Below are positions 1 through 64,000 of a DNA stretch of 64,000 nucleotides, one piece after another (position 1 is the stretch's first letter; each line of letters starts with the position of its first letter). The notes beneath the pieces are model-generated. The model did not search any database and was not told where the DNA came from. It was given only the letters and a program-made list of their open reading frames with translations. Origin of the DNA: Teredinibacter turnerae T7901. Its GTDB lineage: Bacteria > Pseudomonadota > Gammaproteobacteria > Pseudomonadales > Cellvibrionaceae. The translations under genes and the position numbers were made by a program. The stretch spans positions 2,663,125 through 2,727,124 of the forward strand of contig NC_012997.1 in assembly GCF_000023025.1 (NCBI RefSeq), in the 5' to 3' direction.

Positions 1-680
1 TTCACCTTGCCAATTGAACGCCTTAATAGCTTCGCTAGGTCAGAGCCTACGGCAATGGCATTGTTGTCATCCAATGATGAAATAGGGTCGTCTATATAAA
101 AATACTTCACCCAACTGTAGGCTTCTGACCCATCTATAACCAGTTCACAAATCGCCAGAAACACACACCAGATAAATATATTTTCCTCACCGCGCGAAAT
201 CTTTATGTTGTCTTGCACGATCGTCTCTGGCTCTTCGGAATCTGGACGAAAGCGCGGGTTCTTTACCAACTTGCTGAAAGTGACATTCCAGTTGTTATAA
301 TCAATCTTAAAATCGAAATTACTATAGCGCTTCAGGTAGTCAAAAATCTTTTCTTCAAGGGATAGCTCTTTGAAGCCTTCAAAAAACTTGGAGTCTGAAT
401 TGATCTGCAACACCCTGTTCGCATCGCCCACAAGGTCGTTATCCCAATGAAACAAATCTTCGGTAAACGCATTGAAATAAAGAGTATCTCTGTCTTGCCC
501 TCGCTTACGTTTTCCTGCTTCCTTAAACTCCATCGATAAGCGAGTCTTTCCTGTGCCGTTATAGGCATACAGCTGCACGAAATCGACGCCACCATTATCA
601 TTTTGACGCAAATCGTCTCTTATTCGCGTAGCGACATTTCGAAGAGTTTTGTAATTGTATACTTTTGGCTTATCACTCAT
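1..680 (-). CDS. prrC: PrrC-type anticodon nuclease, N-terminal ATPase part (runs off left edge)
   Basis: About 226 residues are visible and no stop codon occurs before the edge. PrrC is a latent tRNA-Lys anticodon nuclease kept silent by the type I R-M complex and released when phage disables restriction. The visible part is the ABC-like NTPase: a P-loop AYNGTGKTRLS near residue 42, a conserved block YFNAFTEDLFHWDNDL near 68-83, an ABC signature-like stretch ISRGEENIFIW near 160, and a Walker B/D-loop stretch YIDDPISSLDDNN near 200. From memory these blocks agree closely with E. coli PrrC. The nuclease C-terminus is outside the window, so activity cannot be judged. The ATG shares one base with the hsdS stop (TAATG), which implies translational coupling to the restriction operon. 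Confidence 0.85.
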   Translation of the reverse strand, partial: MSDKPKVYNYKTLRNVATRIRDDLRQNDNGGVDFVQLYAYNGTGKTRLSMEFKEAGKRKRGQDRDTLYFNAFTEDLFHWDNDLVGDANRVLQINSDSKFFEGFKELSLEEKIFDYLKRYSNFDFKIDYNNWNVTFSKLVKNPRFRPDSEEPETIVQDNIKISRGEENIFIWCVFLAICELVIDGSEAYSWVKYFYIDDPISSLDDNNAIAVGSDLAKLLRRSIGKV

Positions 681-1954
681 TAAACAACATCATCCATGAC
701 AGGGAAGAGCTTTTGCACTAGGCCATTTTTATGGGCAATGAGACTAGAAATCTTCTCGCTTTGCTCAGAAATCATTTCTTCGACAGAGAAAATACAGTCT
801 ACGATTTTGCGTTGCTCACCGATTTCAGGAAAGGAAATAGGAAACTTAGATACATCAGAACCCGTTATATTAGGGTCTTTCCGACTACTGCTAGCTATTT
901 TTCGCCATAATCCAACTTTAGCGTTTAACCACACGAGCACATATTCTGGAGCAACCTGCTTGCGATCAACATTCAATACAGAGAGTGCTTGATTAGTAGC
1001 TGCAGGGACCTTCAGCATTCCAGTGCGGCCGATTTGTTTGAAGCCCCCATACATTGCGACCAATACTGAGCCAATGGCGTTGATTTTAACCTTTGCCTTA
1101 GACGTTACGCACTCTTCGGTAACAGTAATGAATGAGTTATTTAAATCTGTTGTCTTTACCCAAGGTATGTCACCACCTTCATAAAATTCTGGATTGGATC
1201 TCGAAGGGGTAGACCCTGATCTTATAGTAGCGACGTCGCTTAACGCACATTTTTCCCACTCCCCAGCCTTTCGAAACTCAGGAAATCGCATCTTAGGTAC
1301 TTTTTTACCTTCGATGGGAAAGAGTTGTTGCATCAGGCCTTTTTTATGGGCTTTGAGGGCATCGAGTTTTTGGGTGTGCAGCGTGATCAGCTCATCAATG
1401 GAGGTAAGGCAATCGGCGATTTTTTGTTGCTCTTCAATCGTTGGAACCAGTATATCTACATCTTTAAAGAATTCTTTAACACTTACATTTAGCAATCCAT
1501 GGGCTCTGCCACCCTCTTGAGCAATACTCTCAATTTGTTGGTTTAGCATCCCTGCTTCAAAATATTGCTCATAAAACTCATTACAGAAGCCTCTGTTGGC
1601 CCGAAAGCATATGTAAAGAGTTGATACGACGCCTTTCTCATATAGTTTTAAAGGTTTTATTGCTCCCATTGGATAACCTTGGGAGTAACTTTTGTTATAA
1701 GCGAAATCGCCTTTGTGCATAAGGTAGTAGCCAGCTAAATCTTTAGCTGCCACTTTCTTATTGAAGTAATCCAACTGACTGACCAAACCCTGTTGCGCTG
1801 ATATGGTCAGCGCGTTTTGATTGTTTTCTGTGTTTTTATTGGTAACTCTTTTAAAACCATCTCCAATTGGCTTGCGTTCCCAACCACCTTCATTTTCAAA
1901 TTCAGGAAACCGAAACTCTGGAACCAAACTTTTATTTTGCTTACTCATACGCAT
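680..1954 (-). CDS. hsdS: Type I restriction-modification specificity subunit HsdS
   Basis: HsdS sets the DNA target of the type I R-M complex. The 424-residue protein has the usual two-repeat layout: a target recognition domain (about 10-150), a conserved helix (EEQQKIADCLTSIDELI, about 170-190, followed by a helix ending KKGLMQQLFP), a second recognition domain (about 230-370, with the typical GEWEKCALSDVATIRSGSTP entry), and a second conserved helix ending NGLVQKLFP. The two recognition domains differ, which suggests an asymmetric bipartite site. Its start overlaps the end of hsdR by 14 bases, and its stop overlaps the prrC start. The start could be MRM or the second ATG two codons later. 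No HsdM is seen in the window; it probably lies beyond the left edge. Confidence 0.93.
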   Translation of the reverse strand: MRMSKQNKSLVPEFRFPEFENEGGWERKPIGDGFKRVTNKNTENNQNALTISAQQGLVSQLDYFNKKVAAKDLAGYYLMHKGDFAYNKSYSQGYPMGAIKPLKLYEKGVVSTLYICFRANRGFCNEFYEQYFEAGMLNQQIESIAQEGGRAHGLLNVSVKEFFKDVDILVPTIEEQQKIADCLTSIDELITLHTQKLDALKAHKKGLMQQLFPIEGKKVPKMRFPEFRKAGEWEKCALSDVATIRSGSTPSRSNPEFYEGGDIPWVKTTDLNNSFITVTEECVTSKAKVKINAIGSVLVAMYGGFKQIGRTGMLKVPAATNQALSVLNVDRKQVAPEYVLVWLNAKVGLWRKIASSSRKDPNITGSDVSKFPISFPEIGEQRKIVDCIFSVEEMISEQSEKISSLIAHKNGLVQKLFPVMDDVV

Positions 1955-4900
1955 CCAATCCCGAAATCTCTCGCCCCTCGGCCTGTTTTTGCAGGTAAGG
2001 CACCAAATCTTCCATTAAAGCTAGCTCTGCCACGCGACGCGCTTTCCAACCGAGCTCCAAGGGTGCGAGCAGATCTGTCAGCTGCTCGCCATCAAAGATC
2101 ATGCGATCCAAAATGCCGCCTACAAAAGCTTGCAGCGCTTGAGTTTTGAGCCCGTGCTTTTCTGCTATTTGCGTTAATACCTGCGCGGCTTTCTGCGCTT
2201 TAAAGGATTGGTAGCCTTCGCGGATTTGCTTTTCATTTAGCGCTTCACCTGCCTTCAGGCTATTGATGTAGGCAATAATGTCTTCGCGTTCTTCCATCAG
2301 GTTGGCATTAGCGCTGATCAAGTCGATCAGTTGCTGGCGCGTCATTTTCTGCTTGCCAGTTCTTTGAGTGGACTTGGCAATCAGCCCCATAATGTAGTCG
2401 TAATCGATAATGCTGGAGGCAAACAACACCAAATCAAATTCCAGTTGCTCCACCGCCTCTTCGTTATCGTCACTTTTACCTTGCTTGCGCTTTAGCTCCA
2501 TAGCCGTGTCGAGGTAAATTGCTTTAAAGCCACGCAGGGTATCTGTTGGCAGCTTTTGCTCGATAGTGGCTTTGCTTGCTTCATCCAGATCGGTGTATTG
2601 CTCTAGCTGGGTTTTGAGCTTCTGCACTTCTTTGAAATGGTTGATAAACTCTGCCTTGGCCGTATCGCCCTTTAGGTTGTGCACCTCGGATGGCTCGCAG
2701 GTTAAGCCTTTGGACTCCATAAAGGTTTGTAATTCATCAACCTTTTTCTGGAAAGCTTCAACGACTTTAGGGGCCGGATCGACCAACCAGATTTCACGAG
2801 CTTTATCTTTCGCACCGCCAGAAAACAACTCAATTGCTGCGTTGACTTCGTTTTCCTGATAGCGGAAATCCAGTACGTTGCCCCAAGGCTTGGTGTCGTT
2901 CAGAACACGATTGGTGCGCGAGAAGGCCTGAATAAGGCCGTGATGTTTTAGGTTTTTATCCACATACAGGGTATTGAGGTATTTGGAATCAAAACCTGTT
3001 AACAGCATGTCCACCACGATGGTAACGTCGATTTTGTTTTTACGCGGGTAATCGGCATTGCTGTACTTTTGGTCTTTAATACGCTGCTGCACATCCTGAT
3101 AGTAAAGATCGAATTCGTTAATGGTGTGATTGGTGCCGTATTGCGCATTGTAGTCGGCAATAATCGCCATCAAGGCTGCCTTTTTCTTTTCGGGCTCAAC
3201 CTGGTTGTCGGCACTTTCTTGGGGCAGGTCTTCCTGAAGCTGCTTGATATCCGCTGCATTCTTGTTGCCGTTTACACTGCCAGTGCCGTTACCATCGTTC
3301 TCTTTAGCAATTTGGGCTGGAGGCGAGAATACACAGGCGATATTTAATGGCTCGAAACTATTACCAGCTTTCTCATCTTCCGCCTGCTTTTGTACCTGTA
3401 GCGTTTTAAATAGCTCAAAGTACTCGATGGCGTGATTGATTGATGCTGTCGCTAACACAGCATTAAAGCGGTGCTGATTCGTGGCGCTGTCGTGTTTATC
3501 GAGGATGGCTTTTACCACTGCTTCAGGTGGTGGCAGCTCTTTTTTCTTGGGCTTGGTTTGACCACCTTTGCCATCGTCCTTCCCATAATAGTCAATGTGA
3601 AAGCTCAGTACGTTTTTGTCTTCAATGGCGTGGGTGATGGTATAGGCGTGCAGCTCTTTCTCGAAAATGTCTTCCGTGGTTTTGAATGAGGCCAGGTTGC
3701 CATCGACTTGCTGATAGCTAGAGTTTTCATCAAAAATGGGCGTACCAGTAAAACCAAATAGCTGTGCTTTCGGGAAGAATTCTTTAATAGCCTTATGGTT
3801 TTCACCAAATTGTGAGCGGTGGCATTCGTCAAAGATGAATACCACGCGTTTATCGCGCAGTGGCTCCAAGCGCTCTTTGTAAGTTTGCTTGCCGTTTTTC
3901 TGCTGCGCTTTGTTGCGCTTGCTGTTTTCATCCAGCGCCAAACCGAGCTTTTGAATGGTGGTGACAATCACCTTGTCGGCATAGTCTTCCGATAGCATGC
4001 GGCGCACCAGCGCTTCGGTATTGGTGTTTTGCTCAACACAACCTTCCTGAAACTTATTGAATTCTTCGCGTGTCTGGCGGTCGAGGTCTTTACGATCGAC
4101 CACGAACAGGCACTTTTCAATCTCAGGGTTATCTTTCAGTAGCGTGGAAGCTTTGAACGACGTGAGTGTTTTACCCGAGCCAGTGGTATGCCAGATATAG
4201 CCATTACCACGGTTCTGGTGAATGGCATCTACAATGGCCTTTACGGCATAGATTTGGTAGGGGCGCATAATGAGCATTTTCTGCTCGCTTTGTACCAACA
4301 CCATATAGCGGCTGATCAGCTGACCCAAGGTGCATTTGGCTAGGAAGTCATCAGCAAAGTCGTGCAAATGAGCGATTTTCTTATTGCTCTTGTCAGCGTG
4401 CTGATAAATAGGCAGAAAGCGCTCATCGGCATTAAAGCTGAAGTGCTCTTTGCGGTTATTGGCGAAATAGCGCGTATCGTTACCATTACTGACGATAAAC
4501 AACTGCATGAAGCACAGCAGTGTATTGGTATAGCCGTTACCAGTATCGTTTTTATACTCAACGATTTGTTCCATAGCCCTGCGTGGGCTGATTTGGAGAG
4601 TCTTAAGCTCAATCTGCACCAGTGGCAGACCGTTGATCAGCAGGATGACGTCGTACCGATGGTGGCTGTTATCCGTGTTGATACGCAGCTGGTTAATCAC
4701 TTCAAAGTCGTTCTTGCACCACTCACGGATGTTAACGAGGGTATATTCCAGCGGCGTACCGTCTTCACGGGTGAATTTACCCTTTTCACGTAGTGCCTGA
4801 GAGGCTTGGAAGACATCCGCTGTGATGATCTCATCATGGAGGCGATTGAATTCAGCATCGGACAAGTTGACACGATTTAATGCTTCAAACTTTTTGCGGA

Positions 4901-5006
4901 AGTTCTGCTTAAGGCTATCTTTGTCCCGGATTTCTGGACGAACGCTGTATTTAAGTTCTTCCAGTTTCGAAATTAGTTTCTCTTCTATCTGATGCTCTTT
5001 TGTCAT
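1941..5006 (-). CDS. hsdR: Type I restriction endonuclease subunit HsdR
   Basis: This is the ATP-driven translocase and nuclease subunit of the type I R-M complex. The 1021-residue length is normal for the family. Visible parts are an N-terminal PD-(D/E)XK-type nuclease domain with the VQIELKTLQ motif near residue 133, Walker A HTTGSGKTLTS near 275, a DECH box (FIFDECHRSQFGE) near 392, the GFTGTPIF motif III near 420, a RecA2 region with VDMLLTGFDSKYLNTLYVDK and QAFSRTNR near 690-730, and an alpha-helical C-terminus that would dock HsdM/HsdS. It lies 11 bases after mrr and overlaps hsdS. No frameshift or internal stop is seen, so it looks functional. Confidence 0.96.
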   Translation of the reverse strand: MTKEHQIEEKLISKLEELKYSVRPEIRDKDSLKQNFRKKFEALNRVNLSDAEFNRLHDEIITADVFQASQALREKGKFTREDGTPLEYTLVNIREWCKNDFEVINQLRINTDNSHHRYDVILLINGLPLVQIELKTLQISPRRAMEQIVEYKNDTGNGYTNTLLCFMQLFIVSNGNDTRYFANNRKEHFSFNADERFLPIYQHADKSNKKIAHLHDFADDFLAKCTLGQLISRYMVLVQSEQKMLIMRPYQIYAVKAIVDAIHQNRGNGYIWHTTGSGKTLTSFKASTLLKDNPEIEKCLFVVDRKDLDRQTREEFNKFQEGCVEQNTNTEALVRRMLSEDYADKVIVTTIQKLGLALDENSKRNKAQQKNGKQTYKERLEPLRDKRVVFIFDECHRSQFGENHKAIKEFFPKAQLFGFTGTPIFDENSSYQQVDGNLASFKTTEDIFEKELHAYTITHAIEDKNVLSFHIDYYGKDDGKGGQTKPKKKELPPPEAVVKAILDKHDSATNQHRFNAVLATASINHAIEYFELFKTLQVQKQAEDEKAGNSFEPLNIACVFSPPAQIAKENDGNGTGSVNGNKNAADIKQLQEDLPQESADNQVEPEKKKAALMAIIADYNAQYGTNHTINEFDLYYQDVQQRIKDQKYSNADYPRKNKIDVTIVVDMLLTGFDSKYLNTLYVDKNLKHHGLIQAFSRTNRVLNDTKPWGNVLDFRYQENEVNAAIELFSGGAKDKAREIWLVDPAPKVVEAFQKKVDELQTFMESKGLTCEPSEVHNLKGDTAKAEFINHFKEVQKLKTQLEQYTDLDEASKATIEQKLPTDTLRGFKAIYLDTAMELKRKQGKSDDNEEAVEQLEFDLVLFASSIIDYDYIMGLIAKSTQRTGKQKMTRQQLIDLISANANLMEEREDIIAYINSLKAGEALNEKQIREGYQSFKAQKAAQVLTQIAEKHGLKTQALQAFVGGILDRMIFDGEQLTDLLAPLELGWKARRVAELALMEDLVPYLQKQAEGREISGLDAYE

Positions 5007-5017
5007 TTTTATTCGCT

Positions 5018-5929
5018 TTAGTCTTCGCTGAAGAAGTCTGTATCCAGCGCTTTGATTTCGTAAGTTTCTTTTACCGACACACCTAGGTTATGTTTAATCA
5101 TCAGTGTCGCGAGTTTTGCGCCGTCAATTAAAATAATTTTTTTCTGAATCATGCTCACGTATTCCAGCGCACCTTTACTGAATTTAGACGTGGTAATGAA
5201 GACACCTTTGTGAGCGCGTTGCATATCCAGCGCGCCAGAAAAAGCCTGGATAGCTTCGCGTCCGATGGTGCTATCTTCATAGCGTTTTGCTTGGAGGTAG
5301 ATGGTGTCGAGCCCTAGAGGATCTTCATTGATTAAGCCATCGATGCCGCCGTCTGCGGTGTATTGGGTTGCTTGTCCGGATTCTTTACTCCAGCCACCGT
5401 ATCCCATTGCTTGCATTAGTTCGACCACCAGCTTTTCTAGAAACTGTGGGGATTGCTGTTTAACGGCTCGAAGAACTTCGTCAATAAGCTCTTGCCGAAT
5501 TTCGCTGTAGGCTTCTTCAAGGCGCTCGGTTGGGTCAGTATCTTCAGTGTCGTTGTCATCGACGACGACAGTTTTATTCGCTTTTGGCTTGGCAGTGTGG
5601 AACTCAACGAATTCTGGAAACTGCTTTAAAAAACGAACATCTATGCGCTCGGGTTCTTGTTGAAGCGCAGCTTGGCCTCTATCCGTTATTTGTAATTGGC
5701 TTCGCCCTGGCGCCGTCAATAACCCCGCTTTATTTAGGTAAGTTCGTGCCCAGGCGATACGGTTACGAATAATCGTTTGTTTACCGGAAGGGAGCTTTTC
5801 CGCTTGCTCATCTTCGGTGAGCTGGAAGTGCATACACACCTGTTCGAAAGATTCGTTAAATCGATGTATTTGCCCATCGCTTACGGAGGCCAACAAAGGG
5901 CGCATGCAGCTTTGAAAGTCTGGAATCAT
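5018..5929 (-). CDS. mrr: Mrr-family restriction endonuclease
   Basis: This is a predicted type IV-like endonuclease. The protein has an N-terminal winged-helix Mrr_N domain (about 1-85, with the ITDRGQAAL strand-helix) and a C-terminal PD-(D/E)XK Mrr_cat domain with GGIDGLINEDPLGLDTIYLQAKRY; the catalytic Asp and the Gln-x-Lys are near residues 195-215. E. coli Mrr cuts modified DNA, but the substrate here is unknown. The start MIPDF is chosen because its ATG overlaps the upstream stop as ATGA and has AAGGAAG just before it; an 11-residue upstream extension in frame is possible but less likely. It lies inside the hsd operon, suggesting co-expressed modification-dependent and type I defence. 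Confidence 0.9.
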   Translation of the reverse strand: MIPDFQSCMRPLLASVSDGQIHRFNESFEQVCMHFQLTEDEQAEKLPSGKQTIIRNRIAWARTYLNKAGLLTAPGRSQLQITDRGQAALQQEPERIDVRFLKQFPEFVEFHTAKPKANKTVVVDDNDTEDTDPTERLEEAYSEIRQELIDEVLRAVKQQSPQFLEKLVVELMQAMGYGGWSKESGQATQYTADGGIDGLINEDPLGLDTIYLQAKRYEDSTIGREAIQAFSGALDMQRAHKGVFITTSKFSKGALEYVSMIQKKIILIDGAKLATLMIKHNLGVSVKETYEIKALDTDFFSED

Positions 5930-6108
5930 TTTGCTTCCTTCCGTTTTGCTTGTTCTATCCATTTTTCTACATCAGCACGCTTAAACCGCCAACTCCCCCC
6001 AACCTTGAAGCCAGGCAATTTGCCCTCTGACGCCAGGCGGTAGGCAGTTTTCTTGGCCAGCTTGAGGTAGGCGGCCACCTCGTCGATGGTTAATATTTCA
6101 TCAATCAT
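5926..6108 (-). CDS. Excisionase-like helix-turn-helix DNA-binding protein
   Basis: A 60-residue protein of the HTH_17/excisionase family, with a MerR-like fold: TIDEVAAYLKLAKKTAYRLA near residues 5-24, then a wing GFKVGGSWRFKRADVEKWI. These proteins act as excisionases or small regulators and are common at the head of island-borne defence operons. The start MIDEIL is chosen because the predicted promoter (-10 at 6135-6140) would place the transcription start only about 20 bases upstream, inside a ten-codon N-terminal extension. It is the first gene of the mrr-hsdR-hsdS-prrC operon and overlaps mrr by ATGA. It may autoregulate the operon (inference). Confidence 0.82.
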   Translation of the reverse strand: MIDEILTIDEVAAYLKLAKKTAYRLASEGKLPGFKVGGSWRFKRADVEKWIEQAKRKEAK

Positions 6109-6134
6109 GGTTTGGGTACTCTGTGAATAGTGAG

Positions 6135-6163
6135 ACAATAGGGAAATATTGGGCAGGCCTCAA
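6135..6163 (-). promoter_or_regulatory. Predicted sigma-70 promoter of the restriction operon
   Basis: On the minus strand, TTGAGG (6158-6163) is followed after 17 bases by TATTGT (6135-6140). It lies about 30 bases upstream of the HTH gene start and no other gene intervenes. It was found by eye and not tested. Confidence 0.4.
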
Positions 6164-6349
6164 GGATTTATGTGGTACTTTTGGCGGGGTTTGGGCGGCT
6201 CAGAGTTGATTGGGTGAAGTTTGGGCACGAAATGCGATTTTTTTGCGCCAAAGCGATCAATAATTAGTCTACTCCATTTGCGTTGTTTACGTAGGTGGCG
6301 GCAGCTTAAAACCTTAAAATACACTGGTATTTATGGCGTACTGAAACAA

Positions 6350-6493
6350 ATGATTAAAATTCACTCAACCAAAAAGCTGCTCGCAAAGTTGCCCCTTGAT
6401 GAGAGCGGCATACTGACCAATAAACTGGTAAATGCCGATGCTCGTGCAACTGGTGATTCGCCTTTGGGTAGCTGGCATGCAAACTTGCTTACC
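6350..6493 (+). pseudogene. DUF6933 family protein, N-terminal fragment
   Basis: From the ATG, 48 codons read MIKIHSTKKLLAKLP, then an unrelated stretch, then SPLGSWHANLLT. The start and the LGSWHANLL block are typical of DUF6933 proteins, which are usually much longer. After LLT the family similarity stops abruptly and the frame runs on into unrelated residues until 6559. The gene therefore appears truncated, with its 3' part lost at a junction near 6493. The function of the family is unknown. Confidence 0.5.
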
Positions 6494-6605
6494 AGATTTC
6501 GGCATACGCCCCATCCTGGGGGTAACAGATCTGTACAGGGCACCATGCGCCGGGTTTGATCCCTTCAAACTCCGGCATACACTCCTTCCCTTGAGATAAC
6601 CACAT
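6489..6605 (-). CDS. Small hypothetical ORF (38 aa) or gene fragment
   Basis: An open frame of 38 codons on the minus strand, ending GAYAEIW. An internal ATG at 6578 is preceded by AAGGAG, but at very short spacing. The composition (PEFEGIKPGAWCPVQICYP) looks protein-like and not random, so it may be the end of a lost gene. It abuts the DUF6933 truncation point, which supports a recombination scar. I do not recognise it. Confidence 0.22.
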   Translation of the reverse strand: MWLSQGKECMPEFEGIKPGAWCPVQICYPQDGAYAEIW

Positions 6606-6870
6606 GGCAGGGGATATTGAACATATGCTCTGGTACGACAATGCCTCCCTCAAGGATATTAGTGCTTACCGAACCGGGGCCTGGCTGGCAGACCGAACTT
6701 GCACGGTGAAGGGTGTGAAAGATTGCATCTGGCCGCCTAAGGCGATGTTTGCTTTGTTGGACGAGCTTGCTAAGAATTCCAAGGTTGATAGTAATGATGC
6801 CGATACTGATGTTAAGGCACCTTGTAATGGTGCCGGGAATGTCGTTTCGATTGAAAAATTTCGCAAATAA
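6604..6870 (+). CDS. Hypothetical protein, 88 aa
   Basis: An 88-residue frame starting MAGDIEHMLWYDNASL, with a tryptophan/cysteine-containing middle (DCIWPPKAMFALLDELAK) and an acidic, low-complexity tail ending VVSIEKFRK. No family is recognised and no membrane segment is seen. No convincing ribosome site precedes the ATG. It lies between gene fragments in the island, so it may be a remnant or a real accessory gene. Confidence 0.35.
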   Translation: MAGDIEHMLWYDNASLKDISAYRTGAWLADRTCTVKGVKDCIWPPKAMFALLDELAKNSKVDSNDADTDVKAPCNGAGNVVSIEKFRK

Positions 6871-7179
6871 ATTTTTGTTTTAATCCGCGTTTTAAAAGAG
6901 AGGCGTTTTTGGTTGCTGGGTTTTTGTTCTTTTGAAACAAGGTGTTAGTGGCAAAATTCTGCGCTTTGTTTGTATCAAAACGTGTAAAAATAGAATAAGG
7001 CCAATAGTAAGGGGATTTTTTGAGTTCTTAGTATTGGCCTTATGTGAGGTCTAGCTACTTGCATTTGTGGATTTGGTGGTAGGCGAGCATTATGATCTCG
7101 GAGACTGTATCTCCAAATTTCGTTCTGGAGTGTGTTAACCAAACAAGAATATATGCAACCCAATCTGACGGAGGTCATC
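6871..7179. other. Gene-free island stretch
   Basis: About 310 AT-rich bases. No supportable coding frame, tRNA or strong terminator was seen. The only open frames are short and lack ribosome sites. Confidence 0.4.
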
Positions 7180-7308
7180 ATGCTATTTCTAAAAAGTACT
7201 ACTGGAACAATTGCCTTTACTGACGAAGTAAAATCCGAGTTGTCTGAATACTTTTCACCAGCGGGAGTTCGCCTTGATTCAATCAAAACGCACGACGACT
7301 ATTTATAG
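7180..7308 (+). CDS. Small ORF, 42 aa, with strong ribosome binding site
   Basis: The frame reads MLFLKSTTGTIAFTDEV and ends THDDYL. GGAGG lies 5 bases before the ATG, which is a near-ideal ribosome site and the main reason to call it. It overlaps the next small ORF by 35 bases in another frame. The family is unknown. The short overlapping pair inside a toxin-antitoxin-rich island could be a small two-gene module (inference only). Confidence 0.42.
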   Translation: MLFLKSTTGTIAFTDEVKSELSEYFSPAGVRLDSIKTHDDYL

Positions 7309-7450
7309 ACAAGAAAAAGGCGTCGCCTTATTTTTGGAGTTGCTTTCGCGGGAGACCGAACAATGGCCTGAAGATAATGAGCGGTACTCTCTTTTAAAGC
7401 AGGCCTTGTTTGAACATAGCATCAGGATTAAGCAGCAAAATATTCTTTAA
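7274..7450 (+). CDS. Small ORF, 58 aa, overlapping the previous one
   Basis: The frame opens at a TTG (7274) with GGGAG about 6 bases upstream and runs 58 codons to a TAA at 7448. The product is basic at the N-terminus (IQSKRTTTIYRQEKG), then predicted helical with leucines (VALFLELLSRETEQW, RYSLLKQALFEHSIRIKQQ). No family is recognised. It could be a separate gene coupled to the 42-aa ORF, or the two could be one gene split by a frameshift in the overlap. Confidence 0.35.
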   Translation: MIQSKRTTTIYRQEKGVALFLELLSRETEQWPEDNERYSLLKQALFEHSIRIKQQNIL

Positions 7451-7616
7451 TTTTCTCAAGTTGATGCCGGTAGCCAGCTAAACGTTTTTCTTTGGATTGT
7501 GTGAGGTTTTCGCGGCTCCTGTTTTTGGCCACATAGCCCTGAAGCATGCAAAGCGGTTTATTTTTTCTTTATTTTGGGTGCCCTGAGTACCGAAATGTAG
7601 ATTATTTTAAACCGCC

Positions 7617-7650
7617 GCTAACATTTAAACTAAGTTTAAGGCTAGTTAGC
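7617..7650. repeat. Inverted repeat at the end of the DUF6088 gene
   Basis: Outer arms GCTAAC (7617-7622) and GTTAGC (7645-7650) enclose inner arms TTAAACT (7625-7631) and AGTTTAA (7633-7639) with a one-base loop. It overlaps the stop codon of the minus-strand DUF6088 gene. There is no adjacent T-run, so it may be an mRNA-stabilising or recombination hairpin and not a classic terminator. Confidence 0.4.
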
Positions 7651-8076
7651 AGGCTTATCATTCGTTCCAACATATCGATATCTTATAGACTTACCGTCAA
7701 AAGCCATCTTGCGCGAAACCCGCGCCTTAACTGCAATTACTCGACCAGTAGGAACTTGAGTTGATTCACCGGCATTGTAAGCTTCTGTTTCTATGGTGGG
7801 GACCACTGTCACTTTTAGCTTTTCGGTGAGGGCTTCTTTAGCCAATTCTGGTATGGGCTTTACTGGAATGATCTTGCCTGTGAGCTTGGACCGCTTCTCT
7901 TTTGCGTACAAACCTCGCCCGAACTTAATTAGCTCGCCCGCTAGAACCAATTGGCGCAAAGCGCGGCCAACCTGATCTCTGCCCGAAAGATCCAGAAAAT
8001 CTTTCGGCGTAAATACCGAGCACTTCGACCGGTTGTTCCAGTATTTAACCTTACCTTTCAGTGACTTAGCTGCCAT
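7642..8076 (-). CDS. DUF6088-like winged-helix protein (AbiEi-type antitoxin), apparently orphan
   Basis: A 144-residue protein with an N-terminal winged-helix signature: PKDFLDLSGRDQVGRALRQL, then LVLAGELIKFGRGLYAKEK, the pattern of DUF6088 and AbiEi-like antitoxins. These usually repress and neutralise a nucleotidyltransferase toxin (AbiEii) encoded next to them in type IV toxin-antitoxin loci. The C-terminal half (GRVIAVKARVSRKMAFDGKSI) fits the same family. No nucleotidyltransferase gene follows: downstream to 7450 there is only a hairpin and non-coding sequence. It is therefore an orphan or has lost its partner. Confidence 0.62.
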   Translation of the reverse strand: MAAKSLKGKVKYWNNRSKCSVFTPKDFLDLSGRDQVGRALRQLVLAGELIKFGRGLYAKEKRSKLTGKIIPVKPIPELAKEALTEKLKVTVVPTIETEAYNAGESTQVPTGRVIAVKARVSRKMAFDGKSIRYRYVGTNDKPAN

Positions 8077-8330
8077 GCTTTTTTTAAGGAGAATGAGTGA
8101 ATGGATTGCAGATATACGGCAGTCGCTCGAAGATAATATTTTAGTATCTCCTTTTATTTCAATGTGTTAGAGCGATTAGATTAATTGACTGAGATGACCT
8201 GCCGCGCCTGATAATATCAGCTTATCAATTCTACCAACTACAACCACAGCTGCTAATGGTCGCTTGCCAACTGCCTTCGGATTAGCTAAAGTTCGGTAAG
8301 ACATATTCTTACGCTCTATAGAGGTAACCT

Positions 8331-8582
8331 ATGGCTGACACCATTACATTCAGACCAACCGACGAACAAGGCGGTTTCATTGAAGGGCTTATTAAATCTG
8401 GTGACTTTGCCAGCCAGAGCGAGGTGATACGTGCTGGTATTCGGTTATTGCAAGAGCAACAAGCCTCTTCAAAGCTTGCAGAGCTAAGAAAGCTGCTTCA
8501 AGAAGGAGAAGACAGCCCAGTTGTTGAAAATTGGAGCGCCGATGAATTCATTGAAAGGATGAAGAAAAAGCACGATGCCTGA
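8331..8582 (+). CDS. parD: ParD-type antitoxin (ribbon-helix-helix)
   Basis: An 83-residue type II antitoxin. The N-terminal half is a ribbon-helix-helix with SGDFASQSEVIRAGIRLLQE, the hallmark of the ParD/CC2985 family, and the charged C-terminal tail would wrap the toxin. The ATG is preceded by AGAGG. It overlaps parE by 8 bases, the usual coupling. ParD proteins normally repress their own promoter, which would lie in 8250-8330. It lies within the island and is probably an addiction module. Confidence 0.88.
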   Translation: MADTITFRPTDEQGGFIEGLIKSGDFASQSEVIRAGIRLLQEQQASSKLAELRKLLQEGEDSPVVENWSADEFIERMKKKHDA

Positions 8583-8889
8583 TACACCTTCATTTTTCGT
8601 CCACGAAAAGGCCGATTCTGATCTGGAGGTGATATTTGATTATAGTGTGGAGCGCTTTGGCTTCAGTCGTGCAGTTAACTATGTTCGGGCTATAGAGGCG
8701 ATGTTCAACGAGTTGGCTTCCAATCCCGGCAGTGGAAAATCATTCGACCCACATCGACCTCACTACCTACTCAAGCGGGTTGAATCCCATTTCATCTATT
8801 ACGGTGTTTGCGAAAACGGTATCGAGGTATTCCGGATCTTACATGAGCGAATGCTTCCAAGTCGCCATCTTACCGGGGATTTGTCATAG
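8575..8889 (+). CDS. parE: ParE-type toxin
   Basis: A 104-residue RelE/ParE superfamily toxin. Visible signatures are ADSDLEVIFDYSVERFG near the start, the helix pair AVNYVRAIEAMFNELASNPGSGK, and the C-terminal strands HFIYYGVCENGIEVFRILHERM. ParE toxins poison DNA gyrase. It is coupled to parD by overlap, and full length. Its stop codon is next to an integrase remnant on the other strand. Confidence 0.88.
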   Translation: MPDTPSFFVHEKADSDLEVIFDYSVERFGFSRAVNYVRAIEAMFNELASNPGSGKSFDPHRPHYLLKRVESHFIYYGVCENGIEVFRILHERMLPSRHLTGDLS

Positions 8890-9057
8890 CCTGCTTTTAC
8901 GACCCATTATTTTCCCACTTATCGGCAGCAACTTTCCCTGCACCTTAGAACCATCCAAAAAATCCGCCCGCCACTGCATCATCTCGCGGCGCTGACCCAA
9001 GTCATTCTGACGACTGTCACCGCAGCTATCATTGAACACATGCCAGCTGCCTTCGGG
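8884..9057 (-). pseudogene. Tyrosine recombinase C-terminal remnant (copy A)
   Basis: After an in-frame TAG at 9058-9060, the minus strand stays open for 57 codons and contains GQRREMMQWRADFLDG followed by a short tail with GKLLPI. The QRR-MMQW-ADFLDG pattern is typical of the last residues of tRNA-targeting (P4-type) integrases. No catalytic R..HxxR..Y motifs remain. A second related remnant lies at 10045-10160. Both sit in front of the tRNA-Leu gene, as expected for traces of earlier island insertions. The identification rests on a short motif. Confidence 0.45.
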
Positions 9058-9240
9058 CTAGCGGACAGACACGGGCCTATTTTCCGTAGCTCGCCCGCTT
9101 ACACCACGCTTATCCGACAAGCAAAATACCCTTAAAAATCAACACGTTAAGTTATATCAATCAAATCAGAAAAGAATGTCATGTATTGGGCAATATGCTA
9201 AGATTATACGAAATGCTGGGTTCAATATAGCGAGTCAGAC

Positions 9241-9411
9241 ATGAGAACAGTATCCCTCGAGGCCAAAAAGGCTTATGCGAGAAAAAGCCGATCCAGTAAC
9301 TACCGTGCAAGCCTCAAGCTTGAAGGTTTTACAGTCTCTAGCTCTCCCTCTAAAACGACATCTTCTAAAGCTAAAGTCCTCGCAAAATACGCAAAAACAG
9401 CGAAAGCTTAA
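9241..9411 (+). CDS. yhfG: YhfG-family Fic antitoxin
   Basis: A 56-residue basic protein. The block SSNYRASLKLEGF (residues 18-30) matches the YhfG/FicA family and contains the inhibitory Fic motif (S/T)xxxE(G/N) as S24-LKL-E28-G29. In class I Fic systems this motif, carried by the small partner, plugs the active site and blocks AMP transfer. The tail is rich in Lys, Ala and Ser. It lies 5 bases before the fic gene, so the two form a co-transcribed toxin-antitoxin pair. An AT-rich promoter region lies at 9130-9230. Confidence 0.82.
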   Translation: MRTVSLEAKKAYARKSRSSNYRASLKLEGFTVSSSPSKTTSSKAKVLAKYAKTAKA

Positions 9412-9416
9412 ACTTA

Positions 9417-10010
9417 ATGGTTGATAAGTATGGTACTGGCGATGACCCTGCTTGTTACCCGGGGACATCCGCACTCAGAAATTTATTAAATATTGAAGAT
9501 GAGGACCTACTCGAAGAGGCTGAAAAAGAAATCAGCTCGATCACTGCCTCTGAAATTGAATTCTCTCCCCCTCCATACGATCTGGCTTATCTACAAGAAA
9601 TACACCGCACCCTATTTGCAGATATTTACAGCTGGGCAGGCGCAATAAGAAGTGTTGATATCAGTAAGGGTGAAACACGTTTTTGTTCAGTAATCAGAGT
9701 TGTGCCTGAAGCTGAAAAGCTTTTTTCTCATCTAAACGCCCTCAATAATTTTACCGAACTGAACCGCGAAGACCTGATAAGTAATGTCGCCGAGTTATAT
9801 GGCGATATAAATATGATCCACCCTTTTCGTGACGGCAATGGGCGAGCTCAACGTATTCTTTTTGAGCATATTGTCATTAATACTGGCTTTGAAATCTCCT
9901 GGAACCATGTCGACAGAGAGGAATGGGTTAATGCGAATATCGCCTCTGTTCACTGCGATTACGCGCCCCTTCAAGCGATATTTGATCGTTGTATAGGCGG
10001 CGAAATTTAA
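9417..10010 (+). CDS. fic: Fic-domain AMP-transferase toxin
   Basis: A 197-residue Fic protein that would transfer AMP from ATP onto a target; FicT toxins of this class modify gyrase and topoisomerase IV. The catalytic motif HPFRDGNGRAQRIL is intact near residue 134, with the catalytic His and phosphate-binding DGNGR. The upstream block LAYLQEIHRTLFADIYSWAG is the usual flap/helix region, and the N-terminal YGTGDDPACYPGTSALRN is typical of the YhfG-partnered subfamily. No inhibitory helix was seen in Fic itself, consistent with inhibition by the upstream YhfG. It appears complete. Confidence 0.9.
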   Translation: MVDKYGTGDDPACYPGTSALRNLLNIEDEDLLEEAEKEISSITASEIEFSPPPYDLAYLQEIHRTLFADIYSWAGAIRSVDISKGETRFCSVIRVVPEAEKLFSHLNALNNFTELNREDLISNVAELYGDINMIHPFRDGNGRAQRILFEHIVINTGFEISWNHVDREEWVNANIASVHCDYAPLQAIFDRCIGGEI

Positions 10011-10044
10011 CAGCCTGATTGACAAATAATTTGTTGATTTCACT

Positions 10045-10160
10045 TCACGAGGCTTCTTCTCTTCGCCACTTGATCGGCACCAGCTTTCCTTGCGCCTTTG
10101 AAGCATCAAAAAAAGATCTGCCCACCACTGCATCAGCTCTCGGCGCTCACCCATGTAACG
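10045..10160 (-). pseudogene. Tyrosine recombinase C-terminal remnant (copy B, frameshifted)
   Basis: The minus strand reads YMGERRELMQWWADLF and then shifts frame in a seven-base T-run (10109-10115 as A's on the plus strand) to continue DASKAQGKLVPIKWRREEAS and stop at 10045-10047. Joined, this matches the C-terminal end of P4-type integrases (ERR-LMQWWAD). It resembles copy A at 8884-9057. No upstream catalytic part is present. Confidence 0.5.
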
Positions 10161-10664
10161 GCCTGATCAGAACGCCCTCTCCACGCAATTTTTTCATCAT
10201 TTCTCAGCTGCCAAGGCTCTATCTGGTCCGCTTGAACAGCGCCTTAATGCGGTGATAGGGCTGCAAAATTGAGAATTCTAGCTTCGACCCTGGCCGCTTT
10301 TCCCAATCGTAATAGGCTTCCACGGCAGCCTGGCCACTGCATAAAACCCACGGACTTCAGAAATATTTTAACGGACTACATTGTGAAATTTGTTCCAGGG
10401 GTAGCCTTGTGCCGACGCAAACCTTGGATTACCTTGAGAATCAAAACCATACCATCTCATTTGCCCTAGATCTTTCGTAGTTATATCAACCGATTCCTTA
10501 GCGGGCCAGCAATGGGGCTACAGGTAAAAACTTGCGGATTTATGCAATTCAAACGGAAATCTTGAGCGGTGGCATCCAAATGGTGAGCAGCCGGTGTGCA
10601 ATATGCAATTTAGGGAGATTTTTTAAGATTTTGTGAGGAGATGCTTACTTGTGACGCTAGGAGC

Positions 10665-10818
10665 GGTGGTGCCCGGGGCTGGGCTCAAGCGCAAGCTTGA
10701 GCGGCTGCAGCACTAAAAAGCGAAGCGTATAAAAAAAGCAGACTGGATTAGTCCGGCTTGGTTGCTACGGAGTAAAATTTTGGAGTTATGCTGAAGGTTG
10801 CTAACAGAAGTTGGGGAT
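10665..10818. repeat. Tandem repeat unit 1 with tRNA-Leu 3'-end copy
   Basis: A 154-bp unit that begins GGTGGTGCCCGGGGCTGG, the 3' end and flank of the tRNA-Leu gene with changes, and continues with a stretch including GATTAGTCCGGCTTGGTTGC. The same order recurs in unit 2. The tRNA-derived start marks it as an old attachment-site (att) duplicate. Confidence 0.65.
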
Positions 10819-10961
10819 GGTGGTGCCCGGGGCTGGGCTCAAGCGGCTGCAGCACTAAAAAAAGCGAAGCGTGCAAAAAGAGCAGACGGGATTAGTCCGG
10901 CTTGGTTGCTACGAAGTAACATTTAACCGCCGAGTTGAAGGGACCTAACAAAAGTTGAGGA
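10819..10961. repeat. Tandem repeat unit 2 with tRNA-Leu 3'-end copy
   Basis: A 143-bp unit, similar to unit 1 (10665-10818), starting with the same tRNA-Leu-like sequence. It lacks a roughly 10-base palindromic insert (AAGCTTGA region) present in unit 1. It ends directly where the true tRNA-Leu 3' end begins. Confidence 0.65.
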
Positions 10962-10963
10962 GG

Positions 10964-11051
10964 TGGTGCCCGGGGCCGGACTTGAACCGGCACGACCTAA
11001 ACGGTCGGGAGATTTTAAGTCTCCTGTGTCTACCAATTTCACCACCCGGGC
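10964..11051 (-). tRNA. leuZ: tRNA-Leu (anticodon TAA)
   Basis: 88 bases including an encoded CCA. The acceptor GCCCGGG pairs with CCCGGGC before A73; the anticodon stem-loop GAGACTTAAAATCTC gives TAA; a long variable arm is present (CCCGACCGTTTAGGTCG) and the T arm is GCCGGTTCAAGTCCGGC. The order pgsA, tRNA-Cys, tRNA-Leu(TAA) resembles E. coli pgsA-glyW-cysT-leuZ. Its 3' end is the apparent insertion point of the island to its left. Confidence 0.97.
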
Positions 11052-11164
11052 TAGATAAAGCCATTAAAGATTCTGGCTTACGGGTTTGTAAGTTCAGCCC
11101 GTTGGGCTTTCTTTGTTAGCTTGCTTGATTAGCAAGCTAGATCTATCGGAAGTGCTAAAACGAC

Positions 11165-11310
11165 CTTCCGTCGGCAAGAGGCCTACAATGCACGCTGCTT
11201 TTGTAATGGAGGCGCGGGTACGGAATCGTACGGGCCGGCCATCCGGCGGCGTGCGGTCTGCAATGCACGCTGCTTTTATAATGGAGGCGCGGGTCGGAAT
11301 CGAACCGGCG
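11165..11310. repeat. Roughly 75-bp tandem duplication of the tRNA-Cys 3' part and flank
   Basis: CAATGCACGCTGCTTTT starts at both 11186 and 11261, and each copy is followed by TAATGGAGGCGCGGGT, that is the CCA end and 3' acceptor/T-arm of tRNA-Cys. Similarity also extends about 20 bases upstream of each. The copy near the true gene is intact; the other (11206-11238) is a degenerate 3' fragment. Confidence 0.75.
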
Positions 11311-11355
11311 TACACGGAGTTGCAGTCCGCTGCATGACCACTCTGCCACCGCGCC
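11282..11355 (-). tRNA. cysT: tRNA-Cys (anticodon GCA)
   Basis: 74 bases with encoded CCA. The acceptor GGCGCGG pairs with CCGCGCC and is followed by T73 and CCA. The anticodon loop within GCGGACTGCAACTCCG gives GCA, and the T arm GCCGGTTCGATTCCGAC is normal. It lies between pgsA and tRNA-Leu. No tRNA-Gly, which often accompanies this pair, was found between 11356 and 11571. Confidence 0.97.
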
Positions 11356-11571
11356 TCATAAACTTTTACTCTCGATTCGTGTAACGGGGTCTCGGTGTAC
11401 ACCGGTTCGAGCAACCGTCTTATTCCTTCTTTCGACGGGTTTTATCTACTCCTCGTCGTAAGGGACGCGAATTGTATAGGATTCCATTCTGAAATCCTAG
11501 CGCAAAACTAAAATTTCTTTTAATTCAGTAGGTTGGCTACTTTTTAAACGGGACTTTCCAGGTTGGCAGCC

Positions 11572-12129
11572 CTACTCGTGCCCTCTCAGGCTGGGCCAGG
11601 CTGCGCGTAAGTATACGAACATCGACCACAGCGTCAGCATCGCGGCAGCATAAAGGGTGATATATCCCACAACATTGATCCAGTAATGGCCTTTTGGGTC
11701 GACCATCAGCAACACCACAATGGCGATAATCTGCAGTGTGGTTTTAACTTTGCCAACAATAGAGACTGCGACTTTCGCCCGTTTGCCCAACTCGGCCATC
11801 CATTCTCTCAATGCGGAAATCACAATCTCCCGGCAGATGATGACGGTGGCAGGCAGGGTGAACCACACGGATGAGTGGCTTTGAATAAGCACCGCTAGTG
11901 CAACCGCGACCATGAGCTTGTCTGCTACGGGGTCCAGGAAAGCACCAAACGGTGTGGTGAGGTTGTATTTGCGTGCAATATATCCGTCCAGCCAGTCGGT
12001 AATACCTGCCAGACCGAACAGCGCTGCGGAGGTAAGAAATCGCCATTCAAACGGGGAGTAGTACACCACCACTAGTAGGGGTATAAATGCGATTCTAACT
12101 AGGGTGAGTTGATTGGCGATATTGAACAT
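11572..12129 (-). CDS. pgsA: CDP-diacylglycerol-glycerol-3-phosphate 3-phosphatidyltransferase
   Basis: An inner-membrane enzyme that makes phosphatidylglycerophosphate, the committed step to phosphatidylglycerol and cardiolipin. The 185-residue length is normal. The CDP-alcohol phosphotransferase motif is intact: DWLDGYIARKYNLTTPFGAF then LDPVADK, near residues 40-67. Several hydrophobic segments fit a polytopic membrane protein. It lies downstream of uvrC in the gacA-uvrC-pgsA-tRNA order common in gammaproteobacteria. Confidence 0.96.
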   Translation of the reverse strand: MFNIANQLTLVRIAFIPLLVVVYYSPFEWRFLTSAALFGLAGITDWLDGYIARKYNLTTPFGAFLDPVADKLMVAVALAVLIQSHSSVWFTLPATVIICREIVISALREWMAELGKRAKVAVSIVGKVKTTLQIIAIVVLLMVDPKGHYWINVVGYITLYAAAMLTLWSMFVYLRAAWPSLRGHE

Positions 12130-12216
12130 GAAGGTACTGCTTTAGCCTGTTAAACGTCGGGGGTTTGCCACACACAGCGATACTACACGCCGCAAAGTGG
12201 GCTATTAGTGTGCACG

Positions 12217-14076
12217 TTACTCACTGTGCAATGCGCTGTAAACCTCTTCAGCCATTTTTTTGCTGATTCCCGGGACTTTTGCCAGATCGTCGATACTGGC
12301 GCGCATTACTTCTTGAAGCCCGCCAAAATAGTGCAGCATTTCCCGTCTGCGCTTGGGTCCAATGCCCGGAATATTTTCCAGCGTAGACGTTCTACGCGCC
12401 TGGTCGCGGCGCTGTTTGTGCCCCGTTATGGCGAAGCGATGGGCTTCATCACGCACTTGCTGTATTAAATGCAGCGCTGGGCTGTCCGCAGCCATTACTT
12501 GCTCTGTGCCGTCAGGTTTCACCAGGGTTTCAAATCCAGCCTTGCGGGTGGTGCCCTTGGCGACACCTAACAAGGTAACTTCCTGGATCCCTAGTTCCGC
12601 CAACACTTCTATAGCTTTGCCAAGCTGCCCCTTGCCACCGTCAATCAGCAACAGGTCTGGCAACTTTTTCCCCTCTTTTTGCAAGCGCGAGTAGCGGCGA
12701 TTAAGTGCCTGCTCCATAGCTGCGTAATCATCACCCGCTGTAATGCCTTCGATGTTGAAGCGACGATAATCTGATTTTCGTGGTCCGTTTTGATCGAATA
12801 CCACGCAGGATGCGACTGTTTTTTCGCCGCTCGAGTGGCTTATATCAAAACATTCGATACGTTCAGGCGCTTCATCAAACCCCATAATTTTTTGCAGCTG
12901 CTCGAATCGCTGTAACAGGGATTGCGCACTATTAAGCTTTGATCGCAGATTAAGCCTTGCGGCCTGCAGCGCCATGGCAACCCACTTAGCACGGTAAGTT
13001 CGCACATTGGATGTAATCTGCACCTGCTTGTTGCTGTTCAGCGCTACGGCGTCACCAATGGCTTTTTCGTCGTCCAGTGCGTGACTAACGATAACTGAGG
13101 GCGGTATATCCATAGATGTTCCGCCAAGATAATGATGACTGATAAACGCGCTGAGCACTGTCGCTTCATCGTTTTCCAGACGATCTTTGGGGTAATAATT
13201 TTTGCTCCCCACCACCCTTCCCTGCCGCACATACAAAATATGCACGCAGGCCGCGCCCGCCTCCGCTGCACAAGCAACGACATCCATATTCATCTGGCCG
13301 GATTCAATCACCTGCTGCGCCTGAACCTGGCGCAACGCAGTAATTCTGTCCCGATAAAGCGCAGCCTGTTCAAACGCGAGATTTGCAGACGCCTGCTCCA
13401 TCGCACCGGCCAGATTCTTTTGCAGGCTATCGTTCTTGCCTTCCAGAAATAGCACGGTTTGCTCTACATCTGCCGCATATTCTCTTTCGCTCACGGCTTC
13501 GACACAGGGGCCGGAACAACGTTCAATTTGATAGAGCAGGCACGGACGCGTGCGATTGCGATACACGCTGTCTTCGCACTGTCGCACACCGAAAGTTTTT
13601 TGCAGGAAGTTGAGACTTTCACGCACTGCACTGACGTTAGGGAACGGGCCAAAATAGCGGCCGACTTTCTTTTTTGCTCCGCGGTGCAGCGCCAGGCGCG
13701 GGTGTGGCTCACCACTGGAAAGGAATATGTAGGGGAAGGACTTATCGTCGCGCAGCAAAATGTTAAAGGGCGGCTTTTGCGATTTAATCAGGTTGTGCTC
13801 GAGCACCAAAGCTTCCGCTTCGCTGGGCGTTACGGTGATCTCGATGTTGCGAATCCGCGACACCAGCGCCTGAGTTTTAATCGTCAGCCCACTATTGCGG
13901 AAGTAGCTAGACACCCGGTTTTTCAGGTTCTTTGCTTTGCCAACGTACAGAATGCCGCCTTCGGCATCGTACATTTGGTAAACCCCGGGCTTGGTGGTCA
14001 GATTTTTTAGGAAAGACGCGGAATCGAAGCTATCCGCGTGGGTGCCGCTGGCGTTTCCGCCGGATTCATTGGACAT
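12217..14076 (-). CDS. uvrC: Excinuclease ABC subunit C
   Basis: The dual-incision nuclease of nucleotide excision repair. The 619 residues contain the GIY-YIG domain (PGVYQMYDAEGGILYVGKAK, about 31-50), a UVR motif near 205-235, the RNase H-like second nuclease domain (ERIECFDISHSSGEKTVAS and LLLIDGGKGQLGKA, about 400-500) and C-terminal tandem helix-hairpin-helix motifs (NIPGIGPKRRREML, KVPGISKKMAEEVY). Its ATG shares one base with the gacA stop (TAATG), so it is translationally coupled to gacA, the classical arrangement. Confidence 0.97.
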   Translation of the reverse strand: MSNESGGNASGTHADSFDSASFLKNLTTKPGVYQMYDAEGGILYVGKAKNLKNRVSSYFRNSGLTIKTQALVSRIRNIEITVTPSEAEALVLEHNLIKSQKPPFNILLRDDKSFPYIFLSSGEPHPRLALHRGAKKKVGRYFGPFPNVSAVRESLNFLQKTFGVRQCEDSVYRNRTRPCLLYQIERCSGPCVEAVSEREYAADVEQTVLFLEGKNDSLQKNLAGAMEQASANLAFEQAALYRDRITALRQVQAQQVIESGQMNMDVVACAAEAGAACVHILYVRQGRVVGSKNYYPKDRLENDEATVLSAFISHHYLGGTSMDIPPSVIVSHALDDEKAIGDAVALNSNKQVQITSNVRTYRAKWVAMALQAARLNLRSKLNSAQSLLQRFEQLQKIMGFDEAPERIECFDISHSSGEKTVASCVVFDQNGPRKSDYRRFNIEGITAGDDYAAMEQALNRRYSRLQKEGKKLPDLLLIDGGKGQLGKAIEVLAELGIQEVTLLGVAKGTTRKAGFETLVKPDGTEQVMAADSPALHLIQQVRDEAHRFAITGHKQRRDQARRTSTLENIPGIGPKRRREMLHYFGGLQEVMRASIDDLAKVPGISKKMAEEVYSALHSE

Positions 14077-14729
14077 TAAGACAAGCTATCGACATCAAGT
14101 AATTTGTGCTTTACCGCGAGCAGAGCCAGCTCTACGTCGCTATTGATGCTGAGTTTATCAAAAATACGGTATCGATAGGTATTGACTGTTTTCGGGCTGA
14201 CGCAAAACGACTCTGCAATTTCGTGAACCCGAGATCCGTTGGCAATCATAATCGCCGTTTGCAGCTCGCGCTCCGACAACGCCTCGAACGGGGAAGCATC
14301 ACCTTTGGCTCCAGAAAACGTACGAAGCGCCAACTGCTGGGCAATAGTGGAACTCATATATAAGTTGCCATTCATTACGGAGTGAACAGCATCGATAATT
14401 TCGTCGAATCCGGCGCCTTTGGTGACATAACCAGACGCACCGGCTTTCATCAACCGCTCCGGGAACAGATCGTCGGACACTGCGGTAACCGCAACCACAC
14501 GGGTATGGGAGCAGGATGCCAGGATTTTACGGGTTGCTTCCAAGCCACCGATGCCTGGCATTTTTACATCCATAAGCACAACTTGCGGCTGCAACTCTCG
14601 AGAGAGGGCTATCGCTTGCTCGCCGGTTTTTGCTTCGCCTACAACTTCGAAACCTTCGACGTCCTGAAGCATGCGTACAATACCCATGCGAACCAGGTCG
14701 TGATCGTCGGCGACCAAAATTCTTGTCAC
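14076..14729 (-). CDS. gacA: Response regulator GacA/UvrY
   Basis: The DNA-binding response regulator of the GacS/GacA (BarA/UvrY) system, which activates small RNAs that titrate CsrA/RsmA. The 217 residues have a receiver domain (acidic pocket DDHD at 8-11, phospho-acceptor Asp in VVLMDVKMPGIGG near 54, conserved Lys near 104) and a LuxR-type HTH (LSERELQTAIMIANGSRVHE and SPKTVNTYRYRIFDKL, 150-200). The start is GTG with GGGGAA upstream. A csrA gene is present at 48661 in this window, so both ends of the pathway are here. Confidence 0.95.
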   Translation of the reverse strand: MTRILVADDHDLVRMGIVRMLQDVEGFEVVGEAKTGEQAIALSRELQPQVVLMDVKMPGIGGLEATRKILASCSHTRVVAVTAVSDDLFPERLMKAGASGYVTKGAGFDEIIDAVHSVMNGNLYMSSTIAQQLALRTFSGAKGDASPFEALSERELQTAIMIANGSRVHEIAESFCVSPKTVNTYRYRIFDKLSINSDVELALLAVKHKLLDVDSLS

Positions 14730-14974
14730 TCGTATTCCCCGTATTCGTCTTTTTTAGTCATGACTTGTATACATGACCGCTTCTTTTTGAAGGATAGAAC
14801 TGAATTTTTGTCCATACATTCAGCGCCAGCCCAATTTACCATTGGTGCTCTTTTCTGCCTAGGGCTGATTCCCGCCGCCGCTGAGAATCGTGTTTTTTTT
14901 GCGCTATGCCAACTAGGCCCGGTTTTGCCCTGCACGCAACTTGCGGGAAACACTGCGGCGTCCTAACAGCAATT

Positions 14975-15598
14975 TCAGCATTGAATGTTACGAAAGGTGA
15001 GGTTTATTCGCGGCCCCACCGATGAAGTGGTTTTTTGAATTGCGTGAACCCAGTTTGCCTGCGTATTTCCCCGCATTATCAGTAAATCGCCATCGCGCAA
15101 TTGAATGTGCCGTGACGATTTTTGCTGCTGATCGAATTTATGTTTTAACGAAAAACGCCGGGTAGCCCCCAAGCTAATTGATGCAATCACGGGCTTTGCA
15201 CCTAATTCTGGCTCATCGTCAGCATGCCAACCGACACTATCAGAACCGTCGCGATAACAATTGACTAACACACTGTTAAAACGTCGCTTGCAAACGGTTG
15301 CAAGCTGCAAATTCAACTCAGCGAGAGCTTTTAGCCAAGGGTGCGGAGGAAAAGATTTGCCTGAATATCGTAGCACCGCGCCTTTATCGCCGTACCAGCA
15401 TTGCAACCGCGGAATGGGAAGTTCTCGCCCAGCAATACGAATCGCCGGCTGTTCCCATTCGCACTCTTGCAACAATAAATTAAACAGTACGCGAGTTTGG
15501 GCCGTTGCAATCCATTGCGGAAAAATATCCAGCCAGGCGTTATCGCCAAGATCAACAATTTCACTGCGGCTTGTATCTGCAAAAATATCCTGCTGCAC
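14975..15598 (-). CDS. alkB: AlkB-like 2-oxoglutarate/Fe(II) DNA dioxygenase
   Basis: An oxidative demethylase for alkylated bases, closest in pattern to the AlkB-homologue 2 type. The 207 residues contain the lead-in NSVLVNCYRDGSDSVGWHAD with the iron ligands in WHADDE (near 125), the third histidine in WVHAIQKT (near 185), and the 2-oxoglutarate-binding RINLTFR (RxNxTxR) at the end. The product recognition loop FNSVLVNCYRDG is also normal. It starts with GTG. It is monocistronic between gacA and a small redox gene; no Ada or SOS box was recognised upstream. Confidence 0.93.
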   Translation of the reverse strand: MQQDIFADTSRSEIVDLGDNAWLDIFPQWIATAQTRVLFNLLLQECEWEQPAIRIAGRELPIPRLQCWYGDKGAVLRYSGKSFPPHPWLKALAELNLQLATVCKRRFNSVLVNCYRDGSDSVGWHADDEPELGAKPVIASISLGATRRFSLKHKFDQQQKSSRHIQLRDGDLLIMRGNTQANWVHAIQKTTSSVGPRINLTFRNIQC

Positions 15599-15624
15599 GT
15601 TGCGCGGTTATCACCTTAAGACAA

Positions 15625-15867
15625 TTAAAAAGTTTGCAGCCAATCCGAAAACTGCTGTTCGTCAAATGGCCAACCGAGCTGCCGCTTTTCATCATCGCCG
15701 AACTGCACAACTGGAATGACCAGTCCGTATTGTTCCAGCAGTTGATCCTTTTCGGCAATGTCGATTTCAGACAATTTAAATGATTTATCCGCCAATACGT
15801 GTTCGATCACGGCTTTCGCCTGCTCGCAGAGATGGCAACCAAGAGTGGAATATAAATAAATGTGCAC
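15625..15867 (-). CDS. Glutaredoxin-like (DUF836) protein
   Basis: A small thioredoxin-fold protein. The redox motif CHLC lies in YLYSTLGCHLCEQAKAVIE near the N-terminus, followed by the cis-proline stretch YGLVIPVVQFG and GWPFDEQQFSDWL. The family is usually about 80 residues, which fits the GTG start at 15867; a longer reading to a TTG at 15918 is possible. It is probably cotranscribed with or near the alkB gene, which ends or starts within about 30 bases. The partner protein is unknown. Confidence 0.8.
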   Translation of the reverse strand: MHIYLYSTLGCHLCEQAKAVIEHVLADKSFKLSEIDIAEKDQLLEQYGLVIPVVQFGDDEKRQLGWPFDEQQFSDWLQTF

Positions 15868-16025
15868 GGCTTTAATCAAGAAGAGAATTTGACGGTTGAA
15901 AAAAGAATCGGGCTTCAATCACCCGAGCGCCCGTGCGCGGCGAGGAGAAGACGTCGCTTTCTGCCGCACACATTGCGAGATATTTCCTGGCTACGCCAGA
16001 AAAATCCGAGACTGAATCATAGCAG

Positions 16026-17417
16026 TTACGCCTGCGCCAGGTCCTCCATGAGGCCGCTCACAAAGGGAATAAATCGATCGAATTGTGGATGATTCCCGAA
16101 GCGGGCCTCGCTACCGAAACGCACCAACTCTTTGAGTGCGTCGCTCTGAATGCCAAGATTACCGCTGCGTTCGCGCAGCTCATTAAGCTGCTGAATAAAC
16201 GCACTCAGTTTTTCAAACTTATTGTCTACCAGAGGCTGGTGCGCGTCGCTATTGCTCTGTGGACCACGCACGCTGCCCTGAGCTACGCTGCCGTAGGCCT
16301 CATCCAGCCGACGGTATTGCACATGGGTCAGGTTTACCGAGAAACGGGCGATTTCGTCTGAATCGAACCCAATTTCCAAAGCCTTGTTAAACGCCTGCTC
16401 AACATCACCAGAAAAGAAAACATCTGCAATATCATTAACTTGGGACAATAAATCAGAAATAGCATTAAGTTCGTCCGCATCCAGCTCGCCTTTGACACGG
16501 AAGCTTAGATTCTCCATTCCAGCCACATCCAGTCGCACTGAGTTGCCATCGCCTTGGGCACGCACACCCCGATCGGCGTAGGTTTCAATTGTCACCTGAT
16601 CACCGTCCCGGGTGCGCAAGTTAAAGCTAAAAGACCGGCTCTCGGACGCCTCGGCATCCAGAAAACTATAAAAATCCGACGTAGGCGCCATTAGGGTGGC
16701 CAGCGAGGTCGCTTCTATTTTTTCGTAGATTTTGGCCAAGAAGCCGGCGAAAGCGTCTGCCGGGCTACTGCTGATCACTTGGGGAGCGTCCTGGACCGGC
16801 TGGGTGAGTTTACTGCTATCGCTGCTTTGTTCCGCCACATTTGGCATTTCAAGACCATATTGGTCTGCCAGCTCTTTAAAGCCGGACATCATTTGTTCAT
16901 AGGTTTCGTCCACCGCTGTTTTTACACTGCCCTCATAGAAGCCCATCGCTTTGAGTTGCTCGAGCGCTTCGTTGTACCCCTGAAGAAACCCATCCATGCC
17001 GGCTTGCAAACGACTCTGCAATTGTTCTGGCGAAGCCCCCTCTTCCAGATCAGTCGCGAGCCGCTGCTCGATAAACGCCAGGATAGTAGTCGCCGCACTG
17101 TTGCGCTCTTTCGGCTGGGTTACGGGCGGAACATCGGCTGTGTTCGCTGTTTCTGCTTGGTTTGTACTATTTGCGCCATTGCCGGCCGCTCGCTGCCAGC
17201 GGTCTGGTGGCTCATAGGTGACTGGAGGGCGATTGGAGCCAGGGATGTAGCGAGTCTCGGAGCTGTATGACGTCGACAGTTGCGCTGACACCGTTACCTG
17301 CGAACCGTCGCTTTGCGTCTGGCTGCTCTGGTAAGACGACTGCCAGCGGACAGTCGTGGTTTGGGTCTGAGCGTAACTTTGTGAATGTCGTTGTGAAGGG
17401 CTAAGTGAATGCATCAT
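16026..17417 (-). CDS. DUF5610-like protein
   Basis: A 463-residue protein probably of the DUF5610 group; the function is unknown. The Ser/Gln/Thr-rich N-terminus (HSLSPSQRHSQSYAQTQTTT) looks disordered. A conserved-looking helical block ILAFIEQRLATDLEEGASPE continues to GYNEALEQLKAMGFYEG (about 110-165) and is the DUF5610-like part. The C-terminal half has beta-rich and helical stretches (FSFNLRTRDGDQVTIETYAD). The start MMHSLS is chosen because GGAG lies about 6 bases before it; a GTG 60 bases upstream lacks a ribosome site. It follows the FHA gene closely and is probably its operon partner. Confidence 0.6.
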   Translation of the reverse strand: MMHSLSPSQRHSQSYAQTQTTTVRWQSSYQSSQTQSDGSQVTVSAQLSTSYSSETRYIPGSNRPPVTYEPPDRWQRAAGNGANSTNQAETANTADVPPVTQPKERNSAATTILAFIEQRLATDLEEGASPEQLQSRLQAGMDGFLQGYNEALEQLKAMGFYEGSVKTAVDETYEQMMSGFKELADQYGLEMPNVAEQSSDSSKLTQPVQDAPQVISSSPADAFAGFLAKIYEKIEATSLATLMAPTSDFYSFLDAEASESRSFSFNLRTRDGDQVTIETYADRGVRAQGDGNSVRLDVAGMENLSFRVKGELDADELNAISDLLSQVNDIADVFFSGDVEQAFNKALEIGFDSDEIARFSVNLTHVQYRRLDEAYGSVAQGSVRGPQSNSDAHQPLVDNKFEKLSAFIQQLNELRERSGNLGIQSDALKELVRFGSEARFGNHPQFDRFIPFVSGLMEDLAQA

Positions 17418-17498
17418 CAGTTGCTCCGGTGCGTCGTCCCATACGTGTGTTAACAGGGGTTTCGGCAGCCAAGGCACTAACTTAAATACAGTTTGGTT

Positions 17499-18401
17499 CT
17501 AACCAAAGGCTCCAAAATACTTCGCTACAAGCAGGCCTACGACGGCACACAAGCCTAAAGACGCCAGAATTATCATCCAGCGGCCCGCATTACCTGTCGA
17601 ACGATGGGTAGCGGTTAGGCTGCGCGCAGTTGCGGCGGCAATTTCCTGATGCCCCATCTGTCCTGGGCGGGAAATATCGCGTGGTGCAGCACGTGCCGGC
17701 CGTTGAGATCCGCTTGCGGGCTGGCTTTTCGCTTGTTGAATGCTAATAACTGGGCGCACTGTGGTGACATCCAGATCGACTTGTGGGCCGTTGATTTGAA
17801 ATTGAATAGCATCGAAACTTAGTTGATCACCAGGCTTAAGCACCGCAGTTTTTATCCGTTGACCGTTCACAAATGTCCCGTTGGCTGAGTCCAGGTCGTC
17901 GACTCTCAAGCCACGCTCGGTAACCGTCAGACGAGCGTGTCGGCGCGATAGATGAGCCACGCCCAGGCTGATATCGCACTCGCGCGCACGCCCGATGACA
18001 GCGGTTTCGTTGACAACATACTGGCGTTCGCCCAGCGCCCGGCTCATTGGTTTAAGTACCCAATGTCCTTCTGCCTTCGCAGCGCGCTCTGCAGCCTCGG
18101 TTTCCATGGTGTGGCGCTTCGGGTCAATTACCGCCAGTTCAGTCATGCCGAGGATAAGGCGGTCCCCATGCGCTATGGGGTGCGAATCGGAAACGGGAAT
18201 CCCATTGACGCGAATTTGGTTGTCGCCATGGAGATTGCGAATCTGCCCAACGTCGCCATCCAACAGCAGGTCAGCATGGTGAGGCTTTAAGCGCACATCG
18301 GCGATCGTCAGGGTGCACTGAGCGGACGAACCTATGGTATAGCTCTGTTCCACCAGCCACAGGGTTTTGCGACTGGCATCTTTGAATTGTAATTGGAGCA
18401 T
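17499..18401 (-). CDS. Double FHA-domain membrane protein
   Basis: A 300-residue protein with two forkhead-associated domains that bind phosphothreonine: FHA1 at about 1-95 (YTIGSSAQCTLTIADVRLKP, with a variant of the RS..H core) and a canonical FHA2 at about 115-210 (VIGRARECDISLGVAHLSRRHARL, DLDSANGTFVNGQ). A Pro/Ser/Ala-rich linker leads to one C-terminal membrane helix (WMIILASLGLCAVVGLLVAK), so the FHA domains face the cytoplasm. It lies opposite a PP2C phosphatase at 19141, suggesting a Ser/Thr-phosphorylation circuit, although no kinase gene is seen here. Confidence 0.9.
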   Translation of the reverse strand: MLQLQFKDASRKTLWLVEQSYTIGSSAQCTLTIADVRLKPHHADLLLDGDVGQIRNLHGDNQIRVNGIPVSDSHPIAHGDRLILGMTELAVIDPKRHTMETEAAERAAKAEGHWVLKPMSRALGERQYVVNETAVIGRARECDISLGVAHLSRRHARLTVTERGLRVDDLDSANGTFVNGQRIKTAVLKPGDQLSFDAIQFQINGPQVDLDVTTVRPVISIQQAKSQPASGSQRPARAAPRDISRPGQMGHQEIAAATARSLTATHRSTGNAGRWMIILASLGLCAVVGLLVAKYFGAFG

Positions 18402-19140
18402 CGGGTGTCGTAGTTAGATAATTCGTTGAATAAGTAGGCGGGCCACAAGCTGCGCGCTTCGTCCAAATAGGGAATGGGAGCAAAAACACACAAAGAGCGA
18501 CCCAGGTAAATCTCAGCTTCCCTGCGCGGCTTCCGCACAAAAAACAGTCACTTGGAACACTAACAGGCCCTAGTGCTGTATAAGCACGCCAAGTAAACCA
18601 TAATTGGTTAAGCAAACCCAGTGACCGGGTCAAAATGTCATTATTCCCGCCGCTCAGGTGAAACAGCGCACTTAAAGACTGCGGGATTCGCTCAATACTT
18701 AATCACTCAAAACGAGAATGCTGGGTTGGGAATGTTAACGTCCGCACGTTCTTCGCAGGCAGTTGAGACTTTCTTTACCGCCATTCGAGACACTCTTCAC
18801 CGACCGTTGAGACTCTCTTCACCGGCCGTTGAGACTCTCTTCACCGACCGTTGAGACTCTCTTCGCTTAACTGGGGAATTTTCAACCGATCAAGCCGGTC
18901 TAAAGCTCAATAACTCGATGAATACTCGCGCGAATATTCTGCATGTTTTGCCATTTGGGTAAACCACTCTAGGCGGCCACACTGCTCTATACTCGCAATT
19001 GATTGTTTCATGTCATTCGCGCTTCGGCGGGTGATTGTGACTGATGGCGTAAAACAAAACATTATCGTCGGGTTTGTGAAGACACTATTACGGTTTTGGT
19101 TTAGTCTCCGACAAAATCCTTGAGCTTTTTTGGATGGTTC
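18402..19140. other. Gene-free divergent region with tandem repeat
   Basis: About 740 bases between the divergent FHA and PP2C genes. No supportable coding frame was found. It must hold promoters for both genes and contains the 22-bp tandem repeat at 18755-18864. Confidence 0.5.
18755..18864. repeat. 22-bp tandem repeat, five units
   Basis: Three near-identical units with the core CCGTTGAGACTCTCTTC (18799-18820, 18821-18842, 18843-18864), preceded by two diverged units (18777-18798 and 18755-18776). Each unit contains the small palindrome GAGACTCTC. The phase of 22 bp is about two helical turns, so a repeated protein-binding face is possible. Confidence 0.85.
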
Positions 19141-19914
19141 ATGTTCCTGACTGAATACTGCGCAGTAACTGACGTAGGATTGCAAAGAAACAACAACGAA
19201 GATTGTCATATTTCACTGCCCCTGCAGGGCCTGTGGGTGGTGGCCGATGGGATGGGAGGCCACGCGGCCGGGGAAGTTGCCAGCTCAATTGCCTGCAATA
19301 CGCTGCGCGAAGCTTTCCTTGGTGGGGCTTCGCTTGCGGATGCGGTGCAAACCAGCCACAAAGCCATATTGGATGCAGCTGATGCTGGCGTTGGTGGCGC
19401 TGGAATGGGCTCAACGGTTGTTGCCCTTGCCTCCAGCCAGGATCGGTTTCAACTCGCGTGGGTAGGCGACAGCCGCGCCTATCTTTTCACCACCTCCTCG
19501 GAAACGCCTTTCCGCCAACTCACTAAAGACCACTCTTACGTGCAAATGTTGCTGGATTCCGGCGCTATAACTCCGGAGGAATTTACCACCCATCCCGAAA
19601 AAAATATTATCACCCAATGCTTGGGGGCGCTCGATCTCCCGGAAGTGAATGTCGGCCTATTTGACGCGCAATGGCAGCCCGGCGATTGGCTGCTGCTGTG
19701 CAGTGATGGTTTGACTGACGCGGTATCAGATGACGATATCGCCGCCTCGCTCAAACAGGCGAACTCGGTTGCAGCGGCAACCGCCGCACTTCTGGAAGCT
19801 GCGCTGAAAAACGGCGGGCGCGATAACATCACTATTCAGCTCATTCAGGCCCCTAATAAACTTCAACAACGGTTCCAGCAATTGGCCGGCTCAATAAGCC
19901 GCAACCTGCGCTAG
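19141..19914 (+). CDS. PP2C-type serine/threonine phosphatase
   Basis: A 257-residue PPM-family phosphatase (Stp1/PppA type). Metal-binding motifs are intact: RNNNEDCH near the N-terminus, VVADGMGGHAAGE (about 33-45), GSTVVAL, WVGDSRAYLF, LLLCSDGLTDAVSDDDI, and GGRDNITIQLI at the end. It is cytoplasmic, with no membrane segment. The start ATG (MFLTEYC) is chosen because the first beta strand follows directly; a TTG 21 bases upstream would add residues not typical of the family. It is probably paired functionally with the divergent FHA protein. Confidence 0.93.
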   Translation: MFLTEYCAVTDVGLQRNNNEDCHISLPLQGLWVVADGMGGHAAGEVASSIACNTLREAFLGGASLADAVQTSHKAILDAADAGVGGAGMGSTVVALASSQDRFQLAWVGDSRAYLFTTSSETPFRQLTKDHSYVQMLLDSGAITPEEFTTHPEKNIITQCLGALDLPEVNVGLFDAQWQPGDWLLLCSDGLTDAVSDDDIAASLKQANSVAAATAALLEAALKNGGRDNITIQLIQAPNKLQQRFQQLAGSISRNLR

Positions 19915-20041
19915 CGTTATCGGTGCGGCGACCAAACAAACCCGATCCCGTTGCGGCTGTGGCGGCTTAGTTAGTGTTTGACGGCCCATCTATGGTATAA
20001 AGCGCCCGCTAATCCGACGGCTCACCCTCTTTACTTTGTAC

Positions 20042-20947
20042 ATGCCCAAATATCTGACGAACACCCTGAAAATACTCCTTGCCTCGGCCATGCTATTTGC
20101 CGTGGTGTATTGGGTGCAGGTTAATTATGGCTGGCTCGACACCCTCGCTGCATGGAGAGCGCTATCGCTGTACGCTGTCGCACTCTTGGCCTGCGCTGTT
20201 TTAGTTAGCCATGTACTGCGCGTTGTACGCGTCTATTTTGCGTACCGTTTGCAGCAGCCCGTCGCCTTTGGGCGCGTAGCCGCGGTCAGCTTTGTTCACA
20301 ACACCGTAAGCTTTTTGTTGCCAATGCGCCTTGGTGAGCTGGTATTGCCTGCGTTGAGCAAGCATCAGTTAGCGATAGACTACCGTTACTCCACCGCTGT
20401 ATTGGTGATTATGCGCCTGTTCGACGCCCACGTTTTGCTTTGTCTGCTAGTGTTTTTTGCCGGCGACCTGTGGCTCGACGACTACGCGCTGATAGCGCCA
20501 GTCGCCCTTATCGCGGGGCTGCCAGTCGGAATGAAAATCCTGAATATCGCTTGCAGTCGATTACCAAAACTCGCATTCGCATCCCGCCTGGTCGCCACCC
20601 CGCGCGACTGGATAACGCTTTACCTTTTTACTGTTGCAATTTGGACCGTGAAACTATTCGCGCTAGCCTATCTCGCTGCATTACTTGGCCAGATTCCACT
20701 GGCGCACAGCTGGATCGCCACCATACTTGCAGATGGCAGCGCGCTCTCGCCAGTTACGGGGTTTGCCAATGCAGGCACGTTTGAGCTGGCGTTTGCCATG
20801 CCCCTGGTGCCGCTGGGCTACGCGCTGGAATCTCTGGTGCGGGTTGCTGTCAATGTGCATATTTTTATTTTTGTTACGAACATCATGATCGGCATTGTGG
20901 GCTTCACCCTGCTCCGCACCCGATCTTCTTCTCGCTTAATTGATTAA
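20042..20947 (+). CDS. Flippase-like integral membrane protein (LPG synthase TM / UPF0104 family)
   Basis: A 301-residue polytopic membrane protein with about seven or eight hydrophobic segments. The conserved core is SFVHNTVSFLLPMRLGELVLP (about 85-105) and the late ALSPVTGFANAGTFELAFA, typical of the lysylphosphatidylglycerol synthase transmembrane (AglD-like) family, often linked to lipid-carrier or glycolipid flipping. It is the first gene of a five-gene operon with glycosyltransferases and PAP2 phosphatases. The exact substrate is unknown. Confidence 0.78.
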   Translation: MPKYLTNTLKILLASAMLFAVVYWVQVNYGWLDTLAAWRALSLYAVALLACAVLVSHVLRVVRVYFAYRLQQPVAFGRVAAVSFVHNTVSFLLPMRLGELVLPALSKHQLAIDYRYSTAVLVIMRLFDAHVLLCLLVFFAGDLWLDDYALIAPVALIAGLPVGMKILNIACSRLPKLAFASRLVATPRDWITLYLFTVAIWTVKLFALAYLAALLGQIPLAHSWIATILADGSALSPVTGFANAGTFELAFAMPLVPLGYALESLVRVAVNVHIFIFVTNIMIGIVGFTLLRTRSSSRLID

Positions 20948-20965
20948 TACAGGTAAGCTCGAGCT

Positions 20966-22003
20966 ATGCTGTTACCCAGTCTCACCGTCGTTATTCCCGT
21001 TTACAACGAAGAAGACAATGTAAAACCCCTTTTCGAAGCCCTGCAGTCAGCACTGGAAAATTATGCTGGCGACTGGTTCGTGATTATTGTGAACGACGGC
21101 AGTCGCGATGGCACCTCCGCGAGATTGAACGCCTGCGTGGACGAATACGGCGAGCGCTTTCAACACATCGAGCTGCAACGCAATTTTGGCCAGACTGCGG
21201 CCATGCAAGCAGGTATAGACGCGGCACAAACTGAACTAATCGCCACCATGGATGGTGATTTACAAAACGATCCCGCAGATATTCCGCGCCTGGTACGCGA
21301 GCTTTTAGAGCGCGATCTGGACCTGCTGCAGGGCTGGCGCAAACACCGCCAGGACGCCATGGTTTCGCGCAAGCTGCCGTCCCGTATTGCCAATAAATTG
21401 ATCCAGCGCGTGAGCGGCGTAAAGTTGGACGACTACGGCTGCAGCCTTAAGGTATATCGCGCTGATGTGGTCAAGCAGATTCGCCTTTATGGCGAGATGC
21501 ACCGTTTCATTCCTGTATGGATGGCAACCGTGTGCCCGCCGCACCGGATTGGCCAAACTGATGTGAACCATCGCGCCCGAATGGCCGGCGAATCCAAGTA
21601 CGGCATCAGCCGCACCTTCCGCGTGGTAATCGACCTGGTAACGGTTTTTTTCTTCCTCAAATTCCGCGCACGCCCGGGCCATTTTTTCGGTTCAATTGGC
21701 CTGTGGGTTGGGATGATCGGCGGCGCTTTAATGAGCTACCTGGTATTCATCAAGCTCTTTTTAGGTGCCGACATTGGCGACAGACCTCTGCTCTTATTCG
21801 CGAGCATCATGATTATTGCGTCTCTGCAATTTTTAACCACCGGTGTATTGTCCGAAATCCTCAGCCGAATATTTTTCCAAACCACCAATGTGCGCAGCTA
21901 CAAAGTGCGCAAACCGCTGGTGTGCGACCTCTCTGATGCACCCAAGGAAACGGAAAAAGCGCAGGACAGCGCACCACAGACCAACGCAACCGACAACGCC
22001 TGA
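20966..22003 (+). CDS. GT2 family glycosyltransferase (DPM1/ArnC-like)
   Basis: A 345-residue membrane-anchored glycosyltransferase that probably loads a sugar onto polyprenyl phosphate. The GT-A fold is seen in LTVVIPVYNEEDNVKPL (about 6-22), IIVNDGSRDGT (about 38), the NFGQTAAMQAGID block, the metal-binding DGDLQNDP, and GESKYG. Two C-terminal membrane helices follow (FFGSIGLWVGMIGGALMSY and LFASIMIIASLQFLTTGVL), as in ArnC and GtrB. A polar tail ends the protein. It is 18 bases after the flippase-like gene. Confidence 0.9.
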   Translation: MLLPSLTVVIPVYNEEDNVKPLFEALQSALENYAGDWFVIIVNDGSRDGTSARLNACVDEYGERFQHIELQRNFGQTAAMQAGIDAAQTELIATMDGDLQNDPADIPRLVRELLERDLDLLQGWRKHRQDAMVSRKLPSRIANKLIQRVSGVKLDDYGCSLKVYRADVVKQIRLYGEMHRFIPVWMATVCPPHRIGQTDVNHRARMAGESKYGISRTFRVVIDLVTVFFFLKFRARPGHFFGSIGLWVGMIGGALMSYLVFIKLFLGADIGDRPLLLFASIMIIASLQFLTTGVLSEILSRIFFQTTNVRSYKVRKPLVCDLSDAPKETEKAQDSAPQTNATDNA

Positions 22004-22011
22004 TTCTTATT

Positions 22012-23625
22012 GTGAATAACGTAAGCATTGCGCTAAAGCGCCTTCTTTTTTCGCAAAAGGCGCTCTATCTGTCTTTTGCGATCAGCCTGTTTCTTGGATT
22101 GGGATCGGTCGCACTGTTCGACCTCGACGAAGGCGCCTTTACCGAGGCCACCCGGGAAATGCTGGACACGGGAGTCTACTCGGCCACCTATCTGGACGGC
22201 GAACCCCGCTACGACAAACCCATCTTCTTTTATTGGTTGCAAGCGGCGAGCATCTCCACTTTTGGGTTTAACGAGTGGGCTTTCAGGCTGCCATCTGCAT
22301 TGATGGCCTGCCTGTGGGCTCTGGCACTTATGAGCTTCGCACGCCAATACATCGGCCGCCAGCGCGGGCTTATTGCAGCACTGTTTATGGTGAACTCGGT
22401 GTGGGTCGCCTTAATTGCACGCTCGGCCATCGCTGACGCCACACTCAACCTTTTTCTCAGCCTGGCGCTGTTCGATATCTGGCGGTTCTTCGAAAGCCAG
22501 CGCAAACAACATGCTCTACGTGTGTATTTGTGGATGAGTCTGGCAATGTTGACCAAAGGGCCGATTGGCGTGGTGGTACCATTGTTAGTCTCGCTGATTT
22601 ATTTAGTGACCAACCGGGGCGAACGCAATCAGTATCAGGCGTATTGGTACTTCCCTGGTTGGATACTGTTTCTCGCTGTGCTGGCTCCCTGGCTGGTGGC
22701 GGTTTATCACGAGCAAGGAGCGGGGTTTTTTCAAGGCTTTATTGTCGAACACAATTTGAAGCGCTTTTCCGCGACCCGTGAAAGCCACGGCGGTTCACTA
22801 TTGTACTATTTCGGCGCACTGCCGCTCATCCTATTGCCACTGAGCGGCCTGTTGTTCGTGGCTATCGCCAATGCCAAACGTCTTTGGCGCGATAAGCTAA
22901 ACCGCTTTCTGCTGATCTGGTTTGCGGTGGTCTTTGTGATATTTTCGTTCTCCAAAACCCAGTTGCCCCACTACATTCTGAATGGCTGTGTTCCGTTATT
23001 TTTATTGCTCGCACGCCAAACCAGCCTGTTTCGGCGCAATCGCTGGGTATTGGTGTTTCCGATAGTACTCGCGCTGCTTATGGTGTTCCTGCCGCAGGTG
23101 CTGGCAATCGCCGCAGAAACCACTCGCGGTTACGACGGAGCCAATCTCGCCCGGCACGGAACGTTCTTCCCGCCGCTCTACGGCGCAATCAGTATTGCTC
23201 TGCTGGTTGCTGTTCTAGCACTTACTTTTGCGCCCCGCATGCGTACCTGGCAGCGATTGGTGCTGTCGGGGCTTGCGATCAATGCGTTTGTATTTACTCA
23301 ATTCGTGCAAGTCGCATCAGAATTTCAGCAGCGGCCAGTGCACGAAGCTATAGCGACTTTAGAGGCCCGCGCGCAACAAACCGGCGAGACACCACAGGTG
23401 GTTGCCTGGCGTATGCATATGCCAAGCTTTAGTGTTTATCGCCAGCAAATCACGCCACTGCGTGCGCCACGGCCCGGCGAAATAGCACTGGTGCGTGTAG
23501 ATCGGGTTAAAGCACTGCAGGAGCTCCTCGCGCAGACCCTCCCGGAATACCGCAATCATATTATCTGGCACTTCGGCGGGTTGATGCTGGTGCAAGTCGA
23601 TCCTATACCGACGCAACAAAACTAA
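22012..23625 (+). CDS. ArnT-like GT39 glycosyltransferase
   Basis: A 537-residue polytopic GT-C enzyme that would transfer a sugar from a polyprenyl phosphate donor to a lipid or protein acceptor outside the membrane. The periplasmic catalytic loop is visible: FDLDEGAFTEATREMLDTG with the acidic DE near 37-39, and GEPRYDKPIFFYWLQ (about 62-76), both diagnostic of the ArnT/PMT family. About 11-12 hydrophobic segments follow, then a soluble C-terminal tail. It starts at GTG (22012), 8 bases after the GT2 gene, which probably makes its donor. Lipid A modification is one possibility, but not the only one. Confidence 0.86.
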   Translation: MNNVSIALKRLLFSQKALYLSFAISLFLGLGSVALFDLDEGAFTEATREMLDTGVYSATYLDGEPRYDKPIFFYWLQAASISTFGFNEWAFRLPSALMACLWALALMSFARQYIGRQRGLIAALFMVNSVWVALIARSAIADATLNLFLSLALFDIWRFFESQRKQHALRVYLWMSLAMLTKGPIGVVVPLLVSLIYLVTNRGERNQYQAYWYFPGWILFLAVLAPWLVAVYHEQGAGFFQGFIVEHNLKRFSATRESHGGSLLYYFGALPLILLPLSGLLFVAIANAKRLWRDKLNRFLLIWFAVVFVIFSFSKTQLPHYILNGCVPLFLLLARQTSLFRRNRWVLVFPIVLALLMVFLPQVLAIAAETTRGYDGANLARHGTFFPPLYGAISIALLVAVLALTFAPRMRTWQRLVLSGLAINAFVFTQFVQVASEFQQRPVHEAIATLEARAQQTGETPQVVAWRMHMPSFSVYRQQITPLRAPRPGEIALVRVDRVKALQELLAQTLPEYRNHIIWHFGGLMLVQVDPIPTQQN

Positions 23626-23628
23626 ATT

Positions 23629-26028
23629 ATGCAAACACTGTTTACTTATCTGCAAAAACGGCGGCAGGATCACGCTGCATTGGTCGCCGAAGCCCGCGCA
23701 AATGCGACTGAACTGAACACCAAAACGTTGGCACAGCTGATGTTTTTCGCGCTTGCCCTGCTTGTGATCGCATTCATTGGTTATCAACTGCAGGGTTACC
23801 ATTTCGCCTTCCCGGAAATTAATTCACTGGCATCGCATATCCCCGAGTGGGTGCTGCACAACATGACGGTATTCGGCGATGGCACTTTGATTTTATCGCT
23901 GGTGCTTGCGCTCGCGAACCGCAACGTGCAACTGCACTGGGTAGTGTTCTGGGCAGCGGTTATTGGCGCAATCGTATCCAACACCCTCAAAGGTTATTTT
24001 GATGCACCACGCCCTCCCGCAGTTTTAGTCGCGGGAGAATTTCTGCAATTTGGCAAAATATATAAACAGTACAGTTTCCCTTCCGGCCACACACTCACCG
24101 CATTTTTAATCGCCACGGTCGGTTATTACTTTGCCTCGCGCGCCTGGCAAAAAGTGGGTTTTATCGCTTTGGGTGTTATGGTCGGTTTAAGCCGCATATG
24201 GCTCGGTGTCCACTGGCCGATGGATACCTTGGTCGGTGGCGCACTCGGTATATTTTGTGGCAGTGCAGCGGTGGTTATCGGTTGGAGGTGGCGCTCCGGG
24301 ATCAACCCTGTAATGCACGGTTTTATCGTGTTTTTGCTGGTGGTTGCCGCGCTCTTGTGCCTGCTGGACAAAAATGACTACCAGTATGCGCTGCCAATGT
24401 TGTACGTCGTTGCACTGCTGGGCTTGTGGCGGACGATACGCAACTATCTGCTGCCTGTTATCAAAGACGAACACCCACCGTTAACACCAACCAGCGCCCG
24501 CTTTCCCTTTTCAAATACCTGGGCCAAGCCTGCACCTTTATTCTGGGGCTTTTTGTTCGTCGTCACGGTGTATCGTTTGTTGGTACTGCTGCAGCCGCAG
24601 TTTAGTCTGTTTTACGACGAAGCCTATTATTACCACTGGTCACTCAACCCCGATCTCGGGTATTACTCCAAACCGCCAATGGTCGCCTGGCTTATTATGC
24701 TGGCCACGTCGCTACTGGGTGACACGGTATTTGCGATCAAAATGATGGCGTGCCTGGCGTATAGTGCGACTGCGGCCGTGTTGTTCGCCAGCGCAACACG
24801 CTATAGCAACACCACTAACGGCCTGATTGCCGGGGTTGTGTTTGTCTGCATTCCGATGATCGGGTTCAACAGCGAATTTATTACCACCGACGCGCCGCTA
24901 CTGTTGTTCTGGTCACTTGCGCTCTACTTTACTTTGCGCGCGCTCGAGACAGCGAATCTGAGCCACTGGATATTGCTCGGGGTATTTACCGGCCTTGGCA
25001 TGCTTAGCAAGTACACCATGGGGGCGTTTCCCCTTGCAGTATTCCTGTTTTTACTGGTGGAAAAAGAGCACCGGGTAAAACTGTTGACCCTTGGCCCCTG
25101 GCTTGCTGCGATAGTGGCGGGCGCAATTTTCGGGTTAAATATCTACTGGAATTTCGCCCACCAATGGATTGCCGCGCAACACACGCAGGAAATTTCTCAC
25201 GCAAGTGGCCCTGCAATTAACATAGGCCCCTTTGCTGAGTTTATCGCCGTCCAGTTCCTGATTTTCGGACCGGTCTTTTCGTGGCTGTTAATTCATGTGA
25301 TTCGTAAAAGTTTTGGCAAGCGCGCAGCGGTAACTCAATCCCAGTTTCCGCAGCCTTTTAGCGGTTTCTATCGGCTGCTTCTCTGGGTGAGCGGCGTTAT
25401 TCTGGCAGCAATAGGCGTTCAGGCACTTGCATCCCATGCGTTCCCCAACTGGGCTGGTCCCTGGATGGTGGCGGCTTCCCTGCTGCTGGCTTTAGGCTGG
25501 CAAAACGCGTATACCGCACGCACGTTTTACCGCAGACTGGGTTATGGCATCGCGTTCAATCTGGTGTTGTTATCAATGGTGTATCACTGGCCGCAGATGC
25601 TTCGCTGGCTGGATATCGAGCCCACTGCCAAAAATGATCCCTACCACCGCCTGATTGGCTGGCCAGAACTGGGGAAAGAAATTCGCCCCTTGATTGCGGC
25701 GTTTCCAGATGCAAAGCTCACCAGCGATTCACGGGATATTCTCGCCTATATCGGGTTCTACGCACGTCCCGGCAGCTTCGATTTCGCCCGCTGGAATCCG
25801 CAAGCAGACAACATTCGCGACTACTACGATTTAAAAGTCAATCTGCGGGACTTTGCGGGAAATAGCAATCAGACCTACGTGTTTGTGAGCAAGGAACCGC
25901 TGGAAGAATCCGTGCTGGGCCGTTTCGAAGCCAGCACACCCTTAGGCAAAGTTTCCACCTCGCCTTACGAGGGCGATACCATGTCGCTTTACGTCAGCTT
26001 GTTGCGAGGATTTAAAGGCTATGAGTAA
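23629..26028 (+). CDS. Fusion protein: PAP2 phosphatase plus GT39 glycosyltransferase
   Basis: A 799-residue two-domain membrane protein. The N-terminal domain (about 40-225) is a PAP2/lipid phosphatase: KGYFDAPRPP (KX6RP-like), YSFPSGHTLTAFL, and SRIWLGVHWPMDTLVG with the catalytic His. A linker of membrane helices (about 230-300) leads to a C-terminal GT39-like glycosyltransferase with FYDEAYYYHWSLNPDLGYYS and KPPMVAWLI, the acidic DE catalytic loop. Both active sites look intact. A natural reading is one protein that both frees a polyprenyl carrier phosphate and transfers a sugar (inference). It is in the middle of the operon. Confidence 0.88.
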   Translation: MQTLFTYLQKRRQDHAALVAEARANATELNTKTLAQLMFFALALLVIAFIGYQLQGYHFAFPEINSLASHIPEWVLHNMTVFGDGTLILSLVLALANRNVQLHWVVFWAAVIGAIVSNTLKGYFDAPRPPAVLVAGEFLQFGKIYKQYSFPSGHTLTAFLIATVGYYFASRAWQKVGFIALGVMVGLSRIWLGVHWPMDTLVGGALGIFCGSAAVVIGWRWRSGINPVMHGFIVFLLVVAALLCLLDKNDYQYALPMLYVVALLGLWRTIRNYLLPVIKDEHPPLTPTSARFPFSNTWAKPAPLFWGFLFVVTVYRLLVLLQPQFSLFYDEAYYYHWSLNPDLGYYSKPPMVAWLIMLATSLLGDTVFAIKMMACLAYSATAAVLFASATRYSNTTNGLIAGVVFVCIPMIGFNSEFITTDAPLLLFWSLALYFTLRALETANLSHWILLGVFTGLGMLSKYTMGAFPLAVFLFLLVEKEHRVKLLTLGPWLAAIVAGAIFGLNIYWNFAHQWIAAQHTQEISHASGPAINIGPFAEFIAVQFLIFGPVFSWLLIHVIRKSFGKRAAVTQSQFPQPFSGFYRLLLWVSGVILAAIGVQALASHAFPNWAGPWMVAASLLLALGWQNAYTARTFYRRLGYGIAFNLVLLSMVYHWPQMLRWLDIEPTAKNDPYHRLIGWPELGKEIRPLIAAFPDAKLTSDSRDILAYIGFYARPGSFDFARWNPQADNIRDYYDLKVNLRDFAGNSNQTYVFVSKEPLEESVLGRFEASTPLGKVSTSPYEGDTMSLYVSLLRGFKGYE

Positions 26029-26701
26029 ATTGCTGCGCTGGGATCTGGCCGCTTGTGTCGCCTGCGCGGTGGTGTTTCTGCTGTGGCCGAATATAGACCT
26101 GAAAGTCGCAGGTATGTTCTATTTCGCCAACGACTTCACCTATGCGAACAATGGCTTTGTACGTGTTGTGTACCTGGTGTTCGCGAAAATTCAGGTGGTC
26201 TATTTACTGGCGATCATTGCCGCAATTGTCATTACCAGCCGCAAACAATGGTGGGTTTCACGCCGCAAAGCCTTATTTTTGTTACTCACTTTGCTTATTG
26301 GCCCCGGCATACTGGTTAATCTGCTATTAAAAGATAATACGGTCGGCCGCCCTCGCCCCCAGCACGTCGTGCAATTCGGTGGAGAAATGACCTTCGCCCC
26401 CACTTTTCACTACTCCGGTGAGTGCGCAAAAAACTGTTCGTTCGTGAGCGGCCACGCCGCCATTGCGTTTTATTTAATGGCCTTGGCCTGGGTCAGACAA
26501 AAGCGAGTCTGGTTGGTGTACGGCGCAGCACTGGGCGCACTCGTCGGCTTTGTGCGTATACTGCAGGGCGGGCATTTTTTAAGTGACGTGATATTTGCAG
26601 GCTGGGTAACCTATTTTACCTGCGTAGTGTGTGCCTACGCGTTTAAGCTCCCACTCGCCCCGCCACAAACCGAATCCAACACAGGCAACCCGGAAAGCTA
26701 G
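26021..26701 (+). CDS. PAP2-family membrane phosphatase
   Basis: A 226-residue polytopic lipid phosphatase. The three PAP2 motifs are visible: LLKDNTVGRPRP (about 103), SFVSGHAAIAFYL (about 143), and FVRILQGGHFLSDV (about 178). The N-terminal part has extra hydrophobic segments, as in LpxE/LpxT-like enzymes, which act on lipid A or undecaprenyl pyrophosphate. It overlaps the fusion gene by 8 bases and ends the operon; its stop overlaps the convergent btuD stop. Confidence 0.9.
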   Translation: MSKLLRWDLAACVACAVVFLLWPNIDLKVAGMFYFANDFTYANNGFVRVVYLVFAKIQVVYLLAIIAAIVITSRKQWWVSRRKALFLLLTLLIGPGILVNLLLKDNTVGRPRPQHVVQFGGEMTFAPTFHYSGECAKNCSFVSGHAAIAFYLMALAWVRQKRVWLVYGAALGALVGFVRILQGGHFLSDVIFAGWVTYFTCVVCAYAFKLPLAPPQTESNTGNPES

Positions 26702-27510
26702 CGCTGCCCTGGAATGCCGGAGCCTTGTTGCAACGCATAGAACCAGGCATCGCCCTGCTCTTTTAGCAAATGCACCCTCGCCTGAAACAACTGCTCGATT
26801 AACTCAGCGGTAAGCACACTGTGAGGTGCGCCCTGAGCGACAATTTCACCACACTGCATGGCGATAATGTCATCGGAAAAATTCGCCGCTAAGTTTATGT
26901 CGTGCATTACCATTAAAACGGTGACCCCCTGGGCTGCAAACGACTGAACCAGATGCATCAGTTGTTGCTGGTGGCCCAGATCCAAAAATGCGGTAGGTTC
27001 GTCCAACAGTAGCACGCGGGGCAACGCAGTATCTTCCTGCCGCCAAATTTGCGCCAGCACTCGAGCGATCTGTACCCGCTGCTTTTCACCGCCAGACAAC
27101 GCGGTATAGAGACGATGCTTGAGGTAAGTGATGTCCAGTGCGCTGATTGCTTCGTTAACTATTGTGGAATCCAGTACCCGACCAGTTTCATGCGGCGTAC
27201 GGCTCAATCCCACCACCTCAGCAACTGTAAACGGAAAGTTGAGCTGACTGTTTTGCGGCAATACTGCCAGCGAACGAGCAATCTGTAGCGGCGCAACCTG
27301 ATCGAGCAGCTTCTCACCTAAATAAACATTGCCGCAAGTACGCGGAACTTCTCGCACAATACTTTTCAACAAGGTGGATTTGCCAGCCCCGTTGGCACCG
27401 ACAATGGAATAAACACAACCCGCACGCAAGCTGAGATTGATGTCCCGCAACAGCGGCACATTCGCCAGCGAGACTTGCAACTGTTCGATACGCAAACTGC
27501 TCATAGCCAA
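26698..27510 (-). CDS. btuD: Cobalamin ABC transporter ATPase
   Basis: A 270-residue ATPase of a vitamin B12-type importer. Walker A VGANGAGKSTLLK (about 37), the signature ALSGGEKQRVQIARVL (about 140) and Walker B VLLLDEPTAFLDLGHQQQL (about 165) with the H-loop VMHDI are all present. By sequence alone it resembles HmuV (hemin) as much as BtuD. The cobalamin riboswitch and cobO directly upstream make B12 the likely substrate. It is the last gene of cobO-btuC-btuD; no periplasmic binding protein gene follows in the window. Confidence 0.85.
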   Translation of the reverse strand: MAMSSLRIEQLQVSLANVPLLRDINLSLRAGCVYSIVGANGAGKSTLLKSIVREVPRTCGNVYLGEKLLDQVAPLQIARSLAVLPQNSQLNFPFTVAEVVGLSRTPHETGRVLDSTIVNEAISALDITYLKHRLYTALSGGEKQRVQIARVLAQIWRQEDTALPRVLLLDEPTAFLDLGHQQQLMHLVQSFAAQGVTVLMVMHDINLAANFSDDIIAMQCGEIVAQGAPHSVLTAELIEQLFQARVHLLKEQGDAWFYALQQGSGIPGQR

Positions 27511-27528
27511 CCTCTCATAACCAACCGC

Positions 27529-28563
27529 TCATAACAGAGCCAGCCGTCTGCGCTGATACAGCATAGAGATAAACACCGGTGCGCCGATAAACGCCGTTAC
27601 CAGGCCAACAGGCAGTTCGGTGGGAGCAATTAACCAGCGCGCCAGCGCATCAGCCAGTACCAATAGCATGGCGCCGACACAAGCCGTGAGCGGAATCATA
27701 TAGCGGTGGTTTGGGCCAACCATAATGCGCACGAGATGCGGTACCACCAAACCTATAAACGCTATGGTACCTGCGAGGGCAACCGACAGCCCAACACCCG
27801 CAGCCACGCACACCACCACCAGCTTTTTAAGGCGGGTTGCGTCAATACCTAAATGCCGGGCCTCGGATTCGCCCAGCAAAAACACATTGAGCGCATTTTG
27901 TTGCCGGTACAGCACCGTAAAGATAATCAGGAATATCACAAGCACGGTGCAGGCACTCAAATAGTTTGCGCCCTCGAGCCCGCCCATACGCCACAAACTA
28001 ATGCGGCGCAGCATGTCGTTGTCGGCAAAGAATTCCAGCAGGCTGGTGATACTTCCAGCCAGAAAGGTCAACGCAATCCCCACCAACAGCATGGTAGACA
28101 CACTGGTCCCGGCCGCCGAGGTCGACATTCGGTATACAAACCCCACCACCAGCAGGCTGCCGCAGAATGCACCGGCGGTTACCACCGAAATTCCCATCAA
28201 ATTAAACGCCGACTGGCTGAACAACACAATTGCAATACTGGCTCCGGCGGCGGCACCGGAACTGATACCGATTAGCGATGGGTCGGCCAGGGGGTTGCGA
28301 AACAAGCCCTGCGTAACGGTGCCGGAAATCGCCAGCAACGCGCCGACGCCCAGTGCCAGTAAAATGCGCGGCAGCCGCAACTGCTCAAGAATAAGCTGAT
28401 GTTGAAAGGCCAAATTGCCCTGAGGCCAGTGCACTAACGCAGACAGCGGTATATCCACCGCGCCGATGGTCAGCGCCAGAATCGCAACAAGCACCACCAG
28501 TAATAGTGAAACAGCCAGCAGGCGCCACCAATACCGCTGTAGAAATTGCGCCGAGAACAGCAC
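27529..28563 (-). CDS. btuC: Cobalamin ABC transporter permease (FecCD family)
   Basis: A 344-residue permease with about ten hydrophobic segments. The FecCD hallmarks are visible: RLPRILLALGVGALLAISG, FRNPLADPSLIGISSGAAAG, and the cytoplasmic coupling region GTIAFIGLVVPHLVRIMVGP. The start is GTG sharing one base with the cobO stop (TAGTG). It passes corrinoid through the inner membrane; the substrate is inferred from the riboswitch-controlled operon. Confidence 0.88.
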   Translation of the reverse strand: MLFSAQFLQRYWWRLLAVSLLLVVLVAILALTIGAVDIPLSALVHWPQGNLAFQHQLILEQLRLPRILLALGVGALLAISGTVTQGLFRNPLADPSLIGISSGAAAGASIAIVLFSQSAFNLMGISVVTAGAFCGSLLVVGFVYRMSTSAAGTSVSTMLLVGIALTFLAGSITSLLEFFADNDMLRRISLWRMGGLEGANYLSACTVLVIFLIIFTVLYRQQNALNVFLLGESEARHLGIDATRLKKLVVVCVAAGVGLSVALAGTIAFIGLVVPHLVRIMVGPNHRYMIPLTACVGAMLLVLADALARWLIAPTELPVGLVTAFIGAPVFISMLYQRRRLALL

Positions 28564-29165
28564 TAAAAATCGACACCTTTACGGGCTTTAATGCCTGCTT
28601 TGAAGGCGTGCTTAATATCTTTGACTTCAGATACCGTATCCATCACATCGCGCAGAGCGCTGCCGCCACCGCGCCCGGTAACCACGACGCTTTGCGCAAC
28701 GGGTCGCGCAGTGATAGCACTTAATACGGTAGACTCATCAAGATAGTCGTAGGCAAGCATATACGTGAGTTCATCCAGCACGACCAGGTCCAGGCGTTCA
28801 TCCGCCAACATACGCGCGGCTTCGGCCCAGGTTTTTTCGGCCGCCGCTATATCCCCGCTTCGATCTTGCGTGTTCCAGGTAAACCCGGTGCCCATCTGAT
28901 AGAAATCCACCTGCGGACACTTTTCGCGCAAATAGATTTCTTCACCAGAAAGCTGTTTGCCTTTAATAAACTGCACCACGCCCACGCTCTGACCATAGCC
29001 CAACGCACGCATCACCATCCCGAAGGCGGAACTGGATTTGCCCTTGCCATTACCGGTCAGCAGCACCGCAACACCGCGCTCTTCATCCGCACGCGCGATA
29101 TTCGCATCGACTTTAGCTTTTTGTTTTGCCATCGCCTCTGCGTGACGTTCGTCTTTTGTACTCAT
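28563..29165 (-). CDS. cobO: Cob(I)yrinic acid a,c-diamide adenosyltransferase
   Basis: The ATP:corrinoid adenosyltransferase that makes adenosylcobalamin from salvaged corrinoids. The 200-residue length is normal for CobA/BtuR. The P-loop LLTGNGKGKSSSAFG (about 36-50) and DLVVLDELTYMLAYDYLD (about 125) are diagnostic. The start ATG (MSTKDERHAEAM) is chosen because family members begin there; an in-frame 85-residue upstream extension runs through the riboswitch and is not coding. It is the first gene after the riboswitch. Confidence 0.95.
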   Translation of the reverse strand: MSTKDERHAEAMAKQKAKVDANIARADEERGVAVLLTGNGKGKSSSAFGMVMRALGYGQSVGVVQFIKGKQLSGEEIYLREKCPQVDFYQMGTGFTWNTQDRSGDIAAAEKTWAEAARMLADERLDLVVLDELTYMLAYDYLDESTVLSAITARPVAQSVVVTGRGGGSALRDVMDTVSEVKDIKHAFKAGIKARKGVDF

Positions 29166-29334
29166 ATTAACTGGGTGCTCACAAATCTGGGGCCGGAGAA
29201 AAATCCGATGGGAACAGCACAGGCACACAGCCTGGTTAGCGGGAGGAGAAAAGGAAATTTGCAGGATGGCCCTAAAACATTCCTGAAAGGCAGCCCTCCG
29301 CGCCTTTACTGAACTCATGTGGGAGTATCGAAGC

Positions 29335-29466
29335 GGTTTCAGGCTGGTATCGGGCTTAGTGTGACGACGGGCGTAACACTTTACCGTTGCGGGGGCAGCG
29401 CTGGCTTTCCAGCTTCCCATTTATCACCGGAGTGACCTGAAATCCTGGGGGACTGTAGGCACCAGT
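29335..29466 (-). promoter_or_regulatory. Cobalamin riboswitch
   Basis: On the minus strand, between the GGCT gene and cobO, the aptamer core is clear: GGTGCC entry (near 29456-29462), GGGAAGCTGG, the conserved CCAGCGCTGCCCCCGCAACG B12 box, then AAGCCCGATACCAGCCTG near 29338-29358. The leader continues to the cobO start. It would repress cobO-btuC-btuD when adenosylcobalamin is bound. A hairpin AAAGGC...GCCTTT (about 29280-29310) may be part of the expression platform; it lacks a long T-run, so translational control is possible. Confidence 0.93.
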
Positions 29467-29489
29467 AACGCAAAAGTCAACGGTTGCGA

Positions 29490-29906
29490 CTAGCGGATGC
29501 GTTCATACCCGTCGTAGAGGTTATTAAAACGCTGCATGCCCTCGGCTTCGAACAACGCCATATCCCAAGGCGTTTCGAGGGCATACTGGCGACCGTAGGC
29601 ATTGGCCAAATAGACCATGCCTTGCACCACGCTGCCATCGGTGAGAACAACATCCACGCTGATGCGGTCGTAAAAGTCGCCTTCAAAGGCGTCAAGTCGC
29701 GCCAGGTCATCCGGGGTGATATTGCGATAGAGCACGCCCTCAACCACCGACGAGGTGCCCGCTGGCACCAGCATAGGATAGGGTTCGTCGCGCACACCAA
29801 CACGCTCATAGCCGTAAATTGTTGCTGCGTTATGTTCGTAGTGATATTGAACAATTCGCTGCCACACTGGGGGATACATTAATGAGCCATAGGTGAAAAC
29901 GTTCAT
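29490..29906 (-). CDS. Gamma-glutamylcyclotransferase-fold (AIG2-like) protein
   Basis: A 138-residue protein of the GGCT/AIG2 family. The signature [12 protein letters not shown] at the N-terminus forms the glutamyl-binding loop, and the catalytic Glu is expected in [11 protein letters not shown] (about residue 73). The closing helix [14 protein letters not shown] is normal. The substrate is uncertain; relatives act on gamma-glutamyl amines or have unknown roles. The start overlaps the uvrB stop by 4 bases (ATGA), so the two are coupled. Confidence 0.85.
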
Positions 29907-31918
29907 GCGCCCTCCTTGAGTTCGTGGATTTTGTCGCGTATCGCTGCTGCTTTTTCGAATTCCAGATTTTTCGCGGCTTCAAGCATGTCTTTTTCAAGAT
30001 CGGCGATGTGATGCCACACATCTTTCCCTGCCGGTACGTCAGTTGCGTAGCTGGCGGCCTTCTCGGCAACTTTCCGCTTGCTGCCAGGGCGCGCGCCCGG
30101 TGCCCGTGCACCTTCCATGATATCGGCAATGCTTTTAACGATACCTTTCGGGGTGATGCCATTCGCTTCGTTAAAGGCGATTTGTTTCTCGCGCCGACGG
30201 TTGGTTTCGTCCATGGCACGCTGCATGGAACCCGTGATGTTATCTGCGTAGAGAATAGCACGGCCTTTCACATTTCGCGCGGCGCGGCCAATGGTCTGGA
30301 TCAGAGAGCGGTCTGACCGCAGGAAGCCTTCCTTGTCTGCGTCGAAAATCGCGACCAAGGAGACCTCCGGCATATCCAGGCCTTCCCGCAGAAGGTTAAT
30401 ACCGACCAGTACGTCAAACTCACCCAGTCGCAGATCGCGGATAATTTCCACCCGTTCAACGGTATCGATATCCGAGTGCAGATAGCGCACCCGCACACCG
30501 TGCTCCATCAAAAATTCAGTGAGGTCTTCTGCCATGCGCTTGGTCAGCACGGTAATCAGCACGCGATCTTTGGCTTTAACACGCTTGCGGATTTCTGACA
30601 GACAATCATCCACCTGAGTGCCCGCCGGACGAACTTCGATTTCCGGGTCCACCAATCCGGTTGGGCGCACGACCTGCTCCACGATTTGCCCCTGGTGCTC
30701 GGCTTCATAGTTGCCGGGTGTCGCCGATACAAAAACCATTTGCGGCGCTAGCTGTTCCCATTCATCGAACCGCATAGGGCGATTATCCAATGCCGACGGC
30801 AAACGGAAACCGTACTCCACCAATGTTTCTTTCCGCGACCGGTCGCCTTTGTACATACCTCCAATCTGCGGCACAGTTACGTGCGATTCATCAATCACCA
30901 GCAGCGAGTTTTTGGGTAAATAGTCAAACAGCGTGGGAGGCGGCATTCCGGCAGCGCGGCCAGAGAGATAGCGCGAGTAGTTTTCGATACCGTTGCAATA
31001 ACCCAGCTCGCGCATCATCTCCATATCGTATTTGGTGCGTTGCTCAAGGCGTTGCGCTTCCACCAGTTTATCCATACCGCGAAACTGCTCGAGCCGTTCC
31101 TGCATTTCCTCTTCGATAAAATCCACTGCATTCAAAATAGTCTGTCGCGGCGTGACATAGTGAGATTTTGGATAGATAGTGCAGCGCGGCAGGCGGGCAA
31201 GAATTTCCCCTGTTAACGGGTCGAACGACGAGATCTGTTCCACTTCATCGTCAAACAATTCAATACGCACGGCTTCTATTTCTGAGTCTGCAGGAAACAC
31301 GTCAATAATTTCACCGCGCACCCGATAGGTTCCGCGGCCAAAATCAATGTCGTTGCGGGTGTACTGCAACTCCGCCAAGCGCCGCAATATTGCGCGCTGA
31401 TCTATCTGATCGCCACGCGATAAGTGCAGCATCATTTTCAAATAGGCATCAGGATCACCCAAACCATATATGGCAGACACCGTCGCGACGATAAGCGCAT
31501 CGTCACGCTCCATCAGCGCTTTGGTCGCCGACAGGCGCATTTGTTCAATGTGTTCGTTGACCGATGCGTCCTTATCAATAAAGGTATCGGAAGATGGCAC
31601 ATAGGCTTCCGGCTGATAGTAATCGTAATAGGATACGAAATACTCGACAGCGTTATCCGGGAAGAACTCTTTAAACTCGCCATAAAGCTGCGCTGCCAAC
31701 GTTTTGTTGTGGGCCATAATCATGGTTGGCCGCTGCAGTTTTTCTACCAGATTCGCAATCGTAAAGGTTTTACCCGAGCCGGTTACCCCAAGTAGCGTCT
31801 GGTGGGCCAAGCCGGCTTCCACACCTTGATACAGTTTTTCAATCGCCGCGGGTTGATCGCCTGCTGGCTTGAACTTTGAATTGACTTTAAAGGGTTTTGC
31901 CAACTTGGTTAAACTCAT
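29903..31918 (-). CDS. uvrB: Excinuclease ABC subunit B
   Basis: The damage-verifying helicase of nucleotide excision repair. About 671 residues with Walker [14 protein letters not shown] (about 40), the DNA-inserting beta-hairpin [16 protein letters not shown] (about 95), the DEAD-like [17 protein letters not shown] (about 335), helicase motifs ATPGNYE and [20 protein letters not shown] (about 490), QTIGRAARN, and the C-terminal UVR domain [17 protein letters not shown]. The start MSLTKL is chosen; a further upstream ATG would add 7 residues overlapping rlmKL. No LexA box was recognised upstream, because the region is inside rlmKL. Confidence 0.97.
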
Positions 31919-34125
31919 GCTTGGCGTATCTCCCAGCATTGATGAATTTTGGGGTTGTGTTGAAAATCCGGGTCTAGGGTTTGCGCGCTAATGTTGGTCA
32001 CCCGGTAGCGGCTCAACGCATTTTCATCCAATTTGAAACTGCGTAAATTATTCGAAAAATACAAACAACCACCCGGGTTGAGCAAGTCCATACAGCGCTC
32101 AATCAGCGCCGCGTGATCCCTCTGTACATCCAATACGCCTTCCATTTTTTTAGAATTGGAAAAGCTGGGTGGGTCCAGCATGATCAGGTCGAAGCCCTGC
32201 CTGCAGTTTTTCAGCCAATCCATGCAGTTGGCCCGCACCAGCATATGCTGCGACTGATGAATATTGTTGAGGGCGAAATTATCTTTCGCCCAATCCAAAT
32301 AGGTGTTGGACATATCCACACTCACCGAGGATTTCGCACCAGCAAGCGCAGCATGTACTGTTGCCGTTGCGGTGTAGCAAAACAAATTTAAAAATTGCTT
32401 GCCCTTAGCTTGTTCAGCAATGCGTAAACGCAACGGACGATGATCGAGAAACAACCCGGAATCGAGATAATCGGTAAGATTAACCTGTAAATCGGCATTC
32501 CCCTCCCGCACCACGCCCTGCTCAGAGCGATTTCCACCCAGTTTTTCGTATTGCTGCTTGCCGCGATTCCGCACCCGCTGCTTGGTAATCAAGTGCTCGT
32601 CGTCCAGCTCATAGGCGTGCGCACAGGCAAGCAAAATTTCTTCAAAGCGGGCCTGGGCTTTTTCGGCGTCCACGGTTTTTGGGGCTGCATATTCCTGAAC
32701 GTGCAACTTTAACCTGCCGTCCGTAAACTGATAGACATCAATGGCGGCTGAATATTCCGGCATGTCCGCATCATAGACGCGATAACACTGAATATTTTCT
32801 CGCATGACCCATTTGTCCAGTTTTTTGCGGTTTTTCAGCAGCCGGTTAAATACCATTTCCGCGCCCGCACTCAGCGGGCATTCACGCAAGTTCAACACAG
32901 TTTTATTTGTCGCAGGGGTGGCCGCATCAACTTTTACCTGCTCACCCTCACTGCGCAATTCGTACAGTAAAAGCTCGCTGGCGATTGCGCCGTTAAACAA
33001 CTGATACTTTTTCGCTGCCCACAACCCCACGGCTTTACCCAGCTCCCTGTTGCCGGTGAACACGGCGAGAGTCCATCCCGGCAGCTCCTGTTTTGCTACG
33101 GCGCCAAGTGTTTGGTAGGTGTATTTCAGTGCTTCTATTTCACCCAAACGCTCGCCATAGGGCGGATTACACAGCATCAGGCCATTGCTCAACTCCGCAT
33201 GGGTCGGCTTTTTGAAATCAGCAACGGATTTTTCGCTGACGCGGATAAAATCATCCAAACCGGCTGCGCAAATATTTTTGCGCGCATTGCCCAGTACCCG
33301 AGGGTCCTGATCATAACCGCGAATTTCGCCGGTTCCCGCGGCCAGTCCGCTGGCGAGTTGCTGCTCGGCATCGTCAACCAATGGCTGCCAAAGGCTTTGG
33401 TCGTGCTGCGCCCAGCGCAAAAAACCAAACCCCAGCCCACCTCGTCTGGCTCGCAAAAGGCCCGGCGCCATACCTGTCGCGATCATCGCCCCTTCAATCA
33501 GAAATGTGCCTGAGCCACACATAGGGTCGAGTAGCGCCAGTCTCTCACTTGCCATTTGCAACCAGCCCGCACGCATTAAAATGGCGGCGGCCAGATTTTC
33601 TTTAAGGGGCGCACCGCCCTGACCCAAGCGATAGCCACGCCGGTGCAGGCTTTCTCCGGACAAGTCGAGACTAATGTGGATTTCGTTTTTCGCCAGTCTC
33701 GCATTTATCCGCAAATCGGGATTTTGCTTTGCAACGTTCGGTCGCTCACCGCGCACTTCTTTGATCCGATCGACAATCGCATCTTTGACCGTCTGCGCAC
33801 CAAACTGTGTGTGGCGAATGGCTTTGTTGGAACCCAAAAAGTCCACAATTAAAGTGGCGGCTTCAGGAAAATGTGACTCCCACAGAATAGCTTTTGCCGC
33901 CCGATAGAGGTCCTCTGCGCTGTTCACCGACGCTTTTCCCAAAGGCAAAAGGACCTTGTTGGCGAGCCGGGACCACAAACAAACTTTGTAAGCAAGTTCC
34001 AGTCCGCCAGAGAAGTAGACGCCGGCCACAGTGGCCCGAACCTGATCGGCACCGAGATCGGTAATCTCTTGATTTAAAAGGTTTTCCAGCCCTTTTGGGC
34101 AGGTAGCAAAATATTGAGAGGTCAT
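31915..34125 (-). CDS. rlmL: Fused 23S rRNA m2G2445/m7G2069 methyltransferase RlmKL
   Basis: A 736-residue fused enzyme with two Rossmann methyltransferase domains. The N-terminal half has a THUMP-like domain (about 1-155) and the RlmL part with [20 protein letters not shown] (about 190) and [14 protein letters not shown] (about 310), which methylates G2445. The C-terminal RlmK half has [20 protein letters not shown] (about 560) and [15 protein letters not shown] (about 640) for m7G2069. The length matches E. coli RlmL (YcbY). The end overlaps the uvrB start region by 4 bases. Confidence 0.95.
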
Positions 34126-34368
34126 AATTTTTGTGTGGGGTTTTATGCAAAAGAGCGATATAGAATTAACTGGCTATAAATTTAAATTCGTTCACATTTA
34201 AATTAGCCTTTGGGACACTGGTTGTCCGCCTCGCGATTTTTACAGCTTAGCGCAACGCTAACTGACGTGTGGCGGCGACAGGAAACGATCCATTTTATTG
34301 GAACGGACTCTTTAGTTCACGCAATTCATGAAGAATATGCTCATAACCAAAAAAGAGGTACTTCCCGA

Positions 34369-34575
34369 ATGAAACGCCAGAAAAAAAATTCCTCCCAACG
34401 TGCATTTTCCCGAGGCTACCAGGCAGGTGTTACAGGTCGCTCGCGCAGTCTCTGCCCGCATGTTACCGGTGATACCAGGCATGACTGGCTTACCGGCTGG
34501 CGCGAAGGACGAGAAGACCATTGGAATGGTTTCAATACTCTGGCGCAAGCCCAGAAGATTCAAACATTTTTTTAG
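34369..34575 (+). CDS. rmf: Ribosome modulation factor
   Basis: A 68-residue basic protein that dimerises 70S ribosomes into inactive 100S particles in stationary phase. The family core is visible: RAFSRGYQAGVTGRSRSLCP, then DTRHDWLTGWREGREDHW. The start ATG with the leading MKRQKK is the normal one. AGAGG lies about 10 bases upstream. A longer in-frame extension to 34210 has no family support. It is divergent from rlmKL and convergent with pyrD; E. coli rmf also lies near pyrD and rlmL, so synteny supports the call. Confidence 0.95.
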   Translation: MKRQKKNSSQRAFSRGYQAGVTGRSRSLCPHVTGDTRHDWLTGWREGREDHWNGFNTLAQAQKIQTFF

Positions 34576-34737
34576 CCCGGCACAGGTGGCCGGGATAAAG
34601 CCTAAAACCCTTTCCGTACCACCAACAATCAAGGACACTGCGCAACAACCGAACCGCAGCCTTTGAAGGACCAGCAAAACCTACCGGTAACCTGTGTGCC
34701 GGCCAATAACGACCTGTATCTCAGGTCTACCCCGAAA

Positions 34738-34777
34738 GAGGCCGCTAGCTAAGCGCAGCAACTGCGCTTGCGGCCTC
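34738..34777. terminator. Strong hairpin across the pyrD stop codon
   Basis: GAGGCCGC (34738-34745) pairs with GCGGCCTC (34770-34777), and inside it AAGCGCAG (34751-34758) pairs with CTGCGCTT (34762-34769), with a 5-base bulge. On the minus strand the stem is followed by TTTCGGGG, only a short T-run, so it may be a weak terminator or mRNA 3'-end stabiliser for pyrD. Confidence 0.5.
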
Positions 34778-35764
34778 TGACACCAGCGCAGGGCCGCGGT
34801 AAATAAAGCCAGAGTACAATTGTACGAGAGACGCGCCAGCTCGGATTTTTTCTTCTGCGTCTGCACCCGTCATAATACCCCCTACCCCGATTATCGGCAT
34901 CGCACCTTGCATGTGTTCAGCGAGTACACGAATAACGTGGGTGGATTTTTCAGCAACTGGGCGGCCACTCAGCCCTCCCATTTCCTCTTTGTGGGGCGAG
35001 TGCGGGACTTCGTCACGGGACACAGTTGTATTGGTTGCAATCACTGCTTCATACTGATTTGAAACAAGCGCGTCTGCCACGCCTTTAATTTCGTCATCCG
35101 TCATATCCGGTGCGATCTTAACCGCAATGGGAACCCGCTTGCCGGTCGCTTCGTGAAGTAGCGCCTGACGACGTTTTATGCCTTGCAATAAATGGCTAAG
35201 ATTTTCACCAAACTGCAAATTCCGTAGCCCGGGCGTATTGGGGGAAGAAATATTGATGGCAATGTAGTCTGCGCTCTCATAAACGGCGTCCATGCATTTT
35301 TCGTAATCGCTAAGCGCCTGCTCTTCTGGTGTGGCCTTATTTTTCCCGATGTTTATCCCCAGCACGCCACGATAGCGACGCCTGGCAACGGCAGCCACCA
35401 AATGCGCTACACCCTTATTATTAAACCCCATGCGATTGATGATGCCCTCTTCTTCGATCAGGCGAAACAAGCGCGGCTGCGGGTTTCCAGGTTGCGGCAA
35501 GGGGGTAACGGTGCCCACTTCAACAGAACCAAAACCCAATTGGCCCAGCGCATTAAAGTAATCCGCGTTTTTATCCAGCCCGGCAGCAAGCCCCACGGCG
35601 TTGGGAAACCGCAACCCCATAACTTCTACAGGGTCTGAAACCGGCGTCGCGACAAACGGCTTGAGCAACTGCAACCGCTCCGCGGCGCCCAGACAATCCA
35701 GTGACAACTCGTGCGCGGTTTCCGGGTCGAGCGAGAAAAGCAGTTTGCGTGCAAATGCGTACAT
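34745..35764 (-). CDS. pyrD: Dihydroorotate dehydrogenase (quinone), class 2
   Basis: The membrane-associated, quinone-linked fourth step of pyrimidine synthesis. The 339-residue length and the N-terminal amphipathic helix MYAFARKLLFSLDPETAH fit class 2. FMN and substrate motifs are present: FPNAVGLAAGLDKNADYF (about 53), the NMGFNNKG-like NRMGFNNKG (about 110), NISSPNTPGLRNLQ with the catalytic Ser (about 173), and IIGVGGIMTGADAEEKI near the C-terminus. It lies next to rmf, as in enterobacteria and pseudomonads. Confidence 0.97.
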   Translation of the reverse strand: MYAFARKLLFSLDPETAHELSLDCLGAAERLQLLKPFVATPVSDPVEVMGLRFPNAVGLAAGLDKNADYFNALGQLGFGSVEVGTVTPLPQPGNPQPRLFRLIEEEGIINRMGFNNKGVAHLVAAVARRRYRGVLGINIGKNKATPEEQALSDYEKCMDAVYESADYIAINISSPNTPGLRNLQFGENLSHLLQGIKRRQALLHEATGKRVPIAVKIAPDMTDDEIKGVADALVSNQYEAVIATNTTVSRDEVPHSPHKEEMGGLSGRPVAEKSTHVIRVLAEHMQGAMPIIGVGGIMTGADAEEKIRAGASLVQLYSGFIYRGPALVSEAASAVAALS

Positions 35765-35856
35765 GGTGGCAGGCTCCTTAAATTTTCGCGAAGCATACAG
35801 AAAACGCCGTCAGCGATAAAGCCGACTGGCGTTTGAGGTTGATTTAGGGCTTGTTT

Positions 35857-36096
35857 TTAGCGCAATTTACGTTCGATGCTGCGGAATCGGTTTGCCTCAT
35901 CAAACGTTATTATGAAGGCGCCACTGACGCCTTCGCGGGTTACAAATCGCTGCAGAATACGGGCGGGAAACCGGATACGTCGCCCGTCTACTGCACGAGC
36001 AACAACATCATTCGCCCTCCCCTGGTACATTTTCAGATATTCGTCAGCATTAATGGTGAGCTGTATTTCTACCTGATTTGCCAATATCACACCCAA
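35857..36096 (-). CDS. DUF2835 family protein
   Basis: A 79-residue conserved protein of unknown function. The family pattern is visible: INADEYLKMYQGRANDVVARA (early), DGRRIRFPARILQRFVTREG, and GAFIITFDEANRFRSIERKL at the end. Its start overlaps the 3' end of the NAD-GDH gene by 10 bases, so it is probably in the same operon. No membrane segment, no catalytic motif. Confidence 0.85.
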   Translation of the reverse strand: MGVILANQVEIQLTINADEYLKMYQGRANDVVARAVDGRRIRFPARILQRFVTREGVSGAFIITFDEANRFRSIERKLR

Positions 36097-39000
36097 TGTT
36101 CGGTCACGTCTACCAAATCACCCAATTCGCGCAGCGCGACCGCAAACATGGCGTAATCCGTACCCGGCGACGCCTGCACTTCGGTAATCATTTGCTTCCA
36201 GCGCACGATCAACGACGCATTATCGCCAAGCCATTGCTCAAATAAGCCTGCGGCTCCCGACTTATCCTGGGCGTTAACCATAGCAACCGTTAAACGGCGC
36301 AACGCAGTTTCGAGATCATCGAGATAGGTTTCCCGCGCAATAGCCTGCCAGTAGGTATCCACCTTAATTTCGGAAAGCTGCGATGCGAACCAGTTTAAAT
36401 CGAGCTTGTCGAGCAAGTCGAAAAACATATCGGTAACCGGGCGAATATCTTTACCCGCCATCCGCGCCGATTCCACCACACCGAGGCCGGAGAACAGGTT
36501 ATCTGGCATTGCCAGGCGCAGCGCCCAAACACCTGGTAGCGCCAACTCTTCGAATCGCTTACTGCGGGCAAGCCATTCCTCGCGAGCGCTTCCCTCAATC
36601 GCTTCTGCGGAGGCCGCGTAGACCGCATCCAGGCTCTCTTTAAAAAAGGCCACATCCGCTTCGGGGCTGAGGTCCTGCCGGCGGTTGCGCAAAAACCAGC
36701 GCGTTCCACGCCTTACCCGGCGAATCATGTTGGATGTAAGCTCCGCCTGAAATTCCGCCGAAACTTTGTTATCCAGGGACTTGATATAATCCTGAAACTC
36801 TTCAAATTCGAACACATCCCGTGAGACCACATAGGCCCGTGCGATCTGATCACTGCGCGCGCCAGTAGTTTCCAGCAAACGATGACCAACGGTAATACCC
36901 AGGTTATTGATCAAGTCGTTCGCCAGTTGAGTGCCTACAATTTCCTTTTTCAGGCGGTGACGATACAGCTCTTCCGGGAATTTATGGACAATAGTCTGCG
37001 GAAACGCAGATTCTATGGCGCGGGCGATATAAGGGTCTTCGGCAAGATCAGAATCGGTCAACTCCTCTTTCAGCATCACTTTGGCATAGGAAATCAACAC
37101 CGACAATTCCGGACGGGTAAGTACCTTGCCGTGCGCCTGGCGTTCGGCGATTTGGTCATCAGTGGGAATAAACTCGAGCGAGCGATCCAGCCGGCCGCGA
37201 TTCTCCAGGAAGGTAATAAACCGGCGGTATTCATTGTCGCGGGTAGCCGCATGAAACTGCGCAATACTCAGCGCCTGCGTTTGACGGTAGTTATTTTGCA
37301 ACACCAGCTCAGCCACATCGTCTGTCATTTCCACCAATAACGCATTGCGTTGCTTGGCTGTGAGGTCTCCCGCCGCCACCATTTCATCCAGCAGAATCTT
37401 GATATTGACCTCGTGGTCCGAGCAATCCACACCGGCCGCATTGTCGATAAAATCGGTATTACAGGCTCCGCCAGAAAGTGCGTATTCGACCCGCCCCAAT
37501 TGCGTCATGCCCAGATTGCCACCTTCGCCAAACACCTGGCAGCGCAACTCCAATCCGTTAACGCGCACGGCATCATTGGCTTTATCGCCCACATCGGTGT
37601 GAGTTTCGATGCTCGCCTTTACATAGGTTCCAATACCACCGTTCCAAATCAGATCAACCGGCGCTTTAAGTAACGCGTTAATCAATTGGGTGGGCGTCAG
37701 CTTGTCTGCGGTAATCGCAAATACTTCTCGCATTTGCGGCGAAATAGCAATGTATTTGTCTGCGCGGGAGAATACCCCGCCGCCCGCTGAGATAAGTGAT
37801 TTATCGAAATCTTCCCAGGTGATACCCGGCGTTTGAAAAAGTCGCTGGCGTTCAGTAAAGGTCGCTGCGGCATTTGGCGTTGGATCGATAAAAATATGCA
37901 TATGATTAAATGCCGCGGTAAGGCAGATATGCTCCGATAGCAGCATGCCGTTACCAAACACATCGCCAGCCATATCGCCAATGCCGATTACGCTGAAATC
38001 CTCCTTCTGTATATCGATACCTTTTTCGCGAAAATGACGCTGCACCGATACCCAGGCACCCCGCGCGGTAATCCCCATGCCTTTATGGTCATAACCCTGG
38101 CTACCGCCGGACGCAAAAGCATCCCCCAGCCAATGGCTATATTCTATGGAAATCGCGTTGGCAATATCGGAAAAGGTCGCAGTGCCTTTATCGGCGGCAA
38201 CCACCAGGTAGGGGTCGTCTTCATCGTGGCGTATGACTTCCGGTGGCGGAATAACTTCCCCCGCAACAAAGTTATCGGTTAAGTCCAGCAAACCGCGAAT
38301 AAAAGTTTTGTAACAGGCAATACCCTCATCCAGAACGGCCTTTCGCCCGCCGGTTTTGGGTGGATTTTTACTCACAAAACCGCCTTTGGCTCCGGTGGGG
38401 ACAATCACCGCATTTTTTACCTGCTGGGCTTTCACCAGGCCCAACACTTCGGTGCGATAATCCTGTAAGCGGTCCGACCAGCGCAGGCCACCGCGTGCCA
38501 CTTTGCCACCACGTAAATGCACACCTTCAACACGTGGGGAATACACATAAATTTCGAACAGTGGGCGCGGCTCGGGAATATCCGGAATTGTGCGCGGGCT
38601 AAACTTGAACGAAATATAATCGCGGTTCGCGCGGAAATAGTTGGTGCGCAAGGTGCCATCTATCAACTGCAAGTAGTGGCGCAGCACCAGGTCCTCATTC
38701 AGATTAGGCACAGCATCCAGCGCGTCCAGCACTTTTTTCTTCAACCGCTCACCCCGCTCCTTGGATTTATTATCGCGGTTCAGGCGCGGATCAAAGCGCG
38801 ATTTAAAAATAGCGACGAGATCGCGGGTGATATCGAGATAACGCAGCAGGGTGTCGGCGACAAATGCCTGATCAGACGAAAAACCGACCTGTTTCATATA
38901 GCCTGCGTAAGCCCGCAACACACAGACTTCGCGCCAGTTCAAACGCGCCGCTAGCACTAACTTATTGAAGGGATCGCTCTCGGCCTGGCCTCTCCAAATA

Positions 39001-40910
39001 GCTTCGAACGCGTCTTCGAACAGGAGTTTGGCGCTGCTGATATCCGGGTTCACAGGCAAACCGAGCACCAGTTGGAAATCGTGCAGCCACACGCCTTTAC
39101 CGTTTTTTTGGAAGATCTGATAAGGATGCTCACCGATTACCCGCAGCCCCAGATTTTCCAGTAATGGAATCACATCCGATAGTACCAGCGGTTCATTTAA
39201 ATGCAGAATACGAAAGCGAATGGCAGTTTCATCGGCGCCGAACGGCCGATAAAAATTCATCGCTATATCCTGTTCGTTCTTTAGCTCTTCAATGAGTTTG
39301 ATGTCCTGCACGGCAAAGCGAGCATCAAAATATTCCTGGTAACTGGGCGTAAACCCGTTTTTAAATGCATTGAAATACGCTGTTCCTTTCGCCTCGCCGT
39401 ACTCTTCGTAAAGCGAACTACGCAGGTGATCCGTCCAATTACGGGTGACCTCAGCGATGCTGTCTTCCAGTTCAGCCAGGTTCAATTCGCGCTTTACACT
39501 GGGGTCGATACGAAATACGAATTGCGCACGCACCAGGTTGGATTCCGAAAAAAACGTATTGAAATCGAAATCGTTAGAACCCAGTGCTTCACCGAGAATA
39601 TCCTGAATGCGCTGACGCGATGCCGAGGTGTACACATCGCGCGGCACGAACACGTTGCAAGTGACAAAATTGCCAAACGGATCTGCGCGAGCAATCAGCT
39701 TCACCAGGTGGCGTTCATTCAAATTGGCAATCGCCAGAATATTGTTTTCCAGCGTGGCAGTATCGGTGAGCATCAGCTCAGTGCGTGGATAGTTTTCGAT
39801 GGTGCGGAACAGGTTTTTGCCATCGTGACTGTTCGGGTCCAATCCGGAATTTTCTACTATGCTGTTCACTTTCAAGCGCAAAATGGGTATATCGAACGGC
39901 GATTGGGAGAATACTTCATAGGTGAACAATCCCAAAAAGCGCACTTCACCCAGGGCATTACCTTGCGCATCCAGTTTTTTCACCACCACGTAATCCGGGT
40001 AGACCGCGCGATGCACGGAACTGTGGGTGGCCGCTTTGGAAAAACAGACGATATCCGAACCCTCGTAAAAATTGCGAATTCCGTCGCTGAATTGCGCCTC
40101 CGGCACACGGGTGTTTTCGGCCTTGATGCCACGGAAAACCCCCATCCGCGCATCCGCATTTTCCTCAAGAACACGCCCGTCGGCTTGGTCGATCAGGTTG
40201 TAATCACGAAAACCGAGAAACACAAAGTGGCGATGCCGTAACCAGCTCAAAAAGGCCACAATTTCCGCCGTGCTTTCGCCCATTTGGCTAATACTGCCTT
40301 GCGCTTCATCCAGACGCGCGAGTATCGAATCGTGGTCATCCACCACTGCGCTCACATCAGCCAGTACTTTTTGCAGCTCGCGCTTGATCCGCACCAACTC
40401 ATCGCTGGCCGGATGAAGGCTGATCTCCAGATAAATAAGTGCCTCGCGGCTGATATTTTTTTCCTTGCTTGGCTTAGCACCGCCCTGCTCGACACTGAAC
40501 TCCCCCCCGCGTTTAACATTGAGAACACGGCTTTTGATGATGTAGATAGGAATTTCTTTTTTGTTGAACAGCACGCGGATGGAATCGACTAAAAACGGCA
40601 TATCCCGCTGCAGTATCACGACGATGGTGCGCCCCGACTGCCACCCGTGTTCCGAAAGAGAGGGGTTGTACACCTCGACCACGGGCTTGCGGGCGCTGTT
40701 TTTTAAGGTCATAAACAGGCCGTAACACAGCCCAAACAGGTCGCCAATCTGGCGCCCCACCCAATCCTCAAGCGGGAAACGCGCGAGGTAAACCTGGGCA
40801 AATTTTAGAAACCCCGGGTCAGTCTCTTTTTGCTTGTTCTGCTCGACCCATTTGTCAAAAACGGTTAAAAAATGCTCACGATCATTCACATGTGGCTGAG
40901 AAATTTCCAC
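36087..40910 (-). CDS. gdhB: NAD-specific glutamate dehydrogenase, large (about 180 kDa) type
   Basis: A very large glutamate dehydrogenase (GDH_2/Bac_GDH family, 1607 residues) that deaminates glutamate to 2-oxoglutarate with NAD; in Pseudomonas it is arginine-inducible. The N-terminal ACT-like regulatory part covers about the first 700 residues. The catalytic domain is marked by RGGKVARGGLRWSDRLQDYR (about 810-830), VIVPTGAKGGFV with the catalytic Lys, and GDMAGDVFGNGMLLSEHICL in the NAD domain (about 965). The C-terminal tail is the usual helical domain. No disruption is seen. It starts a unit continuing to the DUF2835 gene. Confidence 0.96.
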   Translation of the reverse strand: MEISQPHVNDREHFLTVFDKWVEQNKQKETDPGFLKFAQVYLARFPLEDWVGRQIGDLFGLCYGLFMTLKNSARKPVVEVYNPSLSEHGWQSGRTIVVILQRDMPFLVDSIRVLFNKKEIPIYIIKSRVLNVKRGGEFSVEQGGAKPSKEKNISREALIYLEISLHPASDELVRIKRELQKVLADVSAVVDDHDSILARLDEAQGSISQMGESTAEIVAFLSWLRHRHFVFLGFRDYNLIDQADGRVLEENADARMGVFRGIKAENTRVPEAQFSDGIRNFYEGSDIVCFSKAATHSSVHRAVYPDYVVVKKLDAQGNALGEVRFLGLFTYEVFSQSPFDIPILRLKVNSIVENSGLDPNSHDGKNLFRTIENYPRTELMLTDTATLENNILAIANLNERHLVKLIARADPFGNFVTCNVFVPRDVYTSASRQRIQDILGEALGSNDFDFNTFFSESNLVRAQFVFRIDPSVKRELNLAELEDSIAEVTRNWTDHLRSSLYEEYGEAKGTAYFNAFKNGFTPSYQEYFDARFAVQDIKLIEELKNEQDIAMNFYRPFGADETAIRFRILHLNEPLVLSDVIPLLENLGLRVIGEHPYQIFQKNGKGVWLHDFQLVLGLPVNPDISSAKLLFEDAFEAIWRGQAESDPFNKLVLAARLNWREVCVLRAYAGYMKQVGFSSDQAFVADTLLRYLDITRDLVAIFKSRFDPRLNRDNKSKERGERLKKKVLDALDAVPNLNEDLVLRHYLQLIDGTLRTNYFRANRDYISFKFSPRTIPDIPEPRPLFEIYVYSPRVEGVHLRGGKVARGGLRWSDRLQDYRTEVLGLVKAQQVKNAVIVPTGAKGGFVSKNPPKTGGRKAVLDEGIACYKTFIRGLLDLTDNFVAGEVIPPPEVIRHDEDDPYLVVAADKGTATFSDIANAISIEYSHWLGDAFASGGSQGYDHKGMGITARGAWVSVQRHFREKGIDIQKEDFSVIGIGDMAGDVFGNGMLLSEHICLTAAFNHMHIFIDPTPNAAATFTERQRLFQTPGITWEDFDKSLISAGGGVFSRADKYIAISPQMREVFAITADKLTPTQLINALLKAPVDLIWNGGIGTYVKASIETHTDVGDKANDAVRVNGLELRCQVFGEGGNLGMTQLGRVEYALSGGACNTDFIDNAAGVDCSDHEVNIKILLDEMVAAGDLTAKQRNALLVEMTDDVAELVLQNNYRQTQALSIAQFHAATRDNEYRRFITFLENRGRLDRSLEFIPTDDQIAERQAHGKVLTRPELSVLISYAKVMLKEELTDSDLAEDPYIARAIESAFPQTIVHKFPEELYRHRLKKEIVGTQLANDLINNLGITVGHRLLETTGARSDQIARAYVVSRDVFEFEEFQDYIKSLDNKVSAEFQAELTSNMIRRVRRGTRWFLRNRRQDLSPEADVAFFKESLDAVYAASAEAIEGSAREEWLARSKRFEELALPGVWALRLAMPDNLFSGLGVVESARMAGKDIRPVTDMFFDLLDKLDLNWFASQLSEIKVDTYWQAIARETYLDDLETALRRLTVAMVNAQDKSGAAGLFEQWLGDNASLIVRWKQMITEVQASPGTDYAMFAVALRELGDLVDVTEHWV

Positions 40911-41232
40911 GACAACAATCCTCTATTTTTCTGACATTACGCTGCGACATCTAACACGAATATTGCGTTCGGCTCGTTGAAGTCTCCGGCGGCGCCCCTA
41001 CATAAACTGCCTGTTGCTGGCTGCAGCAAAATGAATGGAACCAGCGTGATCGTTGCGGGGAACCTGGGGCGCTCGACACGGTCAATAGGCGGGCTTACGC
41101 GACTCCCACACAATAATAGTGCGAGCAGGCCACAAGCGTTGTTTCAATTCAAAGCTCAATTAACGTATAGTTTAAAAACTCTTATAAAACAATGAGTTTT
41201 GTCGCTTATTTAAGAATATGGTGTAGTTAATT
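40911..41232. other. Divergent intergenic region gdhB / moxR
   Basis: About 320 bases. The part next to moxR (41160-41230) is AT-rich and must hold its promoter (candidate -10 TAAGAATAT near 41210); the rest is GC-neutral and no gene or structured RNA was recognised. Confidence 0.4.
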
Positions 41233-42198
41233 ATGTCTACAAAAACCGCTCTGCAGGGGTTACGAAACTGGCTGGATTCTCAGATTGTGGGGCAGCCGCA
41301 TCTCACCGATCGTTTATTAACCGCACTCATCGCCGATGGCCATTTACTTGTAGAAGGGGCGCCGGGCCTGGCCAAAACGAAAGCGATTAAAACATTGTCT
41401 GAGGGCATTGAAGGTGATTTCCATCGCATTCAGTTTACCCCAGACCTGCTGCCTTCCGACGTGACCGGCACCGACATCTACCGCCCGGAAAACGGCACCT
41501 TTGAATTTCAGGCCGGCCCCATTTTCCACAATCTGGTTTTGGCGGACGAAATCAACCGAGCGCCAGCCAAAGTGCAGTCCGCGCTGCTGGAAGCGATGGC
41601 AGAGCGCCAGATCAGTGTCGGCCGCTCCACCTACAAGTTACCGCCACTGTTTTTAGTGATGGCGACCCAGAACCCCATTGAGCAGGAAGGCACCTACCCG
41701 CTGCCTGAAGCCCAGCTGGACCGGTTTTTGATGCATGTAAGAGTGGATTTCCCCGATGCAACTGCCGAGAAAGAAATTCTGCGCTTGAGCCGCCTGGAGG
41801 CGAGCGCCGTCGCGCAAAAACCAGCGATTTCCGACGTGGTCACCCAGGAGGCAATATTCGCTGCGCGCGCAGAGGCCCTCGCGACCCACATGGCCGATCC
41901 GGTTGAGGAATATATCGTTCAGCTGACTGATGCAACGCGCAACCCGGCAAAATATGGCGACGATCTGGCCAAATGGCTGGAGTTTGGCGTAAGTCCGCGA
42001 GCAACCATCAGCCTGGATCGTTGCTCACGTGCACACGCGTTCATGCAGGGGAAAGACTATGTCAGCCCGGACGACGTGCAAGCGGTTGTCCACGACGTTT
42101 TTCGCCACCGCCTGATTTTAACGTTTGAAGCGGAGGCCAGTGGGCAAACACCGGACGGTATCATCGATGAGCTGGTACAACGGGTAGCCGTGGTTTAA
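41233..42198 (+). CDS. MoxR-family AAA+ ATPase
   Basis: A 321-residue AAA+ chaperone-like ATPase of the MoxR group, usually partnered with VWA proteins. Walker A is LLVEGAPGLAKTKAI (about 37), Walker B NLVLADEINRAPAKVQSALL (about 98), sensor-1 ATQNPIEQEGTYPLPEAQLD (about 140), and the arginine-finger/sensor-2 region RFLMHV and GVSPRATISLDRCSRAHA. First gene of the moxR-DUF58-DUF4381-batA-batBC-batD operon. The client is unknown. Confidence 0.94.
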   Translation: MSTKTALQGLRNWLDSQIVGQPHLTDRLLTALIADGHLLVEGAPGLAKTKAIKTLSEGIEGDFHRIQFTPDLLPSDVTGTDIYRPENGTFEFQAGPIFHNLVLADEINRAPAKVQSALLEAMAERQISVGRSTYKLPPLFLVMATQNPIEQEGTYPLPEAQLDRFLMHVRVDFPDATAEKEILRLSRLEASAVAQKPAISDVVTQEAIFAARAEALATHMADPVEEYIVQLTDATRNPAKYGDDLAKWLEFGVSPRATISLDRCSRAHAFMQGKDYVSPDDVQAVVHDVFRHRLILTFEAEASGQTPDGIIDELVQRVAVV

Positions 42199-42217
42199 CC
42201 ACCCCGAGGCAACCAGC

Positions 42218-43180
42218 ATGGCAAATCAACATACCAACGGCCAGGGCGCCGGTGCTTACGTCTCTGTAGACGATCTGTTACAGCTGCGCTACTTAAGTCG
42301 CGACTTAACGCTTGAGAACCGCAAAAAAAGTTCGGCGGCGGGTGATGGCGATTCGCGCACCCATTTTCGCGGGCGCGGTATGGAGTTCGCTGAAGTTCGC
42401 CCCTACCAGCCCGGCGACGACATCCGCAACATCGACTGGCGAGTGACTGCACGCACGACGGAGACCTTCACCAAGCTGTTTCAAGAGGAGCGCGAACGGC
42501 CGGTTTTTATCGTGGTCGACCAGCGCTCGCCCATGTTCTTCGGCTCGGTGAATGTCTTTAAATCTGTATACGCCGCGCAGATTGCGGGCGTAATCGCATG
42601 GGTGGCAATGCAGAATAATGATCGAATTGGCGCTCTTTTATTTGCCGACGACCAGCAAAAAGATCTGCGCGCTCGTCGCGGCAAGCACGCCGTGTTGGCG
42701 TTGCTCAATCAGCTTCAGGAATTTAATCATCGCCTCAGCAGCCCACAACCTCGCGCGGGCACAACTCAATCGTACGAAATTTTCACCGACATACGCCGCG
42801 TCGCCAAACCAGGTAGCGCGGTGTTTGTGATCTCCGATTGTCATGATTTTGATGAATCCTGCGAGAAGCCGCTCGCGCAATTGGCCAGACATACAGACGT
42901 CACCTTGTTTCAGGTGTTTGATCCGCTGGAAACCGCCCTGCCCACCGCCAGCCAGTTGACAGTGTCCAATGGCGAAGACCGCTTGGGAATCACGCCCTCG
43001 AGCCAGTTCCGGCAAGCGTTTGCGAGTCAATTTCACGCACACCAAGAATTAGTACAAACCAGCTGCCGCAATAGCGGCACCCGGTTTATTCGCGCGAATA
43101 TAGGTACACAGGTAGACATATTGATGCGCGACATTTTCGTTGGTCGGCGCAGCCGGTCTACGCCGGGAGGTCATGCGTGA
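42218..43180 (+). CDS. DUF58 domain protein
   Basis: A 320-residue protein with the DUF58 signature: HFRGRGMEFAEVRPYQPGDD followed by IRNIDWRVTARTTETFTKLF (about 48-90). The rest has a VWA-like fold with PVFIVVDQRSPMFF (about 97) and VFVISDCHDFDE (about 205). Members regularly follow MoxR. No membrane segment was seen. It is 19 bases after moxR and overlaps the next gene by ATGA-type 4 bases. Confidence 0.92.
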   Translation: MANQHTNGQGAGAYVSVDDLLQLRYLSRDLTLENRKKSSAAGDGDSRTHFRGRGMEFAEVRPYQPGDDIRNIDWRVTARTTETFTKLFQEERERPVFIVVDQRSPMFFGSVNVFKSVYAAQIAGVIAWVAMQNNDRIGALLFADDQQKDLRARRGKHAVLALLNQLQEFNHRLSSPQPRAGTTQSYEIFTDIRRVAKPGSAVFVISDCHDFDESCEKPLAQLARHTDVTLFQVFDPLETALPTASQLTVSNGEDRLGITPSSQFRQAFASQFHAHQELVQTSCRNSGTRFIRANIGTQVDILMRDIFVGRRSRSTPGGHA

Positions 43181-43761
43181 ATCCAACAAACTTACCCGCG
43201 GCAGCGCAACAACCCGCTGCAGCGAACCCCGCCGAGCAACTGTTAGCCCAGCTCCAAGGGCCCGCACTACCGGACCCAATTGGCATTTGGCCTCTGGCAC
43301 CTGGCTGGTGGATATTGTTAGTGCTGGTTATTGCGCTGATCAGTGGCATCATTGTGTTTTCCGTGCGTCACCGTCGCGCAACGGCCTATCGCCGCACAGC
43401 CTTGCGCGAACTTGCCCGCATTGAACAATCGCTGTCCGGGCGAGAGCAATTATTCGCTGTGATGGCGCTGCTCAAGCGCACCTGTTTCACCGCTTACCCC
43501 CAGCAGCGCAACGAGATTGCGAGCCTGCACGGTTTAGCCTGGCTTCAGCGATTAGAGCAAAACTGTGCGCTGACCAAACTGAGTTCGAGCGAGCGAGAAG
43601 CGTTCGCCTACTGCTTTAGCGGCGAAATATACCGGGACGAGCCGCCGCACGCTGACGTAGTCTCCGGCGCAACGCACGTAGCGCGATTCTGGATTGCCCA
43701 CCATCGGCGCAAGCCCGCACAACAGACCACCGGGGAGGCAAGCGCGCATGTTTCAGTTTGA
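43177..43761 (+). CDS. DUF4381 membrane protein
   Basis: A 194-residue protein with one N-terminal-side membrane helix (WWILLVLVIALISGIIVFSV, about 44-63) preceded by LPDPIGIWPLAPGW, the hallmark of DUF4381. The cytoplasmic part is helical (TAYRRTALRELARIEQSL). The family sits consistently between DUF58 and BatA-type VWA genes and may be an adaptor. It overlaps batA by 14 bases. Confidence 0.88.
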   Translation: MNPTNLPAAAQQPAAANPAEQLLAQLQGPALPDPIGIWPLAPGWWILLVLVIALISGIIVFSVRHRRATAYRRTALRELARIEQSLSGREQLFAVMALLKRTCFTAYPQQRNEIASLHGLAWLQRLEQNCALTKLSSSEREAFAYCFSGEIYRDEPPHADVVSGATHVARFWIAHHRRKPAQQTTGEASAHVSV

Positions 43762-44791
43762 ATGGCTCTGGGCATGGGCATTTCTGCCGCTTCCGCTGCT
43801 GGTCTATTTCCTGTTGCCGCAAGTCGAGCGCCAAGAAGCCGCCCTGAAAGTGCCGTTTTTCAGCCAGGTTCGCAATCTACAACACCAGGCGACGGGTACT
43901 CCAGCACAACAGCACAAAATCAGCGCCGGGTGGCTCGCCTTAATCTGGGTACTTTTAGTTGCCGCATCGGCGCGCCCTCAATGGGTCGGTGAACCTGTCA
44001 CCCTGCCCGCAACCGGTCGCGACCTGTTGCTCGCTGTGGATATTTCCGGAAGTATGAAAACGCCAGACATGGTGGTGCAGGACAAACAAATCGCGCGCAT
44101 CTTAGTTGTGAAATACGTGGTCAACGAGTTTATTGAACGCCGTGAGAGCGACCGTCTGGGCTTGATTTTGTTCGGCAGCCAGGCGTACCTGCAAGCACCA
44201 TTAACTTTTGACCGCAAAACCGTAAGCACCCTGTTAGACGAAGCACAACTGGGCTTCGCGGGTGAGCAAACCGCGATCGGCGATGCCGTAGGCCTGGCAA
44301 TAAAACGCCTGCGCGAGCGGCCTGCATCGCAACGGGTATTGATTCTGCTAACCGATGGCGCCAATACCGCGGGCGAAGTTGCTCCGCGCCAGGCCGCTGA
44401 CCTTGCCAAGCAGGCAGGGATAAAAATATACACAGTTGGGGTTGGTGCCGACCAGATGGAACAACGCATGGGGCTGTTCGGCGGGTTCAGCCGCACAGTC
44501 AACCCGTCCAGCGACCTGGACGAAGATACCCTGCGCTACATGGCAGAAACCACTGGCGGACTGTATTTCCGCGCGCGCAATCCACAGGAGTTGCAGGCGA
44601 TCTATGAGGAGTTGGACAAACTGGAGCCCATTGAACAAGACGGTGAAATTTTGCGACCGATCTCAGCCCTGTTTATGTGGCCGCTGTTAGCCGCGATTTT
44701 ACTAAGCGCAGTTTATGCGGTTTGGCGGCTTTACGCGCTAGGCACCCGCTTCACCTCTGGCACCTCAGGATCACTCGAGGGCACCCGATGA
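43748..44791 (+). CDS. batA: VWA domain membrane protein BatA
   Basis: A 347-residue protein. Two N-terminal membrane segments (LWAWAFLPLPLLVYFLLPQ and LIWVLLVAASARPQWV) are followed by a von Willebrand A domain with a complete MIDAS: DISGSMKTPDM (about 98), the middle Thr in EQTAIGDAVGLA, and LILLTDGANTAGE. A C-terminal membrane helix closes it (FMWPLLAAILLSAVYAVW). Bat proteins are linked to stress and oxygen tolerance in other bacteria. The start MFQFEW is chosen over upstream in-frame codons because all family members start at this hydrophobic segment. Confidence 0.92.
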   Translation: MFQFEWLWAWAFLPLPLLVYFLLPQVERQEAALKVPFFSQVRNLQHQATGTPAQQHKISAGWLALIWVLLVAASARPQWVGEPVTLPATGRDLLLAVDISGSMKTPDMVVQDKQIARILVVKYVVNEFIERRESDRLGLILFGSQAYLQAPLTFDRKTVSTLLDEAQLGFAGEQTAIGDAVGLAIKRLRERPASQRVLILLTDGANTAGEVAPRQAADLAKQAGIKIYTVGVGADQMEQRMGLFGGFSRTVNPSSDLDEDTLRYMAETTGGLYFRARNPQELQAIYEELDKLEPIEQDGEILRPISALFMWPLLAAILLSAVYAVWRLYALGTRFTSGTSGSLEGTR

Positions 44792-46755
44792 CTGACCTTC
44801 TGACCCAATTTCATTTTTTACGGCCGCTGTGGCTGTTAATGCTGATTCCACTCGTTATGCTGGCGTTGGTCGCACTGCAGCGACAGGCGAGCGCCAGTCA
44901 CTGGCAGTCGCATATTGCGCCGCACCTGCTGCCGTTTCTCGTCGATGGCAAATCGGTAAAATTGAGCCGCCTACCGGTGTATGGCTTACTCATAGCCTGG
45001 CTGCTGGCCACTTTCGCCGCCGCCGGGCCTGCTTGGCAAAAGCTACCACAACCGGTTGTTAAAGAGTCTTCTGCGCTAGTGATAGCATGGGATTTATCAC
45101 CGTCTATGGCAGCGCAAGATGTTAAGCCGTCGCGTCTGGTGCGGGCGCGCCTTAAACTGATTGATTTGCTGAAACAGCGTAAAGAAGGGCTTACCGCGTT
45201 AATCGCCTACAGTGGTGAAGCCCACGTAGTGACTCCCCTCACCGACGACACCGACACAATCATCAGCCTTCTTTATGGGCTTGACCCAGCAATCATGCCG
45301 GCCAAGGGCAGCAATGCTGAAATGGCGCTAACCCTTGCCAATCAACTCCTTAAAGAAGGCGCGAACGGCCGCGGCGATATTGTGTTTCTCACCGATGGCA
45401 TCGCCCCCACAGCACAAGACGCATTTGCTGAAATTCACGATACCGCGCCCCACCCCATCAGCTTTTGGGGGATAGGTACGGCGCAGGGCGCACCCATTCC
45501 CCTCGCTGGCGGCGGCTTCGCCTACGATCGCGACCGCAATATGGTAATCGCCAGCCTTGACGAACAGGCGATGAGTGACCTGGCAGCCAAAGTCGGTGGC
45601 TTATACGTGCCCTTCTCCGCAACCGACGCAGACCTCAAAACCCTGTCAGCGTTCGCGTTTGGCGATCACCGCAAGGATGAGACACAGCAAACGGAGCGAC
45701 TCTTCGACCAATGGTACGAACACGGTCCCTACCTGCTGTTGCTCCTGTTGCCTTTAGCTGCCCTCGCCTTTCGACGCGGCCTGCTGCTGTGCCTTCCCCT
45801 GTGTTTTGTCTTCAGCCCGAATGCCGACGCCTTGGAATGGCAGGACTTGTGGCAAACCAAAGATCAGCAAGCCCAGGCCATGGTGAACCAGGACCCGGCT
45901 GCCGCAGCGCAGACATTCAATGACGAGAAGTGGCGTGGCATCGCCAACTATAAAGCCGGTGATTACGAAGCCGCATTAAAAGATTTCTCCGGCGATTCCG
46001 CCAGCGACTACTACAACCGGGGTAATGCCTTAGCACAACTCAGAAAATACGAGGAAGCCATTAAAAGCTTTGAGCAGGCGCAAAAGCTGCAGCCAGAAAA
46101 TGATGCCATCACACAGAATCTCGCAATCGCCAAACAGCTGAAGGACCTGCAGGAACAACAACAGCAGCAGCAAAATAACGAAGGCGAAAGCGACGATTCA
46201 CAGCAGGATAAGAGCGACAGCGAAGATCAACAAAGCCAGGATGGTGGCAAGGACCAGCAGAGTCAACAGGAACAAAATCAAGATAAATCGAGCCAACAGA
46301 ACGCCCAGAACGGCGGCGATACTCAGCAGCAGTCGTCTGAGGAGCAAGGCAGCTCAAGCGCTCAACAGAGTGAACTCTCGCAAGAGCAGCAACAAGCGCT
46401 GCGAGATACCTATGGTAAAGACGCTTCTGACGAGCAGCAAAAGCAAGAGCAGCAGCAGGCACAAAACCAAGATGCTGAAAAACTGGATGCGGAACAACAA
46501 CTGGCAGGGCAACCGCAAGAGCAAAATCAGCCGCAGGATGATGAAGACAGTCCGGCGAACTCTGTAGTGATGCGGCAGACCGAACAACAAACCGAAGAAC
46601 AGCAGGCGCTTGAGCAATGGCTGCGCAAAGTTCCGGATGACCCAAGCGGTTTAATGCGTAACAAATTTAATTATGAATATCGCGCCCGTAAACGCGAAAT
46701 GCGGGAAAACGGTTGGCGGCAGCCAGACGGCTCCCACGCAGACGAACGCTGGTAA
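44788..46755 (+). CDS. batB: BatB-BatC fusion: VWA domain, TPR and glutamine-rich tail
   Basis: A 655-residue protein that joins what are often two genes. The N-terminal half is BatB-like, with membrane segments (LWLLMLIPLVMLALVALQ, LLIAWLLATFAAAGPAWQ), a MIDAS motif AWDLSPSMAAQDVKPSR, and another membrane segment (YLLLLLLPLAALAF). The C-terminal half is BatC-like with TPR repeats (YNRGNALAQLRKYEEAIKSF, about 410) and then a long Gln/Asp/Ser-rich low-complexity stretch (about 455-620). The conserved end PDDPSGLMRNKFNYEYR is typical of BatC. It overlaps batA by ATGA. Confidence 0.92.
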   Translation: MTDLLTQFHFLRPLWLLMLIPLVMLALVALQRQASASHWQSHIAPHLLPFLVDGKSVKLSRLPVYGLLIAWLLATFAAAGPAWQKLPQPVVKESSALVIAWDLSPSMAAQDVKPSRLVRARLKLIDLLKQRKEGLTALIAYSGEAHVVTPLTDDTDTIISLLYGLDPAIMPAKGSNAEMALTLANQLLKEGANGRGDIVFLTDGIAPTAQDAFAEIHDTAPHPISFWGIGTAQGAPIPLAGGGFAYDRDRNMVIASLDEQAMSDLAAKVGGLYVPFSATDADLKTLSAFAFGDHRKDETQQTERLFDQWYEHGPYLLLLLLPLAALAFRRGLLLCLPLCFVFSPNADALEWQDLWQTKDQQAQAMVNQDPAAAAQTFNDEKWRGIANYKAGDYEAALKDFSGDSASDYYNRGNALAQLRKYEEAIKSFEQAQKLQPENDAITQNLAIAKQLKDLQEQQQQQQNNEGESDDSQQDKSDSEDQQSQDGGKDQQSQQEQNQDKSSQQNAQNGGDTQQQSSEEQGSSSAQQSELSQEQQQALRDTYGKDASDEQQKQEQQQAQNQDAEKLDAEQQLAGQPQEQNQPQDDEDSPANSVVMRQTEQQTEEQQALEQWLRKVPDDPSGLMRNKFNYEYRARKREMRENGWRQPDGSHADERW

Positions 46756-46765
46756 GACTCCACTT

Positions 46766-48517
46766 ATGAAATTATATCGATCCATGCTTATTCAAAAAAC
46801 CGTCGCTATTGTATTGGCTCTTGCAGCCTTATCCTGCGGCGCAATATCTGCGCACGCGCAAACACTTACAGCATCTGTAGACCGCACAACAATTGGTGAA
46901 GATGAAACCCTGAACCTATCGGTGCGCTACAACGGTTCCAGCAACACACGCGGCCAACCGGACTTCGCCAATTTAAGTAGCCAGTTTGAAATTTTAAATC
47001 AGAGCCAAAGTAACCGAATGAACAGCTACAACGGCCGGGTAGAATCCTACACAGAGTGGCAAATGATTCTAGCTCCGCGCACAACCGGCAGTCTGCTCAT
47101 TCCAGCTTTTGAATTTCAGGGTGCACGCAGTACTCCAATCAAAGTAACGGTATCCGACGCGCAACCGGTCGCACCTGGAAATGTTAAAGAAGTATTTATC
47201 GAAACCAGTATCGATAAAGAGGCAGCTTACGTTCAGGAGCAGGTTATTCTGCGGTACAAGTTCTACTATTCCGTCAATATTGATGAACTGGCGAAAGAAG
47301 ACCTCACATTTGACAATGTGCTTATTGAACCGCTCGAAGAAACCCGCTACGGCAAAACGATCAACGGCAAGCCCTTTCAGGTCGTGGAATTTGGTTACGC
47401 CCTTTTCCCCCAGGCCAGCGGCGTGCTGGAAATTCCCGAACAAACCTGGAATGCGCGAATATCACGTTCGCCAAGGCGCAGCGTGTTTGACTTTAATGGT
47501 GGTCGCTACGAGTTAAAACGACTTAAAACCGCAGCTAAAACGATCAACATTAAAGAAAAGCCAGCCAGCTTTCCAGCAGGTGCTACCTGGCTACCCTCAA
47601 GCGCACTCACTCTGGCAGAAAGCTGGGCCAGCGATCCATCACAGTTTAAAGTGGGCGAGCCCATTACCCGTACCCTGAATTTACAGGCGAACGGGCTCAT
47701 ATCTTCCCAGCTACCTGAAATTAATACCGAGGCGCGAGATCCTCGCTTAAAAATTTACCCGGATCAGCCCAAGCTCAACGATAAGCTCGATACAGACGGC
47801 GCGATTGCCCAGCGGATAGAAACCTCGGCGGTTGTGGTTAATGAAGGTGGTGAGATCGGCGTGCCTGGAGTGCGCATTCCATGGTGGAACACGGTTACTG
47901 ATGAACTCGAGTACGCTGAAATTCCAGACCGAAAATTCTGGGTCGCAGCGGGAGAAAAAAGCAAGCAACGGCCTATTGTTCCAGCACCACCGGCTGCGGC
48001 TGAACAAAACAACACCCAACAGCTGTCAACGCCGAGTAAAACGCCTAGCGGCGTTTCCGGGGCGCCTTCGTGGCTATACCTGCTCGTCGCGGTGTTAATA
48101 CTGACGAACGGAGTCTCTTTATTGTTGTGGCTGCGAGCTTCCAGGCAGCAAACTAATACCGTAACCAGCAAAGACAACCAGCGTGCTGGTACAGATAGTG
48201 AAAAATCGCTTCTAAACGCATTTAAAAACGCCTGCGAGCAAGGTGATGAAGCTAAAATAAGGCGTTCGGCTTTGGCTTGGGCGCAAGCGTTTTGGGGTAA
48301 GCACACAATCACAAGCCTGAGCGATATAGCCCGCAAAGGGACAGACAGTGATTTAAAGACACAGTGTCTGGCGCTGGATGCGAGCCTGTTCCGCAAGGAT
48401 GACGCCAGCGGATTCGACCCCACGGCGTTTTATCGCGCAGTGCAACAGGTGCGGGATAGTTACCGTGTAAACAAGTCGCAAAACACCGACGAGCTCGCTC
48501 CACTTTACCACGGATAG
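46766..48517 (+). CDS. batD: BatD-type oxygen tolerance protein
   Basis: A 583-residue protein with a Sec signal peptide (positively charged start, hydrophobic VAIVLALAALSCGAISAHA, cleavage after AQ), a large periplasmic beta-rich part of the BatD family (SVDRTTIGEDETLNLSVRY; IPAFEFQGARSTPIKVTV; GVLEIPEQTW), then a membrane helix (WLYLLVAVLILTNGVSLLLW, about 430-450) and a cytoplasmic helical tail. The start MKLYRSM is chosen because it begins the signal peptide. Last gene of the operon, followed by a terminator. Confidence 0.9.
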   Translation: MKLYRSMLIQKTVAIVLALAALSCGAISAHAQTLTASVDRTTIGEDETLNLSVRYNGSSNTRGQPDFANLSSQFEILNQSQSNRMNSYNGRVESYTEWQMILAPRTTGSLLIPAFEFQGARSTPIKVTVSDAQPVAPGNVKEVFIETSIDKEAAYVQEQVILRYKFYYSVNIDELAKEDLTFDNVLIEPLEETRYGKTINGKPFQVVEFGYALFPQASGVLEIPEQTWNARISRSPRRSVFDFNGGRYELKRLKTAAKTINIKEKPASFPAGATWLPSSALTLAESWASDPSQFKVGEPITRTLNLQANGLISSQLPEINTEARDPRLKIYPDQPKLNDKLDTDGAIAQRIETSAVVVNEGGEIGVPGVRIPWWNTVTDELEYAEIPDRKFWVAAGEKSKQRPIVPAPPAAAEQNNTQQLSTPSKTPSGVSGAPSWLYLLVAVLILTNGVSLLLWLRASRQQTNTVTSKDNQRAGTDSEKSLLNAFKNACEQGDEAKIRRSALAWAQAFWGKHTITSLSDIARKGTDSDLKTQCLALDASLFRKDDASGFDPTAFYRAVQQVRDSYRVNKSQNTDELAPLYHG

Positions 48518-48534
48518 CCATTCCCAACGGGCAC

Positions 48535-48579
48535 AAAAAAAGCCGCTGTTTGCACCAAGGGGTCAACAGCGGCTTTTTT
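48535..48579 (+). terminator. Rho-independent terminator after batD
   Basis: AAAAAAAGCCGCTGTT and AACAGCGGCTTTTTT form a near-perfect stem with a loop around 48551-48563; the T-run lies on the 3' side on the plus strand, and the A-run also gives a T-run on the minus strand. It can therefore serve the bat operon and also csrA from the other side (bidirectional). Confidence 0.9.
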
Positions 48580-48660
48580 AATGATGCGCTCAGTATGGAG
48601 TTTTATACGCAAAGATTCACATCATAATTATGTATTCGCGCGAGTTATTCACCTTCAACC

Positions 48661-48855
48661 TTACTCACCTTCAACCAGAGTCGCAGCAGGTACTTCCTGC
48701 GCTATACGGTTGTAAATTTCCTCTCGGTGCACGCTAACATGTTTCGGCGCGTTGATGCCGAGGCGAACCTGATTACCACGAACAGCGAGAACTGTTACAG
48801 TCACTTCGTCGCCAATTTTAATTGTTTCATCTTTTTTACGCGTTAAAATCAACAT
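48661..48855 (-). CDS. csrA: Carbon storage regulator CsrA/RsmA
   Basis: A 64-residue RNA-binding regulator that binds GGA motifs in mRNA leaders and is antagonised by GacA-controlled small RNAs. The sequence [20 protein letters not shown] and [20 protein letters not shown] with the RNA-contacting residues L4, R6/R7 and R44-E45 equivalents is canonical. In many relatives csrA lies after lysC and before tRNA-Ser; here it lies between the bat operon and yceI, so a second copy elsewhere is likely. A 16-bp tandem duplication lies exactly at its stop codon. Confidence 0.96.
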
Positions 48856-49014
48856 AGCTGACTCCTTTTCTTGATATTAACTCTTTAAAAAAAGGGAAAA
48901 CCTGGTTTATCTCGAATTGCTTATGCAGAACACGGTTTTCACGCCTGCCAATCTTGATTAGTACCACAAATGGTTTTTCTTTTTTGCCAGTCCATAAAAT
49001 AGCAAGCTTTAAAC

Positions 49015-49038
49015 AAAAAATGGCCCTAAACAGGGCCA
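49015..49038 (-). terminator. Rho-independent terminator after yceI
   Basis: On the minus strand TGGCCCT, a 4-base loop, AGGGCCA (49021-49038) is followed by TTTTTT (49015-49020). It lies 26 bases after the yceI stop. Confidence 0.9.
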
Positions 49039-49063
49039 TAAATTGTAAAATTTCGTGAGCGGA

Positions 49064-49657
49064 CTATTTTCGAATACCTTCAACCGAAATCATCAATTCT
49101 ACTTGCGCAGAATCTGGGCCCAATTTGGAAGCCATGTCCAGGCCGAAGTCCTTAGGTGTAATGACTGCTCGCCCCTCAAAGCCCTGGCGGTAGCCGCCCC
49201 AAGGGTCTTTACCACCACCAATGTGCTCTACATCAATGGTAATAGGCTTGGTTACACCCAAAAAGGTTAAATTGCCTGTGAGCTTAGCAGTGTCTTCACC
49301 GGTTTTTTCGTACTTGGTACTAGTAAACGTGGCGGTTTTATATTTGTCGAAGTTTAAATATTTTTCTGCAGATAAATGGTTGTCGCGTTCTGAGTGATTC
49401 GTATCCAGGCTGGTCATATCAACTTTCATTGAAATACTGCTGGCTTCCGGCTTTTTCGGGTCGTAGCTGAATTCACCAGAAAAATCGTTGAAACGCCCAT
49501 AAAGCCAGCTGTAGCCCAAATGCTTGACACGGAATTGTACAAACGCATGCGCACCTTTGGTATCGACTACATAATCGTCTGCCTGGACCATTGGAGCCGC
49601 AGACAGGCCGAAGGCCAACACAGCGGGAGCAAGCTTAACAGCGAGAGATTTAAACAT
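49064..49657 (-). CDS. yceI: YceI-family periplasmic protein
   Basis: A 197-residue secreted lipocalin-like protein that binds isoprenoid (polyprenyl or ubiquinone-like) ligands. A signal peptide is clear (MFKSLAVKLAPAVLAFGLSA, cleavage after VQA), then DTKGAHAFVQFRVKHLGYSW and LTFLGVTKPITIDVEH and PKDFGLD typical of the family. GGAG before MFKSL sets the start. It is downstream of a cytochrome b561 gene, a very common pairing. Confidence 0.94.
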   Translation of the reverse strand: MFKSLAVKLAPAVLAFGLSAAPMVQADDYVVDTKGAHAFVQFRVKHLGYSWLYGRFNDFSGEFSYDPKKPEASSISMKVDMTSLDTNHSERDNHLSAEKYLNFDKYKTATFTSTKYEKTGEDTAKLTGNLTFLGVTKPITIDVEHIGGGKDPWGGYRQGFEGRAVITPKDFGLDMASKLGPDSAQVELMISVEGIRK

Positions 49658-49770
49658 GGAAAACTCCTGTTCCTTTGAGGTTAGTCGTACACATTCTAAG
49701 GGCTGCACGCAGCCCGCGTGGAGCAATTTCTTGTCGAGACAGATCGAATTATTTGATCAGTTTGTTCAAG

Positions 49771-50304
49771 CTATCGGCCAATCATTCGCCTAAGTGTACG
49801 ATCCTTGTCGATAACATGGTGTTTGATCGCCGCCAGCGCGTGCAGTACTGCAACGCCAATAATTGAGTAAGCCGTCAACTCATGTACTTCTTCAGCGATA
49901 TCTTCGAGACCATCCACACCGGTAATCATTGCGGGAATTGAAATCCCGCCCAATAAGTCAAGGCTCTGCCCTTTCGCGGTGGTAATAAGATATCCACTGA
50001 AAAACATCGAAAGAATTGCTGCATAAAGAAACCAGTGTACGAGGTGCGCAATGCCAATCTCCCACGGCTTGTGCGTTGGCAAAGCTCGGGGCACTCCCGT
50101 CGCGAAGCGCCAGCCAAGGCGAACCAGGGTCAGTACGATAAGCGCGACACCGATAGTTTTATGCCACAGAGGCGCAGTGCGATACAGCGGGTCATAATAC
50201 GACAGGCCTGTCATCCAAACCCCAAGCACAAACAACCCAATTACCGTGAGAGCGCTCAACCAGTGAAATACCCTCTGCGCTGCGTTATAACTTGTTTCCG
50301 TCAT
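49771..50304 (-). CDS. Cytochrome b561 family protein
   Basis: A 177-residue four-helix membrane diheme cytochrome (YodB type), probably moving electrons from quinol. The heme-ligating histidines are placed in YNAAQRVFHWLSALTVIG (helix 1), LWHKTIGVALIVLTLVRLGW (helix 2, followed by the RFAT loop), HLVHWFLYAAILSMFFSGYL (helix 3) and HELTAYSIIGVAVLHALAAI (helix 4). It is the first gene of the cytb561-yceI unit; 113 bases separate the two genes. Confidence 0.93.
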   Translation of the reverse strand: MTETSYNAAQRVFHWLSALTVIGLFVLGVWMTGLSYYDPLYRTAPLWHKTIGVALIVLTLVRLGWRFATGVPRALPTHKPWEIGIAHLVHWFLYAAILSMFFSGYLITTAKGQSLDLLGGISIPAMITGVDGLEDIAEEVHELTAYSIIGVAVLHALAAIKHHVIDKDRTLRRMIGR

Positions 50305-50439
50305 CGTTTTTTACCCCACTCCTACCTTTAGCAGAACGCCAAAAAACTACGCTTGAGCACTATGCTCTTGTGCAGATAAAACAATCTCCAAGCCCCTAGG
50401 ACCTGCGTAACACGATCAGGCTAAGCCCGAGAGAATAGC

Positions 50440-53109
50440 CTACAAACTCTTACTAACGATTTCGTAGACGTCCTTAGAAAGTTTTTCCACACGGCTGATT
50501 TTTTCAAGTGCGTTGCGCATCACGCCCTGACGTTGTTCATCGTGCTTTTTCCACTGCGTGAGCGGCGCTACCAGACGAGCGGCAATTTGTGGATTACGTG
50601 CATCTACCGCGATGACCTGGTCCGCGAAAAATTCGTAACCCGCACCGCTGCGTGCGTGAAAGCCGATGGGATTGCCATTGGCGAATGTTCCCAAAACCGC
50701 GCGCAGCTTATTGGGGTTGTTTTTATCAAATGCAGGGTGTTTCAAAAGTGAGCTAACAGAAGCTAGCGCATCCGCTGCTGGGCGGCTTGCCTGCACAGCC
50801 AGCCATTTATTCATTACTAAACTATCCGCTTTCCACTTCTGGTAAAACGCTTCCAGGTAAGGAGCCACATCGCCAATAAACGGGTTTGTGTTATGCACGA
50901 GAATACGTAATGCAGACAGTTCGTCCGTCATATTATTTGCATGATGCAATTGGGCTTTACACAGTTCGACACCGGCTTCATCGGCGGCAAACACCAGTGC
51001 GTCCAGGCACAGATTTTTCAGGTAACGACGCGCAATAGCTGCGGCATCCACAGAAAACTCCGTCGTCGCGTCGGCCAATTTCACATAGAGCGTACGATAT
51101 TTTTCTTTTAGCGCGGCGGCCAGCTTCCGCTTAACCCGGTTACGGGCAAAATGAATACCTTCTACATCAATCGGTGTTTTGAGCTCTGCCAGATAACCTT
51201 CGCTAGGCAAACTTAACATGTAAGCCAATAGGTGAAGATCTGCTTCCGTGTTACCCGTCACGGCTGAAATGGCTTCGTCAAGCAATGCACTGTGCGCATC
51301 AATAATACGCGAGTCGACAGTCGGTGCAGGGCTCTCCGCCATTTCTGCAAGCACCCGGTGAATAACGCTAATTGCCATTTGCTGGCTCGCATCCCAGCGG
51401 CAGAAGCCGTCTTCATCCAGCGTAATAATGCGCTGCAAATCGTCGAGGCTGTAGTTGTACTGATATTTAACCGGCGCAGAAAAATTGCGGAACAGCGACG
51501 GCACTGGCTCTTCAGCTACCTGTGTAAATAAAAACTGCTGCTCTGCTTCCGTTACCTCCAACACGCGGTGGGTAGGCTTTTCGGCATCGAGATCGTCACC
51601 GAGGTACAACGGCAATGCGCCATTCGCGCCCAGCAGCCCCATTGCCAAGGGGATCAGGTATGGCTTTTTATCCTTGCACTCGGGTGTTGGACGGCAGTGC
51701 TGTTTAACCGTGAGCTTATAGGTTTGTGCTGACGGGTCGTATTCCCCTTTAAGCGCCACCTCTGGTGTGCCAGCCTGCTGATACCAGTTCATAAACTGGC
51801 TAAAATCCCGACCGGAGACCTCGGCCATCGCAGAGACGAATTCCTTGATGGTTACAGCCTGACCATCGTGCCGCGAAAAGTAGAGATCACTCCCCTTACG
51901 AAACGCCTCTGCACCAAGCAGCTGGTGGATCATGCGCACAACCTCGGCGCCTTTTTCATAGACAGTGAGGGTGTAGAAGTTGGAGATTTCTATGTAAGAC
52001 GGCGGCTGAACCGGATGCGCCATCGGGCCGGAATCTTCCGCGAATTGATTGGTACGCATCACCTTCACGTCTTCAATACGCTTGACCGTACGCGAATTCA
52101 TGTCGGCAGAAAATTCTGCATCGCGAAATACTGTAAAACCTTCTTTCAAACTCAATTGAAACCAGTCGCGACAGGTAACCCGGTTACCACTCCAGTTGTG
52201 AAAGTATTCGTGAGCGACAATTGCCTCTACCGAGAGGAAGTTGTCATCCGTGGTCGATACCTGATTGGCGAGCACACAGCTGCTGTTAAAAATGTTCAGG
52301 CCTTTATTTTCCATCGCGCCCATATTGAAATCGTCAACAGCAACAATCATGAATATATCTAGATCATATTCACGACCATACACCTCTTCATCCCACTTCA
52401 TGGATTTTTTCAGTGCGGCCATAGCGTAGTCGCACTTGTGGATATCTTTTTGTTCCACAAAGATTCGCAGTACTACACTTCTGCCTGAAACGGTGGTAAA
52501 TGTGTCATCCAGACTCACCAAATCGCCGGCCACCAAGGCGAACAGGTAACAGGGCTTTTTGTGAGGATCGTGCCACTTAACCTGGTGTCGATTATCTGGC
52601 AGTTCGTTCTGTTCGATCAGGTTTCCGTTGGAAAGTAGCACGGGATACTTGCCTTTGTCCGCGACGATTTCAGTGAAAAATTCACTCATCACGTCCGGTC
52701 GATCGAGGTAATACGTGATGCGGCGAAAGCCCTCCGCTTCACACTGGGTGCAAAACATTTTTTGCGATCGGTAGAGCCCTTCGAGGGCGGTATTTTCCTG
52801 AGGCTTGATCCGCGTGGTACAGCTGAGCACAAACGTATCTGGCAACTCGGCGATCGACAGAGATTCAGCATCGACTGTGTATTGCGCAGACGTCAGCGGC
52901 ACGTCGTTTACCGCAACCGAGACTAATTCAAGATCCTGGCCATCCAACACGAGCGGCCCGGCGGCACCAGCGTCGCGCTGCATATGTAACTGGGAGTGCA
53001 CCAGAGCGTGATCTTCAAACAGTTCAAAACTGAGTTCTGTGCGTGAAATTATAAAGCTTGGGGCTTTATAGTCTTGCAGAAAAATGGCGCTCGGTTGTGC
53101 GTCTTTCAT
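50440..53109 (-). CDS. pepN: Aminopeptidase N
   Basis: An 889-residue M1 zinc metallopeptidase. The exopeptidase motif GAMENKGLNIF (about 262) and the zinc site VAHEYFHNWSGNRVT (HExxH) with the downstream Glu in LSLKEGFTVFRDAEF (about 318) are complete. The C-terminal helical superhelix, which closes the active site, is also present, and the length fits E. coli PepN (870). It is the last gene of the DUF1315-pepN order, 2 bases after DUF1315. Confidence 0.97.
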   Translation of the reverse strand: MKDAQPSAIFLQDYKAPSFIISRTELSFELFEDHALVHSQLHMQRDAGAAGPLVLDGQDLELVSVAVNDVPLTSAQYTVDAESLSIAELPDTFVLSCTTRIKPQENTALEGLYRSQKMFCTQCEAEGFRRITYYLDRPDVMSEFFTEIVADKGKYPVLLSNGNLIEQNELPDNRHQVKWHDPHKKPCYLFALVAGDLVSLDDTFTTVSGRSVVLRIFVEQKDIHKCDYAMAALKKSMKWDEEVYGREYDLDIFMIVAVDDFNMGAMENKGLNIFNSSCVLANQVSTTDDNFLSVEAIVAHEYFHNWSGNRVTCRDWFQLSLKEGFTVFRDAEFSADMNSRTVKRIEDVKVMRTNQFAEDSGPMAHPVQPPSYIEISNFYTLTVYEKGAEVVRMIHQLLGAEAFRKGSDLYFSRHDGQAVTIKEFVSAMAEVSGRDFSQFMNWYQQAGTPEVALKGEYDPSAQTYKLTVKQHCRPTPECKDKKPYLIPLAMGLLGANGALPLYLGDDLDAEKPTHRVLEVTEAEQQFLFTQVAEEPVPSLFRNFSAPVKYQYNYSLDDLQRIITLDEDGFCRWDASQQMAISVIHRVLAEMAESPAPTVDSRIIDAHSALLDEAISAVTGNTEADLHLLAYMLSLPSEGYLAELKTPIDVEGIHFARNRVKRKLAAALKEKYRTLYVKLADATTEFSVDAAAIARRYLKNLCLDALVFAADEAGVELCKAQLHHANNMTDELSALRILVHNTNPFIGDVAPYLEAFYQKWKADSLVMNKWLAVQASRPAADALASVSSLLKHPAFDKNNPNKLRAVLGTFANGNPIGFHARSGAGYEFFADQVIAVDARNPQIAARLVAPLTQWKKHDEQRQGVMRNALEKISRVEKLSKDVYEIVSKSL

Positions 53110-53111
53110 GG

Positions 53112-53372
53112 TTACTTTTGCTCCGATTTGGATTGCCAGGATAAGGGTTGCTCATCGTCGGTTTTACAAGGTGTCGCTTTTGGCGGCACATAGCCTGTGC
53201 GCTGCTCTGGTGGCAGAGTGTGGTGCTCGTACACAATTACGGCTTCCATGCATGTGTTTCGCTGTTCGGCCGTAAGCTTATCTCCATTTGGCCAACGCCC
53301 GGTTTCAATTGCAGATCGAAAACGCGCAACGATTTCAGGAGTTAAATTTTTCAAAATATCTTCAGGATTCAT
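53112..53372 (-). CDS. yeaC: DUF1315 (YeaC-like) protein
   Basis: An 86-residue conserved cytoplasmic protein. The family pattern is LKNLTPEIVARFRSAIETGR, then WPNGDKLTAEQRNTCMEAVI and YEHHTLPPEQRTGYV. The function is unknown. It starts with an ATGA overlap with the rhomboid gene stop and lies directly in front of pepN, so the three are cotranscribed. Confidence 0.87.
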   Translation of the reverse strand: MNPEDILKNLTPEIVARFRSAIETGRWPNGDKLTAEQRNTCMEAVIVYEHHTLPPEQRTGYVPPKATPCKTDDEQPLSWQSKSEQK

Positions 53373-54238
53373 GGCTCACCTGTGCGAGACCGTCGCACGA
53401 TAAAAAAGTATTGCGCAGCCGCAAATAGAATTCCCGCAACTAGGCCACCAAGGTGAGCGCCGTTGGCTACGGAGACCGAAAAAAGCAAATCGATTATGCC
53501 CAGGTAACCCAAAGCGAGCCACACCAGCATAAACACGAAAATTCCAGGAGGAGTTTTTATTAGCGGATGATCGGATACCCGATTCCACACCAGTAAGTAG
53601 CCCAGGTAGGCATATACCACGCCAGAAAGCCCACCAAATTGGACGCTCCCACCACCACTAAAATACTGTACGAGATTGGCGCCGATGGCACTAAACAAAA
53701 ATAATACGAGGGTACTTTTACGGCCGGTGAACACTTCGATACGCCGCCCTAACTCCCATATCCACAGGCAGTTAAAAAGTGCGTGCATAACACCAAAGTG
53801 CAAAAAAGCTGGCGTTAAGAGACGCCACCACTGGTGTGTCTGGCGTAGCTCATCCAATGGCTGCATAAAAAAGTAGTCGGGCAATCCCGCAGGCCAGATA
53901 TATGTAATATACCCATAGCCACACAGCCCTAACACAATAGTCGCGAGAGTAAATGGAAAAATGCGTAAAGAATCCGCGAAGCCTATTTGATCCCTGGTTT
54001 GATTATTGGCGGCGAATCGCTGTTGCTCGATCTTTTCGTTATCAGTCGCTGACTCAGCGTTTGCGTCACCGTTAAAATAGCGCTCCACCCACACAGCATC
54101 GGCCGCATGCGCCAGCCACAACACCTGACACCCTCGCTCTTCAGTAAACCGATGCGCGACCTTATGGGTGGCCAAATAATTATTTAAACCCTGCAATGAT
54201 TCAGCTGCGGGGAATTCTGCGGCTTTAATCCAATTCAT
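53369..54238 (-). CDS. Rhomboid-family intramembrane serine protease
   Basis: A 289-residue GlpG-type rhomboid. The N-terminal cytoplasmic part (about 1-100) resembles the GlpG cytosolic domain. Six membrane segments follow, with the HALFNCLWIWELGRRIE block (TM2), the catalytic serine in QFGGLSGVVYAYLGYLL (about 205), and the catalytic histidine in VANGAHLGGLVAGILF (about 260). Both catalytic residues are present. It cleaves membrane substrates; the target is unknown. It is adjacent to the phosphoesterase gene. Confidence 0.93.
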   Translation of the reverse strand: MNWIKAAEFPAAESLQGLNNYLATHKVAHRFTEERGCQVLWLAHAADAVWVERYFNGDANAESATDNEKIEQQRFAANNQTRDQIGFADSLRIFPFTLATIVLGLCGYGYITYIWPAGLPDYFFMQPLDELRQTHQWWRLLTPAFLHFGVMHALFNCLWIWELGRRIEVFTGRKSTLVLFLFSAIGANLVQYFSGGGSVQFGGLSGVVYAYLGYLLVWNRVSDHPLIKTPPGIFVFMLVWLALGYLGIIDLLFSVSVANGAHLGGLVAGILFAAAQYFFIVRRSRTGEP

Positions 54239-55228
54239 TTAATCAAACCGACCGGGGACAGGGTCTTGGGTAACCTGCTCCCACGCGAACTTATCGGCGC
54301 TGAGAACAGTTTCGCCATCATACCTATAGCAGGTTAATCGGCCGTATTTTACGGCGCTATAATCGAGACACGCGAGGTTGTCTTTGAGAGGCCTGGGTTC
54401 ACCATCAAGCCAGTAGTGCCCAATAAAAACGGGTATCTGCTCTGAGCTGTATGACACCAACGCGAGTTTTTGCTCACGCGTAAGTGTTTGTACACCGATG
54501 TCTTCCGGTAGAGGGTCCGGTTGAAAAACTACATCTTCAAGTGTTTCCGGTGAATCGGCCCAAAATTTGGTACGAAAAAAGCCTCTCTCCAAACCATCGC
54601 GACCGAGGATTTTACGTCCGTCCGGTAGGGATAGATCTGTACCTCGGGTCACCCGATCCATAAAGCGCGCGGCAAAAGTACCGGTAATAGCAGAGTCGCG
54701 CACGAAGCTGGCATCGACCGTGTTGCCGTCATACGTTGTAACAAATTCGTCGATAAGCTGCTGATCCCAACATGCGTGCACAGCGCGAAAGCCTGAGAGT
54801 TCCAGAAATACGGGCAGCGTTTGGAACCAGTCCAGAAACATACGCCACTCTTCGGGGTAAGACGCAAACTGATTGAGCGTTTCCGCGATTAACCGGTTAT
54901 TGCGCGGCGTGTGTTCACGCACCCAGGTTTTGCCAGATATTTTGGGTGCTTTCGTGGTGTAGCCCAGGGCATCGTATTCGTGATTGCCCATTACACAGTG
55001 TGCGCAACCGGCATCGACCATATTTTTTACCACGTGCAGCGATTCCCGGATGCGCGGCCCTCGATCCACGATATCACCTAGAAATACGACTTTGCGCCCC
55101 TGCGGGTGGCTAAAGAGCGGCCAGCCTTCGGCTGACATGCGCTCCTCGTACCCCAGGCGCTCCAACAGCAGACACAAGGTGTTCGCACACCCGTGAATAT
55201 CGCCGATGATGTCGTAGCCACTATTCAT
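54239..55228 (-). CDS. Metallophosphoesterase (serine/threonine phosphatase-like)
   Basis: A 329-residue calcineurin-fold phosphoesterase. The metal motifs are in order: YDIIGDIHGCANTL (about 4), VVFLGDIVDRGPRIRESLHV (about 46), and VMGNHEYDALGY (about 80), with a later His pair (FIGHYWLDGEP, about 265). The start MNSGYD is chosen because it precedes the first motif; the ATG lies 2 bases after nadK. Such proteins include Ser/Thr phosphatases and ApaH-like enzymes; the substrate is unknown. Confidence 0.88.
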   Translation of the reverse strand: MNSGYDIIGDIHGCANTLCLLLERLGYEERMSAEGWPLFSHPQGRKVVFLGDIVDRGPRIRESLHVVKNMVDAGCAHCVMGNHEYDALGYTTKAPKISGKTWVREHTPRNNRLIAETLNQFASYPEEWRMFLDWFQTLPVFLELSGFRAVHACWDQQLIDEFVTTYDGNTVDASFVRDSAITGTFAARFMDRVTRGTDLSLPDGRKILGRDGLERGFFRTKFWADSPETLEDVVFQPDPLPEDIGVQTLTREQKLALVSYSSEQIPVFIGHYWLDGEPRPLKDNLACLDYSAVKYGRLTCYRYDGETVLSADKFAWEQVTQDPVPGRFD

Positions 55229-55230
55229 GC

Positions 55231-56112
55231 CTAATTGCCCGTATGGCTCGCCCACCCTAGCTTAGAGCGGCAGGTTTCGTAAAAGTTGTGCCCTTCAGGG
55301 TGAATCAGTTTCAACCGTTTTTCAGATTTCGTGATAAAAACAGTATCGCCCGGCTGGGTCATGGTCTGACTCTGCCCGTCGCAGGTTACCAGCGGGTTCA
55401 AATTATTATTTTCACAGACGATCAATCGGATCTCACTGTTGCCGCCAACCACTATCGGGCGGCTGCTTAACGTATGTGGGTACAGCGGGACTAGTACCAC
55501 AGCATCGAGATTGGGGTGCATAATCGGCCCCCCACCACTTAAAGCGTAGGCGGTTGAACCGGTGGGCGATGAAATAATCAAACCGTCGGAACGCTGGCGA
55601 TAGACAAACTCGTCGTCGATATATAACTCAAACTCTATCATGCGAATCAGCTTGCCTGGGTGAATCACCACATCATTGAGTGCAAGCCCGGTAGACATCA
55701 CTTCGTCATCGCGCAACAGCGTGGATTCCAACAAAAACCGCTGTTCCAGGAGATATCGACCAGAGAGAACTTCGCCTACCTTGTTTTCAATGTCTTCGGG
55801 GCTGATGTCCGTGAGGAACCCCAATCTGCCGCGATTAATACCAAGAATTTGCACATCGTGCCCGGCAAACGCTCGCGCTGCCGACAACAAACTGCCATCA
55901 CCGCCAACCACAATGATTAAATCGCAGGCCTGCGCGAGTTCCGGACGCGTTGCTACCGGCAGATCGCAATCGGGCAATATCGTGGAAGTTTCTTTATCCA
56001 GTAATACTTCGAGCTTCTGATCGGTTAAAAACGCGATTAGCCGTTTAAGCGAATATTGAGTGCTGGCACTGGCAAGACGCCCGATAAGCCCGATAGTATT
56101 GAAACTTTGCAT
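55231..56112 (-). CDS. nadK: NAD kinase
   Basis: NAD kinase makes NADP from NAD. About 293 residues with the NADK signature IIVVGGDGSLLSAARAF (about 68), GINRGRLGFLTDI (about 90), the LNDVVIHPG region (about 150), and DGLIISSPTGSTAYALSGGG (about 180). The start MQSFNTI is chosen because AAGGGG lies 6 bases upstream; the ATG two codons earlier would leave no room for the ribosome site. It is the first gene of the nadK-phosphoesterase-rhomboid-DUF1315-pepN unit. Confidence 0.95.
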   Translation of the reverse strand: MQSFNTIGLIGRLASASTQYSLKRLIAFLTDQKLEVLLDKETSTILPDCDLPVATRPELAQACDLIIVVGGDGSLLSAARAFAGHDVQILGINRGRLGFLTDISPEDIENKVGEVLSGRYLLEQRFLLESTLLRDDEVMSTGLALNDVVIHPGKLIRMIEFELYIDDEFVYRQRSDGLIISSPTGSTAYALSGGGPIMHPNLDAVVLVPLYPHTLSSRPIVVGGNSEIRLIVCENNNLNPLVTCDGQSQTMTQPGDTVFITKSEKRLKLIHPEGHNFYETCRSKLGWASHTGN

Positions 56113-56157
56113 GAACATCCCCTTGCAGGGTTTAATCAAAAGTGGCGCCCATTCTAT

Positions 56158-57063
56158 ATGAGCAACAACCCTATCTCCAATCGGTACACCGAGCTTCCTT
56201 GCGCTTGGGCATTGCAGTCGCCGAACCTGATGCAAAGCACCCTGGGCGACTATCACGATTTTTGCTCAAAATATCCGCAGGAAATCCACGCCTTGGGTGA
56301 ACAGGAGAATGTACCAACTGCAACACCCCCACCCATCCGACTTCCGCTCGGCATTTATTTTGAGCAGGAACTTGCCAAAGCGTTCAACCTGGCGCCCGAG
56401 CACTGGCGTATTCGTTTAAAAAATTACCCCATATACGCAGGCAAGCACACACTGGGCGAGCTGGATTTCTTGCTTGAAGCTGCCGATAAAACGTTACTCC
56501 ATGTGGAAGCGGCGATTAAATTTTATTTGTTAACACCCACCGCAGCCACCCCAGTAGCGTGGTCCAACTGGGTTGGCCCCAATGCAGCTGACCGCCTGGA
56601 TATAAAACTTGAGCGCATGATTGGTCACCAATTGCCGATGGCCGCGTCTGTAACGGCGGAGTTAACCGAGGCAGCAGAGAGAGAAGCCGGTGCGGTTATT
56701 CAATCTCTCTACCTGATGAAAGGCGTTTTCTTCAGCCACTGGCAAACCACGCCCAAGCTTCCCGCCAAAGCCAATGCTGGAGCCACAACCGGCGAGTGGA
56801 TGTACGAATCGGAGTTTTGGCGGGAGCTGGCGAAAGGCGAACGCTTATGGCGCCCATTGAGCAAGTTGGAGTGGCTCGCTGCAACTAAACCCGGATGGCT
56901 AGTTGAACCTGACGCTATGCTTGATCACACCAGGGTTTCGTCATTGATGGCGCAGACTGAGCGAGGCTTTCCGCGCTTGTTTCTAAGCGTGCCATACGGG
57001 ACTCGCACCGACAGCACGCAACTCACCATGGTTGTAAACGATCATTGGCCGGAGACCAAATGA
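56158..57063 (+). CDS. DUF1853 family protein
   Basis: A 301-residue conserved protein. The family core is visible: RYTELPCAWALQSPNL at the start, FEQELAKAFNL, and then YPIYAGKHTLGELDFLLEA and LLHVEAAIKFYLL (about 85-130), a PD-(D/E)XK-like arrangement (GELDFL with E-x-x-x-K). The nuclease-like fold is an inference from this pattern. It is divergent from nadK, which is typical for the family. Its stop overlaps the end of the convergent cNMP-binding gene by 22 bases. Confidence 0.85.
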   Translation: MSNNPISNRYTELPCAWALQSPNLMQSTLGDYHDFCSKYPQEIHALGEQENVPTATPPPIRLPLGIYFEQELAKAFNLAPEHWRIRLKNYPIYAGKHTLGELDFLLEAADKTLLHVEAAIKFYLLTPTAATPVAWSNWVGPNAADRLDIKLERMIGHQLPMAASVTAELTEAAEREAGAVIQSLYLMKGVFFSHWQTTPKLPAKANAGATTGEWMYESEFWRELAKGERLWRPLSKLEWLAATKPGWLVEPDAMLDHTRVSSLMAQTERGFPRLFLSVPYGTRTDSTQLTMVVNDHWPETK

Positions 57064-58205
57064 CCATCGCGCAGTACATAGTTTTCGCCAGCAACTAATT
57101 GGTCGCCTAAATTGGCGCCGTCTATTCCGCCGGCGAGCGACATAACGTTATAGCCTTCTTTGCCCAGCAGATAGGCTGCCGCGCGGCTGCGACGCCCGCT
57201 GTTGCAGTAAAAAACATAGCGGTTGCCCGGCGACAGCAAACGTTTTTTCATACTCAGTAAACTGAGTGGAATATTGCCCGAACACGCCAAATGACCAGTC
57301 GCGTACTCTTCGTCTGTACGCACATCAATCAATGTGGGAAACTCCGGTAGCCCTCCCAACTCATTGGCTGCCACCTCATCAACGCTTGCTTCGTGCAGCA
57401 GGAGATCAAAATCCGCTTGCTCCAATCGCATTAACACGCCGTCGGTAGTCATCGTAATGCTGGCGTTCCTCGGCTTCTCATACACCAGAGCGTCTTCCCC
57501 GAAACAGCGGCCGGGCCCAATTTTAGCGACATTTTCTACGGTTCCGGTGACTTCGTTGTACACGCCTACAACCGCCTCACCTTCTTTGATGAAATAGCAG
57601 CAATCACCTATCTCTCCCTGGCGCAGAATCCGCTCTCCCGCGTGCACGACCATCGGCGTGAGACGGGCGAAAATCTGCTCAACGTTTACAGGCGGAACTT
57701 TCAAAAACAAGTTGGAATTGACCACCGTTTGCATCCATTCGATGTCTTCATCCAGGTCCCGCTGCAGCGCAAGTTCGGACATCAAGTATTGTGAGATCTG
57801 GCTCCAGCTGAGGGATCGATCCAGCAGATCGCTGTCAATTCGTACCACGGTCGTGTCTGATGTTGCAACAGCGGAACAAGGCCGGGGCTGCTGGTGGGCC
57901 AAGGGTGCGCTCGTCGCTTCCGCACGCACCCGCTCAGGAAGACCAACACCATTGAACAATTCCACCTCGCCGAACAAAAGGTAGATATGCTGATGATCAA
58001 CACTGCCTTCAGCAAACAACAGGTCGCCTGCAGACAGCGCCTGTACAGCAATATGAGGGGCGAGGTCGGTCAAGAAGCGTGGTTGTAATGCGTTAAGCGG
58101 CACCAACGTGCGCGCAGTGGCAACCGCATGCTCATGCAATGTATCGATGCTGGTTTCACAGGCATAGTAAGGTTCGTGTACAGAGGCGCCGCTGGTAAAT
58201 ATCAT
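57042..58205 (-). CDS. Cyclic nucleotide-binding and rhodanese fusion protein
   Basis: A 387-residue protein with two CAP-like cNMP-binding domains (about 40-140 and 165-275; the second is typical, GERILRQGEIGDCCYFIKEG and GPGRCFGEDALVYEKPRNAS) and a C-terminal rhodanese domain (about 285-375) with the active-site loop VFYCNSGRRSRAAAYLL, catalytic cysteine in CNSGRR. No DNA-binding domain is present. It could couple a ligand signal to sulfur transfer or a redox switch (inference). It lies 12 bases after the PLP-enzyme gene start region, probably the same operon. Confidence 0.9.
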   Translation of the reverse strand: MIFTSGASVHEPYYACETSIDTLHEHAVATARTLVPLNALQPRFLTDLAPHIAVQALSAGDLLFAEGSVDHQHIYLLFGEVELFNGVGLPERVRAEATSAPLAHQQPRPCSAVATSDTTVVRIDSDLLDRSLSWSQISQYLMSELALQRDLDEDIEWMQTVVNSNLFLKVPPVNVEQIFARLTPMVVHAGERILRQGEIGDCCYFIKEGEAVVGVYNEVTGTVENVAKIGPGRCFGEDALVYEKPRNASITMTTDGVLMRLEQADFDLLLHEASVDEVAANELGGLPEFPTLIDVRTDEEYATGHLACSGNIPLSLLSMKKRLLSPGNRYVFYCNSGRRSRAAAYLLGKEGYNVMSLAGGIDGANLGDQLVAGENYVLRDGHLVSGQ

Positions 58206-58217
58206 TATTGTTAACTC

Positions 58218-59198
58218 TTACAACTGGAAACCCCGACGGCCTTGCAATCCCCCGGAGTGGACAACAGTAATCTTAGTTCCGCCTGGCCAGACTCCCTGGG
58301 CTGCAAGCGTATCCAGAGCGAACAATAGCTTAGCGGTATAGATGGGATCGAGCTTTATGCGGCTTTCCGTCTCAAAATTTTGAACAAAGTCAGCTAAATA
58401 GCCAGGAAAACGACCAAACCCACCACAGTGGAAATCCCCTTCGATATGCCAATCGATCAGGGGTTTATCGTTGCCAAGCAACGATTCCACAGCCTTAGTC
58501 AACCCGATCTCTGCATTCTTTAATGCGCTCACGCCGATTACGCTAACATCTTCGCGGGCACCGCCGGACATCCCTTTGAGAACACCGGCAAGCGTTGTCG
58601 CGGTGCCACATGCGAGCATTACCACCGACTTAGTGTCTGGCGCACATTTCGGCTCGCTAGCCAGGAAACGCCCCAACCCAACCGCACCTTCAGTGCCTCG
58701 CTCGCCACCGCCGCCCTCTTCCACCCAATAGTAGTCACCCTGTGAGCGACGCCACTCGACGTCCTCTTTAGCGCGATACTGTGCGCGACTGACAAACTTT
58801 AGCACAACATTCAACGCCTCGAGATCTGTCAGTGTTGGCGATAAATCATCACACCGCTCCCCGCGAACATAAGCCACCAGAGGTACGCCGAGGAAGTGGC
58901 ACGCGTAGGCGAGTGCGTGCAGGTGATTGGAGTACGCGCCACCAAAACTTGCGACAGGCCGTTTTTCGCCACTCGCAAGATAGTGTCGCAGGTACCCCCA
59001 GAGCTTAAAGATTTTGTTGCCGCCGAGAGTGGGACACAGCGCGTCCAGCCGTACCATGGATACGTCCAGCATTGCAGCCGAACTGGCCGGGGTGGAAATA
59101 CGCTCAATAGGTGTGGTGCGCAATAAAGGTAATAACGAATCGCCCAATAAAACGGACTTTAGGTTAGCTGCCAGCGTACTTGAGGGTTTGATTGCCAT
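58218..59198 (-). CDS. PLP-dependent D-cysteine desulfhydrase / ACC deaminase-like enzyme
   Basis: A 326-residue fold-type II PLP enzyme. The Schiff-base lysine is in LGGNKIFKLWGYLRHYL (about 58), with the SNHLHALAY loop SFGGAYSNHLHALAYAC, the glycine-rich VMLACGTATTLAGVLKG for the phosphate, and VHSGGLQGRRGF at the end. The start MAIKPSS is chosen; it lies inside the end of the coiled-coil gene by about 35 bases. Relatives deaminate D-cysteine or 1-aminocyclopropane-1-carboxylate. A D-amino-acid or sulfur substrate would fit with the neighbouring rhodanese (inference). Confidence 0.82.
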   Translation of the reverse strand: MAIKPSSTLAANLKSVLLGDSLLPLLRTTPIERISTPASSAAMLDVSMVRLDALCPTLGGNKIFKLWGYLRHYLASGEKRPVASFGGAYSNHLHALAYACHFLGVPLVAYVRGERCDDLSPTLTDLEALNVVLKFVSRAQYRAKEDVEWRRSQGDYYWVEEGGGGERGTEGAVGLGRFLASEPKCAPDTKSVVMLACGTATTLAGVLKGMSGGAREDVSVIGVSALKNAEIGLTKAVESLLGNDKPLIDWHIEGDFHCGGFGRFPGYLADFVQNFETESRIKLDPIYTAKLLFALDTLAAQGVWPGGTKITVVHSGGLQGRRGFQL

Positions 59199-60561
59199 TG
59201 ATATCTTTGTGGGCGGTGCAGCGGTCCTGATCCCCACAATGGAAATCGGCAGGATTGGCGATGCGCGGAATATTGTCACCGCACATACTACCATTTTCGT
59301 CAATCGCGCTACACACGGGAGCCTGGTAGTGCTCAAGCCAAGCAAGGTAGCGCTCTTCGGAAACCCCACACTGTTCCGCTGCATAAGCAGAAGCGTTTTC
59401 CATATAACGGGTTATATCCGCAACAGGAATAGTGATATGACCGGCACCAGGCTGATAACTGACGAAGCTGATACCTGCACCGACCATATGCCCTAGGATA
59501 TCGTCGCCGCCATGGCTTACCAGCAGCTGATTTTGGGTGCGTAAACGGGCTATTTCGTCGCGCAGAAGACTTTCTTCCTCAACGCGATTCACCAGCTCGA
59601 CTTCACGCATTCGCAGCAGATCGCTTAATTCCCTCGTAGCGGCAGAAATTTTTGCGTCTATCTCCGCTTGATGATTCTCGCGCAGCGTATTAACCAGCGA
59701 GGTACCCTCGCCTTCTACTTTTTCCAGCTTGTGTTCAAAGTACTCGCGCAGCCCTTCTATTTTTTTGGCCTGCCCGTCGATGGTGTCTTTTAACTCAAGA
59801 TTACGTGCCTGCTCTTCAGAAAGCGCCCGATTTTTTTCCTCGATAATAGCGCGGTACTCTTCGACCTGCTCGCTATGAGCCCGCTTCAAGGTAGCAATGG
59901 AATCCTCACTTTCACGCGCCAATGTTGAGTTTCGAAGGCGCTGATCTTTAAGCATAAGCGCCATCTGATTGCGCAGCTCTTTCGCATATTCCGAGCGAAT
60001 CTCGTCACTCAGCTGGCGGTGAAGCTGTTCCGCATTCGCTGGTGCGCCTGCACCAGCAGCAGAGTCTAAATCGGGATCATCACGAAACTGAATACCAAGA
60101 CGGTTCCGCGTTGCGGCTTTTTTCAAGGCGTTCAATTGATTAGCTGCTGCAGTTAGCGTTGGGTCCCACAACGCCGCCTGAAAATATTTAATCGGACACT
60201 GACTGGCGCACACCAGTCGAATCGGACCAGCGCCAAGATCAGGGCCGCGTAATGCATTGTCTGTGAGTTGGCGCAGGGGCACATTCCAGCTCGCATCGAC
60301 CTCCCCTTTTGCATTGAAATCAATGCGAAAAAAAATTGCCGTTTTAATGCGATAGCGTGCGTCGATCTCGACAAATACGGCACGCGCCTGACGGTTCTGC
60401 CAATCATGCGACAAAACGTAACCGTCGAGCAGTGCTTCGAATTCGGTATAGAGCATTTCTTTGGCGATAAATCCGTTTTCTCCAAAGAACATTACGGCTT
60501 GTGCTAACTCATCATGATCGCAAATCAAAGGCCGACACCCAAAGTGGTAGAGTTCTTCCAC
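59164..60561 (-). CDS. Coiled-coil protein with cysteine-rich C-terminus, function unknown
   Basis: A 465-residue protein. An N-terminal globular part (about 1-150; ends with PIRLVCASQCPIKYFQAALW) leads to a long coiled coil (about 185-345; for example EEYRAIIEEKNRALSEEQAR and EEESLLRDEIARLRTQNQLL). A C-terminal domain carries a Cys/His set VCSAIDENGSMCGDNIP and FHCGDQDRCTAHK, suggesting a zinc-binding module. The start is GTG; an internal ATG (VMFFGENG, residue 24) is possible. No family is recognised. Its end overlaps the PLP-enzyme start. Confidence 0.7.
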   Translation of the reverse strand: MEELYHFGCRPLICDHDELAQAVMFFGENGFIAKEMLYTEFEALLDGYVLSHDWQNRQARAVFVEIDARYRIKTAIFFRIDFNAKGEVDASWNVPLRQLTDNALRGPDLGAGPIRLVCASQCPIKYFQAALWDPTLTAAANQLNALKKAATRNRLGIQFRDDPDLDSAAGAGAPANAEQLHRQLSDEIRSEYAKELRNQMALMLKDQRLRNSTLARESEDSIATLKRAHSEQVEEYRAIIEEKNRALSEEQARNLELKDTIDGQAKKIEGLREYFEHKLEKVEGEGTSLVNTLRENHQAEIDAKISAATRELSDLLRMREVELVNRVEEESLLRDEIARLRTQNQLLVSHGGDDILGHMVGAGISFVSYQPGAGHITIPVADITRYMENASAYAAEQCGVSEERYLAWLEHYQAPVCSAIDENGSMCGDNIPRIANPADFHCGDQDRCTAHKDINGNQTLKYAGS

Positions 60562-60716
60562 AATTATCGACTAGGGATTGTAATTGCGATGTGACAAGCC
60601 CTTCATTATCGCAATTAAAAATATATAGAGATGTGCTGGGTTGAGGGAAGCGTCAGGAAGGATTTAGAGAGGACTGAATAGAAAAATAAGTGTAGGGTTG
60701 ACTGGCAAGAGTGCGT

Positions 60717-60842
60717 TTAAAAACAAGCGCACTCGTCCAGTTCATCTTCTTCGTGGATATCAGCTTCCATGGCATCGCTGTAATAATCATCCAGCTCCAT
60801 GGATTCGCTCTCACCGAGCAGGTCTTCGACATAATCGTGCAT
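60717..60842 (-). CDS. Small acidic protein, 41 aa
   Basis: A 41-residue frame with a perfect ribosome site AAAGGAG 8 bases before the ATG. The product (MHDYVEDLLGESESMELDDY at the start, ECACF at the end) has 17 Asp/Glu and no Lys or Arg, and ends in Cys-Ala-Cys-Phe. No family is recognised. A 7-bp inverted repeat (60708-60733, GAGTGCG and CGCACTC) spans its stop codon. It is a monocistronic, very acidic peptide that may act on nucleic acid-binding or basic protein partners (inference). Confidence 0.68.
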   Translation of the reverse strand: MHDYVEDLLGESESMELDDYYSDAMEADIHEEDELDECACF

Positions 60843-60960
60843 ATATAGCTCCTTTTTTTGTCATTGCTTCTTTTGCACTAAGGTAACTATAGCAACACTC
60901 CTGTGACACTATCGTTACGCACCCAAGCAAAATAATTAGACAAAGAGAAAAGAGCGACGT

Positions 60961-61215
60961 TCAGTGCAAAGTTGACGAATGTTCCATGTCGGTTTCGTCT
61001 GAGAAATCTGGTTGCTCATGCTGTTCCTGAATATCGCTGGCGGCGTCCAGCCCAGCTTCGATCATCGCTTTGGCAATTTCAAAACGAGCGTCGTTCAGGA
61101 AATACAGAGACTCTTCAGAAAAGCGAATGCAAACCAGTGGCTCCCCCCCCTCATCAACACGCTGGAGAGCGATTTCACCATTTTCCAATTCGACAATTTC
61201 GTAAAGTGAGGACAT
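60961..61215 (-). CDS. Conserved small protein near topA
   Basis: An 84-residue acidic protein: YEIVELENGEIALQRVDEGG, then LVCIRFSEESLYFLNDARFE and IAKAMIEAGLDAAS. In pseudomonads a similar small protein lies between lexA/sulA and topA, so this may be its homologue (from memory of gene order). No function is known. The tail is Asp/Glu/Ser/His-rich. It is separated from the DUF6586-like gene by about 115 bases. Confidence 0.68.
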   Translation of the reverse strand: MSSLYEIVELENGEIALQRVDEGGEPLVCIRFSEESLYFLNDARFEIAKAMIEAGLDAASDIQEQHEQPDFSDETDMEHSSTLH

Positions 61216-61331
61216 GCGTTACCGTAAATTCTATAGCGTTTGGTTCGGTTTCCAGTGTACCACCTCACGCCGACGAATAACACGCAGTCGCGCTATTTGG
61301 GGATTTATGACGTGAGAGCACGCATGTAATG

Positions 61332-61823
61332 TTAGTACTCTTGGGCAAGATCCCGCTGGTTGGCGATGCATCTGACCAGGCAGGATCGGATATTCTCAAT
61401 CGACTCGAGGCTGGCTTCGGACCAAAAATCACCAGTGGCACCACTTACCGCAATAAAATTAGCGGAAGCCTCATGTTCTGGCGAGGGGCGTGGCGCCTGC
61501 CCCTTTCTGATTTGATTGGTAAAACGGCCCAATTGAGCAAGCCACGATGACTCATTCCGTTGAAGTTCGCGCAGCTCTGACAGCCGAGAATCCTCTCCCG
61601 GCTCGGGGATATCTGCGGCTAAAGCACCCAAAACATCAGAAGATGGCTTAGCGCCCGAAATTTCTCCGCAGTAGCACACCAAAGCCAGATCGAGCTGGAG
61701 AATCACCGCCTGGAGATAGGCACGCTGCGTTTGCGGGTGCGTGCCGTCGAGACAAGCAGAACGGGCTCCATCAGCCAGCAATAACTGCGCGAACAACAAG
61801 TGTTCGTCAACGCGCACTGCCAT
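61332..61823 (-). CDS. DUF6586-like protein upstream of the small conserved protein
   Basis: A 163-residue largely helical protein (MAVRVDEHLLFAQLLLADGA; QRAYLQAVILQLDLALVCYC; SRLSELRELQRNESSWLAQL), with a C-terminal SLESIENIRSCLVRC. It resembles the conserved protein found beside topA in Pseudomonas (DUF6586), based on context and overall pattern. The start MAVRVDEHL is chosen; a further upstream ATG is possible. Function unknown. Confidence 0.58.
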   Translation of the reverse strand: MAVRVDEHLLFAQLLLADGARSACLDGTHPQTQRAYLQAVILQLDLALVCYCGEISGAKPSSDVLGALAADIPEPGEDSRLSELRELQRNESSWLAQLGRFTNQIRKGQAPRPSPEHEASANFIAVSGATGDFWSEASLESIENIRSCLVRCIANQRDLAQEY

Positions 61824-61844
61824 ATTATCGGCCAATGGCACCAC

Positions 61845-64000
61845 CTACGACTTTTTCTTACGGGTGGCTTTAGCTTTTGGCGCTGCTTTGGTGGGCTTAG
61901 CGCTGCCGCTTACCTGCCATTTACCACCGTCATAAAACGCTTTCCAACCGGTTGCCTTGCCGTCGACTTCGGTCTGGACGTACTGCTCTTTGGTTTTGCG
62001 ACTGTAGCGGACCAAGGCGTCATTTCCGTTGTCGTCCTGCGTAGGCGCCTTAAACAAAAAGGCGTACTTGGGGTCGATTTCGTCTTTGTGGGGCAACAAC
62101 TCTTTTATGTACGGTGCCCGCGTTTCACGGTTCTTCGGAAACTGGCTGGCAGCCAGAAACAAGCCACTGGCACCGTCGCGCAGCACATAGTGGTCTTCCA
62201 CTTTTTCACAGGCAAGCTCTGGCATATCCACCGGATCCATTTTGGGCGGAGCAGCTTCACCGTTGCGTAAGAGTTTGCGTGTATTTTTGCATTCGTCGTT
62301 GGTACAACCGAAGTACTTGCCAAATCGGCCTGATTTCAATTGCATATCGCTGCCGCACTTGTCGCACTCAATCAAAGGCCCGTCGTAGCCTTTAATCTTA
62401 AATACGCCCTGCTCCACCTCGTAGCCATCACAATCCGGATTGCGACCACAGATGTGAAGCTTGCGCTGCTCGTCCAGCAGGTAGCTGTCCATCGCCGTGT
62501 TACAGATTTTGCAGCGGCGTTTCTGGCGCAGCTGGCGAGATTCCGCATCCTCGTCTTCATCAATATTGACAGCTTCGTCACCGGACACGAGATTCATGGT
62601 GTTCTTGCAACGCTCTTTCGGCGGCAGCGCATAACCTGAACACCCGAGGAACACACCCGTACTACCTGTGCGGATCTGCATTTTGCGGCCGCAATTCCCG
62701 CAATCGATATCCGTCTCAACCGGCTCGTTACGACGCATGCCAGCAGCGCTATTTTGCGCCATTTCCAGCTTCACTGTGAAATCGGCGTAAAATTCGTTGA
62801 GCAGGTCGAGCCAGTCTTTATCGCCTTCGGCTACGGTATCCAGTGCGGCTTCCATATTGGCCGTAAACCCGTAATCCATCAGATCGCTGAAACTTTCAAT
62901 CAATCGTTCGGTAACGATGTCACCCATCTTATTCGCATAAAATCGCTTGTTCTCAACATGAACATAACCACGATCTTGAATGGTCGAAATAATGCTTGCA
63001 TAGGTGGAAGGACGACCGATACCGCGCTTCTCCAGCTCTTTCACCAGTGCAGCTTCCGTGTAGCGCGCGGGTGGCTTAGTGAAGTGCTGTGACGCCAGAA
63101 TTTCATGCAGATCGAGCATGTCCCCCACTTTCACATCCGGCAGGAGGGTATCTTCCTCTTTGCGCGACACTGGCGGCATGACCTTCATAAAACCGTCGAA
63201 GCGAATCACGCGGCCGCGCGCGCGCAGCTCATAATCGCCTGCGGATACTTTCAGTGAGCTGGAAGTAAACTCTGCGGATGTCATCTGACACGCCACAAAC
63301 TGCTGCCAGATCAGGTTGTAAAGGCGCTCTGCGTCCCGCTCCATACCGCTTAACTGATTTGGTCGGGTGGTAACATCGGAAGGTCGTATGGCTTCGTGGG
63401 CTTCGTGGGCTTCCTGAGCGCCTTCTTTGCTCGAATACACATTCGGCGCTTTCGGCAGATAACGATCGCCATATTCTTGCTGAATAAATGTGCGACAGTT
63501 TTCGACAGCCTCTTTACTGAGATTAGTGGAGTCGGTACGCATGTAGGTGATGTAGCCCGCCTCGTAGAGACGCTGCGCCATCATCATGGTTTTTTTCACC
63601 CCGTAACCCAGACGGGTCGAGGCTGCCTGCTGCAATGTTGACGTAATAAACGGCGCAGACGGGTTGGATTTAGTTGGCTTGTCTTCGCGCTCTGTAACCT
63701 TGTACGCAGCCCCTTCAAGGGCAGATTTCGCCGCCATCGCCTGCGCTTCGTTCACAGGTTTAAACGCTTCGTCTTTAAAGCGCTTCACTTCGTACTTAGC
63801 GCGCTCGCCTTTTGAGGTATCCAGCTGCGCTTTAACTTCCCAGTACTCTTCCGGGATAAACGCACGAATTTCGCTTTCACGTTCGCTTACCAGGCGCACT
63901 GCGACCGACTGGACCCGCCCGGCAGATAACCCGCGGGCAATTTTTTCCCACAACAATGGCGAGACCATATAGCCGACAACACGATCGAGGAAACGGCGAG
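61845..64000 (-). CDS. topA: DNA topoisomerase I, C-terminal part (runs off right edge)
   Basis: About 718 residues of a type IA topoisomerase are visible; the N-terminal Toprim domain lies beyond the edge. The visible part starts within [20 protein letters not shown], has the catalytic-domain motif [14 protein letters not shown], the active-site tyrosine in [13 protein letters not shown] (about 155 of the visible part), and [20 protein letters not shown]. Three four-cysteine zinc ribbons follow at the C-terminus ([39 protein letters not shown]), then a basic Lys/Ala tail. The enzyme relaxes negative supercoils. Confidence 0.97.

Follow-up and report, generated by a model that had tools for sequence, protein, structure and literature searches.

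PrrC of Escherichia coli, from the EcoprrI system, is a latent anticodon nuclease carried by a type IC restriction-modification (R-M) locus and displays ABC-ATPase motifs and an Arg-Glu-His triad (PMC3874165, PMC2610378), traits found again at the locus analysed here. The catalytic triad follows the pattern Arg-X3-Glu...His (R320/E324/H356 in E. coli PrrC); PrrC proteins span 341-416 residues and have no zinc-hook insert, and RloC proteins reach 658-897 residues (PMC2610378). PrrC170 of Klebsiella quasipneumoniae blocks phages T1 and T7 and targets tRNA-Lys; its genes are given as HsdR, HsdS, PrrC and HsdM, and it was cloned with the 300 nt preceding hsdR (PMC11555353). Loci with several layers, combining R-M, a PrrC/RloC-like protein and a toxin, have been proposed earlier (PMC3710099).

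Leader regulators of defence islands have also been published. RptR, alongside which BrxR/CapW are cited, is the repressor encoded by the first gene of type I R-M islands; three direct repeats lie 58-31 bp before its start codon (PMC12255303). BldC of Streptomyces binds 9-bp AATTXXXX(C) direct repeats in a head-to-tail fashion (PMC5859096).

The window, a stretch of 64,000 nucleotides from Teredinibacter turnerae T7901, corresponds to C1:2663125-2727124 of a single-contig genome of 5,193,164 bases. The genes of interest are read on the minus strand in the order leader (HTH)-mrr-hsdR-hsdS-prrC-hsdM, followed by a 107-residue tail gene:

6132..6153, minus strand: putative operator, a 22-bp direct-repeat-like element, 23 bp before the leader ATG (pattern search in 144 family genomes)
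5926..6108, minus strand: leader, a 60-residue BldC-like/excisionase-like HTH protein (MAD1 model NCBIfam NF047737, 86.3 bits, cut-off 80)
5018..5929, minus strand: mrr, type IV modification-dependent endonuclease, 303 residues (Mrr_N 109 bits, Mrr_cat 118.7 bits)
1941..5006, minus strand: hsdR, type I (type IC-like) restriction subunit, 1021 residues (HSDR_N, SWI2_SNF2, EcoR124_C)
680..1954, minus strand: hsdS, type I specificity subunit, 424 residues (Methylase_S 102.5 bits)
1..680, minus strand: prrC, anticodon nuclease, residues 1-226 of 377 in the window (PADLOC PrrC profile)
L002:17672-18805 (G000:C1:2662671-2663804): prrC, whole gene, 377 residues, the remainder lying left of the window
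L002:16050-17657, outside the window: hsdM, 535 residues, 14 bp after prrC
L002:15707-16030, outside the window: tail gene, 107 residues, 19 bp after hsdM

Quite probably, these genes make up a type I (type IC-like) R-M operon that is guarded by PrrC and belongs to the hsdR-hsdS-prrC-hsdM lineage, Mrr being its first effector and expression being driven from the BldC-like leader gene. The operon as such is of a known kind with one additional, rare gene; the interest lies in the leader with its exchangeable cassettes.

Pfam and PADLOC profiles confirm each gene of the first 6.2 kb (HTH, Mrr, HsdR, HsdS and the start of PrrC), so that all five genes listed in a preliminary description are real, and the profile scores of the operon proteins are far above chance (for HsdR, 1097.6 bits with PADLOC REase_I). 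The type I set is complete, motifs included: EcoR124_C, GSGKT and DECH in HsdR, Methylase_S in HsdS, and NPPF in HsdM. The tail gene receives no family assignment (best match 0.013, below the cut-off). Judged from the starts of its homologues, the leader begins at the ATG, the listed TTG start at 6138 being less likely. The junctions are those already reported: ATGA between HTH and mrr, 11 bases between mrr and hsdR, a 14-base overlap between hsdR and hsdS, and TAATG between hsdS and prrC. Judging purely from such overlaps, the whole operon would be cotranscribed. The single promoter predicted earlier is not supported, since a sigma-70 consensus scan of positions 5900-7000 yields 2 sites against a shuffle mean of 1.4; a terminator scan gives nothing above shuffles. 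The absence of hsdM, pointed out in the preliminary description, proves to be an effect of the window edge, because the sequence to the left of position 1 holds this gene. hsdM directly follows prrC and is not located at an unrelated place; the PrrC C-terminus, found in the same sequence, is that of a nuclease and not another domain. PrrC is thus tied to a type I R-M system within one tight cluster, in which hsdR, hsdS and hsdM adjoin.

The gene order was initially viewed as odd. It does differ from hsdM-hsdS-prrC-hsdR (M-S-C-R), which is the order of EcoprrI and is like that of one PrrC lineage below; it is not odd, however, as it marks one of two PrrC lineages, the one with the order of PrrC170. 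PrrC profile searches were performed at the family, class and phylum levels. At class level, 12 of 369 genomes give strong matches (E up to 1e-60), at phylum level 16 of 398, and PrrC scores above 400 bits in 11 of 144 family genomes, the window genome being included each time. By hand count, the 33 PrrC loci besides the window comprise 17 with the order hsdR-hsdS-prrC-hsdM (R-S-C-M), 15 with M-S-C-R and a fragmentary one (L042); they were annotated with profiles built from the window proteins, and some end at contig ends. The best 80 loci of a genome-contig scan and 35 viral loci were added, both biased by a query made from members of the R-S-C-M lineage. By score, PrrC is full in 147 of these 148 loci, and the 147 divide into 93 R-S-C-M, 28 M-S-C-R and 26 partial or other in a sample aimed at R-S-C-M. 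For a tree, 90 PrrCs were selected: that of the window, the 33 above, 34 of the viral ones and 22 of the 80 genome-contig ones; L054, whose PrrC is clipped by a contig end and falls below the score limit, was dropped. On the resulting tree of 89 proteins, for which 15 gene orders are inferred from incomplete loci, one order change is needed (SH-aLRT 100), against a mean of 28.6 with shuffled labels. Gene order thus marks the PrrC lineage, since this one change suffices.

The order hsdR-hsdS-prrC-hsdM is therefore already known and not new: PrrC170 holds PrrC in the same slot as the window operon, with the same gene order (PMC11555353). As described in the accessible part of that source, PrrC170 begins at hsdR, with no mention of mrr or of a BldC-like leader. 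Plasmids also carry the R-S-C-M order, with cargo between hsdR and hsdS (L204, L254, L266). In a PrrC-free relative of the same R-M type (G017, L224), BRO and RhuM genes fill the slots. With their fixed gene orders, the two PrrC lineages are well suited to testing for a difference in trigger.

The full PrrC, whose 377 residues are within the size range of the family, matches the PADLOC PrrC model with 450.9 bits over model positions 17-347 of 372. It possesses the ABC-ATPase motifs AYNGTGKT at 39, SRGE at 162 and IDDPISSLD at 196, and the switch histidine H233. The nuclease triad R301/E305/H338 is present and conserved in 89, 89 and 88 of 89 aligned proteins, respectively; each of the eleven columns tested is conserved in 87-89 of the 89. 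It is very improbable that this PrrC is decayed or unable to cut tRNA: a prrC remnant is known in a relative (L246), yet here the frame is open over 377 residues and all catalytic columns tested are intact. The window lineage differs from the M-S-C-R lineage in the sequence just before the nuclease triad. There, a stretch resembling the PrrC box, a GDSNKSFSY-like motif, is seen in six of seven aligned M-S-C-R members (32-39% identity to the window PrrC), and the window and R-S-C-M proteins are DTPFFHHV-like at the same columns. Because of this divergence, target and trigger may differ from those of E. coli PrrC. A search of the PDB with PrrC returns no match at E 0.001.

Mrr, at the operon head, contains Mrr_N and Mrr_cat domains with the D...QxK signature (G-x-D at 195, Q-x-K at 213). 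Its homologues at L068-L070 start with MIPDFQ. Its placement before hsdR, singled out in the preliminary description, is indeed unusual. R-first PrrC loci number 99, and in 86 of them the sequence reaches 1.2 kb or more ahead of hsdR (two genomes being counted twice); one of these 86, L091, carries a full Mrr there, besides the window. Other Mrr_cat proteins head PrrC operons at L179 and L204. Identities between the window and L091 are 84% for HsdM, 80% for HsdR, 69% for PrrC and 52% for Mrr. In a tree of 42 Mrrs, that of the window groups with Mrrs of family genomes (86% identity to L068), and that of L091 groups with L076. A common origin of the two captures is rejected (p-AU 6.4e-8, for a pair picked after the loci had been seen). 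As the two Mrrs are not sisters, mrr was probably captured twice, two independent captures being the simplest reading.

Whether Mrr works together with its neighbours is a closer matter. It might be a hitch-hiker of a defence hot spot at tRNA-Leu/pgsA, co-expressed and functionally unlinked to PrrC or Hsd, a reading that we hold to be a real contender, somewhat short of an even chance. The closest Mrrs are unlinked to PrrC, that of L068 having no hsd-like neighbour by the window profiles, and a related Mrr, that of relative G053 (L070), has pgsA- and uvrC-like genes nearby and no hsd genes, according to ORF lists. The rarity of a full Mrr at the head of R-first PrrC loci points the same way, as do the class-level data, in which hsd-like neighbours occur at 3 of 19 fetched Mrr loci, against a general Mrr-hsd link. 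A functional association is favoured, in contrast, by the ATGA coupling to the leader and the 11-bp spacing to hsdR, by the second capture at the same position in L091, and by the Mrr_cat proteins heading PrrC operons at L179 and L204. Furthermore, 9 of the 12 Mrrs in the starred clade of the tree, to which the window Mrr belongs, are near hsd-like genes of differing kinds as detected with the window profiles, L077 having HsdM-like pieces only. The HTH-mrr pair also stands ahead of an M-S-R operon (L079) and, at L217, has no hsd-like genes around it.

In the PrrC-guarded operon with Mrr as first effector, HsdM2S would methylate self DNA and HsdR2M2S would cut unmodified invading DNA, as known for the family. 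PrrC would guard the Hsd system, and Mrr would add the cutting of modified DNA. A three-layer defence (unmodified DNA, modified DNA, suicide tRNA cleavage), as suggested in the preliminary description, would be a reasonable reading. Just ahead of its own gene, the leader protein would bind consecutive direct repeats of about 9-10 bp and control transcription of all operon genes, probably by repression, as RptR does. Leader and operator would stay constant at the head, with different R-M cassettes being exchanged behind them.

The leader scores 86.3 bits with the NCBIfam MAD1 model (cut-off 80) and 63.6 bits with the TIGR01764 excise model. Of eight scanned leaders outside the window, four reach the MAD1 cut-off and four are just below. 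The NCBI name for this protein family is itself taken from a defence system. By profile search against the PDB, the only credible relatives of the leader are BldC structures 6AMA (E 0.0015) and 6AMK. The predicted model has a mean pLDDT of 86.1, and with Foldseek BldC chains occupy ranks 1-7 (best E 2.9e-3, TMq 0.69-0.72), followed by RacA, MerR-type proteins, RdfS and Xis; the E-values are all weak, none being below 0.001. The leader is therefore better read as a BldC-like protein, with sequence and fold matches that are weak in E-value. BldC itself, the closest solved structure, binds direct repeats; it is a developmental regulator of many genes for which the accessible part of its description gives no defence link (PMC5859096), whereas the window leader heads a defence operon.

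The "excisionase-like regulator" of the earlier annotation keeps its basis in the excise model match, although the protein is better viewed as a BldC-like leader of R-M and defence operons. That it would be a true excisionase, moving the operon with an integrase as part of a mobile element, is unlikely. Besides the excise model, the fold matches to RdfS and Xis and the location near tRNA-Leu/tRNA-Cys speak for it; these fold matches are outranked by BldC, which is first by both fold and sequence, and no integrase was noticed beside the operon in an unsystematic look. All 16 places where the leader occurs in the family have it first in defence operons or their remnants, and relative G006 keeps the leader while the cassette changes (see below).

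The BldC-like leader and RptR are both small regulators encoded by a first gene, with a type I operon behind and inserted defence genes (PMC12255303). They differ in structure, RptR being a helical dimer that reads TAGCTA (PMC12255303) and the window leader having a predicted BldC-like fold. None of the four published TAGCTA-type site variants is present within 201 bp upstream of the window leader, which argues against RptR membership. Membership in MADS (MAD1-MAD8) was also considered and is rejected. The likeness lies in the MAD1 cut-off being passed and in the presence of methyltransferase and specificity subunits; the leader alone matches well, and for HsdM and HsdS the scores with ordinary type I models are far above those with mad2/mad5. 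Among the best 25 PADLOC matches for each of the six operon proteins, no MADS models appear other than mad1 and mad2/mad5. The 67-80-residue HTH proteins that precede other PrrC operons (L035, L037 and L039 by eye; L203 tested) are of a different kind, that of L203 being of the Cro/C1 type.

The putative operator was delineated by inspecting 22 leader upstreams, from which ten with a visible common stretch were chosen and aligned. This stretch is located ~50-26 bp before the ATG in nine of them and slightly nearer in L245, with unalignable flanks. The pattern CYCNATWTTYCCNTATTNTCYC, with one mismatch allowed, has 11 matches in the 144 genomes, against 3 for the reversed pattern, and nine of the 11 lie 23-26 bp before an intact leader; as the pattern was drawn from these same nine leaders, the search shows rarity elsewhere and not prediction. 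The two new matches, both at scars related to a leader, are in G138 and G001. The former (L265) belongs to a broken leader, in a region of 245 bp at 72% to the window leader region, followed by a gene that is AAA ATPase-like by eye; the latter (L262) stands alone beside the exonuclease-like gene that also flanks the window operon. The pattern has no match at 7 of the 16 leader places; among these, visual inspection finds another, similar string at L250, L252 and L253.

Two counts bear on the repeats themselves. A seven-letter word count over the 22 upstreams gives 7, against a shuffle mean of 4.5 and a maximum of 6, a modest excess; the upstreams of L217 and L243, whose leader starts are set too far upstream, were left out of the judgement. 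ATT....C half-sites, which the BldC-type AATTXXXX(C) repeats resemble (PMC5859096), number 18 in the ten aligned upstreams against a shuffle mean of 3.9 and a maximum of 12; this is a hint and no strict test, because the ten upstreams are relatives of one another, selected for having the stretch. Eight neighbouring pairs are spaced by 9-10 bp, and one site is on the reverse strand. The window upstream harbors one half-site, and most of the ten compared regions show two.

Cassette exchange is observed in one genome pair. Relative G006, of the same genus, has kept the leader and the tail gene at the same chromosomal site. Homology spans the leader gene and the sequence upstream of it (89% over window positions 5922-6493), ends at the leader stop codon and restarts about 30 bp inside the tail gene. 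Between the two, mrr-hsdR-hsdS-prrC-hsdM in the window genome faces hsdM-hsdS-hsdR of another kind in G006. Exchange of cassettes behind the leader may be general. The leader is found at 16 places in 14 of the 144 family genomes (E up to 1e-12), all before defence genes or remnants thereof, two being remnants (L246, L251). The genes that follow are those of several type I systems, a type IIG system, a type III system with an HKD/Snf2 helicase, a DrmD-like system, a type I system with a PsyrT-like helicase, and Mrr and PrrC operons; these contexts were assigned with PADLOC for 10 proteins from 6 loci, and otherwise with the window profiles or by first-gene similarity to those. At L250, a 135-residue gene of no assigned family separates the leader from the defence genes.

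A fixed leader and operator behind which unrelated R-M cassettes change offers a concrete, testable answer to the question of how defence operons that carry toxic parts remain safe upon transfer, an answer that parallels RptR with another protein fold. The BldC-like leader and its direct-repeat operator could constitute a general socket, at which type I, IIG, III, DISARM-like, Mrr and PrrC cassettes are swapped at the leader stop codon and an incoming toxic cassette is controlled at once; the Mrr/Hsd/PrrC cassette of the window would then cover modified DNA, unmodified DNA and anti-restriction. The balance for and against this broader proposal is even. The cassette range is wider than type I, and RptR is itself also found upstream of a non-R-M gene pair (PMC12255303). 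No report of a BldC-like leader common to different R-M types, or of mrr inside a PrrC operon, was found in open-access PMC at the level of titles and abstract starts. Outside the family, leaders scoring above 100 bits head the PrrC loci L129, L066, L186, L194, L196 and L199.

The operon is bordered on its right by further genes, and similar stretches of about 320 bases (86% alike) lie on either side of it.
Window 7642-8889 and 9417-10010: an AbiEi-like gene, a ParDE pair and a gene with a Fic domain, on the operon's right side
Window 10665-10982: repeated stretch, right of the operon
Window 10964-12129: tRNA-Leu, tRNA-Cys and a CDP-alcohol phosphatidyltransferase (pgsA-like) gene, right flank
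L002 (left of the window) 12715-13044: repeated stretch, left of the operon
L002 1-10766: large polyketide synthase-like genes, recognized by eye, left side of the operon

Further copies of the repeat occur nearby and in the congeneric genome G006, which also carries AbiEi-like and ParDE genes at the same place. In another relative, G053 (L070), a related mrr was seen by eye close to a pgsA-like kind of gene, which points to the tRNA-Leu/tRNA-Cys/pgsA-like flank as a defence hot spot.

Three restriction loci elsewhere are listed next.
L203 7466-14579: PrrC locus on conjugative plasmid pNDM-068001
L224 (relative G017) 1741-10557: hsdR-BRO-hsdS-BRO-RhuM-hsdM
L076 12965-14011: SIR2-like gene within an mrr-hsdM-hsdS-hsdR operon

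The plasmid PrrC is the closest plasmid-borne one among the matches listed (88%); a Cro/C1-type HTH gene precedes prrC, hsdS and hsdM, and hsdR is split over two frames. The G017 locus is of the window's R-M type, with BRO and RhuM as other cargo in the would-be prrC position.

The T. turnerae T7901 genome itself harbors a second leader, a BldC-like HTH gene 58% identical to the window leader.
G000:C1:4323972-4324130 (L253, leader 9407-9631): second leader, with a type I operon behind

The first gene of this operon is 85% identical to its counterpart at L252, another of the family's leader places, whose operon includes a PsyrT-like helicase; by eye, a helicase-like frame of L253 resembles the latter. 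Upstream of the L253 leader stands TTGTACTTTTTCGACA, a string other than the window-type presumed operator, common to L252 and nearly so to L250, a further leader place.
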